In this document: positions 1 through 64,000 of the stretch, piece by piece
Position numbering within the stretch: the first letter of the stretch is position 1
How the letters are laid out: each line of letters starts with the position of its first letter
From: Armatimonadota bacterium
GTDB taxonomy: Bacteria > Armatimonadota > Hebobacteria > CAIYQO01
Direction of reading: 5' to 3'
Length of the DNA stretch: 64,000 nt
Assembly: GCA_029553475.1 (NCBI GenBank)
Contig: JAKPKV010000190.1
Coordinates: forward strand, 1 to 64,000
Position numbers and translations under genes: made by a program
The notes under the pieces: generated by a model
What the model saw: only the letters and a program-made list of their open reading frames with translations
Told to the model about the DNA's origin: nothing
Database searches by the model: none

Positions 1-137
1 CGAGCGATAGCGCCGAGATTTTTTCGCCAGGCAAGCACTCTATCTGTGTACTCTATGGGGGCATAGACGACAGAGAGAGTGTGTGGCATGGCGGAAAAAG
101 ATCAAGCGAGCGCCGGCGAGACGGTATCCGCGGGCTG

Positions 138-797
138 CTAGCCCTCTTCCCGCCGTTCGAGCGCATCCCGCGCGTCCTGAATGGCGGCCTGCACCTGCCG
201 CTGGCTGATGGCCAGCGACAGGTCGCCGCGGGTGCGCTCGGTGGTGCCGCGCAGCACGTCGGTGATGCGCCGCAGGCCGGCGGTGACGGCGGCGGGATAA
301 TCGAAGGTGATGAGCTCGAAGTAGATTTCGTCCATGGCGCTCAGCAGCTCCTCCGTCTCCCGCACGGCGGGGGTGCCCTCGCGGATGCGGTCCAGGATCA
401 GGCGGCGCATCTCGCCGGTGGCATCGCCCACGCCGTGCAGGTAGGCGGGGTACTGCACGTCCAGCGCATCGGGGTGGGGCAGCGCGTCGCCCGCCACCAC
501 CGAGAGGAAGATCGCCGCCTCCGCGAACTCCTTCTGCGCGTCATGCAGGAAGCCGGCGAACATCACGTCCGGAAACTCCCGCAGCACCGCGTTCGCCTCG
601 CGCACCAGCCCGTGGGTGGCGGCGATCAACCGCCGCGCCTCGTCAAACTGCCCGCGGTGAATGGCGCGGATGGCGTTCGCGCTGTTGCGCACCACCGCGC
701 GCGACAGCGCCAGCCCCTGCTCGCGCGCGGTGTCTTTGCGGTCAAACTGCCCGCGAATCGTCTCGCAGATTTCGCGGAAGCGCTCCATGGGGAACAT
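138..797 (-). CDS. Translin-family nucleic-acid-binding protein
   Basis: Predicted 219-residue, largely helical protein. The C-terminal half carries the signature of prokaryotic translin homologues: a MDEIYFEL block, then TFDYP, then GGL-like GLRRITDVLRG and ERTRGDL. Translins form ring oligomers that bind single-stranded RNA or DNA; the bacterial role is not established. The start at 797 is chosen because an AAGGAG lies about ten bases upstream. A longer reading frame to 827 would put that site inside the gene, and a second in-frame ATG lies at 788. It stands alone, divergent from the GYF-like membrane protein. Family assignment is good; function is open. Confidence 0.8.
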   Translation of the reverse strand: MFPMERFREICETIRGQFDRKDTAREQGLALSRAVVRNSANAIRAIHRGQFDEARRLIAATHGLVREANAVLREFPDVMFAGFLHDAQKEFAEAAIFLSVVAGDALPHPDALDVQYPAYLHGVGDATGEMRRLILDRIREGTPAVRETEELLSAMDEIYFELITFDYPAAVTAGLRRITDVLRGTTERTRGDLSLAISQRQVQAAIQDARDALERREEG

Positions 798-1155
798 ACG
801 ACAACGCTCCTTTTCCTCCCCCATCACTGTGGATGGGGCATGGATGATCTATCCTCCCATCATACCTGACGACATCGCGGATCGGCAATCCGCTCCCATG
901 CAGGCTGCGGCAAGCACAGAGACCCGCGCCCGATGAGCGACGACTGGTAGGCCCTGCCGCAAGCATTGCCCCTTCCCCCGCCTCTTCGCGCCGCCTCCGC
1001 CCCCGGATCATCCGCCCGCATTGCCCCACAAGCCTTCAGCCCCCATGTGCTGGCGGCGATCTCTCCAGCGCGCCCCGTGCAGGGGAAACGCGCGTGGCGG
1101 CGAATACCGTCCTAACAGTCTCTCAGAAACTGTTTTCACAGACAGGAGGTTTGTC
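798..1155. other. Intergenic region between divergent genes
   Basis: About 360 bases separate the translin-family gene (minus) from the membrane-protein gene (plus), so both promoters should lie here. I see the AGGAGG ribosome binding site just before 1156, but no convincing -35/-10 pair, hairpin or small gene. Confidence 0.5.
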
Positions 1156-2121
1156 ATGGCATTTGAGCACGTCCGCGTGCGCCTGCCCGATGGGCAGGAA
1201 TTCGGCCCCGTCGCCTGGAGCGTGATGCTGCAATGGCATCAGGAAGGCCGCGTCCCGGCCGACGCCTCTCTGGTGGACCACGCCACCGGTGAAGCGCGCG
1301 CCGCCTCATCCTTCCCCGCCCTCCAGCGCCTCGAAGTGACCCCCGCCATGCCGGTGGAATCATACGTGCCGCCCACGCCGGTGCTGCGGCCCGGCATGGC
1401 CGGACAGTACGGCGAGTCCGTCACCCCGCCGGATACCAGCATCGGCGCCGCCTATGCGTACGGGAATGAGGCCTTCCGCGCGCAGATGGGGCTGGCGATC
1501 GGCGCCTTCCTCATCGTCGCCATCATCAGCGGCGCGGCGGAGCGTATCCCGTATCTGGGCCTCCTGGTGGCGGGTCTGCTGGTGCCGCCGCTGGAAGGCG
1601 GCTACACCCGGTTCAACCTGAACCTGATCAACCGCCGCAATCCGCAGATCAGCGACATCTTCAACGGCTTCAGCGCCTATCTCACCTGGCTGGCGGCCTA
1701 CTGGATTCGCACCGGCATCGCGCTGGCCTGCTTCCTGCCCGGGATTCTCCCCATCATCTACCTGGTGATCACAGCGGACGACATGGCGGGGCAGGCGGAG
1801 CCGGCGGCGATTATGGGCATGGTCATCGGCCTCCTCGTGGCCGTGATCATCGCCATCTTCGTGCTGCCGCGGTTCGCCTTCATCATGTACCTGGTGGCGG
1901 AGGGCTACGGGCCGATTGAGGCGATGCACACCAGCATGCGCATGGTGCGGAACCGCTTCGGCGAAGTGCTCTGGACGACCTTTGTGCTGAATGCCCTCGC
2001 CGGCGTTGGCGCGCTGCTCTGCATCGTCGGCGTCATCTTCACCGGCCCGCTGGCGCAGGCCTCGCTGGCGGCGTATTACAATGCGGTGAAGGCCCAGGAA
2101 GGCGTCGCCACCTACCGGTAA
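1156..2121 (+). CDS. GYF_2-like domain membrane protein
   Basis: 321 residues. Residues 5-60 resemble the bacterial GYF_2 domain (PDGQEFGPV, then a W-x-x-EGRVP block), thought to bind peptides. A proline-rich linker (60-95) leads to a membrane part with about five to six hydrophobic segments between residues 108 and 300, of the kind seen in uncharacterised 'DUF4013/DUF975-like' integral proteins. The start is set by AGGAGG seven bases before ATG 1156; the reading frame extends upstream to 1021 but without a ribosome site. Role unknown, possibly a membrane-organising or sorting protein. Confidence 0.7.
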   Translation: MAFEHVRVRLPDGQEFGPVAWSVMLQWHQEGRVPADASLVDHATGEARAASSFPALQRLEVTPAMPVESYVPPTPVLRPGMAGQYGESVTPPDTSIGAAYAYGNEAFRAQMGLAIGAFLIVAIISGAAERIPYLGLLVAGLLVPPLEGGYTRFNLNLINRRNPQISDIFNGFSAYLTWLAAYWIRTGIALACFLPGILPIIYLVITADDMAGQAEPAAIMGMVIGLLVAVIIAIFVLPRFAFIMYLVAEGYGPIEAMHTSMRMVRNRFGEVLWTTFVLNALAGVGALLCIVGVIFTGPLAQASLAAYYNAVKAQEGVATYR

Positions 2122-2265
2122 GTCAATCGGAGAGACGTGCCAGCCGCCGCCAGCGCGCGCAGCGCCACGTCAACCGGGTAGCCGGCGACGATGGCCGCGT
2201 GCGCGGCGCGCGCGCCTCCGGGGTGAACGGAGTGGGCCGGATGCCGCGGCCCGCCTCCCCGGGGG

Positions 2266-2883
2266 TCACCGCCCATCCATGGCACAGGCGCCGCCGGAGC
2301 AGTGATCGCCCGCCGCCGGCTCGTCCTTGCCGGCCTTCGGGTCGGTGAAGACGGTGGTGAATTTCGCCTTCGTGTGCGCCAGCGCCTTCGCGATGGCGGC
2401 GGTGGTGACCTTCGCGGTGCTGGTGAAGCCGATGATGACGACCTTGCCGGTGTCGTCCGACTTCACGCCGTTGATGCCCTTCACCGCCAGCAGCGCCCTG
2501 CTGATCTCCTTCGCGCAGCTCGGACACAGCCGCTCCTCGCCGGCGGCGGCCGCGCTGTCCACGAAGATCGTCAGCCGCGCGCGGTAGGTCTGTTTCGGGT
2601 CCATCCTCGTCGGCTGGGCGTTGATGGCGGCCACGAACTGGCTGACGGTGATGCGCGTCTCATCCAGCCGCGCGGTGACGCGGGCGGGCTGCAGCGTGCC
2701 GGTCACCTCGGTGACGCCCGGCAGCTTCGCCAGCGCCTTCACCAGCGTATCCGGACAGGGCTGGCAGTGGAAGCCCTGCACGGCGACGGTCACCACCGTG
2801 CCTGTGGGCGGCGCGGCGAAGATCGCGCTGGCGAAGGCGGCGATGACCAGCGCCAGCAGCGCGGACACGACAATCGGTTTCAT
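2266..2883 (-). CDS. Exported protein with two heavy-metal-associated domains
   Basis: 205 residues. A signal peptide (1-24, ending near AIFAA) is followed by two HMA-like ferredoxin folds, residues 28-95 and 100-170. Each keeps a CxxC pair (C40/C43 and C120/C123), and a short tail holds C195 and C200. HMA domains bind Cu(I), Zn or Hg. A secreted tandem HMA protein would act as an extracytoplasmic metal-binding or carrier protein. AAAGGAG before ATG 2883 fixes the start. There is no metal ATPase or regulator beside it, so the metal is unknown. Confidence 0.75.
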   Translation of the reverse strand: MKPIVVSALLALVIAAFASAIFAAPPTGTVVTVAVQGFHCQPCPDTLVKALAKLPGVTEVTGTLQPARVTARLDETRITVSQFVAAINAQPTRMDPKQTYRARLTIFVDSAAAAGEERLCPSCAKEISRALLAVKGINGVKSDDTGKVVIIGFTSTAKVTTAAIAKALAHTKAKFTTVFTDPKAGKDEPAAGDHCSGGACAMDGR

Positions 2884-3235
2884 CGGTGCTCCTTTGGGGG
2901 GTCGCGCGTCGGCGACCGGGATTATCTCTCCAGACGACGCCGACGCCCGGCGCGTTCCCTGGGGTGCGGGCAAACGTTGCCGCGCCTCCGCTGACGCTCA
3001 CCGCGTGTCGTATGCGCGTGCTCGATCCCGAATGCGGGCCGATGACGACGACCGCCCTCACCGTACCGCGCGCCCGCCCGCGGGCTGTTCCCGCGCGAAG
3101 CCGCGACATGGTGACGGTTTCGCGACGCCGCCGCGCGACGGATGCGCTACACTGAACGCGGGAGGAGGCGGGACGTGAACGACGAGGTGCGGGATCTGCC
3201 GCGCGGCACGCCGGCGGGACGGAGGCGCGCCTGAG
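2884..3235. other. Divergent intergenic region with a possible short leader ORF
   Basis: About 350 bases between the HMA gene (minus) and the kinase gene (plus). The right end holds a GTG-started 19-codon frame (3175-3234) listed separately. I see no clear promoter hexamers. Confidence 0.5.
3175..3234 (+). CDS. Possible 19-residue leader peptide
   Basis: A GTG at 3175 follows a strong GGAGGAGG with six-base spacing and opens 19 codons that stop with TGA one base before the kinase ATG at 3236. The kinase's own GGAGG lies inside this frame. The arrangement would couple translation of the two. The peptide is basic at its end (GRRRA) and resembles nothing I know. In GC-rich DNA short frames arise by chance, so confidence is low. 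Confidence 0.25.
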   Translation: MNDEVRDLPRGTPAGRRRA

Positions 3236-4702
3236 ATGGACGAACCGTTGCGCGTGCTGGTGGTGGATGATTCCGCGGATGACGCGCTGCTGCTGGCGCA
3301 CGCGCTGCGCGGGGGCGGCTACGCGCCGGTGATCGCGCGCGTGGATACCGCGGACGCCATGCGCGAGGCGCTGCGCGAGCCGTGGGACGTCATCCTCGCT
3401 GATTACACCATGCCGCGCTTCAGCGGCCCCGCCGCGCTGCGCCTGGCACAGGAGCTGGGCATTGACCTCCCCTTCATCATGGTCTCCGGCAAGCAGGGAG
3501 AAGAGACGGCGGTAGAAGTGATGCGCGCCGGGGCGCACGATTACGTGATGAAGAGCAACCTGTCGCGGCTGGCGCCGGCGGTGGCGCGCGAGCTGCGCGA
3601 GGCGGCATTGCGCGCGGAACGGCAGGGCATCACCGCGTCGCTGGAACGCGAGCGCGCCTTCTTCACCTCCGCCATCGAGCTGCTGCCGTTTCCCATCATC
3701 TTCAACGACCTGGAGGGGCGCGTGCTCCGCGCGAACCGCGCCTCCTATACTTTTTTCGGGACGATTGATCCGAACGAATGGTGGTCGGCGACGCTGCTCT
3801 CCGCCGAGACGCGCGTGCCGGTGCCGCGCGGGCAGTGGCCGATGATGCGCGCGGCGCGCGGGGAGGTGGTGCCGGCCGTGGAAGGGATCATGGTGCTGTC
3901 GGACGGCCGTGAAGTGCCGGTGCTGAGCTATTCGGCGCCCGTGTATCTGAACGACGAGGTCGTCGCCACCGTCGTGGCCTTCCAGGAGATCAGCGCGCTG
4001 AAAGAGGCGGATCGGGCAAAGGACCGCTTCCTCGCCGTGCTCTCCCACGAGCTGCGCACGCCGCTGTCGAATATCCTCGGATGGGTGAAAGAGGCGCGGG
4101 TGGAGCCGGCGCTGATCCCGCAGGCGCTGGAGATCATCCAGCGCAACGCCGAAACGCAGCAGCGCATGCTGCAGAATCTGCTGGACGTCTCGCGGCTGCT
4201 GCATGGCAAACTGAAGCTGCGCATGGCGCTCTCCGATCTCTGGACGCTGGCCGAGGAGGCCGCCGACGCCCTGCGCGCGGTCGCCGAGCTTCGCCATATC
4301 ACGCTGGCGCTGGAGCCGCCGCCGGCGCCGCTGCCGGTCCGCGCCGACGCGGCGCGCCTGCGCGAAGTGCTGGTGAACGTGCTGGATAACGCGCTGAAAT
4401 ATACCGACCCGGACGGCACGGTGACGCTGCGCGGGGAGCAGGGAGCGGGCCGCGCCGCGCTGACCATCTGCGACACGGGCCACGGCATGTCGGCTGCACA
4501 ACTGGAGACGCTGTTCAAGCTGTTCGCCCTGCCGGAGCGCCCGGACGCGGCGGCCGGCCTCCACCTGAGCATGGGTCTGGCGAAAGCGGTGGTGGAGATG
4601 CACGATGGCCGCATCACCGCCAGCAGCCCCGGCCTCCGGCAGGGCGCCACCGTGCACATCGAGCTGCCGCTGGCGGGCATGGCGCTCCCCACGGGCGAGT
4701 GA
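3236..4702 (+). CDS. Hybrid sensor kinase, REC-PAS-HisKA-HATPase
   Basis: 488 residues. Receiver domain 1-120 with acidic pocket D11/D12, phosphoacceptor D56 and K106. PAS-like domain about 145-255. HisKA with the H-box at H271 (SHELRTP). HATPase_c with an N-box NVLDNALKY and G1-box DTGHGM. No transmembrane segment, so it is cytoplasmic. The receiver-first order suggests that phosphorylation or PAS input gates the kinase. It is an orphan with no response regulator beside it, but its receiver resembles that of the hybrid kinase at 49464-51449. GGAGG precedes the ATG. Confidence 0.9.
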   Translation: MDEPLRVLVVDDSADDALLLAHALRGGGYAPVIARVDTADAMREALREPWDVILADYTMPRFSGPAALRLAQELGIDLPFIMVSGKQGEETAVEVMRAGAHDYVMKSNLSRLAPAVARELREAALRAERQGITASLERERAFFTSAIELLPFPIIFNDLEGRVLRANRASYTFFGTIDPNEWWSATLLSAETRVPVPRGQWPMMRAARGEVVPAVEGIMVLSDGREVPVLSYSAPVYLNDEVVATVVAFQEISALKEADRAKDRFLAVLSHELRTPLSNILGWVKEARVEPALIPQALEIIQRNAETQQRMLQNLLDVSRLLHGKLKLRMALSDLWTLAEEAADALRAVAELRHITLALEPPPAPLPVRADAARLREVLVNVLDNALKYTDPDGTVTLRGEQGAGRAALTICDTGHGMSAAQLETLFKLFALPERPDAAAGLHLSMGLAKAVVEMHDGRITASSPGLRQGATVHIELPLAGMALPTGE

Positions 4703-5012
4703 CGATCGCCGCCCGGGCCGCGCATTCCCTGCCGGCATGGCCCCATATGCGTCACGGGCTCGCGTACCCTTCGTCCTCGTGCTCGTACTCGTACTCGAAA
4801 TAGTTCGGCGCCCGGCGCTGTGATCGGAAAAATGGGGACGGCGCATTGCCCTCCAGGGGATACGAGTACGAGCACGAGGACGAGCGCTGACGCGACGCGC
4901 TGATGACGCGTATGCGGCATGGCGGTGTGCGCTCGCCGCCAAGACGATTGCCAGGCGGTGGGGTCGGTACAGATAATGCGATGGCCGGCCGCATCGGCCG
5001 AAGGTGAGCACG
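4703..5012. repeat. Intergenic inverted repeat, 23-bp perfect arms
   Basis: The gap of about 310 bases holds two perfectly complementary 23-base arms at 4771-4793 and 4861-4883, separated by 67 bases. The arms are themselves quasi-periodic (CTCGTA / TACGAG steps), so the region reads in some frames as a spurious acidic-tyrosine protein. The spacer contains short GC-rich palindromes. It looks like a dispersed, REP-like or miniature mobile element. No second copy occurs in the window. Confidence 0.75.
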
Positions 5013-7148
5013 ATGACACGATACGCCTGCCTCTGTCTGCTTCTCTTCCCGGCACTGCTGGCGTTGGCCGCGCCGGAGCACGGCTGGCCGGCCATTCCGC
5101 TGGCGCGATGGACGCCCATGCGCACGATGGATTCCGGCGCGGAAGCGATGACCCCCGCCGGCGCCGACGCCCCGCGTCCCGCCCCGACGCTGCCCTATGG
5201 CACGTGGACCGAGCGCGACGGCGTGCTGGCGGCGGTCGGCCAGGCGGCCTGCTGGAGCACCATGCTCATGCCCGGCGCGCGGCGGAATGTCGCGGTCACC
5301 ACCCGCTTTATCGTGCGGGAGAGCTCCGGCGCGGCGCGCCAGCTTCCCGGCGGCTGCGTGCGCTGGGGCTTCCACTGGGGCGAGAATCTGCCGGGGTGGG
5401 ATGTCGGCGTGGTCCTCGGGTATCAGGATCCGCTGCATTTCTACCGCGTGCAGGTGTCCGCCTCACGCGGGGAGTTGGCGCTGTGGGATGCCACCGGCGG
5501 CTTTCTGCAGCTCATCCCCTGCACAGTCAGCCTGAACACCCCCCACGAGCTGACCGTCCGCTGGCGGGGCGCGCATCTCACCGCCGTGCTGGATGGCAAG
5601 ACGGTGATGGACTACTGGGATCGCAGCGCGCCCTATGCGCATGGCCAGGTGGGGCTGGCCGTCTGGCGGAGCACGGTGGACTTCACCCGCGTCGCCATCG
5701 CCGGCCTGCCGCGCCGCGCGGAGCGGATGCCCGCTCATACCCCTGATTTTCACTTCGAGCCGGCCGACCACCTGCTGCAGGGGAACGCCGCCTTCACCAT
5801 GGCGCCCTATCGCGGCGTGGTGCTCTTTGATGGCCGCGAGCCCATCAGCTACTTCTTCAAGCTCGCGCTGCCGGCGGACGACCACTACAGCACCGATGCG
5901 CTGATGCACGAAGCCGTCAAGCTGAAACCGGGCTGGCGACCGGCCTACTACACCTTCATCGGGCCGAACGGGCTGAAAGGCTCCTGGCGATGGCCGGTGC
6001 TGGTCGGCGACCTGCCGGAGGCGTTTCACGTGGAGAAGTCCGGCACAGAGCTCGTCTTCACCTTCCAGACCGAGACGCCGGGGACGGGGCGCACTCAGTA
6101 CCGCTGCACGGTCGCCTTCGACCGCCAGCGCGGCGTCTATCGCTACGTCTACGACGGCACGCTGACGCTGACGGCGGCGGCGCAGGTGAACGAGTTCGAG
6201 CTGTGCGATCCGCTCACCTATAACAATCGCATGCCGGGACCGGAGGTGGTCAATCGCTGGAACCCCAGCGGACACCGCTGGTGGCTCTATCAGGGCGCCG
6301 GCGGCCAGTGGGAACGCATGCCGCTGACGGATTACCCGAATGACTATTCCACGGAGATCAACAACGCGGTGGCGTCGTGGGGCACCGTCACCGATTTCCT
6401 CTATCCCGACCCGGCGGCCTGCCCGGTCTTCATTCACGAGCTCAAATGGCCAGCAGGTCGTTTCAGTCCGGGCCAGTGCGCGTGGGGGTATGATTTCCAC
6501 CATCGCGAGTTAAACGTCGGCACGCTGCCCGCGGGCACCGTGCGCGCGTTCGTGATGACCTTCACCGCCATGCCGCCGGCGGAGGCCGAGGCCATCGTGA
6601 AGCACTCCCGCCTGATGCCGGTGCTGGAGAAGGAGACCCGCCCGATTCTCCCCTTCGACCCGCGCGGCACCACCTTCGCCGACGTGACGCGCTGGCAGGA
6701 CCCGTCCTGCACCATGGCCTGGATCGGCGGCACGCGCGACGAGACCACCGGACACGGCGATACGGCCTCGCTGCGCATTGACGGCCCGGGCAAAGCCTCC
6801 GTGCGCATCTACCACTACATGGTCGAGCAGCAGGCAAAGCGCTGGTGGGTGCGCGGCTGGATCAAAACCCAGGATGTCGCGGAGCCGGGCGTGCACCTGC
6901 GCCTCGGCTATTTCGATCCTCCGCCGGTGGTGCAGCACACCGTCAACCTCGGCGCCGGCACGCGCGACTGGACCTATTTTTCCGTGATCACCGATGTCTT
7001 CGGCTACCGTGACGTCACGGACCTGATCATCGAGACAACCGGCAAAGGCCGCGCCTGGATTGATGACATCGCCGTCTCCGCCCTCGCGGACGGCCAGCAC
7101 CCGCCGACGACCGCGACGGCGCCGGAAGCCGTGGGCGGTGGGCAGTAA
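5013..7148 (+). CDS. Secreted laminin-G/DUF1080-like protein
   Basis: 711 residues. Signal peptide 1-20 (MTRYACLCLL...LALA). Residues 45-240 form a concanavalin-like beta-sandwich of the type found in DUF1080/3-keto-disaccharide-hydrolase and laminin-G domains (FHWGENLPGWD, YRVQVSASRG, VLDGKTVMDYWD). The long middle part (250-560) is unrecognised and rich in aromatics. The last 130 residues look like a galactose-binding carbohydrate module (TASLRIDGPG, WIKTQDV, AWIDDIAV). Likely binds or acts on extracellular polysaccharide. Start at ATG 5013 with AAGGTGAG; a GTG at 5004 is in frame but overlaps that site. Confidence 0.65.
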   Translation: MTRYACLCLLLFPALLALAAPEHGWPAIPLARWTPMRTMDSGAEAMTPAGADAPRPAPTLPYGTWTERDGVLAAVGQAACWSTMLMPGARRNVAVTTRFIVRESSGAARQLPGGCVRWGFHWGENLPGWDVGVVLGYQDPLHFYRVQVSASRGELALWDATGGFLQLIPCTVSLNTPHELTVRWRGAHLTAVLDGKTVMDYWDRSAPYAHGQVGLAVWRSTVDFTRVAIAGLPRRAERMPAHTPDFHFEPADHLLQGNAAFTMAPYRGVVLFDGREPISYFFKLALPADDHYSTDALMHEAVKLKPGWRPAYYTFIGPNGLKGSWRWPVLVGDLPEAFHVEKSGTELVFTFQTETPGTGRTQYRCTVAFDRQRGVYRYVYDGTLTLTAAAQVNEFELCDPLTYNNRMPGPEVVNRWNPSGHRWWLYQGAGGQWERMPLTDYPNDYSTEINNAVASWGTVTDFLYPDPAACPVFIHELKWPAGRFSPGQCAWGYDFHHRELNVGTLPAGTVRAFVMTFTAMPPAEAEAIVKHSRLMPVLEKETRPILPFDPRGTTFADVTRWQDPSCTMAWIGGTRDETTGHGDTASLRIDGPGKASVRIYHYMVEQQAKRWWVRGWIKTQDVAEPGVHLRLGYFDPPPVVQHTVNLGAGTRDWTYFSVITDVFGYRDVTDLIIETTGKGRAWIDDIAVSALADGQHPPTTATAPEAVGGGQ

Positions 7149-7187
7149 CCCGATGCCGAGAGCCTGACCGGGAAAGCCGGCCGCGCA

Positions 7188-8396
7188 TCAGTACAGCGTC
7201 ACATTCCGCCCCGTCCCCAGCGGCGCCGGGGGGTTCGGGCGCGAGCCGTGCGCGTTGCGGAAGACGTAGGCCGCCTGTCCCTCCACCGTGCCGACGAGGA
7301 GATCGGGGATGCCGTCGCCGGTCATGTCGGCGGCGAAGACGGTGTGGATCTCCTCGCCGGGGTTCACGGCGAAGGAGGCGAGGCGCTGGCCGCGGCCGTC
7401 GAAGATGCCGCCGAAGCCGGCGACGACGATGTCCTGCACGCCGTCGCCCGTCCAGTCCACGAGGTCGTGGACGCGGCTGTAGTGGCCCAGCATGCGCGTG
7501 TGCACCGTGCCGTCCTCGCCCACCACCCACAGCGGGTTTTCGCCGTGCGCAGCCTTGTCAATATCCACCGCGAGCTGCACCCCCGGCACGTCGGGCAGGA
7601 TGCGGCCGACGTCCACCGACTCGAAATGCTCGCCGGTCAGCGCCCAGAGCAGGCGTCCCGTCCCGTCCAGCATGCCCAGCAGCCGCGCGCCGCAATAGGT
7701 GAAGGCCAGCCGCCACTCTTCCGGCGCCGGGCCCCGGCGGGCCACGCGCAGGCAGTCGAGGTGGCCGCCTGAGAGGTCGTACGCGCCGGGCTGGATGCGC
7801 CAGCGCTCGCTGCCGTCGGGGTTGAGCAGCGCGAAGCCCGCCATCACCGCGTCGCGCCCGTCGCCGTCCAGGTCGAAGGCCAGCGGCTGGTGCGCGGTGG
7901 GATGTCCGCCGGGCCGCTCGACGGTCCACAGCAGCTCCCCGGCGTAATTATATGCCCAGAGCTGCCCGTAGCGCGTCTTCACCAGCACGTCGGAGGCGCG
8001 CCCGGCGCCGGACAGGTCGCAAAAGGTCAGGCAGTCGGACGCCTGCGGGGGCAGCGGCAGGCGGCGTTTCTCCCACCCGCTGGCGCCGTCCAGCTCCACC
8101 AGCTCCGCCCGCGCGCAGAGGATCACCTCCGGCCGGCCGTCACCGTCCCAATCGTGGATTTGGCAGGCGACATCGTGATGTAGCATCGCCCGCCCGCCGC
8201 CGGGGGCGCCCCACTGCCACAGCCGCGTGCCGTCCAGCTTGTAGGCGCCCACCGTGCAGGTGTAGTGCACGTCGTCCTCGTCCACGTTGCGCGCGGTGAC
8301 GATCTCCGCCTCGCCGTCGCCGTCAATATCGCCGGCAACTAGCCAGCACCCGCCGTCCTCCGGCGAAAAGGGGATGCGCGTCCAGGGGGTGAGCAT
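7188..8396 (-). CDS. FG-GAP/VCBS-type beta-propeller protein
   Basis: 402 residues made of repeated blades with calcium-binding DxDGDG loops: DIDGDGEAE near residue 23, then DWDGDGRPE, DLDGDGRDA, DWTGDGVQD and DMTGDGIPD. Such seven-blade FG-GAP propellers bind ligands or partner proteins outside the cell, as in integrins and rhamnogalacturonan lyases. There is no signal peptide at the chosen start (GGGAGG before ATG 8396), which is odd for this fold. It lies convergent to the secreted protein on its left and divergent from the pectate-lyase-fold protein on its right. Confidence 0.75.
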   Translation of the reverse strand: MLTPWTRIPFSPEDGGCWLVAGDIDGDGEAEIVTARNVDEDDVHYTCTVGAYKLDGTRLWQWGAPGGGRAMLHHDVACQIHDWDGDGRPEVILCARAELVELDGASGWEKRRLPLPPQASDCLTFCDLSGAGRASDVLVKTRYGQLWAYNYAGELLWTVERPGGHPTAHQPLAFDLDGDGRDAVMAGFALLNPDGSERWRIQPGAYDLSGGHLDCLRVARRGPAPEEWRLAFTYCGARLLGMLDGTGRLLWALTGEHFESVDVGRILPDVPGVQLAVDIDKAAHGENPLWVVGEDGTVHTRMLGHYSRVHDLVDWTGDGVQDIVVAGFGGIFDGRGQRLASFAVNPGEEIHTVFAADMTGDGIPDLLVGTVEGQAAYVFRNAHGSRPNPPAPLGTGRNVTLY

Positions 8397-8555
8397 TTGA
8401 TCCTCCCGTTAGCATGGAATCACGTTTGCCGTCAGCCACGCGGCGGGGGCGGAGCGGCGTGCGCCGAGGCAAACCGTCACCGACAATCGCGTGGCGCACT
8501 TTCCGCCCCATCCGGTGTCAAACAGTATCATAACCCGTCCAACGGAGGAATGTCC

Positions 8556-10835
8556 ATGCGTGCTCTGCTCCTGGCGCTCATCGTCTGCCTGGCCGGCGCC
8601 GCGCTCGCCGCCCCGCCGGCCTTCACCGAGGAGTTCGTCGGCCCCTTCCCGAGCTGGAAGAACGTGAAGACGGACTACGGCGCGAAGGGCGACGGCATCG
8701 CCGATGACACCGCCGCCATTCAACACGCCCTCGACGAGCTGCGCTTCCATCAGGACCACTGCGTCCTCTACTTCCCGGCGGGGACGTATCGCGTCACGCG
8801 TACCGTGGGCACCAAACGCGCCGCCCACCACGAGTGCCTGGGCATCACCGTGGTCGGGGAAGACCCCGCCACCACCATCCTGCAATGGGATGGGCCGGAG
8901 GGCGGCACCGTCTTCAAATACGACGCCTGGTACGCGAAAATCAGCCGCCTCACCCTCGACGGCCGCGGCAAAGCCGCCGTCGCCCTCGCCTACGGCGACG
9001 CCTTCTCCACCTACAACGAAACCTCCGACATGATCTTCACCGACGTGCAGGTGGGCATGTCCATGGCCACCGCCGGCCACGGCCAGGCGGAAAACGCCGT
9101 GCTGCGCTGCACGTTCCGGCGCTGTTCCACCGCCGGCATCCGCACCAACAACTATAATTCGCTCGATATCTGGGCGTGGTACTGCACCTTTGAGGACTGC
9201 GGCTACGGCCTCTACAACGGCGCCGGCAATTTTCACGCCTACCAGTGCCTCTTCCTGCGCTCGACGACGGCCGACATCGGCACCGCCAACCTGATGACCT
9301 TCTCCTTCGTCAACAACACCTCCATCGGCTCGCGCTGCTTCCTCGATTTTCAGAGCGGCCACTCCTGGGGCTCCTCCACCACCATCTCCGGCAATCGCGT
9401 CATCGAACCCACCGGCGAGTGGGCGCTGCGCCTGGGCAACGGCGGCCCCTACCTGGTGATGGATAACGTCTTCAAGGCGCGCCCCGACGCGAAGGCGCCC
9501 TACGTGGGCATGACCTGGGGCGACCAGACCTTCGTCGGCAACACCTACACGTTGGAGAACCCGGTGAAAGAGGCGGGGCGCTTCTACCGGCTCGATGAGA
9601 AGGTCGCGGACCCGAAGACGATTGACGCCACGCCGCCCGTCATGCCGCCGACGCCCCCGCGCCGCGAGCGCGCCGTCTACGAGGTGCCGCGCGGCGCCGA
9701 CGCGGCAACCATCCAGGCCGCCATTGACGAGGCGGCGAAACGACAAGGCCGGCGCCCGGTCATCCACCTCCCGATGGGCATCTATCAGATCAACCGGACG
9801 CTCACCGTGCCCGCCGGGCTCGACCTGCAGCTCATCGGCGACGGCGGCTCGGAGAACTCCACCGTGCTGCGCTGGACCGGCCCCGCCGGCGCCCCGCTGC
9901 TGCTGCTGGAGGGCCCCTCCGTCGCCGTGGTGCGCGACCTCGCCATCCAGACCGGCGCCGCCACCGGCCTGAAAATCACCAACGGCGACCAGCCCGGCGG
10001 AAAAATCTTCGCCGATCAGCTCAACGTCCCCGGCACCAGCCCGGCCGCCACCCCCGTCGGCCTCCTCGTCAACGGCATCGAGGAGAGCGACGTGCAGCTC
10101 CGTTGCCTGCAGGGCGGCGCCTTCTGCGCGGCGTGGGTGAAGGTGGTGGGCGGGGCCAAACGCGCCGCCGGCCAGGATGCCCCCGGCCAGCTCAGCGTGC
10201 TCTGCGGCGCCACCGGCTCGGCCGATCTCCAGTACGTCGTGGAGCGGGGCGGCCGCCTGGTGGTGCGCGGCGTCTATCACGAGATGAGCGGCGACGCCCC
10301 CCAGGCCATCCTCCTCAATGACCGCGGCATCCTCAACGTGGACGCCACCCGCTTCTCCTACAAAACCGCCCCCGACCGCCCGCTGGTGAAGGCCGACGGT
10401 TTTCGCGGCCAGTTCGCCCTCCTCTCCGGCCTGCTGCTCCCCGTCAACTCGGCCCACACCGCCCGCGTGGAGATCGCCGGCGACGGCGCGCAGGCCAAAC
10501 TGCTGGTGATGAACAACATCTTCTGGGCCAACGAGCAGGGCGCCACCGCCGACAAAATCTTCCTCAACGCCGCCAACCCCCCGGCCGCCGCCGCCTTCCT
10601 CTACAACAACAAAAACGGCAACCAGCCCGACCTCAAAAACGGCTTCGCCCACCTCGACAACACCGCCGCCCCCGACCCCGCCTTCCTCCGCGCCCTGCTC
10701 GCCCCCACCCGCGACACCGCCATCTGGCTCCCCCAGGAGACGCCGCCGGGCGTGACCAACCTCCAACTCCACCGCCTGATGATCACCGCGGGGAAAGAGG
10801 GGGTGGGTGTGGAGATGACGGCGGGGAAGGAGTAG
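8556..10835 (+). CDS. Secreted tandem pectate-lyase-superfamily protein
   Basis: 759 residues with signal peptide 1-18 (MRALLLALIVCLAGAALA). Two right-handed parallel beta-helix units of the Pectate_lyase_3 type follow. The first opens at about residue 35 with DYGAKGDGIADDTAAIQ, the second at about 385 with VPRGADAATIQAAIDEA. The family includes pectate lyases, rhamnogalacturonases and phage-like tailspike depolymerases, so the substrate cannot be named. The start is ATG 8556, six bases after GGAGGA; an ATG at 8550 is too close to that site. Codon third positions become extremely C-rich in the second half. Confidence 0.8.
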   Translation: MRALLLALIVCLAGAALAAPPAFTEEFVGPFPSWKNVKTDYGAKGDGIADDTAAIQHALDELRFHQDHCVLYFPAGTYRVTRTVGTKRAAHHECLGITVVGEDPATTILQWDGPEGGTVFKYDAWYAKISRLTLDGRGKAAVALAYGDAFSTYNETSDMIFTDVQVGMSMATAGHGQAENAVLRCTFRRCSTAGIRTNNYNSLDIWAWYCTFEDCGYGLYNGAGNFHAYQCLFLRSTTADIGTANLMTFSFVNNTSIGSRCFLDFQSGHSWGSSTTISGNRVIEPTGEWALRLGNGGPYLVMDNVFKARPDAKAPYVGMTWGDQTFVGNTYTLENPVKEAGRFYRLDEKVADPKTIDATPPVMPPTPPRRERAVYEVPRGADAATIQAAIDEAAKRQGRRPVIHLPMGIYQINRTLTVPAGLDLQLIGDGGSENSTVLRWTGPAGAPLLLLEGPSVAVVRDLAIQTGAATGLKITNGDQPGGKIFADQLNVPGTSPAATPVGLLVNGIEESDVQLRCLQGGAFCAAWVKVVGGAKRAAGQDAPGQLSVLCGATGSADLQYVVERGGRLVVRGVYHEMSGDAPQAILLNDRGILNVDATRFSYKTAPDRPLVKADGFRGQFALLSGLLLPVNSAHTARVEIAGDGAQAKLLVMNNIFWANEQGATADKIFLNAANPPAAAAFLYNNKNGNQPDLKNGFAHLDNTAAPDPAFLRALLAPTRDTAIWLPQETPPGVTNLQLHRLMITAGKEGVGVEMTAGKE

Positions 10836-10967
10836 ATACGCTAGTCAGAGGAAAGTTTTATCTATTAGGCAGAGGATAGCCTATACCACATTTTTCACGA
10901 ATGAATTGTGATTGCTGCGAATATAAAAATGCCTGGGTAGAATAGCTTTACAGCTGTATTTTTAATG

Positions 10968-12350
10968 TCAAATATTCTGCTTCTGCAACGCGTAAAATAT
11001 TACTTCATTTACTTTAGTAGTAAATCGTTTCTCAGTAAAAGGTCTCTGTACAGCTTGACTAAAAATGTAACCTTGGACAAGCAACGATTGAAAGTTTGGC
11101 ACATGCGATAATTGGTCAGCATCTTCTATTCGTTCAAGTACGAGGCGCATTCTATGTGTAAGACACATTTGCATGATTGATCGGAGAAAATCACCTTCTT
11201 CAGCAGCATTGAAACGGTTAGAAGAGAGTTTTATATATTCTGGTTTTATAGCTCTTGCTGAAAGTAATAGATGTGCCTCGGCATCGTCAAGTGCTACACA
11301 AATATCTTTCTGGAATAAGCGCTGTCTAATCGATGAGAAATACTTCGCAAAATCACAGTCGCACTCATACTCGATTACCTCTAACACCGCGCGACCGCGT
11401 AATGGCTGGCATTCATCGCTATCAATTATCCAGCCCATCGTATTTGTATCTAATAACGTCGCTGGATGTATGTTAATAAATGCTTTCATACTTCCATTAT
11501 ATCCACCCGTCCTTATTATATCACATACACGACGGATAATGGTAGTATCAAGCGCAATGCACCCTTTTGCTCCAAGAACACGAACTGCTTCTAAATATTC
11601 ATCAGTACGCATGTCAATAGGTCGTACCAACACTTCATGACCTTCGATTTTTTTTGTAGTAAGATTAATAATTGGTTGCCAAGCAATATTTAACGAGCGT
11701 AGAGATTCACTGAACCAGCTATCGGCATCAGCATAAGTTATTCCGAAAGGATTCTCAGCGAGAATTGCATTTAATAATGATAATGTCGTTGAACGCATCA
11801 CAGATGCACGTGCAAACGGTGTAGGTGCTGTATTGAGTATATCTCGTGCATTGTGCGCGTGAAGTAAGTCGACGAATCGTTCGATAACACAGGCTTCGAC
11901 ACCGCCATCAATACGACGATCAAAAGACAGTACGGCACAAAGGTTTGACGGCATACGTGAACCGCGTATTGCCACAGCCAATATATGGCGTTTTGCTGAA
12001 AAATAATGATCTTCAAAAACACTCTTCGCTTGAATAGTTGAACCATAATACCTACGTGGATTTGTTAACTTGTCGTGTAAATATGCACCACAGGTATGAT
12101 CATCAACTGAAAGCCACGCATCAGCATTTTCACCTACTGCATTGAGGCATTTAAATTTTCGCCTAGCCGTATCCGTAGCGTCAGCTTGAAATATGCAAAT
12201 ACTCGTGGCGTTAATTGCTTTCATGCATGCTGTTAACAAGGCTGAAGAGGGGTCATCTATCGTCTGAATATCAGCAAGTGTTCGACCTACTTGGACTCGA
12301 ACGCCTTCAAAATATTGCTTCAGCGTACTGATTTGTGTTAGCTGTGGCAT
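10968..12350 (-). CDS. GAF-EAL domain protein with degenerate EAL site
   Basis: 460 residues. The N-terminal part (about 10-165) is GAF-like. The C-terminal part (about 205-445) is an EAL domain, the cyclic-di-GMP phosphodiesterase fold. Signature motifs are altered: EAL is EVL (HEVLVRP), the DDFG loop reads DDAEA, the KID motif reads KLSS and the late AEGVE block reads LERIED. Several metal-binding positions are therefore changed, so it may bind the nucleotide or a partner rather than hydrolyse it. It overlaps the receiver gene upstream by 13 bases and ends the island operon. AT-rich codons set it apart from its neighbours. Confidence 0.85.
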   Translation of the reverse strand: MPQLTQISTLKQYFEGVRVQVGRTLADIQTIDDPSSALLTACMKAINATSICIFQADATDTARRKFKCLNAVGENADAWLSVDDHTCGAYLHDKLTNPRRYYGSTIQAKSVFEDHYFSAKRHILAVAIRGSRMPSNLCAVLSFDRRIDGGVEACVIERFVDLLHAHNARDILNTAPTPFARASVMRSTTLSLLNAILAENPFGITYADADSWFSESLRSLNIAWQPIINLTTKKIEGHEVLVRPIDMRTDEYLEAVRVLGAKGCIALDTTIIRRVCDIIRTGGYNGSMKAFINIHPATLLDTNTMGWIIDSDECQPLRGRAVLEVIEYECDCDFAKYFSSIRQRLFQKDICVALDDAEAHLLLSARAIKPEYIKLSSNRFNAAEEGDFLRSIMQMCLTHRMRLVLERIEDADQLSHVPNFQSLLVQGYIFSQAVQRPFTEKRFTTKVNEVIFYALQKQNI

Positions 12351-12763
12351 GGGATAAGTAAACTCCTTCCCCGATCGATTTCTTGCATAATTACCGCGAG
12401 ATCAGTGCCTTTTAGAAGCAAGGCATCCGGCTCAAGCTCTTCAACTTGCGCAATCACATCTTCATCACCAACAGCAGTTCTAACAATGACGAAGGTATCC
12501 TTTGGTGTTAATGGTGCTAGATTTCCACGGCGAATTTGATCTAATAAGTATACCCCTGTTGTCAATCTTTGTCCTACCGGAATTTTTTTACCTCGAACCA
12601 TACGAATATCGAGCAATATAATGTCCCATCTTTTCTCTGACATCCTGTCTATCCCATCCGAGCCTGTCCGAGCATGGCCAACGTTCCATCCAACTGCTTC
12701 AAGGTAATCGATGAATGTTTCAACCTGACTGGGTTCGTCTTCAATAATTAAAATACTGGGCAT
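12338..12763 (-). CDS. Stand-alone receiver (response regulator)
   Basis: 141 residues, a single CheY-like receiver with acidic residues E8/D9/E10, phosphoacceptor D52 (LLDIRM) and a late LLLK near residue 118. It has no output domain. A 13-residue insert after D52 (VRGKKIPVGQRLT) is unusual. It starts one base after the stop of the PocR kinase and overlaps the EAL gene, so the kinase is its likely phosphodonor and the GAF-EAL protein a plausible output. GGAGGTG precedes ATG 12763; an upstream in-frame start at 12781 would lack a site. Confidence 0.9.
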   Translation of the reverse strand: MPSILIIEDEPSQVETFIDYLEAVGWNVGHARTGSDGIDRMSEKRWDIILLDIRMVRGKKIPVGQRLTTGVYLLDQIRRGNLAPLTPKDTFVIVRTAVGDEDVIAQVEELEPDALLLKGTDLAVIMQEIDRGRSLLIPCHS

Positions 12764-12764
12764 A

Positions 12765-14042
12765 TCAATGCACCTCCTCATCTTTGCGAGAGATTATAAC
12801 AGATGATGGCAATGCAATTGTGATAACAGTTTGCCATCCCAACAACGTTTTAATCGATGGCCGTGCAAATGCACGTCCGCCGTGGAGTTGCGCTATCATT
12901 TTCACGAGATGCAAACCAATGCCAGTACCACTATCTGAATATTCACGCGCTTCTGGTGTTCGACAATACTGGTCAAAAATATACTGCACATATTTTGCAT
13001 GTAATCTTGCGCCGATGTTATAAATATTAATAAACAACTCATCATCAGATGCGATTGCATCCACGTAGACTCCTGTGTTTTCATCAGAATATTTGATGGC
13101 GTTCTCGATTATATTTTGTACTGCATCTAGCAACAAATCGTGATGTGCAAATATTTCACCTATTGCATCAACGGAGTCATTATCAACAGAGATCATTACC
13201 TGACGATCTTGAGCAACAGGTTGAAGGCCAATAGCACAATTGATCAAAAAACTTGACAAACGAAAGACAGTTTTTTCGCGAATGAATCTTGATTGTATGA
13301 TTCTATGACCAGGAGAGGAGACAAGTAAGGTTCTTACTCGACGAAGCGCGATACTACTCATACTTTCCATCGAGTGAAGAAGCAGTAATCCCTTTTTCGG
13401 ATCAAGCTTGCCGGTTTTCGCGATCTGACAAGACATTTTAATACTTGACAAAGGACCTTGTAACTGATGTGCTACATTGTATGCAAAGCTTTTCGTTGCA
13501 AGTAATGCTTCACCATATCCTGCAAGAACATCAGATAAGGCTCGAAGATCTTGTATTAATTCGCTCATCTCACTTTCTGAAGGTGCTTTATGTTGACTCC
13601 GCAGATGTAATGCATCTGGAATATTTAGCTCATCGGCTACAATCTTTGCACACTCAATACCTCGTGTCTCAATAACTGGGTCCGTGCTTCGGAACTGACC
13701 GCAAAGAATAGTACCGACTAATGAATCGTTCACTATCACTGGAACGGCAATGTCTAATAAGCCAGCCATGCACAAATTAACAACAGGTCTTTTAAGTTTT
13801 AGTGCTTCTTTCGCAAATTGCTTGTCAGATAGTAAACATTTACCTTTCCCACAATAACCTTTTCCACGAATAGCTTTGCATAATGGCCCAAATCCCTCGG
13901 ATAACTCTGTGGTGTATTGATCTTTACCCGGTTCCAATAGTGCCACAGGTGTTGACTTTGTATCGACACATGCATGGAGTAGGCGAATGAAAACCGACAT
14001 ATCTGGAACGATATCAATAAACCGAATGCGTGGCCTACTCAT
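12765..14042 (-). CDS. PocR-domain sensor histidine kinase
   Basis: 425 residues. Residues about 7-170 match the PocR sensory domain: cysteines C55, C64, C69 and C91, LLDIAVPV and GTILCGQF. This domain is thought to bind small hydrocarbon derivatives. The kinase core follows, with an atypical H-box (AHQLQGP, H192), N-box NIIENAIKY and G2-box SGTGIGLHLV. No membrane segment. Its ATG overlaps by four bases the stop of a truncated frame (14039-14173), implying a lost upstream operon member. AT-rich like the rest of the island. Confidence 0.88.
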   Translation of the reverse strand: MSRPRIRFIDIVPDMSVFIRLLHACVDTKSTPVALLEPGKDQYTTELSEGFGPLCKAIRGKGYCGKGKCLLSDKQFAKEALKLKRPVVNLCMAGLLDIAVPVIVNDSLVGTILCGQFRSTDPVIETRGIECAKIVADELNIPDALHLRSQHKAPSESEMSELIQDLRALSDVLAGYGEALLATKSFAYNVAHQLQGPLSSIKMSCQIAKTGKLDPKKGLLLLHSMESMSSIALRRVRTLLVSSPGHRIIQSRFIREKTVFRLSSFLINCAIGLQPVAQDRQVMISVDNDSVDAIGEIFAHHDLLLDAVQNIIENAIKYSDENTGVYVDAIASDDELFINIYNIGARLHAKYVQYIFDQYCRTPEAREYSDSGTGIGLHLVKMIAQLHGGRAFARPSIKTLLGWQTVITIALPSSVIISRKDEEVH

Positions 14043-14173
14043 CGTGTTACTCCTATCAGTCCTACTTGAAATAACTCATCATGAAGCGCTTCTCCTTCTT
14101 TGGTATCTAGACATGGCACCTCCTGCATAACGATTACGAAATCCTCTACAGTGTCACCAGGGTTGCGGCTATC
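14039..14173 (-). pseudogene. Truncated C-terminal end of an upstream operon gene
   Basis: A 44-codon frame enters from an in-frame stop at 14174-14176, and its TGA overlaps the kinase ATG in the usual ATGA fashion. It reads as a plausible acidic soluble C-terminus (DTVEDFVIVMQEVP, EALHDELFQVGL). An internal ATG at 14128 exists, but no Shine-Dalgarno is evident before it. The transposase remnant begins about 35 bases upstream, so I read this as the tail of a gene cut off by insertion or deletion. It could instead be chance coding. Confidence 0.4.
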
Positions 14174-14209
14174 TCACGTCGTTTGCATTAGACTTGATTG
14201 GACACAACC

Positions 14210-14828
14210 ATGTCGGCAAACTCGCCCGTTCAGCTTCCAAACCTGCGGTACGCGCAGGGTATGATTCAATACCGTCTCTTTACCTGTGCCCATCGGCAGT
14301 TGCGGGCCTTGGCCGGCCTCTCCCGGCAGGAGTGTGACCGGCTGGTGCTCTCCTTTGTCGCCGCCTATCACGGGCAGGGCATAGTCCCGCTGTGGCGGGG
14401 CCGAACCGGTTACCTGCCGACGGTCCAGAGTCGCCTCGCTTTCATCCTGGTCTACGGGCGCCAGTACCCGACCCAGGACCTGCAGGCGGCGCTCTTTGGC
14501 TGAGCCAACTGCAGGCTAATTACTGGATGCTCACGCTGCTCCCCGTGCTGTGGGCCACGCTCGGGCGGGAGGTGGCGCTCCCGCAACGGACCCCCGTCGC
14601 CACCGTGGCAGCGACCTGACAGAGGAGGAACGCGTCTGCAATATGCGTCGAGCACAGCTACGGATTTACGTCGCGCATGCCATCCTAGGCATGAAAATCA
14701 GCCGGATCACCGCCGCGGTGTTTCGCAACACCACCGAGGGTCTGGCCGATCTCGTCGCCGAAATCGGCGCGGGCCTGTATAATAGGAAAGGCCGCCAGTG
14801 GGGACACAGGACACCAGTCGCCGCCTAA
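14210..14828 (+). pseudogene. Decayed DDE_Tnp_4 (IS5/HARBI1-like) transposase
   Basis: The first frame (14210-14503) matches the N-terminal helix-turn-helix part of DDE_Tnp_4 transposases: LAGLSRQECDRL, RLAFILVYGRQYPTQ, LQAALFG. The match then shifts frame near 14500 (LSQLQANYWM.LLPVLWATLG). After about 14640 only the C-terminal block is recognisable (HAILGMKISRI, FRNTTEGLADLV, IGAGLYN). The DDE catalytic middle is missing, so the copy is dead: one frameshift plus an internal deletion. It flanks the AT-rich island and may mark how that island arrived. Terminal repeats were not found. Confidence 0.75.
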
Positions 14829-15448
14829 CCGAGTGGCCGGCCGCAGGGCAACTCGGCCCCCGCACCGAGTCAATTATTTCCAAGCAAGTTTATTCGATAT
14901 GAACAAGTATCTGGTTTGGAGTGTCGGCATCTTCTTCTCTTCTAATTAAACAAAGAGAGTATCAAACATACTTTTGGACAAATCTTCCTTGGAAAAAACA
15001 CGCTGGTTTGATATTCACGACATCTATGCCAACGTATCCGATCCGTCTCATATGAGAAAATTATACAACTCATATCAGTAAGATGCAAGCTGTTCTCATT
15101 CCTACATCCCACTGATCGTTCTCTATCCAAGTCTGGTAGCAACTAGAAATATTAATCAAGCGAAACATCGGACCCACCCCTGCCCAGAGCCCCAAAAATC
15201 CTTCCCGCCCACCAAACAAATGCACCCCAAAACCCCCTTGATAAACAAACAAAGGTATGCTATCCTCACGCCTGTACCGTGAAAAGTGAAGCACGCCCGT
15301 GAAGCGATACCGGCCTGGAAGGGCATCGTCTGCCCCGACACGGCGCCTTTCACGGGGCATAAGGGGTGAGTTCGGGGCCAAAGACGTATCACCCCGCAAA
15401 TGGAAAAATCACCCGTTGCGCGGGGTGATACGCCGCCATCCCGAATCC
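14829..15448. other. AT-richer non-coding stretch between convergent units
   Basis: About 620 bases after the transposase remnant. The left two thirds are clearly AT-richer than the chromosome average and look like the tail of the acquired island. No supported gene. The right end holds the hairpin at 15386-15431. Confidence 0.6.
15386..15431 (-). terminator. Terminator/palindrome after the lyxose isomerase gene
   Basis: A perfect 12-base inverted repeat (15386-15397 with 15420-15431) encloses a second option read on the minus strand: ATCACCC paired with GGGTGAT (15408-15429) followed by five T. The inner structure is a standard intrinsic terminator for the gene ending at 15449. Confidence 0.7.
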
Positions 15449-15994
15449 CTACTCCCCCACCTCCGGCATCCGCTGGATGTCGGGGTCGGTGAAGATGTCG
15501 GCTTCGTCCACGCTTTTGGTGGAGAATTCGGAGACGATGGCGCCGTCGGGGCCGGCCTGGAACCAGTGCAGGGTGTCCGGCGCCAGCGTGTATTGCTCGC
15601 CGGGGGCCAGCACGATCTCGTGCCAGACGGTGAACGCCCCCGCCCGCGCGGCCGGCACGCGCCCCCGCGGGGCGGCCGCCGGCGCGCCCGGCACGTAGAG
15701 GTAGACCTGCCCAGCCCGGCAGCGGAACGTCTCCTCCTTGCCCGGCCGCCCGTCACGCGCCGGGTGCCGGTGCTCCGGGCAAATCTGCCAGGGGAAGAGC
15801 ACCAGCTCTTTGGCGCAGCAGCGCTCGGTGTTCACGTAGACGACGATCTCCAGCCCGATCCGCTCCAGATCGCCCAACCCGAAATCCGCCACCTCGATGG
15901 CGGCGCGCTCCGCCGGGGTAATCACGATCCCCGCCGCCGCCAGCGCCGCGGCCGCGCGGGATTGCGCTTGCGCGAATTCAATTCGGGATAGCAT
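15449..15994 (-). CDS. D-lyxose isomerase-like cupin
   Basis: 181 residues, single cupin barrel of the D-lyxose ketol-isomerase family (D-lyxose to D-xylulose). Metal ligands are visible in the expected order: H75 and H77 (CPEHRHP), E87/E88 (PGKEETFRC) and H143 (DTLHWF). Cytoplasmic. It would feed released pentoses toward xylulose 5-phosphate, in keeping with the polysaccharide-acting genes nearby. GAGGTGA precedes the ATG and a terminator follows. It starts 21 bases after the hepT stop. Confidence 0.85.
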   Translation of the reverse strand: MLSRIEFAQAQSRAAAALAAAGIVITPAERAAIEVADFGLGDLERIGLEIVVYVNTERCCAKELVLFPWQICPEHRHPARDGRPGKEETFRCRAGQVYLYVPGAPAAAPRGRVPAARAGAFTVWHEIVLAPGEQYTLAPDTLHWFQAGPDGAIVSEFSTKSVDEADIFTDPDIQRMPEVGE

Positions 15995-16015
15995 GGGAGG
16001 TCACCTCATACGTAA

Positions 16016-16354
16016 TTATTCATCGGCTGAGACGAGTGGCGTAATCCTGGCAATGAGCATTGGTAGATCACGTTGCACGGTGTCCCAGACAATGTCAACA
16101 TCAACATCGCCATACGCATGTATCAAGCGGTTGCGCATCGAAATGATGCGCGGCCAGGGTATATCCGCATGCGATTGCCGAAAGTCATCTGAGAGATGGC
16201 GTGCAGCTTCACCGATAAGGCTGATGGCATGCGCCGTCGCATCTCGTATGAGTGTATCGTCGGCAAAATCCTCATCTGATATCGCGGCGGTATACTCGAT
16301 GGCCCGTCGAGCATATTCGAGGATATCGTGCAGATACTCGCGATCATGCCGCAT
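16016..16354 (-). CDS. hepT: HepT-like ribonuclease toxin
   Basis: 112 residues, all-helical HEPN-family protein. The catalytic/target motif RX4HXY is present as RNRLIHAY (R74, H79, Y81). In characterised HepT/MntA pairs HepT is a toxic RNase, and MntA neutralises it by adenylylating the tyrosine of this motif. The gene overlaps the MntA gene upstream by 11 bases, the usual antitoxin-first order. Start at ATG 16354; a longer frame to 16414 would run deep into mntA. Confidence 0.88.
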   Translation of the reverse strand: MRHDREYLHDILEYARRAIEYTAAISDEDFADDTLIRDATAHAISLIGEAARHLSDDFRQSHADIPWPRIISMRNRLIHAYGDVDVDIVWDTVQRDLPMLIARITPLVSADE

Positions 16355-16655
16355 GGACCACCTCGGCTGATGACAGGATGTCTTTTCGTCGCATAAAATT
16401 CTCGCTTCGCTCAATACCCCTTCGGCTCACAACATCAACATCCCGACCGAACACGTCGCGCAGTTCTTCTTCCATCTCCGCCAGATCCAGCAATGTGGTA
16501 TGCGCGCCCGGTGCGAAGCTGACGAGCACATCCACGTCGCTGTCCGGACGAAAGTCGTCGCGGAGCACCGACCCGAACAGCGCGAACTCGGTGATCTGCC
16601 ATTTCCGGCAGAATTCGGCAATGCGCTCGCGGTCAATCGGGATACGCGCCGGCAT
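16344..16655 (-). CDS. mntA: MntA-like nucleotidyltransferase antitoxin
   Basis: 103 residues, minimal nucleotidyltransferase fold with the GSX10DXD motif (G28, S29, D40, D42 within FGSVLRDDF and DSDVDVLV). In the MntA/HepT family it transfers AMP to the tyrosine of HepT and silences the toxin. AGGAGGTGG six bases before ATG 16655 sets the start; the upstream MRRWR extension lacks a site. Both genes look intact, so the module is probably active. Confidence 0.88.
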   Translation of the reverse strand: MPARIPIDRERIAEFCRKWQITEFALFGSVLRDDFRPDSDVDVLVSFAPGAHTTLLDLAEMEEELRDVFGRDVDVVSRRGIERSENFMRRKDILSSAEVVHAA

Positions 16656-16709
16656 ACGCCACCTCCTCATCGGCTGCTGTATTGTAGCACACCCCGCCGA
16701 CGTGGATGA

Positions 16710-17297
16710 TTACGTCAATGTCCCCTTCGTGCTCGGCACCCCCGTCTCCCGCGGGTCGGGGGCGATCGCCGCGCGCAGCGCCCGCGCGCAGGCCTTGAAG
16801 GCCGCCTCCACGATGTGGTGCGTGTTCACCCCGGAGAGCAGCCGCAGGTGCAGCGTCAGCCCGCCGTGCACCGCCAGCGCCCGGAAGAAATCCTCCGCCA
16901 GCTCGCTGTCCCAGGTGCCCACCTTCGGCTGCGGCAGCGCCACCTCCCACGCGAAATAGGGCCGCCCGCTGCAGTCCACCGCCGCCAGCATCAGCGCCTC
17001 GTCCATCGGCAGCAGGATATCGCCGTAACGCCTGATGCCTTTCTTGTCGCCCAGCGCCTGCGCCAGCGCCTGGCCCAGCACGATGCCGATGTCCTCCGTC
17101 AGGTGGTGATCGTCCACCGCGGTGTCGCCCGTCGCCTGCACCGCCAGGTCGCAACCGCTGTGCCGGGCAAAGAGCGTCAGCATGTGGTTCAGAAAGCCGA
17201 TGCCGGAGTCCACTTGCGACGCGCCCGCGCCGTCCAGCGTCAGCGTCAGCGCGATCTGCGTCTCCGCGGTGGTGCGAGTGATGGTTGCCGTGCGCAT
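16710..17297 (-). CDS. hisB: Imidazoleglycerol-phosphate dehydratase
   Basis: 195 residues, the usual length of the monofunctional enzyme. It converts imidazole-glycerol phosphate to imidazole-acetol phosphate in histidine synthesis. Manganese-binding His-rich motifs are intact: GFLNHML, DDHHLTEDIGI and HHIVEAAFKA. It lies 21 bases after glyS with GGGGAG before the ATG, so the two are probably cotranscribed, although no other his gene is in the window. Confidence 0.95.
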   Translation of the reverse strand: MRTATITRTTAETQIALTLTLDGAGASQVDSGIGFLNHMLTLFARHSGCDLAVQATGDTAVDDHHLTEDIGIVLGQALAQALGDKKGIRRYGDILLPMDEALMLAAVDCSGRPYFAWEVALPQPKVGTWDSELAEDFFRALAVHGGLTLHLRLLSGVNTHHIVEAAFKACARALRAAIAPDPRETGVPSTKGTLT

Positions 17298-17318
17298 GTC
17301 AGTCTCCCCTGGGGCGAA

Positions 17319-19370
17319 TCAACGGTCCAGTTCAGCGAAATCGGCCAGCAAACGATACAGCGCGGCGACCTGCGCCGCCAGCCCCTGGCGCGCGCGCGCG
17401 CGGGCGGCATCGTCGCCGCCGTTGGCCGAGAGAAACCGCTCCACCTGCGGCGTCACGTCGGCGAGCAGGGCGTAGAGCCCCTCGATCTCGCCGCGCGCCG
17501 CGCGCGCCGCCGCTTCCGGCGCCAGCGCCGGCATCCGCTCGGCCAGGACCTGTTCGGCCGGCGCGGTCAGCGCCGATGGGTCGTAGGCCGCTTCCACGCC
17601 GCGCGCCAGCGCGGCGGCGCGCAGCGCGGCCCGCTGCAGCGGCGCCAACTCCGCGCGATGCGCCAGCAGCACGCGCGCGCGCGCCAGGGCATCCGCGGGG
17701 CTGTCCGCCGCGGCCGCCAGCGCGGCGCGCGCGAGGATGCCGGGAATGCCGTCCGCCACCAGCGCGTCAGCCACGCGGCGCTGGAAAAACGCGGCCAGCG
17801 CCGCGTGCGCCGCGTCGCGCGCGGCCGGCTCGACGTCGAGTCCATCCAGCGCCCCGGCGATGAGCCGCGACAGCGGCAGGCGCAGATTCCCGCCCATCAG
17901 CAGCCGCGCCACCCCGCGCGCCGCCGCGTGCAGGCTGTAGGGGTCTTCGTCGCCGGCGGGGATGAGGCCAACGGCGAAACAGGCGGCGGCGGTATCCAGC
18001 CGGTCGCTGAGCGCCACGATGCTGCCCGGCAGCGTGGCGGGCAGCGGCCCATCGCCCTGGCGCGGCCGGTAGTGCTCGGCGATAGCCACGGCCACCGGTT
18101 CCGCCTCGCCGGAGAGGCGGGCGTAGACACAGCCCATCATCCCCTGCAAATCCTGGTGCTCGATGACCATCGCGGTCACCAGGTCGGCCTTGCACAGCAG
18201 CGCCGCGCGGGCGGCCATCGCGCGCTCGTGCGCCGGCAGCCCCAGCTCATCGGCAATCCATCCCGCCAGCGCCTGCAGGCGCTGCGCCTTGTCGTACAGC
18301 GTGCCCACGCGCTCCAGTATCACCACCTCGCGCAAGTCCGCTAATCGGTCCGCCAGCGCCCGCTGGCGGTCCTGCTCGAAGAAGAACTGCGCGTCCAGCA
18401 GCTTCGCCCGCGCCACCACCTCGTAGCCGGCGCGCACCGCGCTCAGGTACGCCTTGTCGCCGTTGCGCACGGCAATGAACGCGGGCAGCAACCGCCCGGT
18501 AATTTCGCGCAGCGGGAAGAATTTTTGCTCCTCGCGCAGCGTCTGCACCAGCACTTCCTCGGGCAGCGCGAGGAACTCGGGATCGAACGTACAGCGCACG
18601 GCGGTGGGATATTCCACGCGATAGACCGTCTCATCCAGCAGCGCGCCATCATCCGCCACCGTGGCGTTGTCCTGCGCGGCGATCGTCTCCAATTGCTCGG
18701 TAATCACCGCCCGCCGCGTCTCCGGCGCCAGCAGCACCTGGTTTTCGTCCATGATGCGCGGGTAGTCCGCGGCGGTGGGAATCTCTACCGCGCCCGGCGC
18801 CAGGAAGCGGTGCCCGCGCGTGGCGCTGCTCGCCGTCACTTCGCCGACGGTGACGGGGACCACCTGTTCGTCCATCATCGCCACGATCCAGCGAATGGGC
18901 CGGGCGAAGTGGATGCTGCGCACGCCCCAGCGCATCGTTTTCGGGAAGGTGAGCCCGGTGATGAGGTCGGTGAAGACGGCGGGCAGCAGCGCCTGGGTCG
19001 GCCGCCCCTCGTCGCGGAAGATGGCGGCCACGTATTCCACGCCGTCCGCCTCGATCAGGCGCAGCTCGCTCACCTGCGCCCCATGGCCGCGCGCGAAACC
19101 GAGGGCGGCGGCGGTCGGCTCGCCGAATTCGGTGAACGCCTCGTCCGCCGCCGGGCCGCGCACCTCCCGCGTCTCCGGCGCCTGCCGCTCCGCCACCCCC
19201 GTCAGCAGCAGCGCCAGCCGGCGTGGCGTGGCCCAGGTCTGGATGCCGTCGCACGTGATGCGCTCCACCGCCAGCCGCGCGCTCGCCAGCGCCGCCAACT
19301 GCGCCAGCGCGGGCGGCAAATACCCCGCCGGCATCTCTTCGGTGCCAATCTCCAGCAACACGGTAGCCAT
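17319..19370 (-). CDS. glyS: Glycyl-tRNA synthetase beta subunit
   Basis: 683 residues, normal size for the beta chain of the bacterial alpha2beta2 enzyme that charges tRNA-Gly. Typical N-terminus (LLEIGTEEMP), PRRLALL, LTFPKTMRW, NATVADDGALLDETVYRVEYPT in parts, and a C-terminal anticodon-binding region of high Ala content. The catalytic alpha chain (glyQ) is not beside it and must lie elsewhere. There is no good Shine-Dalgarno; an extended -10 promoter lies only 14 bases upstream of the ATG, suggesting a very short leader. Confidence 0.95.
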   Translation of the reverse strand: MATVLLEIGTEEMPAGYLPPALAQLAALASARLAVERITCDGIQTWATPRRLALLLTGVAERQAPETREVRGPAADEAFTEFGEPTAAALGFARGHGAQVSELRLIEADGVEYVAAIFRDEGRPTQALLPAVFTDLITGLTFPKTMRWGVRSIHFARPIRWIVAMMDEQVVPVTVGEVTASSATRGHRFLAPGAVEIPTAADYPRIMDENQVLLAPETRRAVITEQLETIAAQDNATVADDGALLDETVYRVEYPTAVRCTFDPEFLALPEEVLVQTLREEQKFFPLREITGRLLPAFIAVRNGDKAYLSAVRAGYEVVARAKLLDAQFFFEQDRQRALADRLADLREVVILERVGTLYDKAQRLQALAGWIADELGLPAHERAMAARAALLCKADLVTAMVIEHQDLQGMMGCVYARLSGEAEPVAVAIAEHYRPRQGDGPLPATLPGSIVALSDRLDTAAACFAVGLIPAGDEDPYSLHAAARGVARLLMGGNLRLPLSRLIAGALDGLDVEPAARDAAHAALAAFFQRRVADALVADGIPGILARAALAAAADSPADALARARVLLAHRAELAPLQRAALRAAALARGVEAAYDPSALTAPAEQVLAERMPALAPEAAARAARGEIEGLYALLADVTPQVERFLSANGGDDAARARARQGLAAQVAALYRLLADFAELDR

Positions 19371-19390
19371 GGCTCGTCAGGGACAGTATA
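19371..19390 (-). promoter_or_regulatory. Candidate extended -10 promoter of glyS
   Basis: On the minus strand TG-C-TATACT (hexamer at 19385-19390) ends 14 bases before the glyS ATG. No -35 is recognisable, as expected of extended -10 promoters. Transcription would begin only about eight bases before the start codon. Confidence 0.35.
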
Positions 19391-19486
19391 GCATGATTGG
19401 CGGAGCGGGGGTAGCGCGGGGAAAACGCGGGAGCCGCCCGGCAATCAGCACAGCGCGTCCCGCCGGGCGCCCCGGCCCCACCAAAC

Positions 19487-19537
19487 CCCGTTCGTAGTGC
19501 GGCACGCCGCCCCGCTGCGTGCCTGACGACGAACGGG
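19487..19537. repeat. Imperfect palindrome, diverged copy of the 39.8-kb element
   Basis: Arms of about 20 bases (CGTTCGTAGTGCGGCACGC against GCGTGCCTGACGACGAACG) pair imperfectly around a short GC core. The same words build the large perfect palindrome at 39762-39871, so these are two members of one dispersed family. It lies between murI and glyS. Confidence 0.65.
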
Positions 19538-19622
19538 ATGGTTGGGTCACCTGGCTGCATCCGCACCCCCAAACACGGGCACGAGTTGCCGGGCGCCTGA
19601 CCGGCATCCTGCCGTGCGCGCG

Positions 19623-20453
19623 TCACGCCTCGACGGCCCGCTCCACCGGCACGTCCACCCGCGTCACGCGCGGCAGCGGGAGGCCGAGGAAACGCTCGCC
19701 CTCGCGGCGCAGGCTCTCCGGGTCACCGCTGCTGAAGAAGCGGTGCCGCGCGGGATCGGGGGGGGCGGCGCCGGCGCCGAAGAGCGTTTCCACCTGGCGT
19801 GCGACGAACTCGGCGGGGTCAATGAGCGTGACGTCCGGTCCGAGGAAGCGCGCGATGGGCGCGCGCAGGAAGGGGTAGTGCGTACAGCCGAATACCAGCG
19901 TGTCCATGCCGGCGTCGCGCAACGGGGTGAGGTATGCCGTCACCGCCGCCTCCACCTCCGGGCCGTCGGACACTCCGCGCTCCACCAGCGGCACGAAGGC
20001 CGGGCAGGCCTGCTCGCGAACCTGTGTCGCGCCGCAGGCGCGCAGCGCGCGGCCATACGCGCCGCTGTGCACCGTGCCCTGGGTGGCGATGACGCCGATG
20101 GCGCCGGAGCGGGTGGCGGCGCAGGCGGCGGCGCTGCCGGGGCCGATGACCTCGAAGACCGGCCTGCTGAAACGCGCCGTCGCGACGGTGTGCGCCCCCG
20201 CCGCCGAGGACATGTTGCAGCCCATCACCACGGCGTCCGCCCCCTGCCCAAAGAGGAAGGCGATGATCTGCACCGCGAAATCGCGCACCTGTGCCAGCGG
20301 CCGCGGCCCGTACGGCACGTGCGCGGTGTCCGCCAGATATACCAGCCGCGCCCGCGGCACGCGCGCCAGCACAGCGCGCGCGACCGTCAGGCCGCCGACG
20401 CCGGAATCAAAGACGCCAATGGTGGGATCGGCTGCATCAGGCATCGCATCCAT
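19623..20453 (-). CDS. murI: Glutamate racemase
   Basis: 276 residues from the chosen start. Interconverts L- and D-glutamate for peptidoglycan. Motifs: GVFDSGVGGLTV at the N-terminus, YLADTAHVPYG, first catalytic Cys in GCNMSSA (most family members have ACNTAS), second in FGCTHYPFL. The start is uncertain: ATG 20453 and ATG 20444 both sit just before the conserved core, neither with a clear ribosome site. The frame is open further upstream, to 20525. Confidence 0.9.
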   Translation of the reverse strand: MDAMPDAADPTIGVFDSGVGGLTVARAVLARVPRARLVYLADTAHVPYGPRPLAQVRDFAVQIIAFLFGQGADAVVMGCNMSSAAGAHTVATARFSRPVFEVIGPGSAAACAATRSGAIGVIATQGTVHSGAYGRALRACGATQVREQACPAFVPLVERGVSDGPEVEAAVTAYLTPLRDAGMDTLVFGCTHYPFLRAPIARFLGPDVTLIDPAEFVARQVETLFGAGAAPPDPARHRFFSSGDPESLRREGERFLGLPLPRVTRVDVPVERAVEA

Positions 20454-20597
20454 CGCTTCATCAGGGAGATAGCGGATAACTTCGGTGGGAGGAGTGGCGA
20501 TTCCTGCCGGCGAGTAAGCGCACAAATCCGGGAGTCGCTGCCTGGCGCGACTCGCGTCGGCTTCCAGACTCGCTGCTGAAGATACTTCCCTTCTGGA

Positions 20598-22916
20598 TTA
20601 TCGCTTCTCCGCCTCCAACCGGAATACCCGCGTTTCCGGCGCCTGCAGGGTGAAGCGGATGTCCTTCGCCTTCCGCGCGATACGCTTGCCGGTGACGACA
20701 TCGTAGACATCGTACGCGCCCGGCAGGCTGATCGTTTTTGCTCCGCTCTGCAGGGACTGCAGCGCCACGATGCTGCTGTCCGCCAGCAGCACGTCGCCGG
20801 AGTCGCTGTAGACGTGCGCGCCGCCGAAGCGGGCCAGGTTGCGCCAGAGATCGGCGGGCAGCGGCACGGCGTGGGTGAAGACGGCCGCGTAATCGCCCGC
20901 GCCCAGCGCGTCCTTGCCGGCGTAGACGCCGCGCGCGCCCTTGCCGAACGATTTTACCGCCAAACCCGTCGCGTGGCGCCCGATCTTCGTCCACGCCAGC
21001 CCCAGCTCCTGTCCGTCGGTGGGGAAGAGCAGCGGGCCGTAGGCGAGCGGGCCGCCGAGCACGGTGTCCGCCTTCAGTCCCGTCGTCACCGGGTGCGTGA
21101 AGTCGGAGATCAGCACGCGATGCGAAAAGTTCGCCGGAATCATCTCCATCTGAAAGCCGGTCAGTGTCGCGGCGTGCGCGGCGCTGATGGTGGCGCCATC
21201 CGAAATGCCGGAGCCTGGCCCCCAGACGACCACGTTGCCGTCACGGAACACCTTCGCCTGCAGCAGCCGCAGGCGCGCATCGTCAACCTTGAACAGGTTG
21301 GGGAAGTAGTAGACGCGGTGGGCGGGGAAGTTGGGCAGCGCCAGGTCTTCCAGCAGGTAGGTGCGCACCGGCACCCCGCAGCGCGCCAGCCCCTGCTTCA
21401 TCTCCCACATCACCGCCTCATTCAGGTAGTTGCCGGCGCCGTTCGTCTCCAGCGCGCACTGGTCGTCAAGGATGACCGCGATGCCCGGCACCGTGTCGTG
21501 TTGCCAGTGCACCGCGTCCCTGATCACCTGCGCCTGCCGCGCGATAATCGGGTGCATCTCCTGGGCGGAGAACCAGTCGGCGGACAGATCCATCCAGTAA
21601 TGCCAGAAGCCGCGGGTGAGGCAGGTGGCGAGATTGCGCCAGGTGATCGCCTCGAATTCCTTCAGGGTGCGGGCGCGGCCGTAGCCGTTGTATTTGTCGG
21701 TATAGGTGCGCTGGTCCATCTCGGTGAAGAAGACCTTGCCGCGCAGCACGCAGGAGTCGGCGATGCCCTCCGGCTCGAAGACGCCCCCCGCCCCGCGCGC
21801 CTGATAATCGTGCGGGGTGATGAGTCCGTCCATACCGGGGGCGTCGAAGAGCGCGGCCACGCCCATGCTGCCGGATGCCGACATCAACTCCGGGTCGGCG
21901 TGGAAGCGCCCCTCGTTCATCACGAAGAAGTCGTCAATGTCCCACCCTTGCATCACCTGCTTGAGGGCGTCGTGAATGAAGAGCGCCGTGCGGTCCTTCG
22001 CCACGCCGGCGGTCATCGCCGCGCTCAACTGGCGATAGCGCTGGTGGAAGAGGACGCGCTGCAGCTCCAGGTAATCGCGCAGCGGCTGGTTGTCTTTCGC
22101 CGCCTGCCAGTAGAGCATGCGCGACACGTCCGGCATCTTCCCGCGCAGCTTATCCTTCGGCACCTCGACGGCCGCGAGGCTGAGCGTCTTGTCGCCCCAG
22201 GCGACACGCAGGGCGTCGTCCGTCGCGTACTTCGCCGTCAGCCAGGCGCGCCAGCGGGCGGTCATCAGCGGGCTGTGGTCGAAGATCCACCCGGCGATGG
22301 CCGGCTCAAAGGTACCTTCGTTGCGATGGAAATTCGCGTAGCCGATGACGCGGTTCGCCCACGGGCGGCTCTCGCAATAGGTGATGAGCGCGGTGGTGAA
22401 CTTCGCCGCGGTATCCCAGTAGAGGTCGGCGGCCATGGAGGGCGCGATGCCGGCGACGCCCTCATCATTCACGAAGTATTGCTCCGGATGCAGTGTTTTC
22501 CAGCTCGCGGGTTCCATGATGCCGAAACGGATGATGATGTAGGCGCCGGGATCGAGCTTCAGCGCCGTCTCCACCGCGTCATCAATGCCCTGGTAATCGT
22601 TCGGGTGCAGCTTCACCAGCGGCGTGCTGCTCACCTCGTCACCCACCCAGAACTGCGTGCCGAAGAAATCCCCGCGCACCACCGGCGGGCAGATATAATA
22701 CACCCCCATCGTGTGCGCCGCGAAGCGGGGAAGCTGCCGGTCGGTATACGGCTTGTCCCACGCCATCGGGCTGTATCCCGGCAGCGCGTTCGGCACGCCG
22801 TCAATGAAGACGGTGGGCCGGCCGTTATGCACCTTCACCTCGACGGAGGGCTTCGCCTGCGCGACGGCGGCGATGCCGCAGCAGAGAGCAACGATGAGCA
22901 GCAGGAGACGGGACAT
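20598..22916 (-). CDS. Secreted GH42-like glycoside hydrolase
   Basis: 772 residues. Signal peptide 1-20 (MSRLLLLIVALCCGIAAVAQ). A TIM-barrel part of the glycoside hydrolase 42 / beta-galactosidase clan spans about 60-480. Candidate acid/base Glu lies in NFHRNEGTFE (about residue 197) and candidate nucleophile in FFTEMDQ (about 397). Residues 490-690 look like the flavodoxin-like trimerisation domain of GH42 enzymes, and a small beta domain ends the protein. The exact sugar is unknown. ATG 22916 follows GAGG; the longer frame to 23036 has no signal peptide. Confidence 0.7.
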   Translation of the reverse strand: MSRLLLLIVALCCGIAAVAQAKPSVEVKVHNGRPTVFIDGVPNALPGYSPMAWDKPYTDRQLPRFAAHTMGVYYICPPVVRGDFFGTQFWVGDEVSSTPLVKLHPNDYQGIDDAVETALKLDPGAYIIIRFGIMEPASWKTLHPEQYFVNDEGVAGIAPSMAADLYWDTAAKFTTALITYCESRPWANRVIGYANFHRNEGTFEPAIAGWIFDHSPLMTARWRAWLTAKYATDDALRVAWGDKTLSLAAVEVPKDKLRGKMPDVSRMLYWQAAKDNQPLRDYLELQRVLFHQRYRQLSAAMTAGVAKDRTALFIHDALKQVMQGWDIDDFFVMNEGRFHADPELMSASGSMGVAALFDAPGMDGLITPHDYQARGAGGVFEPEGIADSCVLRGKVFFTEMDQRTYTDKYNGYGRARTLKEFEAITWRNLATCLTRGFWHYWMDLSADWFSAQEMHPIIARQAQVIRDAVHWQHDTVPGIAVILDDQCALETNGAGNYLNEAVMWEMKQGLARCGVPVRTYLLEDLALPNFPAHRVYYFPNLFKVDDARLRLLQAKVFRDGNVVVWGPGSGISDGATISAAHAATLTGFQMEMIPANFSHRVLISDFTHPVTTGLKADTVLGGPLAYGPLLFPTDGQELGLAWTKIGRHATGLAVKSFGKGARGVYAGKDALGAGDYAAVFTHAVPLPADLWRNLARFGGAHVYSDSGDVLLADSSIVALQSLQSGAKTISLPGAYDVYDVVTGKRIARKAKDIRFTLQAPETRVFRLEAEKR

Positions 22917-23026
22917 GGGAACCTCATCTGGTGATGATAAATGATCTGACACCAACAGCTCCGGTTTGTTCCCACCCAACAGCCCCGTGCGTTGGTCGTG
23001 CGCCACGCCGCGGCGCGGCGAAACAC

Positions 23027-23056
23027 AGCCGGGCAAGCCTGAAGGCTTGCCCGGCT
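23027..23056. repeat. Intergenic hairpin, 14-bp perfect stem
   Basis: AGCCGGGCAAGCCT pairs perfectly with its complement across a two-base GA loop, between flotillin (stop 23101) and the glycosidase start. No clear T-run on the minus strand. It belongs with the GGGCAGGCC-type palindromes at 57202 and 63349 in sequence style and may end flotillin transcription. Confidence 0.55.
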
Positions 23057-23100
23057 TCTTCTCCTCCGCGACCGCCGCGTCCTCCGCGGTGGAATGTCCT

Positions 23101-24558
23101 TTACGCTTCCGGCGCGGGCGGCGGCGTCTTGCTCGCCATGCCCGGGATCTTCTGCACCAGCTCTTCCAGCTTCAGGCCGGTGAGGGCCTCCACCACCGGC
23201 GGGAGCTGGGCGATGATGGCGGTCACGTCGCCGGTCACCTTGCTGGCACCCGCGCTGGCGCCGTCGCCGGTGCTCACCACCACGATCTTCTCCGTCTTCG
23301 CCAGCGGCGCGGCGATGGCGGCGGCGATCTCCGGCATGCGGTCAATGAACATCTGCGCGATGGCCGCCTCGTTGTATTCGCGCCACGCGGCGGCCTTCTT
23401 CACCATCGCTTCCGCGGTGGCCAGCCCCTGCTGGCGGATGACTTCCGCCTCGGCGAGGCCGCGCGCCTTGTTGGCGTCCGCTTCCGCCACGCCCGTCGCG
23501 CGGATGGCGTCGGCCTGCCCCTGGGCGGTGGTGCGCAGGCGATACTGCTCGGCATCGGCGAGCTGCTGGATGCGGTAGCGTTCGGCGTCCGCCGGGCGCT
23601 CGATGGTGGCGGTCAGCTCCTTTTCGCGGCGCTGGATTTCCTTTTCCTGCACCTGGATCAGGTTTTCCTTTTCCACCACCTGCACCTTCACCTGTTCGGC
23701 GGTCACGAGCTGCTGCGTCTGATACTTTTGCAGGTCGTAGGCCAGGTCGGCTTCCGCTTTCTTCTGGTTCACGGCTGCGGTGTATTCCGCCAGCTTGATC
23801 TTGTAGTCCCGGTCCGCTTCGGCGATCTGCGTGTCGGCGGCGTATTTCGCCTGCTGCCCTTCCTGGTTCGCCTGCGCGGAGCGGATGATGGCGTCGCGGT
23901 TGGCTTCGGCCTCGCCGATGGTGGCGTCGCGCTTCACCTGTGCGATGCGCGGCTTGCCGAGGGCGTCCAGGTAGCCCTGGGTGTCGCGGATGTCGCGGAT
24001 GGTGAAACTCACGATCTGCAAGCCCATGTTGGCGAGGTCGGTGGCCGCCACGTCCTGCACGCGCTGGGCGAACTTGTCGCGCTCGCGGTAGATCTCCTCC
24101 ACCGTCAGCATGCCCAGGATGGCGCGTAGGTGGCCTTCCACCGTCTGCAGGGCGATCTGGCGAATCTGCGCGGCGCCCATGCTGAGGAACTGCTCGCCGG
24201 CGGTGCTGATGGAGACGTCGTCATTGCGCACCTTGATCTGCGCGATGCCGTCCACCTGCACCGGCACGCCCATCACCGTGTAGACCTCCGGCGTGCGCAC
24301 CTCCAGCGTCATCAGCTCGAGCGACATCACCTCGGCCATTTCCAGCACCGGAATGACGAAGGTCCCGCCGCCGCGCACCAGCCGGAAACCGACGGAGGTG
24401 GGCCGCCCGTCCGGCCCGCGCACGATGCGGCGCCGCCCGGAGACGATCAACACCTGGTTCGGCCCCACCTTCACCCAGCGACTCGCCACGATCGAGAAGA
24501 TGACGATGATCACGACGATGAGGGTGGCGCTGACAATGACGATTTGCCCAGTGTCCAT
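23101..24558 (-). CDS. Flotillin-like SPFH membrane scaffold
   Basis: 485 residues. One N-terminal membrane segment (6-26), an SPFH/band-7 domain (about 28-200), and a long coiled coil rich in Ala and Glu (200-400: EAEANRD, QANQEGQQAKYA, GVAEADANKARGLAEAE) typical of flotillins such as YuaG/FloT. Such proteins form membrane microdomain scaffolds. The C-terminus ends with a hydrophobic GLKLEELV stretch. AAGGAG lies eight bases before the ATG. A monocistronic gene with no NfeD partner beside it. Confidence 0.92.
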   Translation of the reverse strand: MDTGQIVIVSATLIVVIIVIFSIVASRWVKVGPNQVLIVSGRRRIVRGPDGRPTSVGFRLVRGGGTFVIPVLEMAEVMSLELMTLEVRTPEVYTVMGVPVQVDGIAQIKVRNDDVSISTAGEQFLSMGAAQIRQIALQTVEGHLRAILGMLTVEEIYRERDKFAQRVQDVAATDLANMGLQIVSFTIRDIRDTQGYLDALGKPRIAQVKRDATIGEAEANRDAIIRSAQANQEGQQAKYAADTQIAEADRDYKIKLAEYTAAVNQKKAEADLAYDLQKYQTQQLVTAEQVKVQVVEKENLIQVQEKEIQRREKELTATIERPADAERYRIQQLADAEQYRLRTTAQGQADAIRATGVAEADANKARGLAEAEVIRQQGLATAEAMVKKAAAWREYNEAAIAQMFIDRMPEIAAAIAAPLAKTEKIVVVSTGDGASAGASKVTGDVTAIIAQLPPVVEALTGLKLEELVQKIPGMASKTPPPAPEA

Positions 24559-24948
24559 GTGCCTGACTCCTTTGCCTGACAGATTGTCCTGAACGGGGGG
24601 ATGCGCATGTGCCGGACGCTGGCCATCCCTGCCCCACCATGCCTCCCTGCAGCGATGCCCGCCCGACCCGTGAGCGGAAAATGCGGTCAGTGGGCCGGTG
24701 ATGCGACATCAACCGCCGGTGCTGTACCGCTTATTCGCCTGGCAGGCGAGGGATTCCTTCACGGGGTGAGAAAAACTTCCCGGGTGAGGAAAATATGCGG
24801 CGATCACCGGGGACCAGTCCGTGAACGGCCGCGGTCGCTGCGGTTCCTGACGGAGATTGGGGGCGGGTCGCGCTGGAGCGGTGGGGATGCGCGGCGCGAA
24901 TATCTCTGGGATGGCCTGCCGGCGTAAATCGTCGCCGGTGTTCCCCCC
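24559..24948. other. Intergenic region upstream of flotillin
   Basis: About 390 bases between the epimerase stop and the flotillin start, both on the minus strand. It should hold the flotillin promoter. Nothing convincing seen apart from a short GCCTGGCAGGC hairpin near 24740. Confidence 0.4.
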
Positions 24949-25590
24949 TCACTGGCCATACTTCTCCGCGTAGCGCCGGTTCGCCCGCGCGACTTCCTCC
25001 GCCGGGATGGGGATGGGGTCGCCGAGCTGCAGGGCGAAGTAGACGGTTTTCGCCACATCCTCGCACATCACCGCCGCCTTCAGCGCCGTCTGTGGGGTGG
25101 GGCCCACGGTGAAGACGCCGTGGTTCTGCAGCAGGATGGCCGGGCCATTGCCGATGTGCGCCACGATCGCTTCGCCGATCTGCTCCTCGCCGATCTGACA
25201 GTACGGCCCGCAGGGGATGGGACCGCCGAACTCGTCGGCGATGGCGGTGAGCACGGCGGGGATCGGCTTCCCGACCGCGGCGAAGGCGGTGGCGTAGTTG
25301 GAGTGGGTGTGCACCATGCCGTTGACGTCCGGCCGGGCGCGATAGACCACCAGGTGGGTGGCGGTGTCTACCGACGGCTTGCGCGCGCCCGCGACCACGT
25401 TGCCCGCCAGGTCCACGATGACGATCTCCTCGGGGGTCAGCGCGTCAAAACTCACGCCGCTCGGTTTGATCGCCACCAGCCCGCTCGCCGGATCGCGCCC
25501 GGAGACGTTGCCCGAGGTCATCGTCACCAGCCCTTCTCGCGGCAGCGCCTTATTCAACGCGCACACCAGCGCCTTCAACTCGTCAAGCAT
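24949..25590 (-). CDS. araD: Class II aldolase family, AraD-like L-ribulose-5-phosphate 4-epimerase
   Basis: 213 residues. The zinc-binding pattern is that of the epimerase branch rather than fuculose aldolase: PSVDTATH supplies an Asp where aldolases have Glu, followed by HTHSNYAT (two His) and NHGVF (third His). TSGNVSGRD and KPSGV bind substrate phosphate. It ends in KYGQ, as AraD proteins do. It would convert L-ribulose 5-phosphate to D-xylulose 5-phosphate, converging with the D-lyxose isomerase product. GGAGGAG precedes ATG 25590. A general class II aldolase remains possible. Confidence 0.75.
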   Translation of the reverse strand: MLDELKALVCALNKALPREGLVTMTSGNVSGRDPASGLVAIKPSGVSFDALTPEEIVIVDLAGNVVAGARKPSVDTATHLVVYRARPDVNGMVHTHSNYATAFAAVGKPIPAVLTAIADEFGGPIPCGPYCQIGEEQIGEAIVAHIGNGPAILLQNHGVFTVGPTPQTALKAAVMCEDVAKTVYFALQLGDPIPIPAEEVARANRRYAEKYGQ

Positions 25591-25688
25591 GGGGGACACT
25601 CCTCCACGTAGGATACCCTTCATTTCGCGGCCGGGGCGAGGCTATCCTGCTGCCGCAGGCCGGGATCGGGGTGTTGCACCCCGCACGT

Positions 25689-26879
25689 TCACGATTCTCG
25701 CTGTTCCCGCGCGCGCTCCAGCGCTTCTCGCGCGGCGCGCTCGCGGCTGAGCTTCATCTCGGTCTCGTGCAGGGCATAGTGCGCGCGGGTGAGGCGCTCT
25801 TCCAGCTCGCCTTTGCCCTGGTCGTCGAGGAGCACCACCATCACCGCGGTGATGGCCTCGTCCTCGCGGATGGGGGCGACGACGTAGCGGTAGCTGTAGG
25901 TGACGCCGCCGGCGTGCAGGTGCAGGACGCCATGCGCCGGTTCCCCGCTGGCCAGCACCGCTTCGCGGCAGTGGTCGAAGAGCTCGGCGGCCTGCGCGGG
26001 GAACGGCGGCGCGGACCAGCGCTGCCCCAGCAGCGCCTCGCGCGCCACCCCCAGCTTGCGCAGGGCGCTGGCGGAGACGTAGAGGAAGGCGCCGTCCGGC
26101 CGCAGCACGTACACGCTGCCGGGCACGGCGTCGCACAGCGCCGCGAACGCCGGGGTGGCCAGGCTGGATGGCCGGGCGCGGGCGGCGTCCACCTCCCGGC
26201 GCGCGGTCTCCAGCGCGGCGCGCAGGCGCTCCACCTCGGACGGGTCGGCCGGCGCGGGCGCGGATGCCGGCGCGGGCGGCGGCGCCGCGTGCCGGCGCGC
26301 GGCCTGATAGCGCTGCAGCACGTCCACCATGGATTTGCGTCCCAGGTGTTGTGCCAGCTCCAGCGGCGTACGGCCGTCGCGCGCGGCGATGGTGGCGTCG
26401 GCGCGCCCGCGCAGCAGCGCGTTCAGCGCGGAAAACTGGTTGGATTCCACCGCTTCGTGCAGCGGAGTGCCGCCCGTCATGTCGCGGGCATTCACGTCTG
26501 CGTGCCGCTCCAGCAGCATCTCGATCACGTCAGTGTAGCCGTATTTGACCGCGTAAAAGAGCGGGGTGCGGCGCGCGCCGTCGCCCAGGTTCACATCGGC
26601 GCCGGCTTCCAGCAGCCGCGCGATGATGTCCAGGCGCTCGCCGGCCACCGCCTCGTGCAGCGGAGTCGTCCCGGACTGATCGCCGGCATTCACCTCCACG
26701 TGTCGCGCCACCAGCACGTCCACCAGGCCGACCGCTCCCTGGATCACCGCGCGGTGCAGCAGTGTACGGCCTTCCAGATCCGCCCGGTTCAGCTCATCCA
26801 CCGTGGCGCGGTACAGGAACTCTTCAGTGAGCGGCACTTCGCCGGCGGGCAGGGGCGTCTGTCCTTTTGGTTTGTTCAT
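25689..26879 (-). CDS. Ankyrin-repeat/PAS protein without output domain
   Basis: 396 residues. Residues 35-190 hold four to five ankyrin repeats (GRTLLHRAV, GTTPLHEAV, RRTPLFYAV, GGTPLHEAV, GRTPLELAQ). A Pro-Ala linker (about 195-215) and short coiled coil lead to a PAS domain (about 240-360: FAALCDAVPGSVYVL, YVSASALRKLG, VAPIREDEAITAVMVV). A charged coiled coil ends the protein. No kinase, cyclase or DNA-binding domain is attached, so it should act by protein contact. Start at ATG 26879 after GAGGATG. The pairing of ankyrin and PAS is uncommon. Confidence 0.8.
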   Translation of the reverse strand: MNKPKGQTPLPAGEVPLTEEFLYRATVDELNRADLEGRTLLHRAVIQGAVGLVDVLVARHVEVNAGDQSGTTPLHEAVAGERLDIIARLLEAGADVNLGDGARRTPLFYAVKYGYTDVIEMLLERHADVNARDMTGGTPLHEAVESNQFSALNALLRGRADATIAARDGRTPLELAQHLGRKSMVDVLQRYQAARRHAAPPPAPASAPAPADPSEVERLRAALETARREVDAARARPSSLATPAFAALCDAVPGSVYVLRPDGAFLYVSASALRKLGVAREALLGQRWSAPPFPAQAAELFDHCREAVLASGEPAHGVLHLHAGGVTYSYRYVVAPIREDEAITAVMVVLLDDQGKGELEERLTRAHYALHETEMKLSRERAAREALERAREQRES

Positions 26880-26959
26880 GGCGCATCCTCGTTCCAACAG
26901 CCGTGTGCAGGGACTGTCGCATCGCCAGTATGCCCAACAGGACGGCCACACACGCCGAA

Positions 26960-28234
26960 TCAGCCGTATACATCGTCAATGACCTCCCGCGCGATCTGCA
27001 CCCAGCGGCCCAGCCGGTCCGGTTCGCCGCAGAGAGTGTGGACGTCCTTCATCACCAGCTCCACGTTGCAGCCGTGGGCGTGCGTGTCCACCAGCGTCTC
27101 GCGCAGGTCGCGGCGGATGACGTCCTCTTCCCACCTGCTGCTGATATACGCCGGGTTCGGCTTGCGGCTGAAGACGTAGCTGCCGCCCAACTGCTCCGCC
27201 ATCACGGCGACATTCGACCACGGAGAGATGGAGACGCGGCGCAGGTTGGGCAGCCGCTTGATGATGTGCCAGCGCTGGTCCACCGGCTCGCAGCAGCCAT
27301 AGCAGGCGAAGCCGAAGCGCGAGATGACCGGCACCTGATAGGGGAAGACGAACTCCTCGAACATCGCCGGCGACACGCTCACCGTCTCCTGCGATTCCGA
27401 CAGCCCCCATAGGTCCGCGATGCGGCACGGCGTGCCGGGGGTCCAGTCCGCCCGCGGCAGCAGGTCGGTGTGCCCGCGCCCGCCGGAGCCGATGTAGTCG
27501 TCCTCGTTGTTGGGGGTCAGCAGGCCGTGGGCCTCGAACCAGTCCAGCACCGCCAGGTGGTCGTCGCGCAGGAAGGCCATCAGCGCGTGCAGCCCCTCCG
27601 GCTGGTCGTACATCGCCATCATGAAGCCTTCCAGCCCAACGAGGCGGATGGCCGACCAGGTGAGCCCCTGCGTCCACCAGTAGTTGCCGCGGTTCTCCAC
27701 CGGCAGCACGCCGTCGAAGACCGCCTCCAGCGCCTCGCCAAGCCGCGCGGTGGCGTCCGGGTCGCAGGTGTAGCGGCGCGGGTGCAGCTTGTCCAGGTCT
27801 TTCGGCAGCTCGCGCAGCGGCGCTTCCCACACGTAGCTGCCATGCCCGTCGCCGTCGTCGCCGCGATGCACCTCGTCCGGCACGCCATAGCCGTCATGGC
27901 GCACCACGTGGCCGTAGGTGACGCGCGCCTCGACCACCATGTCGTCGCCGACCTGCTCGAAATAAAAGATGCGGTCGCGCAGCCCGCGCTCGATCCCCCG
28001 CGCCCACTCGCCCGCGCACTCCAGCGCCGAGACGGGCATCGTCTCGGTGATGACGCCCCCCGTCTCGGTGAGCACCATCGGCCGCTCGGCGTGCAGCGCG
28101 TTCAACTGCTTCCACAGTCGGCGGCGCTCCACGTTCACGGGGTCAACGGCAATCTCCGCGATCCGCGCCCCCAGCGCGCGCAGGATCGCCCGGTCGCGGG
28201 CGGTAACGGTGTAGCAGGCATTGGTCGTGGTCAT
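26960..28234 (-). CDS. Uroporphyrinogen decarboxylase-like protein
   Basis: 424 residues, TIM-barrel of the UROD/MtaA superfamily. The C-terminal part carries the recognisable block CYGCCEPVDQRW then LPNLRRVSISPW, with cysteines in place of heme-pathway residues, as in corrinoid-dependent methyltransferase relatives rather than true HemE. Such genes are frequent in carbohydrate-degrading environmental bacteria, where their substrate is unknown. It may transfer methyl groups, but no corrinoid protein lies nearby. Cytoplasmic. Confidence 0.75.
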   Translation of the reverse strand: MTTTNACYTVTARDRAILRALGARIAEIAVDPVNVERRRLWKQLNALHAERPMVLTETGGVITETMPVSALECAGEWARGIERGLRDRIFYFEQVGDDMVVEARVTYGHVVRHDGYGVPDEVHRGDDGDGHGSYVWEAPLRELPKDLDKLHPRRYTCDPDATARLGEALEAVFDGVLPVENRGNYWWTQGLTWSAIRLVGLEGFMMAMYDQPEGLHALMAFLRDDHLAVLDWFEAHGLLTPNNEDDYIGSGGRGHTDLLPRADWTPGTPCRIADLWGLSESQETVSVSPAMFEEFVFPYQVPVISRFGFACYGCCEPVDQRWHIIKRLPNLRRVSISPWSNVAVMAEQLGGSYVFSRKPNPAYISSRWEEDVIRRDLRETLVDTHAHGCNVELVMKDVHTLCGEPDRLGRWVQIAREVIDDVYG

Positions 28235-28295
28235 GCGGAGGCTATTCGCCGCGAACGGGAGAATCCCTGCCGGCGTTTTCGCGGCGGCCCGCCGG

Positions 28296-29255
28296 TCAGC
28301 GCTCCCGCAATCCCGCCCACGCGAGTAGAAAACTCTCCGGCGGCTCCGCTTCCAAGCTCAGCATTTCGCCGGTACGTGGATGGGGGAAGGTGAGGCGGCA
28401 GGCGTGGAGGGCCTGGCCGGGGAGGGCGTCCACCGCGGCGCGGGCGGCCGGGGGGAGGAGGGCGCGGCCGCGTTTCGCGAGGGCGCCGCCGTAGACGGGA
28501 TCGCCGACCACCGGGTGCTGCACGTGCGCCAGATGCACGCGAATCTGGTGGGTGCGGCCCGTGTCCAGGCGGGCGACGACGGCGGTGGCGTGGGGCAGGC
28601 GCTCGCGCACGGTGACGTGGGTGACGGCACGGCGTGCCGGGGCGGCCTGCCGCACCGCCATGCGCTGGCGGTCCGCCGGGTGGCGGCCGATGGGAGCGTC
28701 CACGGTGAAGGCGTCCTCGGTGATGACGCCCCAGGCCAGCGCCAGGTATTCGCGCACCACCGCGCGCCGCTCGATCATCGCCGCCAGCGCGCGGTGCGTC
28801 ACGTCGTTTTTCGCCACCAGCAGCAGGCCCGAGGTGTCCTTGTCCAGCCGGTGGACGATGCCGGGGCGCAGCGTGCCGCCGATGCCGGAGAGATCGCGCA
28901 CGTGATGGAGCAGCGCGTGCACCAGCGTGCCCGTCCAGTTCCCCGCGCCGGGGTGCACTACCAGCCCGGCGGGTTTGTTGATGACCAGCAGGTCGGCGTC
29001 CTGATACCGGATGTCGAGGGGGATGTTCTCCGGTTGGAGGTGGAGAGGCGCCGCCGGTTCCGGCTCATGCAGGGTGATGGTATCGCCGGGCTGTACGCGG
29101 TAGCTGGCCTTTTCCGCGCGGCCATTCACCTGCACGTCGCCGGCTTTCAGCAACTGCTGCACCCGCGCGCGCGAGTGTTGCGGCGCCCGCGCGGCCAGCC
29201 ACGCGTCCAGCCGCGCCCCGCCCTCCGTCACCTGCAGTGTCAGCGTCGTCTCCAT
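28296..29255 (-). CDS. rluD: RluA/RluD-family pseudouridine synthase
   Basis: 319 residues. An N-terminal S4 RNA-binding domain (about 10-65, RLDAWLAA, VNGRAEKASYRV) is followed by the pseudouridine synthase core with catalytic Asp in HRLDKDTSGLLL and the RTHQIRVH motif. It isomerises uridines in 23S rRNA. It closes the lspA-lgt group, the neighbourhood where rluD usually lies. The start at 29255 fits the family. Confidence 0.93.
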   Translation of the reverse strand: METTLTLQVTEGGARLDAWLAARAPQHSRARVQQLLKAGDVQVNGRAEKASYRVQPGDTITLHEPEPAAPLHLQPENIPLDIRYQDADLLVINKPAGLVVHPGAGNWTGTLVHALLHHVRDLSGIGGTLRPGIVHRLDKDTSGLLLVAKNDVTHRALAAMIERRAVVREYLALAWGVITEDAFTVDAPIGRHPADRQRMAVRQAAPARRAVTHVTVRERLPHATAVVARLDTGRTHQIRVHLAHVQHPVVGDPVYGGALAKRGRALLPPAARAAVDALPGQALHACRLTFPHPRTGEMLSLEAEPPESFLLAWAGLRER

Positions 29256-29281
29256 CGGGGGGAGAATTCGCGGCGAGGGCG

Positions 29282-30268
29282 TCAGTTCCCTGCCCGCGCC
29301 GGCGGGGGCGGCAGCGAGGCGGGTTCGGACAGCAGGCGGTCATCCGCCACCACCGCCGGCGTCTTCGGCAGCACGAACCAGCCGACGATGCCGAGGATGA
29401 CGAGGATGACGCTGACGAATTGCGCCGGGGTGACGGCGCCGGCGAAGTTCGGGTCCGGCACGCGATAGATTTCCATCACGAAGCGCTCGATGCCCTCCAG
29501 CACGAGGAAAACCATGAAGAGGCGTCCCGCGCGGCCCAGCCCCTGGCCGCGGGCGAGCAGCAGCAGGATGCCGAACATGGCGAAACCGATGAGCGAGGCG
29601 TAGAGCTGCGCCGGATGCACCGCGTGCGCGGTCTGCGGGAAGGTCACCGCCCACGGGAGTTCCGCCCCTTTCCCCGAACAGCAGCCGTTGAGGAAGCAGC
29701 CGATGCGGGTGATGGCGTAGCCGAGCGCCAGCCCCGGCGCCACGCTGTCCGCCACGCGCCAGTAGGCGAGGCGCGCCAGCAGGACGTAAACGCTGCCGGT
29801 GAGGAGCCCGCCGAGGAGGCCGCCGTGGAAGCTCAAGCCGCCCAGGCCGGAGGCGATCATGCTGCCGACATCAAACAGCGGGCCGGCATCGGGGGTGATG
29901 AGCACCCAGAGCACGCGCGCGCCGATGATGGCGCCCACCAGCACGTAGAGGCCGAGGTCGAGCAGCCGTTCCGCCGGGATGCCCCGCCGCCGGCCCAGCC
30001 GCACGGCGGCCAGGGTGCCGAGCGCGAAGCCGATGGTGAGCATGGCGCCGTACGCCTTCACCTGGATTTCCGGCATGTAGTGCAGCACCAGCAGCGCGGC
30101 GGCGACGAGCGCCAGCACGATGGCGGCGGTGGCGCCGTGCTCGCGGGTGAGGCCGCCGCGGCGGCGCATGACGGCGAGCCAGAGGCCGACGCCGATGACG
30201 GCGAGGAGCAGCAGCGCGCCGACGACCGGCCAGGCCGGGCTGGGGAGCGTGAAAAGCGTGGGTCTCAT
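29282..30268 (-). CDS. lgt: Prolipoprotein diacylglyceryl transferase
   Basis: 328 residues with about seven to eight membrane segments. Transfers diacylglycerol from phosphatidylglycerol to the lipobox cysteine of pre-lipoproteins. Motifs: LSFHGGLLGG with the catalytic-region His, RIGCFLNGCC, HPAQLYASL. The first 40 residues carry an extra hydrophobic pair relative to short homologues. ATG 30268 overlaps the lspA stop by four bases and follows GGAGGTG, so Lgt and LspA, successive steps of lipoprotein maturation, are made together. Confidence 0.93.
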   Translation of the reverse strand: MRPTLFTLPSPAWPVVGALLLLAVIGVGLWLAVMRRRGGLTREHGATAAIVLALVAAALLVLHYMPEIQVKAYGAMLTIGFALGTLAAVRLGRRRGIPAERLLDLGLYVLVGAIIGARVLWVLITPDAGPLFDVGSMIASGLGGLSFHGGLLGGLLTGSVYVLLARLAYWRVADSVAPGLALGYAITRIGCFLNGCCSGKGAELPWAVTFPQTAHAVHPAQLYASLIGFAMFGILLLLARGQGLGRAGRLFMVFLVLEGIERFVMEIYRVPDPNFAGAVTPAQFVSVILVILGIVGWFVLPKTPAVVADDRLLSEPASLPPPPARAGN

Positions 30269-30801
30269 GACGGGGCACCTCCAGGCGGTTCCGCGGGGAC
30301 GGGGGCGGGCCGGCGCTCGACGCGGAAGATGAGGAGCACGAGCAGCCCGATGCCGGCGACCACGCAGATATCCGCCAGGTTGAAGACCGGCCACATCAGC
30401 GTCCGGTCACCGAGTGTGAGTCTGAACGGGAACTGTAAATAATCAATGACATACTGGCGCGTGAGGCGATCCACGAGGTTGCCCACCGCGCCGCCCAGCA
30501 CCAGCGCCGCCGACGCCACGCCCGCGCGGGCGCCCAGGAAGGGCCAGACGAGCAGCAGGAAGACGCCGAGCACGATGAAAATCAGGCTGATGAAGAGCGC
30601 GGGGGGCAAGTGTCCGAAGAGGCCGAAGGCGGCGGCGGGGTTCTCGGTATAGGTGAGCCGCAGCACACCGGGCACAAGCACAGGGGACCCGCCCGCGGAC
30701 AGCGTCCGCGCCACGAGTCCCTTGATGGCTTGATCCGCGGTGAGTATCGGCAGCGCCCAGAGCAGCGCCCATCCCAGCCCGCAGGCGTGTCGTCTCCCCA
30801 A
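30265..30801 (-). CDS. lspA: Lipoprotein signal peptidase (signal peptidase II)
   Basis: 178 residues, four membrane segments. The two catalytic aspartates are in NLVDRLTRQYVIDYL and FNLADICVV, and YTENPAAAFG is the conserved substrate loop. The frame continues upstream into dksA. I place the start at TTG 30801, seven bases after GAGGG and one base after the dksA stop, which gives normal length; no ATG or GTG fits. Cuts lipid-modified prolipoproteins made by Lgt. Confidence 0.9.
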   Translation of the reverse strand: MGRRHACGLGWALLWALPILTADQAIKGLVARTLSAGGSPVLVPGVLRLTYTENPAAAFGLFGHLPPALFISLIFIVLGVFLLLVWPFLGARAGVASAALVLGGAVGNLVDRLTRQYVIDYLQFPFRLTLGDRTLMWPVFNLADICVVAGIGLLVLLIFRVERRPAPVPAEPPGGAPS

Positions 30802-30802
30802 A

Positions 30803-31189
30803 TTACCGTCCCTCGAGCCGATCCTGGCAGAGCAGGCAGAGCGATGCCCAGGGCAGCACCTCCAGCCGGTTGGCGTTGATCTCGGCGCCGCAGGAGTCGC
30901 ACACGCCATAGGTGCCGTCCTCCAGCTTTTCCAGGGCCACGTTGATCTTCTCCAGCATGTCTTCCAGATTGCCTTCCAGCGCCAGGTCCTTCTCACGCTC
31001 AAACGTCTCGGACGCCAGGTCGGCGGGATGATCGTCGTAGTTGGACAGCTCGGTGGCCTGTTCAAGGTCCGCGGTGTGCGCGGTGCGCTCCAGAATCTCC
31101 TGCAGCTCGCGCTCCAGCCGATCCTTTTCTTCCAGCAATCGTTTCTTGATGGCCCGCAAGCGAGCCGGCGAATGCTGCGCGGTGGTCAT
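30803..31189 (-). CDS. DksA/TraR-type zinc-finger regulator
   Basis: 128 residues: an N-terminal coiled coil (about 8-50), an NYDDHPADLASE segment typical of the YocK/YteA branch, and a four-cysteine zinc finger C97/C100/C118/C121. Family members bind the secondary channel of RNA polymerase and alter initiation. This branch is often encoded between ileS and lspA, as here. It is cotranscribed with lspA and lgt; the gap to ileS is 213 bases. Confidence 0.9.
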   Translation of the reverse strand: MTTAQHSPARLRAIKKRLLEEKDRLERELQEILERTAHTADLEQATELSNYDDHPADLASETFEREKDLALEGNLEDMLEKINVALEKLEDGTYGVCDSCGAEINANRLEVLPWASLCLLCQDRLEGR

Positions 31190-31402
31190 ACCCCTAACCC
31201 CTTTCTGTGTACTGCCTCATCCGAGACCTCACCCCTGGCACACCTCCGACGCCCGGGGGAAAGGCCCTGTATGGAATTCGAGCGGCACCGATGTCGCCAT
31301 CGCTGCCGCCGAGCCATATCCTACGTAGATTTCCGTGGCTGTAGTGTACCGTTCCAACGACGAACTCAAACCCTGGACGAAAACATGCCCCGCTCGTGCC
31401 GG

Positions 31403-34198
31403 TCACCCCGCGGCGCCGACCGCGTCCGCGCACGCCGCGCAGAGATCGGGGAACGCCGCGTCCCCGCCGACCGGCCGCCAGTGGCGACAGCGCGGGCAGC
31501 GCGTCGCCGCCGCCGGCGCGGCGGTCACCGCCAGTCCGCCGTCCCGACCGCGGACGGCCTCGTCCGGCGCGTCATCGCCGGACGCGCAGGCCACCTCGGC
31601 CACGCCGAAGGCGGCCGCCAGGGTTTCCGGCATTATTTCCAGCAAGCGCCGAAATTCTCCTGCAAGGTAGAGGATGACTTTTCCGCGGCGCGGCGCGGCC
31701 ATCGTCGCGGCCGCCAGCGCGTCCCGCACCACCCGCCGCGCCGCCCACACCAGCGCCCAGCGCGCCCGGCGCTCCGCGTCATCGGGCGCGGCCGCCATCG
31801 TCGGCCAAGGCGCGAGCTGCGGGCTGGCGGGACGGCCCGTCGCCGGCGGCAGGCAGCGCCAGAGCTCTTCCGCGGTGAAACTCAGCAACGGCGCCAGCAG
31901 GCGGGCGAGCGTTTCGGCCATGAGGTAGCAGGTGGTCTGCGCCGCGCGCCGGGTGGGAGCATCGGGCGCCGCCAGCAGCAGCCGGTCATGCGCCAGCGGC
32001 AGGTAGCGCGCCGTCAGCGCCGCGCAGAACGCGACCAGCGCGTGCGCCGCCTGGTGGGGGCGATACCCCTCGAAGGCCGCCGTCGCCTGCGCCACGAGCG
32101 CGCGCACCTGTCCCAGCGCCCAGCGGTCCGCGTCCTCCAGCGCCGTCTCCGGCAGCAGCATGCTGTCCGGCAGGAAGTCGTAAAGATGCCCGAGCAGGCT
32201 GCGCGCCGCCGCCCGCAGGCGGCGGTAGACGCGCGCCGCCCGCGCCAGGTCTTCCCCGGCGACTCGCGTATCGGCGCGGGCATCGGTGAGCGCCGCCCAC
32301 CAGCGCAGGATATCCGCGCCGTGCTCCGCCACCGCCGCCTGCGGGTCGGGGCCGGGGTCGCGCGCGTCTGGCCCATCTTCCGCGCGCGCCAGCACGAAGC
32401 CATGCGAGACGACGGCGCGGAACGGCGGCGGCTGCTCCAGCGCCGCCGCGACCAGCAGCGTCAATCCGAACCAGCCGCGATACTGGTCCTGCCCCTCCAG
32501 CGCCAGGTCCGCCGGCCAGGCGAGCTCCGGATGCTGCAGCGCCAGCGCCGCCGGGCTGCAGGCCGACTCGAACCAGACGTCCACGATCTCCCGCGCCTTG
32601 CGAAAACGCGCGCCGCCGCAGCGCGGGCAGGCGAAGCCCTCCGGCGTGAACGCGCGCGCCGGTCGGCTCCACCAGGCGTCCGCGCCGTCCACTTCCACCA
32701 CCTCCGCCGCGCGCCCCACCACCGCCGGCGTCAGCAGCCGCTCGCCGCAGCCGGCACAGACCAGCGCGGGGATGGGGATGCCCCAGGCGCGCTGGCGCGA
32801 CAGACACCAGTCGGGCCGGTCGGCGAGCAGCGCCAGCATGCGCGCCCGGCCCCAGGCGGGATGCCAGGCGATGCTGTCAGCCGCCTCCCGCAGGCGGTCG
32901 CGCAGCGGGGCGACGCGCAGGAACCAGTGCGGCATGGCGCGGGTGATCAGCGGCCCGCCGCAGCGCCAGCAGTGCTCAGCCGGCATCTCCTGCAGGCGAT
33001 ACGAGAGCAGCACGCCATCACGATCCAACTGCTGCAGGATCGCGTGCCGGGCTTCAGCTACCGTCAGGTCGGCGAATGTCCCGGTACGCGCCGCCATCCG
33101 CCCCTGGTCGGTGATGATGGGCAATACGGGCAGGTCGCGTCCCCGCGCCAGCGCGTAGTCCGCGTGATCCGTGCCCGGGGAGACGACCTCGATGCCGGTG
33201 CGCGGGTCCGCCGTCTCCCGGCCGGCGAGGAGCACCGGCAATTCCCGGCCGGTGAGCGGATGCAGCACGACCAGCGCCTCCAGCTCCTGCCCCAGCGCCT
33301 CGCCCAGCACGAACGGCTCGCGCATGCCGATGGCGTGGCCGAAGGGCCGCACGCGGTCGCGCGCCACCAGGTAGGCGAAGCCTTCCGGGTCGGCGCGGTC
33401 CGTCACCAGCGCGTAGCTCGTCTCCGGATGCAGCGTCACCGCCACCGCCGCCGGCAGCGCCCACGGCTGGCCGGTCCAGATCGCCGCCGCCATCCGCGCG
33501 CGGTCCTCGCCGGGAAAGAGCCACCGCGGCAGGCGCAGCACCGGCAGCGCCACGTGCGCCGTCGCCGTCTCGCGCGCGCGCGCCTCCACCTCGGCGTCGG
33601 AGAGCGACGCCTGGCAAGCGGGGCACCAGCGCACCGGCATCGGCGCCTGGTAGATCAGCTCGCGCGCCACCAGCGCCCGCAGCACGCGCAGCACCGTGCT
33701 TTCGTAGGTGGGCTGCGTGGTCAGGTACGGCGCGTCCCAGTCGGCGCGCACGCCCAGCCGGATGGCCTGCGCCCGCTGTGCGGCCATCGCCCGGCGCGCC
33801 CGCGCCGCGCAGCGTCGCCGCACCGCGCGCGCCGACCGCGCCGCCGCCCCCGGTCCCAGCTTGCGGATGACGGCGATCTCCGGGGGCAGGCCGTGCATAT
33901 CCCAGCCGGGGATGAAGGGGGTGGCATAGCCGCGCATGCCCTTATACTTCAGCACGAAGTCTTTCAGCAGCCGGTTCAGCGCCCGTCCCAGGTGTAGGCC
34001 GCCGTCGCAAAAGGGCGGGCCGTCGTGCAGGAAGAAGAGCGGCCGGTCACCGCCGGCGGCCTGCCCATACAGGTCAATCTCCGCCCAGTGCCGCAGCGTC
34101 TCCCGCTCCGCGCGCGCCGACGCGCGCGGCGGAAACGCCGTCCGCGGCACGTTGATGCTCCACGCGTATGATCCGACCCGCCGCCCTTTCCCCGCCAT
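31403..34198 (-). CDS. ileS: Isoleucyl-tRNA synthetase homologue with degenerate catalytic signatures
   Basis: 931 residues, full IleS length and domain order: Rossmann core, CP1 editing insert, WCLSRQRAWGIP, anticodon-binding helices, C-terminal zinc finger (CPRC...CAAC). Key signatures are broken. HIGH is HLGR (residues 69-72), with PYANG changed to PFCDG. KMSKS is absent, its place (604-617) filled by a Pro/Asp/Gly-rich run between HGFVL and DPQAAV. The editing TTTPWT is TGQPWA (about 242-247). Yet no stop or frameshift interrupts it, and WDMHGLP, ADILRWW and the zinc ligands persist. Located at the standard ileS position upstream of dksA-lspA. Either a repurposed paralogue or an enzyme with altered chemistry. 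Confidence 0.88.
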   Translation of the reverse strand: MAGKGRRVGSYAWSINVPRTAFPPRASARAERETLRHWAEIDLYGQAAGGDRPLFFLHDGPPFCDGGLHLGRALNRLLKDFVLKYKGMRGYATPFIPGWDMHGLPPEIAVIRKLGPGAAARSARAVRRRCAARARRAMAAQRAQAIRLGVRADWDAPYLTTQPTYESTVLRVLRALVARELIYQAPMPVRWCPACQASLSDAEVEARARETATAHVALPVLRLPRWLFPGEDRARMAAAIWTGQPWALPAAVAVTLHPETSYALVTDRADPEGFAYLVARDRVRPFGHAIGMREPFVLGEALGQELEALVVLHPLTGRELPVLLAGRETADPRTGIEVVSPGTDHADYALARGRDLPVLPIITDQGRMAARTGTFADLTVAEARHAILQQLDRDGVLLSYRLQEMPAEHCWRCGGPLITRAMPHWFLRVAPLRDRLREAADSIAWHPAWGRARMLALLADRPDWCLSRQRAWGIPIPALVCAGCGERLLTPAVVGRAAEVVEVDGADAWWSRPARAFTPEGFACPRCGGARFRKAREIVDVWFESACSPAALALQHPELAWPADLALEGQDQYRGWFGLTLLVAAALEQPPPFRAVVSHGFVLARAEDGPDARDPGPDPQAAVAEHGADILRWWAALTDARADTRVAGEDLARAARVYRRLRAAARSLLGHLYDFLPDSMLLPETALEDADRWALGQVRALVAQATAAFEGYRPHQAAHALVAFCAALTARYLPLAHDRLLLAAPDAPTRRAAQTTCYLMAETLARLLAPLLSFTAEELWRCLPPATGRPASPQLAPWPTMAAAPDDAERRARWALVWAARRVVRDALAAATMAAPRRGKVILYLAGEFRRLLEIMPETLAAAFGVAEVACASGDDAPDEAVRGRDGGLAVTAAPAAATRCPRCRHWRPVGGDAAFPDLCAACADAVGAAG

Positions 34199-34525
34199 CG
34201 CCCGCTCCTCATCCCACGCCGAATACCCTTACTGTTCCCCGTCTTCCCGGCCTCACGCGCTTCTCGTTCGGCGGCGTGGGCGCGTGTCTTTGCACACTGG
34301 CGAGACAATTGCACCAGCCGGAGAGCAAAAGGTAGGCGGAAGGCGTATCGCGCGGTGATGCGCGCCCGCCGCAAGGGTGATCGGCAGCGGCGCCGGCGAA
34401 TGATGATCCGTGATGGCTGGTCCGCTCGTGGTTGAAAAGGCGGGCGGTCCCCTTGCGGAGAAAACACGGCGAGCGGGGACGGCGGGGCCGTCCCCGCCCC
34501 TGTCCGAGCTTTCATCACACACCGA
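34199..34525. other. Intergenic region upstream of the ileS homologue
   Basis: About 330 bases. It holds a perfect 11-bp hairpin with three-base loop (34473-34483 with 34487-34497), GC-rich with no T-run, probably related to termination of the fusion ATPase gene that ends at 34526. No T-box-like leader was recognised. Confidence 0.5.
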
Positions 34526-36013
34526 TCATCCCAGCAGGCGCGCCACTTCCTCCAGCGTCGTTTCCCCTTCGGCGGCGAGGCGGATAGCGTCGGCGTACAG
34601 GGTGCGCATGCCCTGGCCCACGGCGACGGCCTGCAGTTCGTCGGGGGTGACGCCGGCGAGATAGGCCTTCTTCACTGCCGGGACGAATTCCAGCATCTCG
34701 AAGGCCAGCGTGCGCCCGCGATACCCCGTTCCGCCGCAGGCGGGGCAGCCGGCGGCCGTATAAAAGGTCGCTCCCTCGGGGATGCGATAACCGCCGTGCT
34801 CGGCTTGGCGCTGCAGGTCGGCCAGGACGGCGCGGGACAGGGGCCGCGACTGCCGGCAGTCGGGACAGAGTGTGCGCATCAGCCGCTGGCAGGTGATGCC
34901 GATGAGCACGTCGGCGGCGATGTAACTGATCTCGCGCCACCGCACTTCGGGGAACACGCTCACCAGGTAGGACGGCACGAACGACGCGTAGGTGCTGTAG
35001 GCCTGCGACAGCACCAGGTGGCCGGTGCGCGCGATACACAGGCCGAGCTCGATGGTTTCCAGGTTCTGCAGCTCGCCGATCATGACGACGTCGGGGTCGC
35101 TGCGCATGAGCGCGCGGAGCGCATTGGCATAGGTGGCGCCGTCGCGGTTGGTGATGGACACCTGCGTCACCCACGGCAGCTGCAGCTCGATGGGATTTTC
35201 CATGGAGTAGACCGCGCGCGACGGCCCCGCCAGCGCCAGCACCGCCTCATAGAGGATGGTCGTTTTGCCGCTGCCCGCCGGCCCGGTACAAAGGATCAGC
35301 CCGCTCGACTGCTCCAACCAGCGCCGCAGCCGGGCCAGGGTATCCTCCGCCAGCCCGCGATTGTCCAAACCGAGGTGGCATGTCGCCGCCGACGCCAGCA
35401 GGCGCAGGGAGACTGTCTCGCCATAGAGCGCGGGGATGAGCGTGGCGCGGATATCGAGGGGCGTGCCGTCGAACTCGAGGGCGATACGGCCATCGCGGGT
35501 GAAGACCTCCAGGCCCGCCAGCGCTTTCAACCGCAGCAGGATCGCGTGGAAAACACGCGGGGCGACGCGGCGCACTTCCTGCAGCACGCCATCAATACGG
35601 TAGCGCAGCAGGTGGACCAGCGCGTTGTCTTCCTTGAAGATGTCCAGATGAATGTCGCTGGCCCCGCGCGCCGCGGCCAGGTGGAGAATCGCCGCCACCA
35701 GCGCCGCGCTCTTGCGCTCGGCGGGGTCGTCAAGCGCCGGCTCCGGGGCAGGCGCCCGGCCCAGTGCCGCCAATGCGCCGGTGAAGAAGGCCAGCTCGCC
35801 CTCCAGCGCCGCCAGCGGCACCGCGGAGAGCGCCACCGCCGCCGGCCCGCGGTCCAGGTAGGCGGCCAGCTCGTCACGCCGGAAGCGCCACTGGTTGCCC
35901 ACTTTCGTCCCCTTCACCTTCCCCTGCTCCAGCAGGCGGTACATGGTCGGCTTGCTGATCCCCAGCATCGCCGTCGCTTCTCCCAGGGAGAGCAGATCCT
36001 CTTGTGGGGCCAT
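34526..36013 (-). CDS. HTH_17 domain fused to GspE/PilB-type ATPase
   Basis: 495 residues. Residues 5-52 form a MerR/excisionase-type helix-turn-helix (LSLGEATAMLGISKPTMYRLL, VGNQWRFRRDEL in parts). Residues about 95-490 are a secretion ATPase: SDIHLDIF and LRYRIDG, Walker A GPAGSGKTT (about 240-248), a Walker-B-like VVMIGEL, and a C-terminal tetracysteine zinc site (CPDC, CPAC). The Asp and His boxes are altered: GELQNLET instead of GEIRDxET, and QAYSTYA instead of TLHTNDA. So motor activity is doubtful. No pilus or secretion genes adjoin. A strong promoter and AAGGAGG precede the start. Confidence 0.85.
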   Translation of the reverse strand: MAPQEDLLSLGEATAMLGISKPTMYRLLEQGKVKGTKVGNQWRFRRDELAAYLDRGPAAVALSAVPLAALEGELAFFTGALAALGRAPAPEPALDDPAERKSAALVAAILHLAAARGASDIHLDIFKEDNALVHLLRYRIDGVLQEVRRVAPRVFHAILLRLKALAGLEVFTRDGRIALEFDGTPLDIRATLIPALYGETVSLRLLASAATCHLGLDNRGLAEDTLARLRRWLEQSSGLILCTGPAGSGKTTILYEAVLALAGPSRAVYSMENPIELQLPWVTQVSITNRDGATYANALRALMRSDPDVVMIGELQNLETIELGLCIARTGHLVLSQAYSTYASFVPSYLVSVFPEVRWREISYIAADVLIGITCQRLMRTLCPDCRQSRPLSRAVLADLQRQAEHGGYRIPEGATFYTAAGCPACGGTGYRGRTLAFEMLEFVPAVKKAYLAGVTPDELQAVAVGQGMRTLYADAIRLAAEGETTLEEVARLLG

Positions 36014-36052
36014 CGCTGAATCCTCCTTCTTAATCAACATGTTCCATTTGTC

Positions 36053-36080
36053 ATTATACATCAGCTTTTTACTTAGTCAA
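36053..36080 (-). promoter_or_regulatory. Near-consensus sigma-70 promoter of the HTH-GspE gene
   Basis: Minus strand: TTGACT (36075-36080), 16-base AT-rich spacer, TATAAT (36053-36058). Predicted transcription start about 36046, giving a leader of about 33 bases to ATG 36013. The strongest promoter match in the window, in an AT-rich pocket. Confidence 0.8.
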
Positions 36081-36211
36081 GAGGTAAAACAACGTAATTT
36101 ACACCTTGTTGATAACATAGGGTTCCCGGTCAGCGCGCCTGATCACGGTTGCCTGTCTCGCGACCGCGATGTACCATGAAGCGGCGTCCGCCAGCCAGAA
36201 AAGGAGTCGCC

Positions 36212-36643
36212 GTGGCCACCGTGCGCTATATCGAAGTCCGTAAACCCACCTGCACGCTGACCGGGTATGCCGACGAGACGAAGGCGCGCGTGGTCTTCGG
36301 GCCGGTGGCGTGCGCGATCGGGGCGAATCCCGACGGCGCGGACAAGCAGCGGGTGGGCGACTGCCGCACGCCGGAGGGGCGCCACCTGCTCGTCAGCGTG
36401 GAAGACAGTCACGTGTGGCGGTGTGAGGGCGAGCGCGCCTACGGTCCGTGGTTCCTGCGCCTGCGCGGCCTCGAGCCCCGCAACGCCGACTGGACGGGCA
36501 TCGCCATCCACGGCACCCATCAGCCGGCTTCCCTCGGCACCAAAGCCTCGCATGGCTGCGTGCGCCTGCGCAATGACGACATCACGGCGCTGCGGGAACT
36601 CGTCGTCCCCGGCGAGACGGTGGTGGTGATTGTGGGCGGGTGA
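36212..36643 (+). CDS. YkuD-type L,D-transpeptidase
   Basis: 143 residues, a single YkuD domain with the catalytic set IHGTH and SHGCVRLRNDD (His and Cys present). Family members make 3-3 peptidoglycan cross-links or attach lipoproteins. GTG 36212 follows AAGGAG by about six bases; starting there leaves no signal peptide, and upstream in-frame ATG 36176 adds only basic residues. A secreted enzyme without a visible signal is odd, so export is unclear. Confidence 0.85.
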   Translation: MATVRYIEVRKPTCTLTGYADETKARVVFGPVACAIGANPDGADKQRVGDCRTPEGRHLLVSVEDSHVWRCEGERAYGPWFLRLRGLEPRNADWTGIAIHGTHQPASLGTKASHGCVRLRNDDITALRELVVPGETVVVIVGG

Positions 36644-36826
36644 AGACGCCGTCGCGCCGGCCAGTGAATGCGTCCCGAATCGGATGCGTCTCTTCTTTCC
36701 GTGTGTTCGCACGTGTGTCCGCGTCCGTTGTGCCATTTCCCGCGCAGCCGGCGCGATTGCGCGGCGGCCGGCGCGGAACAACGTATCTGCACACATCCGT
36801 ATGGCATCACGGAGAAAGGAGGGGAC

Positions 36827-37060
36827 ATGCGCCTAGTATCGCGCATCATGTCGCTGGCATCATTCGTGCTGGTCATCATCGGCGCGTTGAACTGGCTGCT
36901 GGTTGGGGTGGCGCGGTTCGACCTGGTTCGCTGGCTTTTCGGGCGAAAGAGCCCCTGGGGGCGGGTGGTCTATAGCCTGGTGGGCACGGCCGGGGTGAAC
37001 GAGCTGGCGATGTATCTGGTGCGGATGCTCCGCACGCGCTCGGTTCCCGTCGTGCCGTAA
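36827..37060 (+). CDS. DUF378-like small membrane protein
   Basis: 77 residues, two hydrophobic segments with the DUF378 hallmark IGALNWLLVGVARFDLV. Function unknown. AAAGGAGGGG precedes ATG 36827. It is followed 27 bases later by a paralogue, so the two arose by tandem duplication. Its C-terminus differs (MLRTRSVPVVP). Confidence 0.85.
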   Translation: MRLVSRIMSLASFVLVIIGALNWLLVGVARFDLVRWLFGRKSPWGRVVYSLVGTAGVNELAMYLVRMLRTRSVPVVP

Positions 37061-37087
37061 CGGCGTGGAGTGGAAAGGAGTGGAGAC

Positions 37088-37333
37088 ATGCGAGCCGCGA
37101 ATGTCCTCGCCCTGATTCTGGTCATCGTCGGGGCGGTGAACTGGCTGCTGGTGGGGTTGCTCGGTTTCGACCTGGTGGCGTGGCTCTTTGCCGCCGGCTT
37201 CGGCACGTTGAGCACGCTGTCGCGCGTGGTCTACGTGCTGGTCGGGCTGGCCGGCGTCTGGCTGCTCTTCACGCTGCTGCCGCGGGAGAGCACCGGTCGC
37301 GCGTGGGATGAGGCGCACGGCATGGCGACGTAA
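37088..37333 (+). CDS. DUF378-like small membrane protein, tandem paralogue
   Basis: 81 residues, same layout as the gene just upstream (IVGAVNWLLVGLLGFDLVAWLF, quoted in part), with the second helix in VVYVLVGLAGVWLL. Unknown function. Start at ATG 37088 with GGAG upstream. A strong terminator follows 26 bases after the stop, so the pair ends a transcription unit. Confidence 0.85.
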   Translation: MRAANVLALILVIVGAVNWLLVGLLGFDLVAWLFAAGFGTLSTLSRVVYVLVGLAGVWLLFTLLPRESTGRAWDEAHGMAT

Positions 37334-37359
37334 CCCGTCGCACAACGCTACCCCCGTAG

Positions 37360-37392
37360 AACCCGGCGCCTGGTGAGGCGCCGGGTTATTTT
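37360..37392 (+). terminator. Intrinsic terminator
   Basis: Perfect 11-bp stem AACCCGGCGCC / GGCGCCGGGTT around a six-base loop, followed by ATTTTG. It ends the DUF378 pair and insulates the dehydrogenase operon. Confidence 0.9.
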
Positions 37393-37427
37393 GTCGCCGC
37401 GCGGGTACACCAACACCACCGTTCGGA

Positions 37428-37456
37428 TAGACGGACGATACGAAGGCCGGTATAGT
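37428..37456 (+). promoter_or_regulatory. Candidate promoter of the 2-oxoacid dehydrogenase operon
   Basis: TAGACG (37428-37433), 17-base spacer, TATAGT (37451-37456). It lies between the terminator at 37360 and the E1-alpha ATG at 37498, which has GGGGGAG seven bases upstream. Confidence 0.45.
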
Positions 37457-37497
37457 AAAGGCGAGCGGGCGCGCGGCGCGCCCGGGGGAGATGCGAG

Positions 37498-38472
37498 ATG
37501 GACCGTGAACTCAGTCTGCGCGCGTATCACCAGATGGCGCTCATCCGCCTGTTCGAAGATAAAGCGGGCGAGCAATACGGCCGGGGGAAGATCGGCGGCT
37601 TCCTGCACCTGTACATCGGCGAGGAGGCCTGCGCGGTGGGCGCCATCGCCGCGCTGCGCCACGAGGATTACGTCATCACCCACTACCGCGACCACGGCCA
37701 CGCGCTGGCGAAGGGCTGCTCGGCGCGGGCGGTGATGGCGGAGCTTTACGGCAAGCGCACCGGGGTGAGCAAGGGGCTGGGCGGCTCCATGCATCTCTTC
37801 TGCCCGGAGAATCGGCTGATGGGCGGCTACGCCATCGTCGGCGGGCACATCCCCATCGGCACCGGCCTGGCGCTGGGCATCCGTCACCTCGGGCAGGATC
37901 TCGTCTGCGTCGTCTTCTTCGGCGACGGCGCGGTGAACGAGGGGGAGTTCCACGAGGCGCTGAACATGGCCTCCGTGTGGAAGCTCCCCGTCGTCTTCTT
38001 CTGCGAGAACAATCTCTACGCCATGGGCACCGCCATCACCCGGACGTCGGCGGTGACGGAAGTCTACCGGCGCGCGGAGGCCTACGCCATGCCGGGCCAG
38101 CGCGTTGACGGCATGGACGTGGAAGCCGTCTACCGCGCCACGCGGGAAGCGGTGGCGCGCGCGCGCGGCGGCAGCGGTCCCACGCTGCTGGAAGCGATGA
38201 CCTACCGGTTCAAGGGACACTCCATGGCTGACGCCGTCACGTACCGCAGCCGCGACGAGGAAGCGGGGTGGCGGCCGCGCGATCCCCTCCCCCTCTTCCG
38301 CGAGCGCCTGCTGGCCGATGGTCGCGCCACCGAAGAGGAGTTGGCCGCCATCGAGCAGGCGGTGAAGGCGGAGGTGGAGGACGCGGTGCGCTTCGCCGAG
38401 GCGAGCCCGGAACCGACGATGGAGGACGTGCTCACCTCCGTCTACGCGCCCTGCCGCGCGTGCAGCGAATAG
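37498..38472 (+). CDS. pdhA: 2-oxoacid (pyruvate/acetoin) dehydrogenase E1 alpha
   Basis: 324 residues. Binds thiamine diphosphate through GDGAVNEGEFHEALN..ENN. YRDHGHALAKG and the phosphorylation-loop-like TYRFKGHSMAD are typical of E1 alpha. With E1 beta it decarboxylates pyruvate or a related 2-oxoacid (acetoin possible) and reductively acetylates the lipoyl domain. First gene of a five-gene operon with E1 beta, lipoyl protein, E2 core and lipA. No E3 is present. Confidence 0.93.
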   Translation: MDRELSLRAYHQMALIRLFEDKAGEQYGRGKIGGFLHLYIGEEACAVGAIAALRHEDYVITHYRDHGHALAKGCSARAVMAELYGKRTGVSKGLGGSMHLFCPENRLMGGYAIVGGHIPIGTGLALGIRHLGQDLVCVVFFGDGAVNEGEFHEALNMASVWKLPVVFFCENNLYAMGTAITRTSAVTEVYRRAEAYAMPGQRVDGMDVEAVYRATREAVARARGGSGPTLLEAMTYRFKGHSMADAVTYRSRDEEAGWRPRDPLPLFRERLLADGRATEEELAAIEQAVKAEVEDAVRFAEASPEPTMEDVLTSVYAPCRACSE

Positions 38473-38487
38473 CGAGGACGGCCCAGC

Positions 38488-39459
38488 ATGTTGATTACCT
38501 ATCGTGAAGCCATCAGACAGGCGCTCCGCGAGCTGCTCAAAGACCCGACGGTCTTCCTCATGGGCGAGGATATCGGCGCCTATGGCGGCGCCTTCGCGGT
38601 GACGAAGGGATTCCTCGAGGAATACGGCCCCGCGCGCGTCATAGATACGCCCATCTCCGAATCCGGGTTGGTGAGCGCGGCCATCGGCGCGGGCATGGCG
38701 GGCGCCCACCCGGTGGTGGAGGTGATGACCATCAACTTCACCCTGCTCGCCTTCGACGCGCTGGTGAACCACGCGGCGAAGATTCACGGCATGTCCGGCG
38801 GGCGGGTGGACGTGCCGCTCATCCTGCGCACCGTCACCGGCTCCGGCAACCAGCTCGGCGCGCAGCACTCGCAAAATATCGAGGGCCACTACGCCATGGT
38901 GCCGGGGCTGAAGGTGCTGGCGCCGGCCACCCCGGCGGACGCCAAGGGCCTGCTGCTCTCCGCGCTGTATGAGCCCAACCCCGTCTTTATCGCCGAGCAC
39001 TTCGCGCTGTACAACACGAAGGGTGAGGTGGAAGAGGGGCGGACCTTCGTGCCCATCAATAAGGCGAACGTGTTGCGCGCGGGGGCGGATGTCACCCTCA
39101 TTGCCTACTCGCGCATGGCCATCGTCTGCCTGCACGCGGCGGAGCTGCTCGCGCAGGACGGCATCGCCGCCGAGGTGCTCGACATGCGCACGCTGCGCCC
39201 GCTCGATCTGGAGACCATCTTCACCTCCATCGCCAAGACGCACTACGCGGTGATGGTGGAGGAGACCGGGAAGGGCACCAGCATCGGCGGCTCGCTCATC
39301 GCCGAGGTGCAGGAGCAGATTTTCGACGCACTGCACGGCCCCATCCGCTGGGTAGCCGGCCTGCCCGTGCCCGTGCCGTATAACAAAACGCTCGAACGCG
39401 AGACCATCCCCAGCGCCGAATCCATCGCCCGGGCCGCGCGCGAGCTGGTGAACGCGTGA
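38488..39459 (+). CDS. pdhB: 2-oxoacid dehydrogenase E1 beta
   Basis: 323 residues. Transketolase-like pyrimidine-binding domain (EDIGAYGGAFAVTKG, DTPISESG, HSQNIEGHYAMVPGL) and C-terminal half (ADVTLIAYSRM, DMRTLRPLDLETI). Forms the alpha2beta2 E1 with the gene 15 bases upstream. Typical length. Confidence 0.93.
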   Translation: MLITYREAIRQALRELLKDPTVFLMGEDIGAYGGAFAVTKGFLEEYGPARVIDTPISESGLVSAAIGAGMAGAHPVVEVMTINFTLLAFDALVNHAAKIHGMSGGRVDVPLILRTVTGSGNQLGAQHSQNIEGHYAMVPGLKVLAPATPADAKGLLLSALYEPNPVFIAEHFALYNTKGEVEEGRTFVPINKANVLRAGADVTLIAYSRMAIVCLHAAELLAQDGIAAEVLDMRTLRPLDLETIFTSIAKTHYAVMVEETGKGTSIGGSLIAEVQEQIFDALHGPIRWVAGLPVPVPYNKTLERETIPSAESIARAARELVNA

Positions 39460-39490
39460 GACGAGCATCCTGATTGACGAGGGAGTGACC

Positions 39491-39733
39491 ATGGCGACCA
39501 CCGATGTCATCATGCCCCAGTTGGGCTTCGACATGGAAGAAGGCACCATTCAGCGCTGGCTGAAACAGGAGGGCGACCACGTGGAACGCGGCGACGCCCT
39601 CGCCGAGGTGGAGACGGAGAAAGTCACCCTGCAGGTGGAGTCCTACGCCACCGGCACGCTGACGAAAATCACCCGCGGCGAAGGCGAAACCGTGCCCGTG
39701 GGCGAGAAGATCGGAGAGATTGACGAGGCGTGA
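39491..39733 (+). CDS. Stand-alone lipoyl-domain protein
   Basis: 80 residues, nothing but one biotinyl/lipoyl domain with the lipoylation Lys in VETEKVTLQ. Normally this domain is the N-terminus of E2, followed by a peripheral-subunit-binding domain and the acyltransferase core. Here it ends in a stop, and the core is a separate gene 173 bases on. It is the swinging arm that E1 acetylates. Start ATG 39491 after GAGGGAG. Confidence 0.88.
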   Translation: MATTDVIMPQLGFDMEEGTIQRWLKQEGDHVERGDALAEVETEKVTLQVESYATGTLTKITRGEGETVPVGEKIGEIDEA

Positions 39734-39761
39734 GCGCCTCTGCACTCGGTACCATCCATCC

Positions 39762-39871
39762 CGTTCGTAGTGAGGCACGCAGCGGAGCGGAGTGCCGTTC
39801 GCATATTAGGATATGTTACCGAGTGTAAACCTGAACGGCACTCCGCTCCGCTGCGTGCCTCACTACGAACG
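39762..39871. repeat. Large perfect palindrome, 39-bp arms
   Basis: Arms 39762-39800 and 39833-39871 are perfectly complementary with a 32-base AT-rich loop. Left arm begins CGTTCGTAGTGAGGCACGCA. It fills the gap between the lipoyl-domain gene and the E2 core gene. A diverged copy lies at 19487-19537, so it is a dispersed element of miniature or REP-like type. Inside an operon it could also form a processing or attenuating hairpin. Confidence 0.9.
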
Positions 39872-39906
39872 AGTTCTCACGAAAAGCGTGAGGAGAAAGG
39901 GAGTGT

Positions 39907-40578
39907 ATGATGGCATCTCCCATGCGCCAGGCGATTGCGCGCCATATGACCTTCAGCAAACAGCAGATCCCGCATTACTATCTCACCATGACCGCGGAGG
40001 TGGGGGCGGCGATGGAGGCGCGGGCGGCGTGGAACGCGTCGCATCCGGAAGACGCGCGCGTGTCGGTGAACGACCTCATCGTGAAGGCGGCGGCGCTGGC
40101 GCTGGCGAAACACCCGCGCTTCAACGCCTTCTACCAGCAGGACGACGTGCACCCGCAGGCGCGCATCAACATCGGCATCGCCATCGCGCTGCCCGATGGG
40201 CTCATCGCCCCGGCCATCCTCGACTGCGGCGGGCTGGCGATTGACGAGATCGGCCGCCGCGGCCGCGACCTGGCGGCGCGCGCGAAGCAAAAAACGCTGA
40301 AGGCGGAAGAATATACCGCCGCCACCTTCACGATGACCAACCTGGGGATGTACAATGTAGACAGCTTCGCCGCCATCATCGTGCCGCCGCAGGTGGGCAT
40401 CCTGGCCGTGGGGAGCGCGCGGGAGGTGCCGGTCGCCCGCGACGGCGCCATCGTCGTGACCCGCCAGCTCAGCCTGACGCTCTCCGGCGACCACCGCGCG
40501 ACGGACGGGGCGGAAGGGGCAACCTTCCTGGGAGAAATCGTTTCGTGCCTTCGGAATCCGGAAAGCCTGTTCGCGTAA
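39907..40578 (+). CDS. 2-oxoacid dehydrogenase acyltransferase (E2) catalytic core only
   Basis: 223 residues. A complete chloramphenicol-acetyltransferase-like E2 core starting at [18 protein letters not shown], with catalytic [10 protein letters not shown] (His and Asp present) near the end. It lacks the lipoyl and peripheral-subunit-binding domains. Transfers acyl groups from lipoyl-Lys to CoA and forms the complex core. Without a binding domain, E1 and E3 docking must occur differently. AAGGGAG precedes ATG 39907. It overlaps lipA by 34 bases. Confidence 0.9.
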
Positions 40579-41471
40579 CCCCCCGCTATGCCGCCGACGA
40601 CCCCCGCGTGGGCCCTGCCGCCGGCGCGCGCCGCCCCGAGTGGCTGACGGTGCGCGCGCCCATCGGGGACCACTATCATGACCTGAAGGCGCTGGTGCGC
40701 GCGCATCGGCTGCATACGGTGTGCGAGAGCGCGCGCTGCCCGAATATCGGCGAGTGCTGGCAATCGCGCACCGCCACCTTCCTCATCCTCGGCAATATCT
40801 GCACCCGCGGCTGCGCCTTCTGCGCGGTGACCAGCGGCCAGCCGACGGAGTACGACCGCGACGAGCCGCGCCGGGTGGCGGAGGCGGTGCGGGCGCTGGA
40901 CCTGCGCTACGCGGTCATCACCTCCGTCACCCGCGACGACCTCGCCGACGGCGGCGCCCTCATCTTCGCCGAGACGATCCGTGCCGTGCGCGCGGCGGTG
41001 CCCGGCTGCCGGGCCGAGGTGCTCATCCCCGATTTCCAGGGCGACGCCGCCGCGCTGGCGACGGTACTGGACGCCCACCCCGACGTGCTGAACCACAATA
41101 TCGAGACGGTGGCGCGCCTCTACAGCCTGGTGCGCCCGCAGGCCGATTACGCCCGCTCGCTGGCGCTGCTGGCGCTGGCGAAGGAGCTGGCCCCCGCGCA
41201 GACCACCAAATCCGGCATCATGGTGGGGCTGGGAGAAACGACGGACGAGATTGAGGGCGCGCTGCGCGACCTGCGCGCCGCCCGCTGCGACATCGTCACC
41301 ATCGGCCAGTACCTGCGCCCCTCCGCCGGCCACCTGCCCGTGCACCGCTATTACGACCCCGCCGAGTTCGCCCGCTTCGCCGCCTACGGCGCGGAACTCG
41401 GCTTCCAGCACGTCGAGTCCGCCCCGCTGGTGCGGTCGTCATATCACGCGCGGGAGCAGGCGGGGGGGTGA
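40545..41471 (+). CDS. lipA: Lipoyl synthase
   Basis: 308 residues, radical-SAM enzyme that inserts two sulfurs into octanoyl-Lys of lipoyl domains. Both iron-sulfur motifs are intact: CX4CX5C (C60, C65, C71) and CX3CX2C (C86, C90, C93), plus the C-terminal RSSYHA. GTG start at 40545 inside the E2 core gene, with GGAGA upstream. It presumably serves the lipoyl protein of the same operon; no lipB or lplA is in view. Confidence 0.95.
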
Positions 41472-41517
41472 TTCACCCCCCGTGTGCCCCGCCCGCCGGA
41501 TCAGGCCCTGGGCATCC

Positions 41518-41594
41518 CGGGCGGGCGAGCGCCCTCGCGAGCCGTTTTCCGGCGGGAACGCGGGGGATACGGGCGCGCATCGGCCGCGTTCCCG
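41518..41594. repeat. Half-copy of the 47.9-kb element and a hairpin after lipA
   Basis: 41518-41543 matches one arm of the palindrome at 47883-47991 (GGGCGGGCGAGCGCCCTCGC then GAGCCG) with one base change. Just after it, an 11-bp perfect stem (41553-41563 with 41584-41594) with a 20-base loop may end the dehydrogenase operon. Confidence 0.6.
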
Positions 41595-41657
41595 TAACCA
41601 GTCGCCATCTGGGGTGTCCTATAAAGACAACGCTCTCACCCCATGCCGGAGGAAGCC

Positions 41658-44600
41658 ATGCGCGTCATCCTGTGCTGCCTGTTGTGTCTCGCCGCCCTCG
41701 CCGCCCTCGCCCGCCCGTATGCGAAGGGCGATGTCATCGCCCTGAAAGAGCATGTGGGCCGGGAGTGGGCAGATGAGCTGATTCACTACGAGCTGACTTT
41801 CGCGCAGGGGGAGTTCCCCGGGGGGGCGGCGCGGCTGCTGGTGGACGGGGAGGAACTACCGGGGCAGCTTGCCGGGGTGACGACCTACCCCGACGGGTCG
41901 TTGAAGGCGGCGACGCTGTGGCTGGTGACGACGCTGCGGCCCAACGCGACGCAAGCGCTGACGCTGCAGCCGGGGAGACCGACGGCGACCAGCGACCTGC
42001 GGATGGCGCGGCAGGGGGACACGCTGGAGGTGACCACCGCGCTGACCGGGGCGCGCTTCCATCTGACGGAGACGACCTTCGATCCGCCCATCCCCGCCGC
42101 GAAGGCGCCCTCCTACCTGGCGGCGGTGCGGCAGCGCGGGGGCACGTGGGGCGGACGCGGGTGGTTCGAGACGCCGCACACATGCCGCTCGGCGAAGGTG
42201 TGGGTGCTGGAAGAAGGGCCGGTCTTCGTCACCGTCGGCTTCCGTTATGCCTTTGACGGCTATCGCGGGGCGGGGCAGGACATCTACCAAGGCACCGTGC
42301 GCATCGCCGCGCGCCAGGAGTTGATCGAGGTGCGGGACAGCTACGCGCTGGGCGACCCGAAGGTCTACCAACTCTGGAAGCCGAAGAACCGCGCCGACGA
42401 AATCAGTTGGGACTGGTGGGCCTGGCGCCCGCACGACGCCGAGAGCAATTTTTGCTTCTCCCTCTATGACGGCCTGCGCCCGACCAAGGCGCGCTGGTTC
42501 GGCCACAACGCCACCGAGCCGGAGAAGCGCACCGGGCCGGCCCTCATGCAGCTGGATTTTGAAACGGATTATCACCTGACCTATACGAAGACGCATTTCG
42601 AGGTGGATGTCACCGCGTATCACGGCAACTGCCCGGACCGCGCGCTGTCCTACCTGGTCTGGCGGGGGGAGGATCCCGCCAGCGACGCGGTGGGCGTCAT
42701 CGGGCTGCGTCCGGCGGAGTGGATACATCCCGATATGCTGCCGCGGCTCAGCCAATCCATCAATCAGCACACCGGCACCGGCGGGCTGCGCCTGTATTCG
42801 ACGGCGGCGCCGGACCTGATCCTCAAGACGCCGCTGCACCTGGGGCGGCGCGTGTGGGGGCTGGTGACGTTGCGCATGCCGGAGGCGGGCCTCACCGAAG
42901 ACGAGGTGAAGGACGGCACGGTGGTGCGCTACGCCGCCCAGCGCGGCAGCTCGCAGGCGCTGAAGCTGCGCACCAAGTACGGCAACCGCCCGCTGGACAA
43001 GGTGAAGGAGTGGACGCTGGATTGGCCAGCGGCCAAAACCTATCCCGCGCTCTTCATCACGGACGGCGGCCTGCCCGCGGTACTGGCGCGCATCCGCACC
43101 AGCCCGACGCTGCTGAAACGCGCGAAATCGCTGCAATACAAGCCGATTAACCGCTACATCGTCGCCAGCGGCGAGACGCACGCGCAGGACGCCTACGCCG
43201 ACCTCATGCGCAACCTGGATGCCTTCATCAGCGGCGTCTTCGACTGGGGCTACAACGCGCACAACGTGGGACTGAATATCAACCAATTCCCCTGGTGGAT
43301 GCAGGAGTACTCGGCGCAATTTGACCTCATCATGGGCATGCCGGAGGTCACCGCCGCGCAGAAGGCGGCGTTGCGGGCGCGCTTCGCTTTCTGCGCGCAG
43401 ATGCTGCATGACCCGGATTTTCTGCCGCCGCGCGCCACCGGCACCGGCTGGGGGTCGGCGAATATGCCGGTGAACATGCGCGGGGCGCAGGCCGTCACCG
43501 CCTGCGCGCTGTCCGACAATCCGGACGCGCAGCCGTGGCTGGCCTTCGCCATCGAGTGCGTGGACGTGCTGGTGCAGCAGGTCTGGGCGGAGGACGGCTC
43601 CAGCATCAGCGGCCCGCACTACACCGGCACGCAGGCCGATCCGTTGATGAACATGGCGCTGCCGCTCTACTACGCCGGCGCGCTGCCGCCCATCCAGAAA
43701 AAATTTCCGCGGCTGGCGAAGTTCACCCGGTTGATGATGGACCGCATGACCCCGCCGGAGCCGCGCGCCCGCTACACGCGCCTGCTGCCCACCATCGGCC
43801 ATACCATGCTGGAATATGACAGCAACATCGGCAAATACGCGCTGCTGATGAACCTCACCGACCGGAAACTGGGCGGGGAGGCGTACTGGATGTGGAAGCG
43901 CGCGGGCTGCGAGCTCAGCGGCTTCATGGATGGCATCTACTACATGCATGAGGATTTCGACGAACGCCAGCCGGACTGCGGGAGCATCGTCTACCCCGGC
44001 GGCACCACCATCCTGCGCAACGGCTTCCCGCGCGAGGACGAGACGTACATGGCTATCCACGTGGGCAACCAAGGCATTGACCACTTCGACCGCGACGTCG
44101 GCGCCTTCCTGCTCTACGCCAAAGGCGTGCCGCTGATGATGGATTTCAGCTCGATGTATGCGCCCAACTGCTGGCAGAGCCTCTGGCACAATACCCTCAC
44201 CTGGAACGTGCGGGAGCACGCGCACCGGACGCCGTGCCCGGGTCGCGACCACGGCTGCTTCTACACGGTGAACGCGCTGGCGTGGTTCGACCACCAATAT
44301 GAGCCGCACACGCTTTTTGACCGCGAGGCCGATACGCAGACCAAAGCCGCCGACGGCTTCAAGGAGTTGGGCGGCGAGATGCGCGCGCAAGCCTTCTCGC
44401 CGGAGGCGGACTACGTCCAGGCGTCCATGCCGCTGGTGGAATTCCAGCTCTGGCCGTGGTTCGACCGGTCGGAATCGAAGGATCCGCAGGCCTGGTCCGC
44501 CTTCAGCGAGTTCCGCCGGCTGCGGCTGACGCGCCCGTACGAGTGGCAGCGCCGCTTCCTCTTCGTGAAAGACGAGGATCTGCGGGGGCCGAACTACTTC

Positions 44601-45332
44601 CTCATCAGCGACGACCTGGATGGGCAGGCGGAGCTGGCGCCGCAGGCGAATTTCTGGTGCCTGGCCGACCGCCAGCGGATCAGTGGCGACCTGGTACGCT
44701 GGACGGGGCAGTATACCGTGGACCTGGATATGTATGTCGCGTGGCCGAAGAAGCCGGTCATCGGCACGCGGGAGTGGTGGCACACCCAGCGTGGTCCCGC
44801 CAACGCCCATTTCAAAGACGGCCGCGAGTATCAGCTCGCCGCGCACGTGCACAATACGCCCGGCAACGGCGGCTTCACCGTGCTCCTCTACCCGCGCGGG
44901 CGCTACGAGGTGCCGCCGACCTACCGCAGCAGCAAAGACGGCAAGACGGTGACGGTGAAGATCGGCGCGCGCACCGATACCCTGTTCTGCAGCCGCCAGC
45001 CGATCACCGCGACGGCGGACGGCGTGACATTCGCCGGCACGGTGGGGGTGGTGAAACAGCACCCGGACTACACCGCGCTCGTGCTCTGCGCGCCCGGCGA
45101 GATACACGTCAAAGGGCTCGCGCTTAAGTCGGCGGCGCCGCTGGCCGTGCGCATCGCGGGCGACACCCTCACGGGCGCCGCCATGGGCAAAGGCGACGCG
45201 CTCCTCACCTTTCCGAAGGCGTGGGCCGGCCGCACGCTGCTGCTCAACGGCAAACCGGCGGGCGCCATCGGGGCCGACGGGCGGGTGAGCGTGGAGTTGC
45301 CGGGGGAGGGGGCGATGCTGGCGGTGAAGTAA
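41658..45332 (+). CDS. Large secreted heparinase II/III-like protein
   Basis: 1224 residues with signal peptide 1-18 (MRVILCCLLCLAALAALA). N-terminal beta-sandwich (about 20-460). An alpha/alpha-toroid region follows (about 480-780; NAHNVGLNINQFPWWMQEY, DGSSISGPHYTGTQAD quoted in parts). A heparinase II/III-type beta domain begins near 800 with GIDHFDRDVGAFLLY and GVPLMMDFSS. That order matches polysaccharide lyases of the chondroitin AC / alginate / heparin fold. Candidate catalytic Tyr/His lie in the toroid. Substrate unknown. Unusually long for the class. GGAGGA precedes ATG 41658. Confidence 0.7.
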   Translation: MRVILCCLLCLAALAALARPYAKGDVIALKEHVGREWADELIHYELTFAQGEFPGGAARLLVDGEELPGQLAGVTTYPDGSLKAATLWLVTTLRPNATQALTLQPGRPTATSDLRMARQGDTLEVTTALTGARFHLTETTFDPPIPAAKAPSYLAAVRQRGGTWGGRGWFETPHTCRSAKVWVLEEGPVFVTVGFRYAFDGYRGAGQDIYQGTVRIAARQELIEVRDSYALGDPKVYQLWKPKNRADEISWDWWAWRPHDAESNFCFSLYDGLRPTKARWFGHNATEPEKRTGPALMQLDFETDYHLTYTKTHFEVDVTAYHGNCPDRALSYLVWRGEDPASDAVGVIGLRPAEWIHPDMLPRLSQSINQHTGTGGLRLYSTAAPDLILKTPLHLGRRVWGLVTLRMPEAGLTEDEVKDGTVVRYAAQRGSSQALKLRTKYGNRPLDKVKEWTLDWPAAKTYPALFITDGGLPAVLARIRTSPTLLKRAKSLQYKPINRYIVASGETHAQDAYADLMRNLDAFISGVFDWGYNAHNVGLNINQFPWWMQEYSAQFDLIMGMPEVTAAQKAALRARFAFCAQMLHDPDFLPPRATGTGWGSANMPVNMRGAQAVTACALSDNPDAQPWLAFAIECVDVLVQQVWAEDGSSISGPHYTGTQADPLMNMALPLYYAGALPPIQKKFPRLAKFTRLMMDRMTPPEPRARYTRLLPTIGHTMLEYDSNIGKYALLMNLTDRKLGGEAYWMWKRAGCELSGFMDGIYYMHEDFDERQPDCGSIVYPGGTTILRNGFPREDETYMAIHVGNQGIDHFDRDVGAFLLYAKGVPLMMDFSSMYAPNCWQSLWHNTLTWNVREHAHRTPCPGRDHGCFYTVNALAWFDHQYEPHTLFDREADTQTKAADGFKELGGEMRAQAFSPEADYVQASMPLVEFQLWPWFDRSESKDPQAWSAFSEFRRLRLTRPYEWQRRFLFVKDEDLRGPNYFLISDDLDGQAELAPQANFWCLADRQRISGDLVRWTGQYTVDLDMYVAWPKKPVIGTREWWHTQRGPANAHFKDGREYQLAAHVHNTPGNGGFTVLLYPRGRYEVPPTYRSSKDGKTVTVKIGARTDTLFCSRQPITATADGVTFAGTVGVVKQHPDYTALVLCAPGEIHVKGLALKSAAPLAVRIAGDTLTGAAMGKGDALLTFPKAWAGRTLLLNGKPAGAIGADGRVSVELPGEGAMLAVK

Positions 45333-45438
45333 CCCTCACCCTCACCCTCCGCATTTCCGCACATTGTGACCGCAGCCGTCCATCCCGTCCGTTCTCGCGG
45401 GGCGGGGACGGGTATCAGGCATCGGGGAGGGGCGTGCG

Positions 45439-47874
45439 ATGTCTGAGACGACCGAGTTATCCGCCGAGGAGCTGCGTCAGGCGTGCGATCCCGCGCGGTT
45501 CACGTTTCGCAGCACTGAAGAGCTGGCCAGCCTGGAGGAGATCATCGGGCAGGAGCGGGCGCTGCGGGCCATTGATTTTGGCATTGATATCCCTACGCCG
45601 GGCTACCACATGTACGCGCTGGGGCCGGGCGGCACGGGGAAAACCACCACGGTGCGCAAATTCCTCGCGCACGCGGCGGCGGCGCGCCCGATACCGGACG
45701 ACTGGCTCTACGTGCACAATTTCGCCGAGCCGGACAAGCCCCGCGCGCTGCACCTGCCCGCCGGCGTGGGCTGCCGCCTGCAGGCGGACATGGACCATCT
45801 GGTGGACGAGCTGCGCGGCGAGGTGCCGCGCGCGTTCGAGAGCGACGAGTATGAGCACCAGCAGGAGCAGTTGACGACGGAGCTGCAGCGTCGGCACCAG
45901 GAGATGATTCAGGAGGCGAATGCGTTCGCCCAGCAGCAGGGCTTCGTCATCATGCAGACGCCGCAGGGGTTGATGATCGCCCCGATGGCGAACGGCGGGA
46001 TGATGAGCCCGGAGCAGATTCAGCAGCTCGACGACGATACGCGCCACCGGCTGGAAGCCGGGCACGACGACGTGCAGGCGAAGCTGCGCGAGACCATGCG
46101 CCGCATGCAGCAGTTGCATCAGGAGGCGCGCGCCCGCGCGGGCGAGCTCGACCGGCAGACGGTGGCCTACGCGGTGGGGCACCTCATTGACGACCTGCGG
46201 GAGCGCTACCGCGATCACGCGCCGGTGGTGCGGCTGCTCGATGACATCCGCGCGGATATCCTGGAGAACGTCGCCGCCTTCCGGCAAATCCGCCAGGTGG
46301 AGGAGATGCGCGAGGAGCAGGCGCCGTTCGCGGCGATGCTCGGCCGCGAGCTGCCGAATTTCGACAAATACCGGGTGAACCTGGTGGTGAACAACTGTGA
46401 CACGCGGGGCGCGCCGGTCATCCTCGCCCGCAACCCCAGCTACCAGAACCTCATCGGGCGCATCGAGTACCAGGGGCAGCTCGGCACGCTGGTGACCAAT
46501 TTCACCATGATTAAGGGCGGCCTGCTGCACAAAGCGAACGGCGGCTACCTGATGCTGGACGCGCGCGACGTGCTGACCCGCCCCGCCGCCTGGGAGGGGC
46601 TGAAGCGCGCGCTGCGCACGCAGGTGGTGGAAATTGAATCCATGGCGGAAGCCGTGGGCGTGGCGCCCTTCGCCACGCGCACGCTGGACCCAGAGCCGAT
46701 TCCGCTGGACGTGAAGGTGGTGCTCATCGGCGATCCGATGCTGTACTACCTGCTCTTCTTTTACGACCCCGATTTCCGCGAGCTGTTCAAGGTGAAGGTG
46801 GATTTCGCGCTGCACATGGCGCGGACCGTGGAGACGACGGCGCAATACGCGCGCTTCATCGCCACCGTCTGTCGCGAGGAGCAGTTGCCGCATTTCGACC
46901 CCTCCGGGGTGGCGCGGGTGGTGGAGCACGGCGCGCGGCTGGTGGAGCACCGCGACAAGCTCGTCACCAAATTCGGCGACATCGTGGATCTCGTCCGCGA
47001 ATCCGCCTACTGGGCGCGGAAAGCCGGGCGCGCGCTGGTGACGGGCGCAGACGTGACGCGGGCGATCGAAGAGAAAGTCTATCGCTCCGATCAGATCCAG
47101 CAGCTCATCAAAGAGGCGATCGCCCAGGGGTCGCTGCTCATTGATACTGCGGGGGCGTCTGTCGGGCAGACGAACGGGCTGTCGGTCATCGCGCTGGGCG
47201 ACTACGCGTTCGGTCGGCCCACGCGCATCACCGCCAGCGTGCACGTGGGGGACGAGGGCGTGCTGAACATTGACCGGGAGATCGCGCTGGGCGGCAAGAT
47301 CCATAACAAAGGCGCGCTCATCCTCGCCGGCTATCTGGGGGCGACCTACGCCACCGAGGTGCCGCTGGCGCTCTCGGCGCGCATCACCTTCGAGCAGACC
47401 TACGAGGAGGTGGAAGGCGACAGCGCCTCCTCCGCCGAGCTGTATACGCTGCTCTCCGCGCTCGCCGGCTTCCCCATCCGACAGGATGTCGCGGTGACCG
47501 GCTCGGTGAACCAGCACGGGCAGGTGCAGGCCATCGGCGGCGTGAACGAGAAAATCGAGGGATTCTTCGATGTCTGCCGCGCCAACGGCCTCACCGGCAG
47601 CCAGGGGGTGCTCATCCCGCGGAGCAACGTGCAGAATCTGATGCTGCGCCCGGACGTGGTGGACGCCGTGCGCGAGGGGCGCTTCCACATCTACCCGGTG
47701 GCGACGATTGATGACGGCATCGCGCTGCTCACCGGCACGCCCGCCGGCGCGCGGCGCCCGGACGGCGGCTATCCCGAGGGCACCGTCAACGGCGCCGTGC
47801 ACCGCCGCTTAGGCGAGCTGGCGCGGAAGGCGCGGGCGTTTTTCAAGCCGGAGGAGCGGCGGAAGGCGGCGTAA
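45439..47874 (+). CDS. Lon-like ATP-dependent protease (AAA_32/LonB-like type)
   Basis: 811 residues. Walker A at 62-70 (GPGGTGKTT), long helical insert (about 130-290), AAA body (GGYLMLDARDVLTRP, DVKVVLIGD), and a C-terminal Lon protease domain with catalytic Ser662 (EGDSASSAE) and Lys705 (GGVNEKIEG). Soluble, unlike archaeal LonB. Degrades damaged or regulatory proteins. The helical insert contains a Gln/Met-rich stretch. GGAGGGG precedes the ATG. Monocistronic; a palindrome lies just after its stop. Confidence 0.92.
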   Translation: MSETTELSAEELRQACDPARFTFRSTEELASLEEIIGQERALRAIDFGIDIPTPGYHMYALGPGGTGKTTTVRKFLAHAAAARPIPDDWLYVHNFAEPDKPRALHLPAGVGCRLQADMDHLVDELRGEVPRAFESDEYEHQQEQLTTELQRRHQEMIQEANAFAQQQGFVIMQTPQGLMIAPMANGGMMSPEQIQQLDDDTRHRLEAGHDDVQAKLRETMRRMQQLHQEARARAGELDRQTVAYAVGHLIDDLRERYRDHAPVVRLLDDIRADILENVAAFRQIRQVEEMREEQAPFAAMLGRELPNFDKYRVNLVVNNCDTRGAPVILARNPSYQNLIGRIEYQGQLGTLVTNFTMIKGGLLHKANGGYLMLDARDVLTRPAAWEGLKRALRTQVVEIESMAEAVGVAPFATRTLDPEPIPLDVKVVLIGDPMLYYLLFFYDPDFRELFKVKVDFALHMARTVETTAQYARFIATVCREEQLPHFDPSGVARVVEHGARLVEHRDKLVTKFGDIVDLVRESAYWARKAGRALVTGADVTRAIEEKVYRSDQIQQLIKEAIAQGSLLIDTAGASVGQTNGLSVIALGDYAFGRPTRITASVHVGDEGVLNIDREIALGGKIHNKGALILAGYLGATYATEVPLALSARITFEQTYEEVEGDSASSAELYTLLSALAGFPIRQDVAVTGSVNQHGQVQAIGGVNEKIEGFFDVCRANGLTGSQGVLIPRSNVQNLMLRPDVVDAVREGRFHIYPVATIDDGIALLTGTPAGARRPDGGYPEGTVNGAVHRRLGELARKARAFFKPEERRKAA

Positions 47875-47882
47875 AAGCAATT

Positions 47883-47991
47883 GGGCGGGCGAGCGTCCTC
47901 GCGAGCCGACTCCGGGTGGAAGTCTTATCCGTCGCTCACGACATACCATCACTTCCACCCGGAGTCGGCTCGCGAGGACGCTCGCCCGCCC
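47883..47991. repeat. Large perfect palindrome, 41-bp arms
   Basis: Arms 47883-47923 and 47951-47991 are perfectly complementary around a 27-base loop. Left arm begins GGGCGGGCGAGCGTCCTCGC. It occupies nearly the whole gap between the Lon-like gene and the MFS gene, whose AAGGAGG starts directly after the right arm. One arm recurs at 41518-41543. Probably a mobile or REP-like element that may also act as a terminator. Confidence 0.9.
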
Positions 47992-48012
47992 GAAAAGGAG
48001 GGCTAAACACGT

Positions 48013-49254
48013 ATGTCCGCTGACGCCACGGCCCGGCCGCGGTCGGTCGGTGCGCGGAACGCCGTGACGCTGGGGGCGGCGTCGGCGGCGATGCTGCTGC
48101 TGGGGGCGGTGTACGCCTACGGGGTGCTGCTGCCGGCGCTGATGGCGGAATTCGGCTGGACGCGGGCAACGGCGGCGCTGCCGCACGCGGTGCTGCTGTT
48201 CGTCTACGCGGTGGGGATGGCGCTGGGCGGGGCGCTGCAGGACCGCGCCAGCCCGTCCGGCGGGGCGATGGTCGGCGGGCTGCTCTTCGGCGGCGGGCTG
48301 CTGCTGGCGAGCGCGGTTCCCAGCCTGGGCGGGCTGGTGGCGGCCTACGGCATGCTCGGCGGCGTCGGCTTCGGTTTCACCTATGTCGCCTGCGTCACCG
48401 CTGCCATGCGCGCCTTCCCTGGGCGCCGCGGGCTGGCGGCGGGGACGGTGGTGGGGGCGTTCGGGCTGGGCGCGTTCCTCTGGGCGCCGCTGGCGCAGGC
48501 GGGCCTGCCGGCGCTGGGGTGGGACGGCGTGATGCGCGCGTTCGGCGCGCTCTGCGTCGTGGTGCTGCCGCTCCTCGGCCTCTTCGTGCGCGCGCCGCAT
48601 CCCCGGCACGCGCCGCACGGCGCGCGCGGGGCGACGCTGGGCGAGGCGCTGCGCGCGCCGCTGTTCTGGACGGTGTTCGGCGCGTATACGCTGGTCACCG
48701 CGGTGGGCCTGCTGCTGCTGGCGCATCTGATCGCCGCCGCGATCGGGCGGGGGCTGCCGGCGGCGACGGCGGCGTGGCTGCTCTCCGCCAGCGCCATCGG
48801 CTCCGGATCGGGGCGCGTGCTCCTGGGCTGGCTCTCCGACCGCTGGGGGCGGCTGCCCTGCCTCATCGGCGCCAGCCTGGCGGAGGCGGCCTTCCTGGTG
48901 GGGCTGGCGTTCGCGCGGGAGCCGGCAGCGCTCTTTCTGCTGGCGGGCGCCACCGGCTTCGCCTTCGGCGCGTGGCTGGCGCTCTACGGGCCGACGAGCA
49001 CCGACCTCTTTGGCTTGCGCGCGGCGGGGGCGATTTACGGCGCGCTGTATCTCAGTTACGGCATCGGCGGCCTGCTGGGGCCTCTCCTCGGCGGGGCGCT
49101 GGCCGATGCCACCGGCGGCTATCGGTATCCCTTCCTCGCCGCCGCCGGGCTGGCCGTACTCGGTGCCGGGCTCTTCACCCTGGCGGCGCGGCGGCATCCC
49201 CCGCGGTATCCGCATCCGCCCGCGCTGGAGGAGGAGCTGCCGCTTGATCCGTAG
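48013..49254 (+). CDS. MFS transporter, oxalate/formate-antiporter-like
   Basis: 413 residues, twelve predicted membrane helices, with the monocarboxylate/OxlT-type pattern: RATAALPHAVLLFVYAVGMALGG in the first half, GVGFGFTYVACVTAAM, and SDRWGRLP between helices 8 and 9. Substrate unknown; an organic anion is likely. Extremely Gly/Ala/Leu-rich. AAGGAGG about 11 bases before ATG 48013. Confidence 0.88.
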   Translation: MSADATARPRSVGARNAVTLGAASAAMLLLGAVYAYGVLLPALMAEFGWTRATAALPHAVLLFVYAVGMALGGALQDRASPSGGAMVGGLLFGGGLLLASAVPSLGGLVAAYGMLGGVGFGFTYVACVTAAMRAFPGRRGLAAGTVVGAFGLGAFLWAPLAQAGLPALGWDGVMRAFGALCVVVLPLLGLFVRAPHPRHAPHGARGATLGEALRAPLFWTVFGAYTLVTAVGLLLLAHLIAAAIGRGLPAATAAWLLSASAIGSGSGRVLLGWLSDRWGRLPCLIGASLAEAAFLVGLAFAREPAALFLLAGATGFAFGAWLALYGPTSTDLFGLRAAGAIYGALYLSYGIGGLLGPLLGGALADATGGYRYPFLAAAGLAVLGAGLFTLAARRHPPRYPHPPALEEELPLDP

Positions 49255-49463
49255 CAGGGCGCGTGAGCCCGTGCGCGGGGCCGGTCCGTGCGGCTTCACC
49301 ACGAAGTCAGGGAAAAGAGCAGGGTCGTGCGCGTGCCAGACAGTGCGCGGGGCCGGTCTGTGGCTTTACCACGAAGTCAGGAAGACGGGAAGAGGCGAAG
49401 GGTGGGGGGACGGAAGCCTTTCGATGCACAGTCCACCAGAGCGGAAACACGTTGGCACAGCGC
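49255..49463. repeat. Short direct repeat in intergenic gap
   Basis: A 40-base unit at 49271-49310 recurs with small changes at 49343-49380 (GTGCGCGGGGCCGGT...CCACGAAGTCAG). No function evident; it lies between convergent genes. Confidence 0.6.
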
Positions 49464-51449
49464 CTATACCGCGGGAGGCTCCGCCGCGACGGGCAGCGTC
49501 ACGGTGAACGCGCTGCCCTGGCCGAGCGTGCTGTCCACCGCCATGCGGCCGCCCATGGCATCCACGAGTAACTTCGTGAGGTAGAGGCCCAGCCCGAGGC
49601 CCTCGGCACGGCGGCTTTCGGTACGGTAGAAGCGCTCGAAGAGGTGGGGGAGATCGGTGGGGGCGATACCCTGGCCCTGATCCACCACGGCGATGGCGAC
49701 GGCGTCGCCCGCCGGGACGGCGGACACGCGCACCGGACCATCCGAGTATTTCAGCGCGTTGGAGAGCAGGTGCGTGAAGACGCGCTCCAACGCCGCGGCG
49801 TCGGCGGCGACGGGGGGGAGGGCCTCCGGCAGCTGCAGCGTCACGCGCCCCGTATCGAGCACCGCGCCCACTCGGCGCAGGAAGTCGGCGAGGAACGCCG
49901 GCAGCGCCACCGGCTGTACCGCCAGCGCCACCGGCCCGTCGGCCAGGCGCGTCAGCTCCGTCAGCTGATCCACCATCAAATGCATGCGGCGCAGCGCCCG
50001 CCGGAGCGCGTCCAGCGTCGGCCGGAGCGCAGCGCGGTCCGGCAGCGCGTCAGTGAGGAGCTCCAGGTGGCCGCTGATGATCGTCGCGGGGGCGCGCAGA
50101 TCGTGCGCCACTATATAGAGCATGCGCCGTTCCCGTTCCTGCAGCTCGCGCAGCGCGCTGATATCCTGCAGCGCCGCCACCGCGCCCGTGATGCGTCCGG
50201 CGGCGTCGCGCAGCGGGGAGGCGCTGTTGAGCACGGTGCCGCGGGTGCCGTCGAAACGCTGGATGGTGATCACCTCGTTCAGCGACGCCTCGCCGAGCAG
50301 CGCGCGTGCGGACGCCCACTGCTCGGGGGCGACAGGCTCACCGCTCTCCGCCCACCAGCCGAGGAAGGGGCGCGCGCCTTCGACATTCACCGGCAGCGGC
50401 AGCGTGGTCGCGGTCCCCCGCCAGATCGCGCTGTAGCGCGTGTTGATGCGGGTGACTTTGCCCGCGGTATCCAGCACCGCCACGCCCACCGGCAGCGTAT
50501 CCAGCACTGTCTCGAGCAGCCGCTCGCGATTGCGCAGCTCCTGCTCGTGGCGCAGGCGCGTCATCGCGGTCGCCACCTGGTCGGTGACCGCCTTCATCAG
50601 CGCCAGATCCTCCGCGCTGAAGGTGTCGCGCCGCTTCGTCCCAAAGGAGAGCGTGCCGATGACCGCGCCACCGGGGCCCAGCAGCGGGTAGCAGGCGTAG
50701 GCGCGCACGCCGTAGGACTTCACCAGCGCGATGCGCGGGTCCGGGGTCTCCTGGACGCGCTCGGTGACGATGGGGCAGTTGTCGCGGGCGGCAGCGCCGC
50801 ACACTGTCACGCCGTAGTCCAGCCATTCGATCTGGCGCACCGCTTCCGGCGGAATGCCGGCGCAGGCGTTCAGGCGCAGGCGACCGGCCGCGGGCTCGAC
50901 GAGGTAATTGAAAAAGCACTGGCAATCCAGCAGCGCCATCACCCGCCCGCAGAGCGATTCCACCTCCGCCTGCGGATGCGCGCTCTGCAGCAGCTGCTCG
51001 GCGGAGCGCGCCAGCAGTTCGAAGCGGCGCAGGCTGCGCTCCAGGTTCGTCTCCGCCCGCCGGCGTTCCCGCCGTACCGCGGCCTCGTCCAGCGCCCGGC
51101 GCAGCGCCGGCGCCAGCCGCACCAGGCGCTCCTTCACGATGAAATCCCACGCGCCGGCGCGCAGCGCCTCGACGATGAAGGTCTCGTCCTCGGCGCCGCT
51201 GACGATGAGCACCGGCAGGTCGGGATCCATGGCCGTGGCCACGCGCAGCGCCGCCAGGCCATCGAAACGGGGCAGGCGATAATCGGCAAGCACCGCGTCC
51301 CAGGGGCCGCGCGCCAGCGCCGCGCGCAGCGCGGCTTCGGTGGTCACGCGCTCCACCTCCGGGGCGAAGCCGCCATCGGCCAGCGCGCGCGCCAGCAGCA
51401 CGGCGTCATCGGCATGGTCTTCAATCAGCAGCAGCCGCAGCGGCGTCAT
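49464..51449 (-). CDS. Hybrid sensor kinase, REC-GAF-PAS-HisKA-HATPase
   Basis: 661 residues. Receiver 1-120 (D56 phosphoacceptor), GAF about 145-310 with LDCQCFFNYLV and CYPLLGPGG, PAS about 320-430, HisKA with H449 (VAHDLRAP), HATPase (LLSNALKYSD, DQGQGI, GLGLGLYL). Soluble. Last gene of a kinase-receiver-hybrid kinase operon. Receiver and order parallel the kinase at 3236-4702, which lacks the GAF. Start at ATG 51449 with weak GAAAGG; 17-base gap from the receiver gene. Confidence 0.9.
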   Translation of the reverse strand: MTPLRLLLIEDHADDAVLLARALADGGFAPEVERVTTEAALRAALARGPWDAVLADYRLPRFDGLAALRVATAMDPDLPVLIVSGAEDETFIVEALRAGAWDFIVKERLVRLAPALRRALDEAAVRRERRRAETNLERSLRRFELLARSAEQLLQSAHPQAEVESLCGRVMALLDCQCFFNYLVEPAAGRLRLNACAGIPPEAVRQIEWLDYGVTVCGAAARDNCPIVTERVQETPDPRIALVKSYGVRAYACYPLLGPGGAVIGTLSFGTKRRDTFSAEDLALMKAVTDQVATAMTRLRHEQELRNRERLLETVLDTLPVGVAVLDTAGKVTRINTRYSAIWRGTATTLPLPVNVEGARPFLGWWAESGEPVAPEQWASARALLGEASLNEVITIQRFDGTRGTVLNSASPLRDAAGRITGAVAALQDISALRELQERERRMLYIVAHDLRAPATIISGHLELLTDALPDRAALRPTLDALRRALRRMHLMVDQLTELTRLADGPVALAVQPVALPAFLADFLRRVGAVLDTGRVTLQLPEALPPVAADAAALERVFTHLLSNALKYSDGPVRVSAVPAGDAVAIAVVDQGQGIAPTDLPHLFERFYRTESRRAEGLGLGLYLTKLLVDAMGGRMAVDSTLGQGSAFTVTLPVAAEPPAV

Positions 51450-51466
51450 CGCGGGCCTTTCACCGG

Positions 51467-51928
51467 TCAGGCATGATGCGCGCACGGCGCGTCCTTTGGC
51501 GGGGGCTCATTGAGCACCATCCAGTAGATGCCGAGCTGCTGAATGGCCCGGGTAAACTGGTCGAAATCCACCGGTTTACGGATGTAGCTGTTGGCGCCGA
51601 GGTCGTATCCGCGCAACAGGTCCTGTTCCTCACGCGAGGAGGTCAGGATCACCACCGGCAGCCGGCGAGTGCGGGGATGCGCGCGCAGGCGCTCCAACAC
51701 CTCCAGTCCGGAGATCTTCGGCAATTTCAGGTCCAGCAGGATCAGGCAGGGGATTTGGCAGGGGTCGCGGTCCGCGTAGGGTCCCGCGCAGAAGAGCCAG
51801 TCCAGCGCCTCTTTCCCGTCGCGCACCACCACCAGGTGATTGGCGACGTTGCACTCCTTCAGCGCCAGCCGCGTCAGCTCTTCATCATCGCGGTTGTCTT
51901 CCACCAGGAGGATAATGGGCGTGCTCAT
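51467..51928 (-). CDS. Rcp1-like receiver protein
   Basis: 153 residues, single receiver of the phytochrome-associated Rcp1 type: VEDNRDD, D66 (LLDLKLPKISG), LTSS, K118 (IRKPV), and the insert around FCAGPYADRD typical of the subfamily. No output domain. ATG 51928 overlaps the kinase stop by four bases after GGAGG, so it is the likely phosphoacceptor of that kinase. Confidence 0.93.
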   Translation of the reverse strand: MSTPIILLVEDNRDDEELTRLALKECNVANHLVVVRDGKEALDWLFCAGPYADRDPCQIPCLILLDLKLPKISGLEVLERLRAHPRTRRLPVVILTSSREEQDLLRGYDLGANSYIRKPVDFDQFTRAIQQLGIYWMVLNEPPPKDAPCAHHA

Positions 51929-54054
51929 GCGGCCTCCTTCTCCACCTCTCCGACCGTGAAATAGAATGTCGCCCCGTGGCCTTCGACGCCTTCCGCCCAC
52001 ACCCGGCCGCCGTGGCGGGTGATGATGCGCCGCACGATGGCGAGGCCGATGCCCGTGCCCGGGAACTCCTCTTCGCCGTGCAGGCGTTGGAACGGCGTGA
52101 ACAGTTTATCCGCGTAGGTCATGTCGAAACCGGCGCCGGTATCTCGGATATAATACACCGTTTGTCCCTCCTGTTCCAGCGTTCCCACCTCGATGCGGGC
52201 GTCCGCGCGTCCCCCGGTGAACTTCCACGCGTTGCCCAGCAGGTTCTCCAGCACGATGCGCAGCAGGCGCGCGTCGCCGGTGGTCATCATGTGCGGCGCG
52301 ATCGTCACCGTGACCGCGCGCGCCGGCTCCGCCTGGCGCAGCTCGGCGATCACCTCGGCCGCCAGCGCGCTCAGGTCTACCGGACCCGGCTGCATCTCCC
52401 GCCGCCCGATGCGCGACAGGTTCAGCATATCGTCAATGAGCCGCCCCATGCGCTGGGTGGCGGCCCGCACGCGCCGCAGATAGTCCTGTCCCGTCTCGTC
52501 GAGCCGCGCGCCATACTCCGCCAGCAGGATGCGGCTGAAGCCATCAATGCCGCGCAGCGGCGCGCGCAGGTCGTGGGAGACGGAGTAGCTGAAGGCTTCC
52601 AGCTCCGCGTTCGCGGCCGATAATTGCTCGACATTCCGCTGTAGGGCGGCATTGAGTCGGGTGATTTCGCCCTCGGCGTGTTTCCGCGCCGCGATGTCGC
52701 GGATGCTGGCCATCACCAGCATCCCGTCGGGGGTGGTGATGGGGCTCAAGCTGATCTCCACCGGCACCGCGCGCCCATCTTTGCACCGGAGATACAACTC
52801 CAGCCCCGCGTCTATCGGACGGGTGCGCGGGGCCGCCATATACGCGGCGCGGTGTCGCACGTGTACCGCCCGATAACGCTCAGGGATCAGCACCTCGATC
52901 GGCTGGCCGAGGATATCCTCGCGCCGATACCCCGTCAGGCGTTCCAACTGCGTATTGACCAGGGTGATGACGCCGGACGCGTCCACGATCACCATGCCGT
53001 CAGGCGCCGATTCCAGCAATCCCTCGAAACGGGCCAACGCCGCCTGTAATTGCGCGGTGCGCTCCTGAATGCGCTCCTCCAGGGTTTCGGTGAGCTGCCG
53101 CAGCGCCTCCCGCGCGGTTTGCACCTCCTCGATGTCGGTGGCGGTGCCGTACCATTTCACGATCCGTGCCCCGGCGTCACGCGCGGGCACGCCGCGGCTC
53201 AAATGCCAGCGATAGCGGCCATCCGCCATGCGCACGCGGTGCTCGATCTGATAAATGTCGCCGGTGCTCAGGGCATGCTGCCAGGCCTCCACCGTCCGCT
53301 GCAGATCGTCAGGATGCAGCATCGGCCCCCACTCATAGCCATCGCGCTCAGTGGGAGTGATGCCCGCGTATTCCAGGCGGCGCTCGTTGTAATAATCCAC
53401 CCGTCCATCCGGCTCGGCGGTCCAGACGAGCTGCGGCATCGCGTCCGCGAGCTGCCGGAAGCGCGCCTCGCTCTCGCGCAGCTCTGCTGCAATGCGGCGC
53501 TCACGCGTGACGTCGCGGAAGAGGATGGCGAAGTTGCCGGGCTCCGGGCGGTAGCAGTAGACGTCGTAGAAGCGCGCGGTATCGCGGTTGTAGTCCACGA
53601 AGCGCACCGGCTCGCCGGTCAACGCCACCGCCCCGTAGCGTTCGATCCACGAGGGCTCCACCTGCGGCAGCGCCTCGGTAATCGGCACGCCGACGATGGC
53701 GCGCGTCAGCCCCGTCTGGCGCTGGAACGCCTCGTTGATCTCCACGAAGCGGAAATCCACCGGCCGGCCCGTCGCGTCGAAGATCGCCTCGCCCAGCGCG
53801 AACGCTTCCGTCATATTCGTGAAGAGCGCGCGATACCGCGCTTCGCTCTCGCGCAGCGCGTCCTCCGCCTGCCGGGCGGCCGTCACCTGCTCGCGGCAGC
53901 GCGTCAGCTCGGTCAGCACGGCGTCGCGCAGCCGCGCCACGAGCGCGTCCGCGGGCACGTCAGGATTGACCTCGACGCCGATGTCCGTCAATTGCCGGGC
54001 ACACGCGCGCAGCCGCGATGTCAGCGCGGCCGCGTCGTCAGGGGGTGTCGCCAT
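51925..54054 (-). CDS. Multi-PAS sensor histidine kinase
   Basis: 709 residues. Three PAS domains (about 70-190, 200-320 with a PAC, 345-460), a coiled coil, HisKA with H494 (SVSHDLRAPLRGIDGF) and HATPase (ENLLGNAWKFT, DTGAGFDM, GTGIGLAIV). The layout resembles bacteriophytochrome-type kinases, but no chromophore-binding GAF/PHY is present. No membrane helices. ATG 54054 follows AAGGAG; it heads the three-gene signalling operon. Confidence 0.92.
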   Translation of the reverse strand: MATPPDDAAALTSRLRACARQLTDIGVEVNPDVPADALVARLRDAVLTELTRCREQVTAARQAEDALRESEARYRALFTNMTEAFALGEAIFDATGRPVDFRFVEINEAFQRQTGLTRAIVGVPITEALPQVEPSWIERYGAVALTGEPVRFVDYNRDTARFYDVYCYRPEPGNFAILFRDVTRERRIAAELRESEARFRQLADAMPQLVWTAEPDGRVDYYNERRLEYAGITPTERDGYEWGPMLHPDDLQRTVEAWQHALSTGDIYQIEHRVRMADGRYRWHLSRGVPARDAGARIVKWYGTATDIEEVQTAREALRQLTETLEERIQERTAQLQAALARFEGLLESAPDGMVIVDASGVITLVNTQLERLTGYRREDILGQPIEVLIPERYRAVHVRHRAAYMAAPRTRPIDAGLELYLRCKDGRAVPVEISLSPITTPDGMLVMASIRDIAARKHAEGEITRLNAALQRNVEQLSAANAELEAFSYSVSHDLRAPLRGIDGFSRILLAEYGARLDETGQDYLRRVRAATQRMGRLIDDMLNLSRIGRREMQPGPVDLSALAAEVIAELRQAEPARAVTVTIAPHMMTTGDARLLRIVLENLLGNAWKFTGGRADARIEVGTLEQEGQTVYYIRDTGAGFDMTYADKLFTPFQRLHGEEEFPGTGIGLAIVRRIITRHGGRVWAEGVEGHGATFYFTVGEVEKEAA

Positions 54055-54113
54055 CGTGTTCGCGCTCCTTGTCCGGCATGGTTCGCCGCCTGGCCGGGGA
54101 ATCCTGTCATTGC

Positions 54114-54170
54114 GCCGCCGCAACACGACGGCCCCCCCGCAAGGCGGGGGGGCCGTCGTGTTGCGGCGGC
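54114..54170. terminator. 27-bp perfect hairpin with 3-base loop
   Basis: 54114-54140 pairs without mismatch to 54144-54170; loop AAG. It lies between the BcsB-like gene (stop 54180, minus) and the kinase start. No T-run follows on either strand, so it would be an atypical terminator, an RNase III-type target or a barrier element. Confidence 0.75.
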
Positions 54171-54179
54171 GTCAGCGCG

Positions 54180-56276
54180 TCAGTGGCTGGTTTCCGTCGA
54201 GACGGGCAGCGCGGGCGTCGGCGCCGGGCGCCGGCGCAGCAGCGCGATCAGGTTGGCGGCCAGCAGCACCACCGCCAGGATGATGCCCGCGATGACGAAC
54301 TTCATGGGGATGGTGTAGCGGTTCTGCTCCTGCTCGATGAGGCGGCGGCGCACCTCGGGGTCCACGGTGGTGAAGGCAAAGACGTTGCCTTCGCGGGTGA
54401 AGACCGCCACCTGCGCGCCGAGTTTGCTCAACGTGTCCGGCAGCGGCAGCGCCCGCGCCAGCCGCGTGAAGGCGGCGTCGCCCGCGCCGATGACGCTGTA
54501 GAGCACGCCCTGCTTCTTCCAGTTGGTTTCCGACGCCTGCAGGATGGCCGGCTCTTTCCAGCTTCCCGGCACCGCGCCGATCTTCTGCTTCGTGGTGTAG
54601 CCCTCGGCGGTGGGGGTGATGTACAGCAGGTCTTTCACCTCGTTGAAGCGCCGGGTGTCGTCGCGCAGGCCCATCATGATGACCACCTGGCCTTTGGATT
54701 TCCCCGGCAGGGTGTCGCCCATCACCACGTCCCAGCGCAACGGCACGCGGTTTGTCTGCCCGGCGCGGACGGCGATGGCGGCGGCGGCGCTGAGCATGGC
54801 GTCGCTGGGGCGCGCCGGCAGCCAGAGGGTGATCGGCGTGGCCGGCCGGCCGATATTGGTCATGGCGTAGGGGAAATTCGCCAGCGACGGATAGCCCGGC
54901 ACCTTGCCCGGCATGAGCATGACGTGCGAATGGCCTTCCACGACCGTCCACGCCACCTCGTCGTATTTCTTCGAGCAGTCGAGGGTGCCCAGGTCATGGA
55001 AAGCGTAGAGGCCGATGGTCCACTGATCGGCGTCGAGCTCCTGCACCGGCATGGGGATGGTGAGGATGCCGCCCTGGGCGTTGGCGGCGTTCAGCGGCGT
55101 GCTGCCGACCTTCCGGCCGTTCACGGTGACGGTGAGCAGTGAGCGGCGCGGGTTGAGCGTGGCCGAGTGGCGGAAGTAGATCTTCAGGAACGACTCCCGG
55201 CCGATGACTTCGCGCACCGGGCGCGGCAGCGTCACCGAGGTGCTCTGGTGGAAGGCGCCGTTGAGCGAGATTTTCGGCGCGCCCAGCGTGGCGAAGGTGT
55301 AGTAATTCGCCTTGTGCGTGACCACGGGGCGGGGCGGCACCTCCTGGCCGGCGGGAATGACCACCTCCTGCAGGTGCAGCTGTTCCACCGCGTCCGGATC
55401 GGTCACCAGCCGGGCGGCCTTGTCCACGCCCGCATCGTCCTGGCCGCTGATGAGCAGCCGGATGGCGCCGTCGCTGCCGCGCGAGGACAGCCAGCCGGCG
55501 CCGGGCTTGGACGCCTCGGCGGGCAGGCTAGCGGGGATCAGCTCCGGCCACTGATCGTAGCGGCCGAAGACGACGGCGTTGCCCGCGCGGGGCAGGTGGG
55601 TAGTGACGAAGGGGGTGATACGCGCGAGCGGCTCGCGCAGGCCCCAGTCGGACGCCGTTTCCAGCAGGGTGCGCACGTCGCGCGGGGTGGGATGCGGCGG
55701 CAGCACCCAGACGCCGTTGGCGCTGTCCTCCGCGAGGTAGTCCAGCGGCGGGAAGGGATAACAGTTCAGCGGATACTGCGGCAGCGCGGCGCGGGTGATC
55801 CCCAGCGTGGAGGTTTTCGCCAGCCGTACCCAGTTGGCGTCGTTATCCACGTCGCGGCAGAGGCCCTCGATGCTGCGCTGGCGCGTGACGATGCGAATTT
55901 CGTTGAAGCCGGGGCGCAGCAGGCCGCGCGGGATGCCGACATCCCACGCCACCAGCCCTTTGGACAGGCCGGCAAACGCGCGGGCGGCGACGGGAATCGC
56001 GTTCACGTAGACCGCCATGCTCGCCTGGTGGATGAGGATCGTCTCCGAGTAGGTGTAGTGCAGGCGGAGGACGGGATTGTCCGTGAGGCGCACGCCGGGC
56101 AGCAGCTTGAACCAGTACGAGCGCTGATTGATGGGATCCGTCAGCGCCTGTTCTTCGCGGAAGAGCGGCACCTCATAGTGAATGGTGCCGGACTGCGCGA
56201 ACGCGCTGGCGAGCGAGAGCACGAGGAGCGCGAGCAACAGCGCGCCGCGCCCGGTGATACTACAATATTGCAGCAT
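54180..56276 (-). CDS. BcsB-like cellulose-synthase regulatory subunit, orphan
   Basis: 698 residues. Signal peptide (about 1-28), two carbohydrate-binding/flavodoxin-like repeats of the BcsB fold (FKLLPGVRLTDNPVLRLHY in parts, SYLKVYF-like ESFLKIYFRHS, VTVNGRKVGSTPL), and a C-terminal membrane anchor (about 662-685) with a basic tail. BcsB guides nascent glucan across the periplasm with BcsA. No BcsA glycosyltransferase lies in the window, so it may serve a distant synthase or another polymer. AAGGAGG precedes the ATG. Confidence 0.82.
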   Translation of the reverse strand: MLQYCSITGRGALLLALLVLSLASAFAQSGTIHYEVPLFREEQALTDPINQRSYWFKLLPGVRLTDNPVLRLHYTYSETILIHQASMAVYVNAIPVAARAFAGLSKGLVAWDVGIPRGLLRPGFNEIRIVTRQRSIEGLCRDVDNDANWVRLAKTSTLGITRAALPQYPLNCYPFPPLDYLAEDSANGVWVLPPHPTPRDVRTLLETASDWGLREPLARITPFVTTHLPRAGNAVVFGRYDQWPELIPASLPAEASKPGAGWLSSRGSDGAIRLLISGQDDAGVDKAARLVTDPDAVEQLHLQEVVIPAGQEVPPRPVVTHKANYYTFATLGAPKISLNGAFHQSTSVTLPRPVREVIGRESFLKIYFRHSATLNPRRSLLTVTVNGRKVGSTPLNAANAQGGILTIPMPVQELDADQWTIGLYAFHDLGTLDCSKKYDEVAWTVVEGHSHVMLMPGKVPGYPSLANFPYAMTNIGRPATPITLWLPARPSDAMLSAAAAIAVRAGQTNRVPLRWDVVMGDTLPGKSKGQVVIMMGLRDDTRRFNEVKDLLYITPTAEGYTTKQKIGAVPGSWKEPAILQASETNWKKQGVLYSVIGAGDAAFTRLARALPLPDTLSKLGAQVAVFTREGNVFAFTTVDPEVRRRLIEQEQNRYTIPMKFVIAGIILAVVLLAANLIALLRRRPAPTPALPVSTETSH

Positions 56277-56305
56277 GCAGCCTCCTTGTCGGTTGACTGT
56301 TACAA

Positions 56306-56334
56306 AAGTTAGGCGCTTTTCAAAAAAAAGTCAA
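56306..56334 (-). promoter_or_regulatory. Sigma-70-like promoter of the BcsB-like gene
   Basis: Minus strand TTGACT (56329-56334), 17-base spacer beginning with a T-tract, TAACTT (56306-56311). It sits 30 bases upstream of ATG 56276. Confidence 0.65.
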
Positions 56335-56398
56335 GCCCTCTCAGCCAATGTTTACCGTTTGCGTCATCTTAAACGCGGGCGGCGGAACCGCCCGGCGC

Positions 56399-56425
56399 TT
56401 GACAACCCCGCGCGCATTTGCTACA
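56399..56425 (+). promoter_or_regulatory. Candidate promoter of the structured leader / HNH gene
   Basis: TTGACA consensus -35 at 56399-56404 and TACAAG at 56420-56425; spacing of 15 is short. It would drive a leader of about 250 bases before the HNH gene. Confidence 0.4.
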
Positions 56426-56434
56426 AGTAGGACG

Positions 56435-56623
56435 GTGACATATCACTGCGCACTATCATCCATACCGGGCATACCGGGCGCGGCATGCCGCAGAGCGGGG
56501 CTGGCATCACGCGAGCAACGGCGACGTCTGCTCGCGTGGGATAGCACGCTACACTACGTGCCATCATCCGGATACGCCTGCCGGCGCCCGCGTCACCGCT
56601 CTCGGTACGCGGGCGTTGTGTTT
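56435..56623 (+). ncRNA. Possible structured leader or small RNA
   Basis: Downstream of the TTGACA site are two perfect hairpins: 10 bp at 56508-56517/56529-56538 and 9 bp at 56585-56593/56607-56615, the second followed by TTGTGTTT as in a weak intrinsic terminator. No coding frame is convincing. It could be an attenuated leader of the HNH gene or an independent small RNA. It matches no RNA family I can recognise (not 6S, SRP, RNase P or tmRNA by their conserved words). Confidence 0.3.
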
Positions 56624-56682
56624 CACGGCCGTGCGCGGAAAGGGGACTCACTTTCGACGGGGAGAGAGGTTGGGAACGAGGG

Positions 56683-57174
56683 ATGTCGGACGAAGTGCTG
56701 GTGCTCAATCACAATTATCAACCGCTGAACATCACCAGTCGGCGACGGGCGGCGGTGCTGCTGTTTCTCGGCAAGGCGCACCTGGTGGAGGGCGGCGAGT
56801 CGCCGTCGGTGGTGCGGCTGAATCACTTCGTCCGCCGGCCGATGCCGATCCTGCGCCCCACGCGCAAGGCCATCTTCACGCGGGACGGGCACCGCTGCGT
56901 CTACTGCGGGGCCGCCCACCTGCCGCTCACCATTGACCACGTGGTGCCCCGCGTGCGCGGCGGGCGCGACGAGTGGGACAACCTCGTCTGCTGCTGCACC
57001 TACTGCAACAACAAGAAGGGCGACCGCACGCCGGAGGAGGCGGGATTACTGCTGCTGGCGCCGCCGCGCCGGCCCAAGTGCCTGCCCTACATCAGCTACC
57101 ACAAGTTCGTCACCGCCCTGCGCAACCCGCGCTGGCAAGATTACCTGGCCCCCTACGCGGGCAGCCTGGCATAA
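56683..57174 (+). CDS. HNH endonuclease-family protein
   Basis: 163 residues. HNH fold with zinc knuckle C72/C75 (CVYCG), catalytic DH (TIDHVVPR, D85/H86), N100 (EWDNLV) and second knuckle CTYCNNKKG. The N-terminal VLNHNYQPLNI block marks the widespread chromosomal HNH family whose role is unclear, distinct from homing or restriction enzymes. The ribosome site before ATG 56683 is weak (GAACGAGGG). Probably nuclease-active, as the motif is complete. Confidence 0.9.
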   Translation: MSDEVLVLNHNYQPLNITSRRRAAVLLFLGKAHLVEGGESPSVVRLNHFVRRPMPILRPTRKAIFTRDGHRCVYCGAAHLPLTIDHVVPRVRGGRDEWDNLVCCCTYCNNKKGDRTPEEAGLLLLAPPRRPKCLPYISYHKFVTALRNPRWQDYLAPYAGSLA

Positions 57175-57201
57175 GGCGGCGGCGAATCCTTAAGATACGC
57201 G

Positions 57202-57235
57202 CGCGCGGGGCAGGCCATATGGCCTGCCCCGCGCG
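57202..57235. terminator. 34-base perfect palindrome between convergent genes
   Basis: Seventeen-base arms meet without loop at CCATATGG; core GGGGCAGGCC/GGCCTGCCCC. It lies between HNH (plus) and HEAT (minus) stops and fits a two-way terminator. Same core as the palindrome at 63349-63382. Confidence 0.65.
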
Positions 57236-57256
57236 ATTTGGGCGCCCGGCGGCGGA

Positions 57257-58669
57257 TTACTTCGCGGCCACCTGGCTCATCGCGTAGCGCAGCAGCGCGA
57301 CGCGGGCGGCGAAGACGACGTCGGGCAGCGGGCTGTAGAAGCGCTGGCGGATCATCTCGCGCACCGGCTGGGCGTCGAGCATGCCGTACTTCGGCATCGC
57401 CTTGATGGCGGCGGCTTTCACCGCGGGGTCAATGGTCGCGACCGGTTTGGCGGGGGCGGCGGGCGTCGCCGCGTCGCCGTCGGCCGGGGGCGGGCCGGGA
57501 TCGGCCGCCGGCACTTCGCCGGCCAGGTTGGCCACCACCGCGCGCAAGTATTTCTGCGCCGGGCCGTACCGGCGCGTCGCCAGCAGGTCAATGGCGGCCA
57601 GGCGCACGCTCAGCGGCGTCTCTTCGTGCTGCGCCAGCGCGTAGAGGGTGCGGTTCGTCTGCCCCGCGGGCAGCGCGCGCAGGCAGGTGAGGGCGGTCAG
57701 CTGCTCCGCTTCCGTGCCCTGCAGCGCGGCGGTGAGGTATTCCGTGCTCTCTTCCGCGGGGAGCTCGGCCAGCACGGTGAGCACCAGCGGGTAATAGTCG
57801 GGCGTCTTCTTGCTCGCCATGTCGGCGAGGATATTCCAGCCGGACGGGTCGCCGAGCACGCCGAGCACCAGCGCGGCCTTCTCCTTCGCGCCGGTCAGCG
57901 GGAAGCTGAGCTGCGGGGTGAAGCGCGCGCGCACCTGCTTGGCGGCGCCGAGTTTGCCCAGCGCGCGGGCCAGCGCCACGCTTTTTGCGTCGTTGGCGGT
58001 ATCGAAGAGGCCGAGGAGCTCCGGGATCACGCGCTTGTCGCCGATGGCGCCGAGGGCGTCAATGGCGGCGATGACCACCGCCTCGTCCTCGCTGTAGATG
58101 GCGAGGCGCAGCATGTTCAAGGCCGAGGTGTCGCGAATCTGGCCGAGGAAGCGGATGCCGGCCACGAACTCGGCGGCGGGCAGGCCGCTGCCGCCGGCGA
58201 GCACCGCGGCGCGCAGCAGGCGGCGGGCTTCCAGGTCGCCGGCTTCCACCAGCGCGACGAGGGCGGCGACATTGCCATCGCGATACTGCCGCAGCAGGAT
58301 GCCGCGTTCGATCTGGATGATGAGCAGCGGGTCATCTTCGCGCCAGTAGGAGGCCCACTGCAGATAGGCCGCCTCGGCGTCCATGAGCTGCTCCTCTTCG
58401 ATGAGGGCGCGAATCGCCGCCTTCGAGGGGATGGTCCGCGGCGGGGGCGCCGGCGCGGCGGTCGCCGTCGTATCGCCGTCATCGGCGCCCGTACCGTCGT
58501 CATCCGTGCCGGTCTCCTCGCCGCCGTCATCGTCCGTCGTGGTGGTGGGCGTGGTGGTGGTGGGCGGCTTCTTCTCGTCATCATCCGAGAAGGACCACTG
58601 GGCGGAAGCGGGGAGCGCGAAGACCAGTCCGGAGACCAGCGTCAGCAGCAACAGCAAGCGATAGGTCAT
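57257..58669 (-). CDS. Exported HEAT-repeat protein
   Basis: 470 residues. Signal peptide 1-23 (ending ASAQ). Then a low-complexity Thr/Asp/Gly stretch (about 34-75), and from about 80 onward alpha-helical HEAT-like repeats (AVVIAAIDALGAIGDKRVIPELL in parts, LRALPAGQTN). A Pro/Ala/Asp linker near 385-410 interrupts the repeats. Probably a periplasmic scaffold. No enzyme motif seen. Confidence 0.8.
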   Translation of the reverse strand: MTYRLLLLLTLVSGLVFALPASAQWSFSDDDEKKPPTTTTPTTTTDDDGGEETGTDDDGTGADDGDTTATAAPAPPPRTIPSKAAIRALIEEEQLMDAEAAYLQWASYWREDDPLLIIQIERGILLRQYRDGNVAALVALVEAGDLEARRLLRAAVLAGGSGLPAAEFVAGIRFLGQIRDTSALNMLRLAIYSEDEAVVIAAIDALGAIGDKRVIPELLGLFDTANDAKSVALARALGKLGAAKQVRARFTPQLSFPLTGAKEKAALVLGVLGDPSGWNILADMASKKTPDYYPLVLTVLAELPAEESTEYLTAALQGTEAEQLTALTCLRALPAGQTNRTLYALAQHEETPLSVRLAAIDLLATRRYGPAQKYLRAVVANLAGEVPAADPGPPPADGDAATPAAPAKPVATIDPAVKAAAIKAMPKYGMLDAQPVREMIRQRFYSPLPDVVFAARVALLRYAMSQVAAK

Positions 58670-58849
58670 GGCGTTCTCTCTTCGTGAAGACGGTGTCTAC
58701 ATCACGTTTCGCCGGCGGGGGCGCAGGGTCCTCTTCCCGCCGATACACATCATTGTACCACGGCAAGCCGGCGGCTGTGTAGGGGCGTCGCCACCCGGCC
58801 CGTGTCTGCACAATATTCCCGAAAAATGGTCCTGGCACGCGGCCGGGGG

Positions 58850-59347
58850 TCATGGCGCCGCCAGCGCCGCCCGCACCGCCGCGTCCAGCCCTGGCTCATC
58901 CAGGCCGGACTGCCGGTAGCGGACCTTGCCGTCGCGGCCGAGGACGACGAAGGTGGGGAGGCCCCGCACCTGAAAGGCATCGGCGAGGCGGCCCTGGCCG
59001 TCCAGCAGCACGCGCAGCGTGTAGTGGTGCGCGGTGATAAACCGTTCGGCTTCGGCTTTTGTCTCGTTGACGTTCACGGCCAGCACCACCAGCTCGCCGG
59101 CCTTCGCCGCGGGCGACGCGCTGAACGCTTCGGTGTGGGGCATCGCCTGGCGGCAGGGAGCGCACCAGCTCGCCCAGAAGTCGAGGAGCACGACCTTGCC
59201 GCGAAAATCCTCCAGCCTCACCGCCGCGCCCTGCAGATCAGCGAGCGCGCCGTTCGGCACGGCAACGCCCTCCTCGCGCGCCCCGGCCCAGATGAGCGCC
59301 ACGACGAGGCCGGCGGCGATGATCGCCACGAGCTGCCAGGTACGCAT
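58850..59347 (-). CDS. TlpA/ResA-like membrane-anchored thioredoxin
   Basis: 165 residues. N-terminal anchor (5-22), thioredoxin fold with redox pair CAPC (C62/C65) in FWASWCAPCRQ and the cis-Pro loop GLPTFVVL. Faces the periplasm; reduces disulfides, for example in cytochrome c maturation, although no ccm gene is near. Start ATG 59347 after GAGAGGGGG. Confidence 0.9.
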   Translation of the reverse strand: MRTWQLVAIIAAGLVVALIWAGAREEGVAVPNGALADLQGAAVRLEDFRGKVVLLDFWASWCAPCRQAMPHTEAFSASPAAKAGELVVLAVNVNETKAEAERFITAHHYTLRVLLDGQGRLADAFQVRGLPTFVVLGRDGKVRYRQSGLDEPGLDAAVRAALAAP

Positions 59348-59599
59348 GACGTGCCCCCTCTCTACCAGACTGGCATACGGTCCTACGTCGAGTATACCCG
59401 TCTCTCGTATATTATCCCTCAGAAACTGTACGAGCACTCTCGGTATGGGCCGGAAACCGCTGCCATCGGGCCGACGTCGGGGGAAATAGGGTTTCTCGCG
59501 TCCGCACGGTATCGTCGGGAACGCCCGTCCGGCGCCTCGCCCGCCAGGATAGCCCGGTATGCGGAGTGCAGCGCCGCGGGCATCAGACGGGGCCGAGCG

Positions 59600-61468
59600 T
59601 TACGATGACGCCAGATCGGCGCTTTCGTGGGTTTGCTGTTCGTAGACGCGGCGGAAGAGACCGTCCTGCTCCAGCAGCGCGTGGGGAGTGTCGAACTGGG
59701 TGACGCCGCCGTCTTCCAGCACCAGCACGAGGTCGCTGGCCAGCGCGGTGGAGACGCGGTGGGTGACGACGAAGCAGGTCTTGCCGGCCATGATGCGGTT
59801 GAGCGTCTTGCGCACGCGGGCTTCCGTCTCCGGGTCCAGCGCGCTGGTGGTATCGTCGAGCAGCAGCACCGAGGGGCGGCTGAGCAGGCTGGCGGCGAGG
59901 GCCAGGCGCTGGCGCTGCCCGCCGGAGAGGCTCATGCCGCGCTCGCCGACGACCGTCTCGTAGCCGTCGGGCAGCGTCAGGATGAACTCGTGCAGGTCGG
60001 CGTTGCGCGCCGCCTCGCGCACCTGCGCGTCGGGGGCGTCCAGGTGGCCGTAGCGGATATTCTCCGCCACCGTGCCGCTGAAGATCACCGGCTCCTGCAT
60101 CACCAGCGTGATGCGGTCGCGCAGGTGCAGCAGTTGGATATCGCGCAGGTCGCGGTCATCCAGCGTCACGGCGCCGGCGTCGGGATCGTAAAAGCGCATG
60201 AGCAGGTAGAGCAGCGTGCTCTTGCCGGCGCCGCTGGGGCCCATCACCGCCACCTGTTTGCCGGCGGGCACGGCGAAGCTGACGTCGGTGAGCGTGGGCG
60301 CCTCATCGCCGGGATAGGCGAAGGTGACGCCGTGGAAGGCGACGTCGCCGCGGGCGTCGGCGATGGCGGCGGCGTCCGGGCGGTCCACCGGCTCCGGATC
60401 GGCCTCGACGATATCGAAGATGCGGCGCAGCACCACGCTGACGCGCTGCACGTCGGCGAGGATATCGCTGAGCTGCACCGCCGGGCCGAACATGAAGCCC
60501 GCGCTGGCGTAGAGCTGAATCACCTGTCCCGGCGTGAGCAGCGCGGCGCGGAAATCCTGCACGCTCCAGTAGAGCAGCAGGCCGATGGCGGTGGCGCTCA
60601 CCCCGTTGGCGAGGATCGTCAGCCAGTTCTGCTGGCGTACCAGGTACATCATCAGCCGGGCGAGGTTGTGCGCGGACTCGGTGAAGGCGCGCACCTCGGC
60701 GAGCTCGCGCCCGAAGACCTTGATGGTGCGCACGGCGGTGACGCGCTCCTCCACGCGATTGTACAGCGCGGTGGTGGCGCGGCGGGCGGCGATGTTGCCC
60801 TCCTTGATGTGCGGGCGGATGCGCCGGAAGATGAAGACGTAGCAGGGCAGCGCCACCAGCATGAGGACGCCGAGCTTCGCGTTGATGACGAGAATGACCG
60901 CCGCCCCCACCAGGATGCTGGCGGCCTGCTGCACGAAGTTGACGGCGACCGTGCTGATGCTCGCCTGGATGGTGCCCACGTCATCCAACACCACGGTGAG
61001 CAGGCGGCCCGTCTGCGTGCGGTCGAAGAAGGAGAGCGGCAGCCGCTGCACCTTCTCGTGCAGCACCTTGCGCAGCTCGAAGACCACGCGCTGCCCGATG
61101 TAGGTGATCTGGAAGCTGTACACCCACGAGAGCAGGATGATGAGCAGGTGGAAGCCGCTGTTGATGAAAAAGACGAGGATCACCAGCCGCAGGTGCGCGT
61201 CCATCGCGGACGGCGGGATGACCGCGCCCAGCATGAGCACGTCGTCTATCACCCGGCGGTTGATGTAGGCCCAGATATAGGGCTGCATGGAGGTGAACAG
61301 CGAGATGAGGATGGCGAGCAGCAGCCGCCAGCGCAGCGGGTACAGGTAATCGCGCCACAGGCGCTCCAGGTGCTCGCGCTCGGCCTGCGGACGCGCTTCC
61401 TTGTCCCGGTACTGCTCCAGGATGGCGTCCAGGCGGAGCTGGTGGGTGCTGGGACGGCGCGGTGTCAT
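59600..61468 (-). CDS. ABC exporter half-transporter, subunit with degenerate Walker B
   Basis: 622 residues. Six-helix ABC membrane domain (about 60-350) with N-terminal basic extension, and nucleotide-binding domain (about 380-615): Walker A GPSGAGKST, signature LSGGQRQRLA, Walker B LLLDDTTSALD where the catalytic Glu is Asp, H-loop THRVST. The ATG overlaps the stop of the partner gene by four bases. The two form a heterodimer with one consensus and one degenerate ATP site, as in TmrAB or TM287/288 exporters. Substrate, drug or lipid, unknown. Confidence 0.92.
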   Translation of the reverse strand: MTPRRPSTHQLRLDAILEQYRDKEARPQAEREHLERLWRDYLYPLRWRLLLAILISLFTSMQPYIWAYINRRVIDDVLMLGAVIPPSAMDAHLRLVILVFFINSGFHLLIILLSWVYSFQITYIGQRVVFELRKVLHEKVQRLPLSFFDRTQTGRLLTVVLDDVGTIQASISTVAVNFVQQAASILVGAAVILVINAKLGVLMLVALPCYVFIFRRIRPHIKEGNIAARRATTALYNRVEERVTAVRTIKVFGRELAEVRAFTESAHNLARLMMYLVRQQNWLTILANGVSATAIGLLLYWSVQDFRAALLTPGQVIQLYASAGFMFGPAVQLSDILADVQRVSVVLRRIFDIVEADPEPVDRPDAAAIADARGDVAFHGVTFAYPGDEAPTLTDVSFAVPAGKQVAVMGPSGAGKSTLLYLLMRFYDPDAGAVTLDDRDLRDIQLLHLRDRITLVMQEPVIFSGTVAENIRYGHLDAPDAQVREAARNADLHEFILTLPDGYETVVGERGMSLSGGQRQRLALAASLLSRPSVLLLDDTTSALDPETEARVRKTLNRIMAGKTCFVVTHRVSTALASDLVLVLEDGGVTQFDTPHALLEQDGLFRRVYEQQTHESADLASS

Positions 61469-63213
61469 GCCTCCACCTCCCCGGCATGCTTCCCTTTCAG
61501 TTCCTCGTAGAGCCGCCGGTAGAACCCGCCTTCGATCTCCATCAGCTCATCATGCGTGCCGATTTCGATGACGCGCCCGGCGTCCATGGCGACGATTTGA
61601 TCCGCCTCCACGATGGTGCTCAGCCGGTGCGCCACCACCACCGAAGTGCGGTCGCGCAGCACGGTGCGCATCGCCGCCTGCAGCGCGGCTTCCGACTCGC
61701 TGTCCAGCGAGCTGGTCGCCTCGTCGAGGATGAGCACCGCCGGCTTGCGCAGGATGGCGCGGGCGATGGCGATGCGCTGCTTCTGCCCGACGGAGAGTTT
61801 CGCCCCCTCCTTGCCCAGCCAGGTCTGATACCCGTCGGGCAGCGTCATGATGAAATCGTGAATCTGCGCCGCGCGCGCCGCGTCCTCCGCCTGTTCGAGG
61901 GTCGCGTCCGGATCGGCGTAAGCGATATTCTCGAAGACGGTGCCCTCGAACACCACCGGCTCTTGCGGCACCACGCCGGTGTGCCGGCGCAGGCTGCGCA
62001 CCGTCAGCGCGCGCACGTCGTGGCCGTCCAGCGTCACCCGGCCGCCCTGTACGTCCCACAGGCGCAGCAGCAGGCTGGTCACCGTGGTTTTCCCGCAGCC
62101 GGTATGGCCGACGAGCGCGGTCATCTTGCCGGCGGGCAGGTGCAGGTCCAGGCCGGCGAAGAGCGGCTTGTCCGGGCCGTAGGCGAAGTGGACGCCCTCC
62201 AGGCGCAGCTCGCCGCGCACGTCCTCCGGCAGGTCGGCGGCGCCGGGCTGCTCCACCACGTCGGGCCGGTGGCGCATCACGTCGAGGATGCGGTCCAGGC
62301 TGACGAACGCCTGGGTGATGGCGCCCGCCACCATGGTGAGGTTCACCGCCGGGGTGACGGCGTACCAGAAATAGGTATCCATGGCGTACATGGTGCCGTA
62401 GGTGATGGTGTCGTGCAGCACGAACCACGCCGCCCAGCAGTAGACGACGGTGGAGCCGATGCCGCCGATGAAGCGCGCGGTGGCGTTCAGCGACACGGAG
62501 AGCATCTGCCCGCGCAGGCCGAACTGCAGCGCGCGATCGGTGGAGGCGAGAAACGCCGCCGTCTCGTCGCGCTCGCGGCAGTACGTCTTCACCAGCCGCA
62601 CGCCGGCCAGCCGCTCCTGCAGGCGGCCCGTCACCTGGTCCATGATCTCGCGCAGCTCCAGGTTGGCGCTGCGGATGCGCCGGGCGAAGAGGTAGTAGTT
62701 GAACGAGTAGAGGACGAGGATGACGATGATGACCAGCGCCAGCTCCCAGCGCAGCCAGAAGGCCAGCCCCAGCCCGAAGAGCAGCATCGCCACGTTGCTG
62801 AAGATGCTCAACGCCTCGCCGGTGATCAGCGCCTGCACCTGCCCCACGTCGGTCATCAGCTTGCTCATCAGCGGCCCCGCCCCGGTTTCCCCGTGGAAGC
62901 GCATGCTGAGGTTGAGCACGTGGCGATACAGGCCGATGCGCAGGTCCACCACCAGCCGCTGGCCGAGGGAGGCGATGAGGAAGCGATTGATCACGGTGAA
63001 GGTGGCGTTGACCATGGGCACGATGCCGATGATCGCCACCGTGACGAGAATGAGCCGCCATTCCTTATTGGTGAGGACGTGGTCGAGAAAAAAGCGCATG
63101 GCCAGCGGCGGGATGAGGGTGAACATCGCCGCGACCATGGTCACCAGCGCGGTGACCATCAGACGACCCCGGTACGGACGGAGGAGCAAAGCTAGAAATT
63201 GTAACCGCGTCAT
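61465..63213 (-). CDS. ABC exporter half-transporter, catalytic subunit
   Basis: 582 residues from the chosen start. ABC membrane domain (about 15-310). Nucleotide-binding domain with Walker A GHTGCGKTT, signature LSVGQKQR (not LSGGQ), Walker B LILDEATSSLD with catalytic Glu, H-loop AHRLST. Its altered signature faces the Asp-bearing site of the partner, so the degenerate site is shared as expected. The start is uncertain: ATG 63213 gives normal length but a weak ribosome site; frame open to 63300. Confidence 0.9.
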   Translation of the reverse strand: MTRLQFLALLLRPYRGRLMVTALVTMVAAMFTLIPPLAMRFFLDHVLTNKEWRLILVTVAIIGIVPMVNATFTVINRFLIASLGQRLVVDLRIGLYRHVLNLSMRFHGETGAGPLMSKLMTDVGQVQALITGEALSIFSNVAMLLFGLGLAFWLRWELALVIIVILVLYSFNYYLFARRIRSANLELREIMDQVTGRLQERLAGVRLVKTYCRERDETAAFLASTDRALQFGLRGQMLSVSLNATARFIGGIGSTVVYCWAAWFVLHDTITYGTMYAMDTYFWYAVTPAVNLTMVAGAITQAFVSLDRILDVMRHRPDVVEQPGAADLPEDVRGELRLEGVHFAYGPDKPLFAGLDLHLPAGKMTALVGHTGCGKTTVTSLLLRLWDVQGGRVTLDGHDVRALTVRSLRRHTGVVPQEPVVFEGTVFENIAYADPDATLEQAEDAARAAQIHDFIMTLPDGYQTWLGKEGAKLSVGQKQRIAIARAILRKPAVLILDEATSSLDSESEAALQAAMRTVLRDRTSVVVAHRLSTIVEADQIVAMDAGRVIEIGTHDELMEIEGGFYRRLYEELKGKHAGEVEA

Positions 63214-63348
63214 CCCGGCAACCCCGGCGCGCGCCGCTGTGACCGGCGCACGGGTGAAGGATAGCATAGGCCAGCGGGGAGAACAACAGGGAAGTTGCAC
63301 GAGATGCCGGATTTTTTAAAAATTTCCGAGGTGTGTGCCGCACCAACG

Positions 63349-63382
63349 CCCCGGGGGCAGGCCGCGCGGCCTGCCCCCGGGG
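63349..63382. terminator. 34-base perfect palindrome
   Basis: CCCCGGGGGCAGGCCGC and its exact complement meet without a loop. It follows the Fe-S gene (stop 63408, minus) and precedes the ABC operon. Shares the GGGGCAGGCC core with 57202-57235. Confidence 0.65.
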
Positions 63383-63407
63383 GTGGTTGTGCTTCGATCC
63401 TCGAGAC

Positions 63408-64000
63408 TTACAGTTCCTCCTCCAGTAAGATGTCGCCCTCGACGCCGACGATGGCCCGGCGCACGGGGATGCGCGCGCCGGCGATCTGCATCGCCTGCTC
63501 GACGAAATGCTCCAGTCCGCGGCAGCACGGCACCTGCATCATGACGATGGTGATGCTCGTGATGCCGGCCTCGGTGATCATTGCCGCCAGTTTCTCCACG
63601 TAGCCCTGCGGGTTGTCCAGCTTCGGGCAGGCGATGGCCAGCGCCTTGCCCGCCAGGAAGCGGGCGTGGAAGCCGCCGTGCGCGAAGGCGGCGCAGTCCG
63701 CCGCCAGCAGCAGGTCGGCCCCCTGGAAATACGGCGCGAAGGGCGAGACGAGGTGCAGTTGCACCGGCCATTGCCGCAGCGCGCTGGGCGCGTCGGTCGC
63801 CGGGCGGCTCGCCGGCGTCTCGCCCGCCGCGGTTTTCGGCCCGAACTGCCGCATCGCGGCGCCGGGGCACCCCCCGCCGCCGTGGGCGTGCGGCAGCGGC
63901 GCGGGCGCCGGTGTCGCGTGGCTGGGCGCGTGCTGGGGGGCGCGCCCGAGGCGCGCCAGGTGCGCCCCCACCGCCTGTTCGTCAAAGGCCTCGGCCTCGC
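63408..64000 (-). CDS. Iron-sulfur oxidoreductase-like protein, C-terminal part
   Basis: Open to the window edge; about 197 residues visible, and the true start lies outside. Recognisable C-terminal half of a 4Fe-4S ferredoxin-linked family: GGGCPGAAM, QWPVQLHLVSPFAPYFQGADLLL (in part), ADCAAFAHG, ALAIACPKLDN, MMQVPCCRGL, then VEGDIL at the end. Cysteines in CPG, DC, CPK and PCC are likely metal ligands. A His/Pro/Ala linker precedes it. Probably electron transfer; precise role unknown. Confidence 0.7.
   Translation of the reverse strand, partial: EAEAFDEQAVGAHLARLGRAPQHAPSHATPAPAPLPHAHGGGGCPGAAMRQFGPKTAAGETPASRPATDAPSALRQWPVQLHLVSPFAPYFQGADLLLAADCAAFAHGGFHARFLAGKALAIACPKLDNPQGYVEKLAAMITEAGITSITIVMMQVPCCRGLEHFVEQAMQIAGARIPVRRAIVGVEGDILLEEEL

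Follow-up and report, generated by a model that had tools for sequence, protein, structure and literature searches.

The ileS locus and its altered synthetase

The window, a stretch of 64,000 nucleotides from an Armatimonadota bacterium, contains a frame of 931 codons at 31403–34198, open throughout; this and every other feature located below lie on the reverse strand (−). The frame matches class I tRNA synthetase models, with IleRS1 as the nearest type, and the solved structures 8c9e and 1ffy/1qu2 align along nearly the entire length of its product. Against TIGR00392, the model for isoleucine--tRNA ligase, it scores 546.5 bits, below the curated cut-off of 621.4, as does its orthologue in a second genome of the same genus, G001 (553.2 bits), while the IleRS1 of G002, a member of the same family, scores 880.6. 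It is designated here a degenerate IleRS1, or pseudo-isoleucyl-tRNA synthetase, of 931 aa. Assignment to IleRS2 was rejected because the protein has the C-terminal Cys4 of IleRS1 and is much nearer to IleRS1s (36–47% identity) than to IleRS2s (28–31%).

A ribosome-binding site, GAGGAG, read from the sequence, precedes the gene at 34205–34210, and the orthologue is preceded by the identical GATGAGGAGCGG. Between the gene and an upstream GspE-like gene lies a 13-bp terminator-like hairpin (34471–34499). The upstream gene (34526–36061) encodes an ATPase of the GspE/PilB family whose N-terminus carries a fused excisionase-type helix-turn-helix (residues 24–70); Walker A is kept, GELQN and AYSTY stand in place of the GEIRD and LHTND-type motifs, and the gene is missing at the corresponding place in L009/G001 (L009 and G001 contig C4, equal in length and in match coordinates, are counted here as one genome, not two). 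Directly downstream is a TraR/DksA-family zinc-finger gene (30803–31189) whose protein is 100% identical in G001. It is followed by lspA, lgt and rluD (28296–30802), a conserved ileS neighbourhood that has the same order in G002, with protein identities of 46.7, 57.7 and 70.5%, respectively; lspA and lgt are also present in L009/G001. A sequence-only reading of the window had placed a full-length IleS at the standard ileS locus, and this is borne out by an open, IleRS1-like frame in the ancestral ileS–traR/dksA–lspA–lgt–rluD arrangement.

The protein and its orthologue were aligned with 41 canonical IleRS1s and two IleRS2s. The motifs GPP, GWDxHG, DVWF and EGxDQxRGWF, which we take from established IleRS structures to form the isoleucine and ribose pocket, are kept. 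The near-invariant GWDxHG reads GWDMHG (residues 98–103, 33890–33907), the pocket tryptophan is kept in DVWFESA (540–546, 32561–32581), where Gly546 has become Ala, and the isoleucine and ribose contact motif reads EGQDQYRGWF (568–577, 32468–32497). WCxSRQRxWG is likewise retained (WCLSRQR, 464–470, 32789–32809), as are ADILRWW (628–634) and the ligands of the C-terminal Cys4 zinc module (901/904/920/923 within residues 901–923, 31430–31498), all as the sequence-only reading had recorded. Its positions and coordinates for the altered motifs (HLGR, PFCDG, TGQPWA and the gap without KMSKS) also proved correct on re-reading.

The losses fall on catalysis and editing. No lysine is present between HGFVL (599–603) and PDPQAAV (617–623), the stretch that contains the former KMSKS loop (604–617, 32348–32389), and the conserved Asp604 preceding the loop is also gone. 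The editing threonine motif TTTPWT is destroyed, reading TGQPWA (242–247, 33458–33475), so that the canonical TTT is TGQ in the window protein and TCQ in the orthologue. All 41 canonical IleRS1s and both IleRS2s have TTTPWT as well as the second Lys of KMSKS, and both disarmed copies have lost them. As the orthologue comes from an independently assembled genome, chance and sequencing or assembly error were rejected as explanations. The editing histidine motif, which the sequence-only reading had missed, is destroyed as well: GIEVVSPGTDHAD occupies residues 335–347 (33158–33196) in place of the canonical GxVHTAPGHGxxD, with the last Asp of that pattern retained. Within it HTAPGHGxDD has become VVSPGTDHAD in the window protein and VVCPGTDNED in the orthologue, replacing the catalytic His by Val. 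Judged by these residues, the editing site of the window protein is destroyed. Both disarmed copies retain 127 of the 173 near-invariant positions and both have lost 42, with losses enriched in the CP1 editing domain, where 17 of 34 such residues are affected (Fisher p = 0.001). Upstream of the HIGH equivalent, PxxNG reads PFCDG (62–66, 34001–34015); the position of Asn65 is N in 39 of the 41 canonical IleRS1s and D in both disarmed copies.

The HIGH motif is weaker evidence. Its equivalent is HLGR (69–72, 33983–33994) in the window protein and HLGQ in the orthologue, as had been read, but the loss had been overstated: the change is confined to the fourth residue, and canonical IleRS1s nearby commonly have HXGQ or HXGT. 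HLGR alone is therefore not diagnostic, and HIGH loss was rejected as proof of inactivity. At the fourth position, many IleRS1s of Armatimonadota and Acidobacteria that are canonical in other respects have Gln or Thr in place of His (examples are L061, L070, L071, L060, L074 and L075; L010–L013 and L025; L042 and L055), and for several Armatimonadota genomes with such an IleRS1 the search found no second IleRS. Variation of HXGH has been described as not tolerated in IleRS1, GXHH having been the variant tested (PMC10485003). The first Lys of KMSKS is also replaced in many Armatimonadota IleRS1s (AMHKS or PMHKS in L035, L028, L029, L031, L050 and others), and the second Lys is always kept in these.

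An AlphaFold2 model built from a 28-sequence alignment has a mean pLDDT of 90.1 and a pTM of 0.87. Only the N-terminal end and residues 608–614, in the former KMSKS loop, fall below a pLDDT of 50. The best PDB matches of the model are IleRS1 structures, with TM-scores of 0.85–0.89 to 8c9e/1qu2. The IleRS1 fold is thus predicted to be intact and full-length, the KMSKS loop excepted.

A second synthetase and the history of the first

A second, functional IleS had been predicted elsewhere in the genome, and a search of the window genome (G000) located a complete IleRS2 on the 196-kb contig C159 (L064). It scores 887 bits against a cut-off of 621, and its GVHH, KMSKS and TTTPWT motifs are all present. 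The genome is ~99.5% complete with 4% contamination, and the occurrence of IleRS2 in G001 and G002 argues against a binning error. The G001 copy consists of the start only, cut by a contig end and 91% identical over the aligned start; that of G002 is full-length (C32, L059) and 73–74% identical. With these motifs, the IleRS2 on C159 can carry out tRNA-Ile charging in the window genome. Among IleRS2s GXHH is an established functional motif, one that has been linked to mupirocin hyper-resistance (PMC10485003), and the IleRS2s of both these uncultured Armatimonadota (G000:C159 and G002:C32) carry it as GVHH.

The orthologue in G001 is full-length (932 codons), 84% identical to the window protein and beside the same neighbours; it has HLGQ and TCQPWA and no KMSKS. 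G002 has a canonical IleRS1 with HLGH, KQSKS and TTTPWT in the corresponding position, ahead of lspA, lgt and rluD, with 46–47% identity to the window protein. Maximum-likelihood analysis places the window and G001 proteins, with full support, as the sister group of the G002 IleRS1. Their shared stem measures 1.91 substitutions per site, against 0.32 for G002, and is followed by branches of 0.13 and 0.10. Across the same genomes IleRS2 made no comparable jump, with 73–74% identity against 46–47% for IleRS1. By this tree, the disarmed pair changed in a burst along its stem and evolved slowly thereafter. Coexistence with IleRS2 was rejected as a sufficient cause of the disarming, since in G002 a canonical IleRS1 persists alongside IleRS2; the IleRS1 motifs are also kept in G003, G010, G226, G227, G230 and G238, each of which has a second match.

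In the 291 Armatimonadota genomes searched, the disarmed form was found in two species only. Among the matches listed, 84% identity occurs only in the two genomes of the window genus, G002 follows at 47%, and the others, some of which had their motifs read, lie at 33–42%. A wider clade of disarmed IleRS1s was rejected, close relatives being confined to the window genus and G002 being canonical. IleRS genes split into distant pieces were seen in G006:C1 (L083, L084), G004 (L085, L086) and G012:C1 (L087, L088); these are likely assembly artefacts, because some pieces end at N runs or contig ends.

Selection on the disarmed protein

The two disarmed copies, the only species pair available for measuring selection on this form, have a dN/dS of 0.24 (0.239; bootstrap 0.195–0.295) by NG86, a simple method whose model does not cover strong GC bias. 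The value signifies purifying selection and speaks against simple decay. Neighbouring genes range from 0.00 to 0.38 (lgt 0.22, lspA 0.38) and functional IleRS1 pairs from 0.08 to 0.21, slightly below the disarmed pair. Constraint is uneven along the protein: dN/dS is 0.10 in the N-terminal catalytic part and 0.06 (0.057) in residues 528–602, and the anticodon and C-terminal domains are somewhat relaxed (0.36 and 0.35). Ordinary IleRS1 pairs also conserve the core more than the C-terminus, so this pattern cannot alone locate a new function. The former KMSKS loop is only 50% identical between the two species, against 94–100% in functional pairs; having no lysine and varying freely, the loop is evidently not in use. 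At changed near-invariant positions, 34 of 45 carry the identical new residue in both species.

A pseudogene that has yet to acquire a stop would fit some of these observations. The intact second IleRS makes the window gene dispensable for charging, relaxed selection could have produced the long stem branch, and stops are slow to appear in such GC-rich DNA: under the most favourable base composition, 3–10% of single lineages remained stop-free in neutral simulations, depending on branch length. At a neutral composition of 70% GC, however, only 0–0.9% did, and the gene is open without a frameshift in both species. The upper bootstrap bound of dN/dS is 0.30 when rounded, constraint by domain is near that of functional enzymes, and the ribosome-binding site is conserved. 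The dN/dS, the shared new residues, the stop simulations and the conserved ribosome-binding site together make simple decay very unlikely; the pseudogene reading is already largely refuted, and at the level of sequence a retained function of the disarmed protein is well supported.

Proposed role and comparison with known systems

These results favour, with a probability of about 0.7, a reading in which the family's vertically inherited IleRS1 was freed by IleRS2, disarmed and brought again under purifying selection as a pseudo-synthetase that probably binds isoleucine or tRNA-Ile and does not charge. In the ancestor IleRS1 coexisted with IleRS2, a state still present in G002. In the window genus a motif-complete IleRS2 is available for tRNA-Ile charging, and the burst of change in IleRS1 removed both the KMSKS loop, which activates ATP, and the editing site. 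What was left then returned to purifying selection; the sequences themselves show these steps. The IleRS1 fold would have persisted, and the retained synthetic-site pocket would bind L-isoleucine, tRNA-Ile (uncharged, or charged by IleRS2) or both. Such a protein would act without adenylation and without charging tRNA. We infer the binding of isoleucine or tRNA-Ile from the conserved motifs. Annotation by locus or homology would label the window protein the cell's isoleucine--tRNA ligase, which, from its motifs, it very probably is not; selection to preserve a disarmed protein implies that it presently has another task.

The new role proposed by the sequence-only reading is thus upheld as far as purifying selection without KMSKS or an editing site goes, and not as to which role it is. 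It may be, at somewhat short of even odds, that the displaced resident IleRS1 has taken on a new function as a full-length pseudo-synthetase of class I, becoming either a dedicated non-catalytic sensor of isoleucine or tRNA-Ile charging or a protein that transfers isoleucine from Ile-tRNA. The likeliest single role, put forward tentatively by analogy with HisZ, is a sensor or regulatory subunit responding to isoleucine or tRNA-Ile. An Rfam search upstream of the gene returned no T-box or other known RNA (E up to 1), and the neighbourhood, made up of housekeeping genes, offers neither an operon partner nor a regulatory RNA from which a function could be read.

The second-ranked role, by analogy with SbzA, is an Ile-tRNA-dependent aminoacyltransferase that would pass isoleucine from the Ile-tRNA of the second IleRS to another molecule and would need neither KMSKS nor editing. 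SbzA, itself IleRS-like, does this with the Ile-tRNA of the housekeeping IleRS (PMC6331615), and the loss of KMSKS with retention of the isoleucine pocket and architecture is what such a role would permit. SbzA, however, still has HYGH and AMSKA in place and is part of a biosynthetic cluster (PMC12945691), whereas KMSKS is gone here, the neighbours (TraR/DksA, lspA, lgt, rluD and pyruvate dehydrogenase genes) are not biosynthetic and the anticodon domain is under no special constraint, which leaves this role unlikely. Less likely again is a slow residual enzyme whose selected function is to make isoleucyl-adenylate without KMSKS. The retained first His of HIGH, Gly71 and the E-G-x-D-Q-x-R-G-W-F motif would suit it, and Sulfolobaceae LeuRS-I, whose editing domain is disrupted, binds tRNA and forms the adenylate without charging (PMC9437257). 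Against it stand the lysine-free, freely varying loop and the lost Asp604; with KMSKS lost, adenylation is unlikely. The suggestion of an antibiotic decoy, a dead IleRS1 that binds and titrates mupirocin-like inhibitors, draws on IleRS1 being the mupirocin-binding type (PMC10485003) and on the kept isoleucine pocket. It is very improbable: the mupirocin-contacting KMSKS loop is lost, and the resident IleRS2 carries GXHH, the motif linked to hyper-resistance in the same study, so that no decoy is needed. A still working IleRS with a new catalytic solution, the other idea of the sequence-only reading, is hardly credible. The predicted full-length fold and the pocket are those of a synthetase, but an intact IleRS2 is present in the same genome, the KMSKS loop is unconstrained and, with the editing site also gone, valine errors would stay uncorrected.

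A comparison of the proposed pseudo-synthetase with known systems sets these features in context. With IleRS1 (TIGR00392; 8c9e, 1qu2) it shares the fold, domain order, isoleucine pocket, WCxSRQRxWG and C-terminal Cys4, and differs in lacking KMSKS, the editing threonines and the editing histidine and in scoring below the family cut-off. Synthetase-like proteins with new roles are known, and their origins are usually too old for reconstruction. HisZ, which has a regulatory role, and other synthetase-like regulatory subunits likewise use a synthetase fold for ligand binding without charging, as the window protein probably does; HisZ is of class II and of another family, and no biosynthetic partner was found at the window locus. 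HisZ is listed among synthetase paralogues (PMC9437257). Priestia megaterium, like G002, has IleRS1 and IleRS2 in one genome, both functional there (PMC10485003), whereas the window IleRS1 is disarmed.

SbzA (PMC6331615) and LeuRS-I (PMC9437257) demonstrate that such re-use occurs in this enzyme class. No report of a KMSKS-less IleRS paralogue appeared in the mostly open-access literature searched. SbzA, of SB-203207 biosynthesis, is an IleRS-like second protein with IleRS architecture beside a housekeeping IleRS; its HIGH and KMSKS are modified (HYGH, AMSKA) and it belongs to a biosynthetic cluster, whereas the window protein has no loop lysine and housekeeping neighbours. LeuRS-I is a full-length class Ia paralogue with a disrupted editing domain, retained beside an active enzyme. 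It does not charge tRNA, as the window protein probably does not, but it still makes leucyl-adenylate, whereas the window protein is without the KMSKS loop. In the window genome, moreover, it is the resident IleRS1 that has been disarmed, still in its ancestral position, and the enzyme it accompanies, IleRS2, is of another type. As SbzA and LeuRS-I differ from the window protein in motifs or activity, it is filed with neither. Synthetase-derived proteins without the synthetase reaction are thus already known; here the whole sequence of steps is visible within one family, from both enzymes canonical in G002, to IleRS1 disarmed at the same locus in a sister genus, to renewed constraint. Both the takeover from an essential enzyme by one of a second type and the new use of the enzyme displaced thereby become directly testable.
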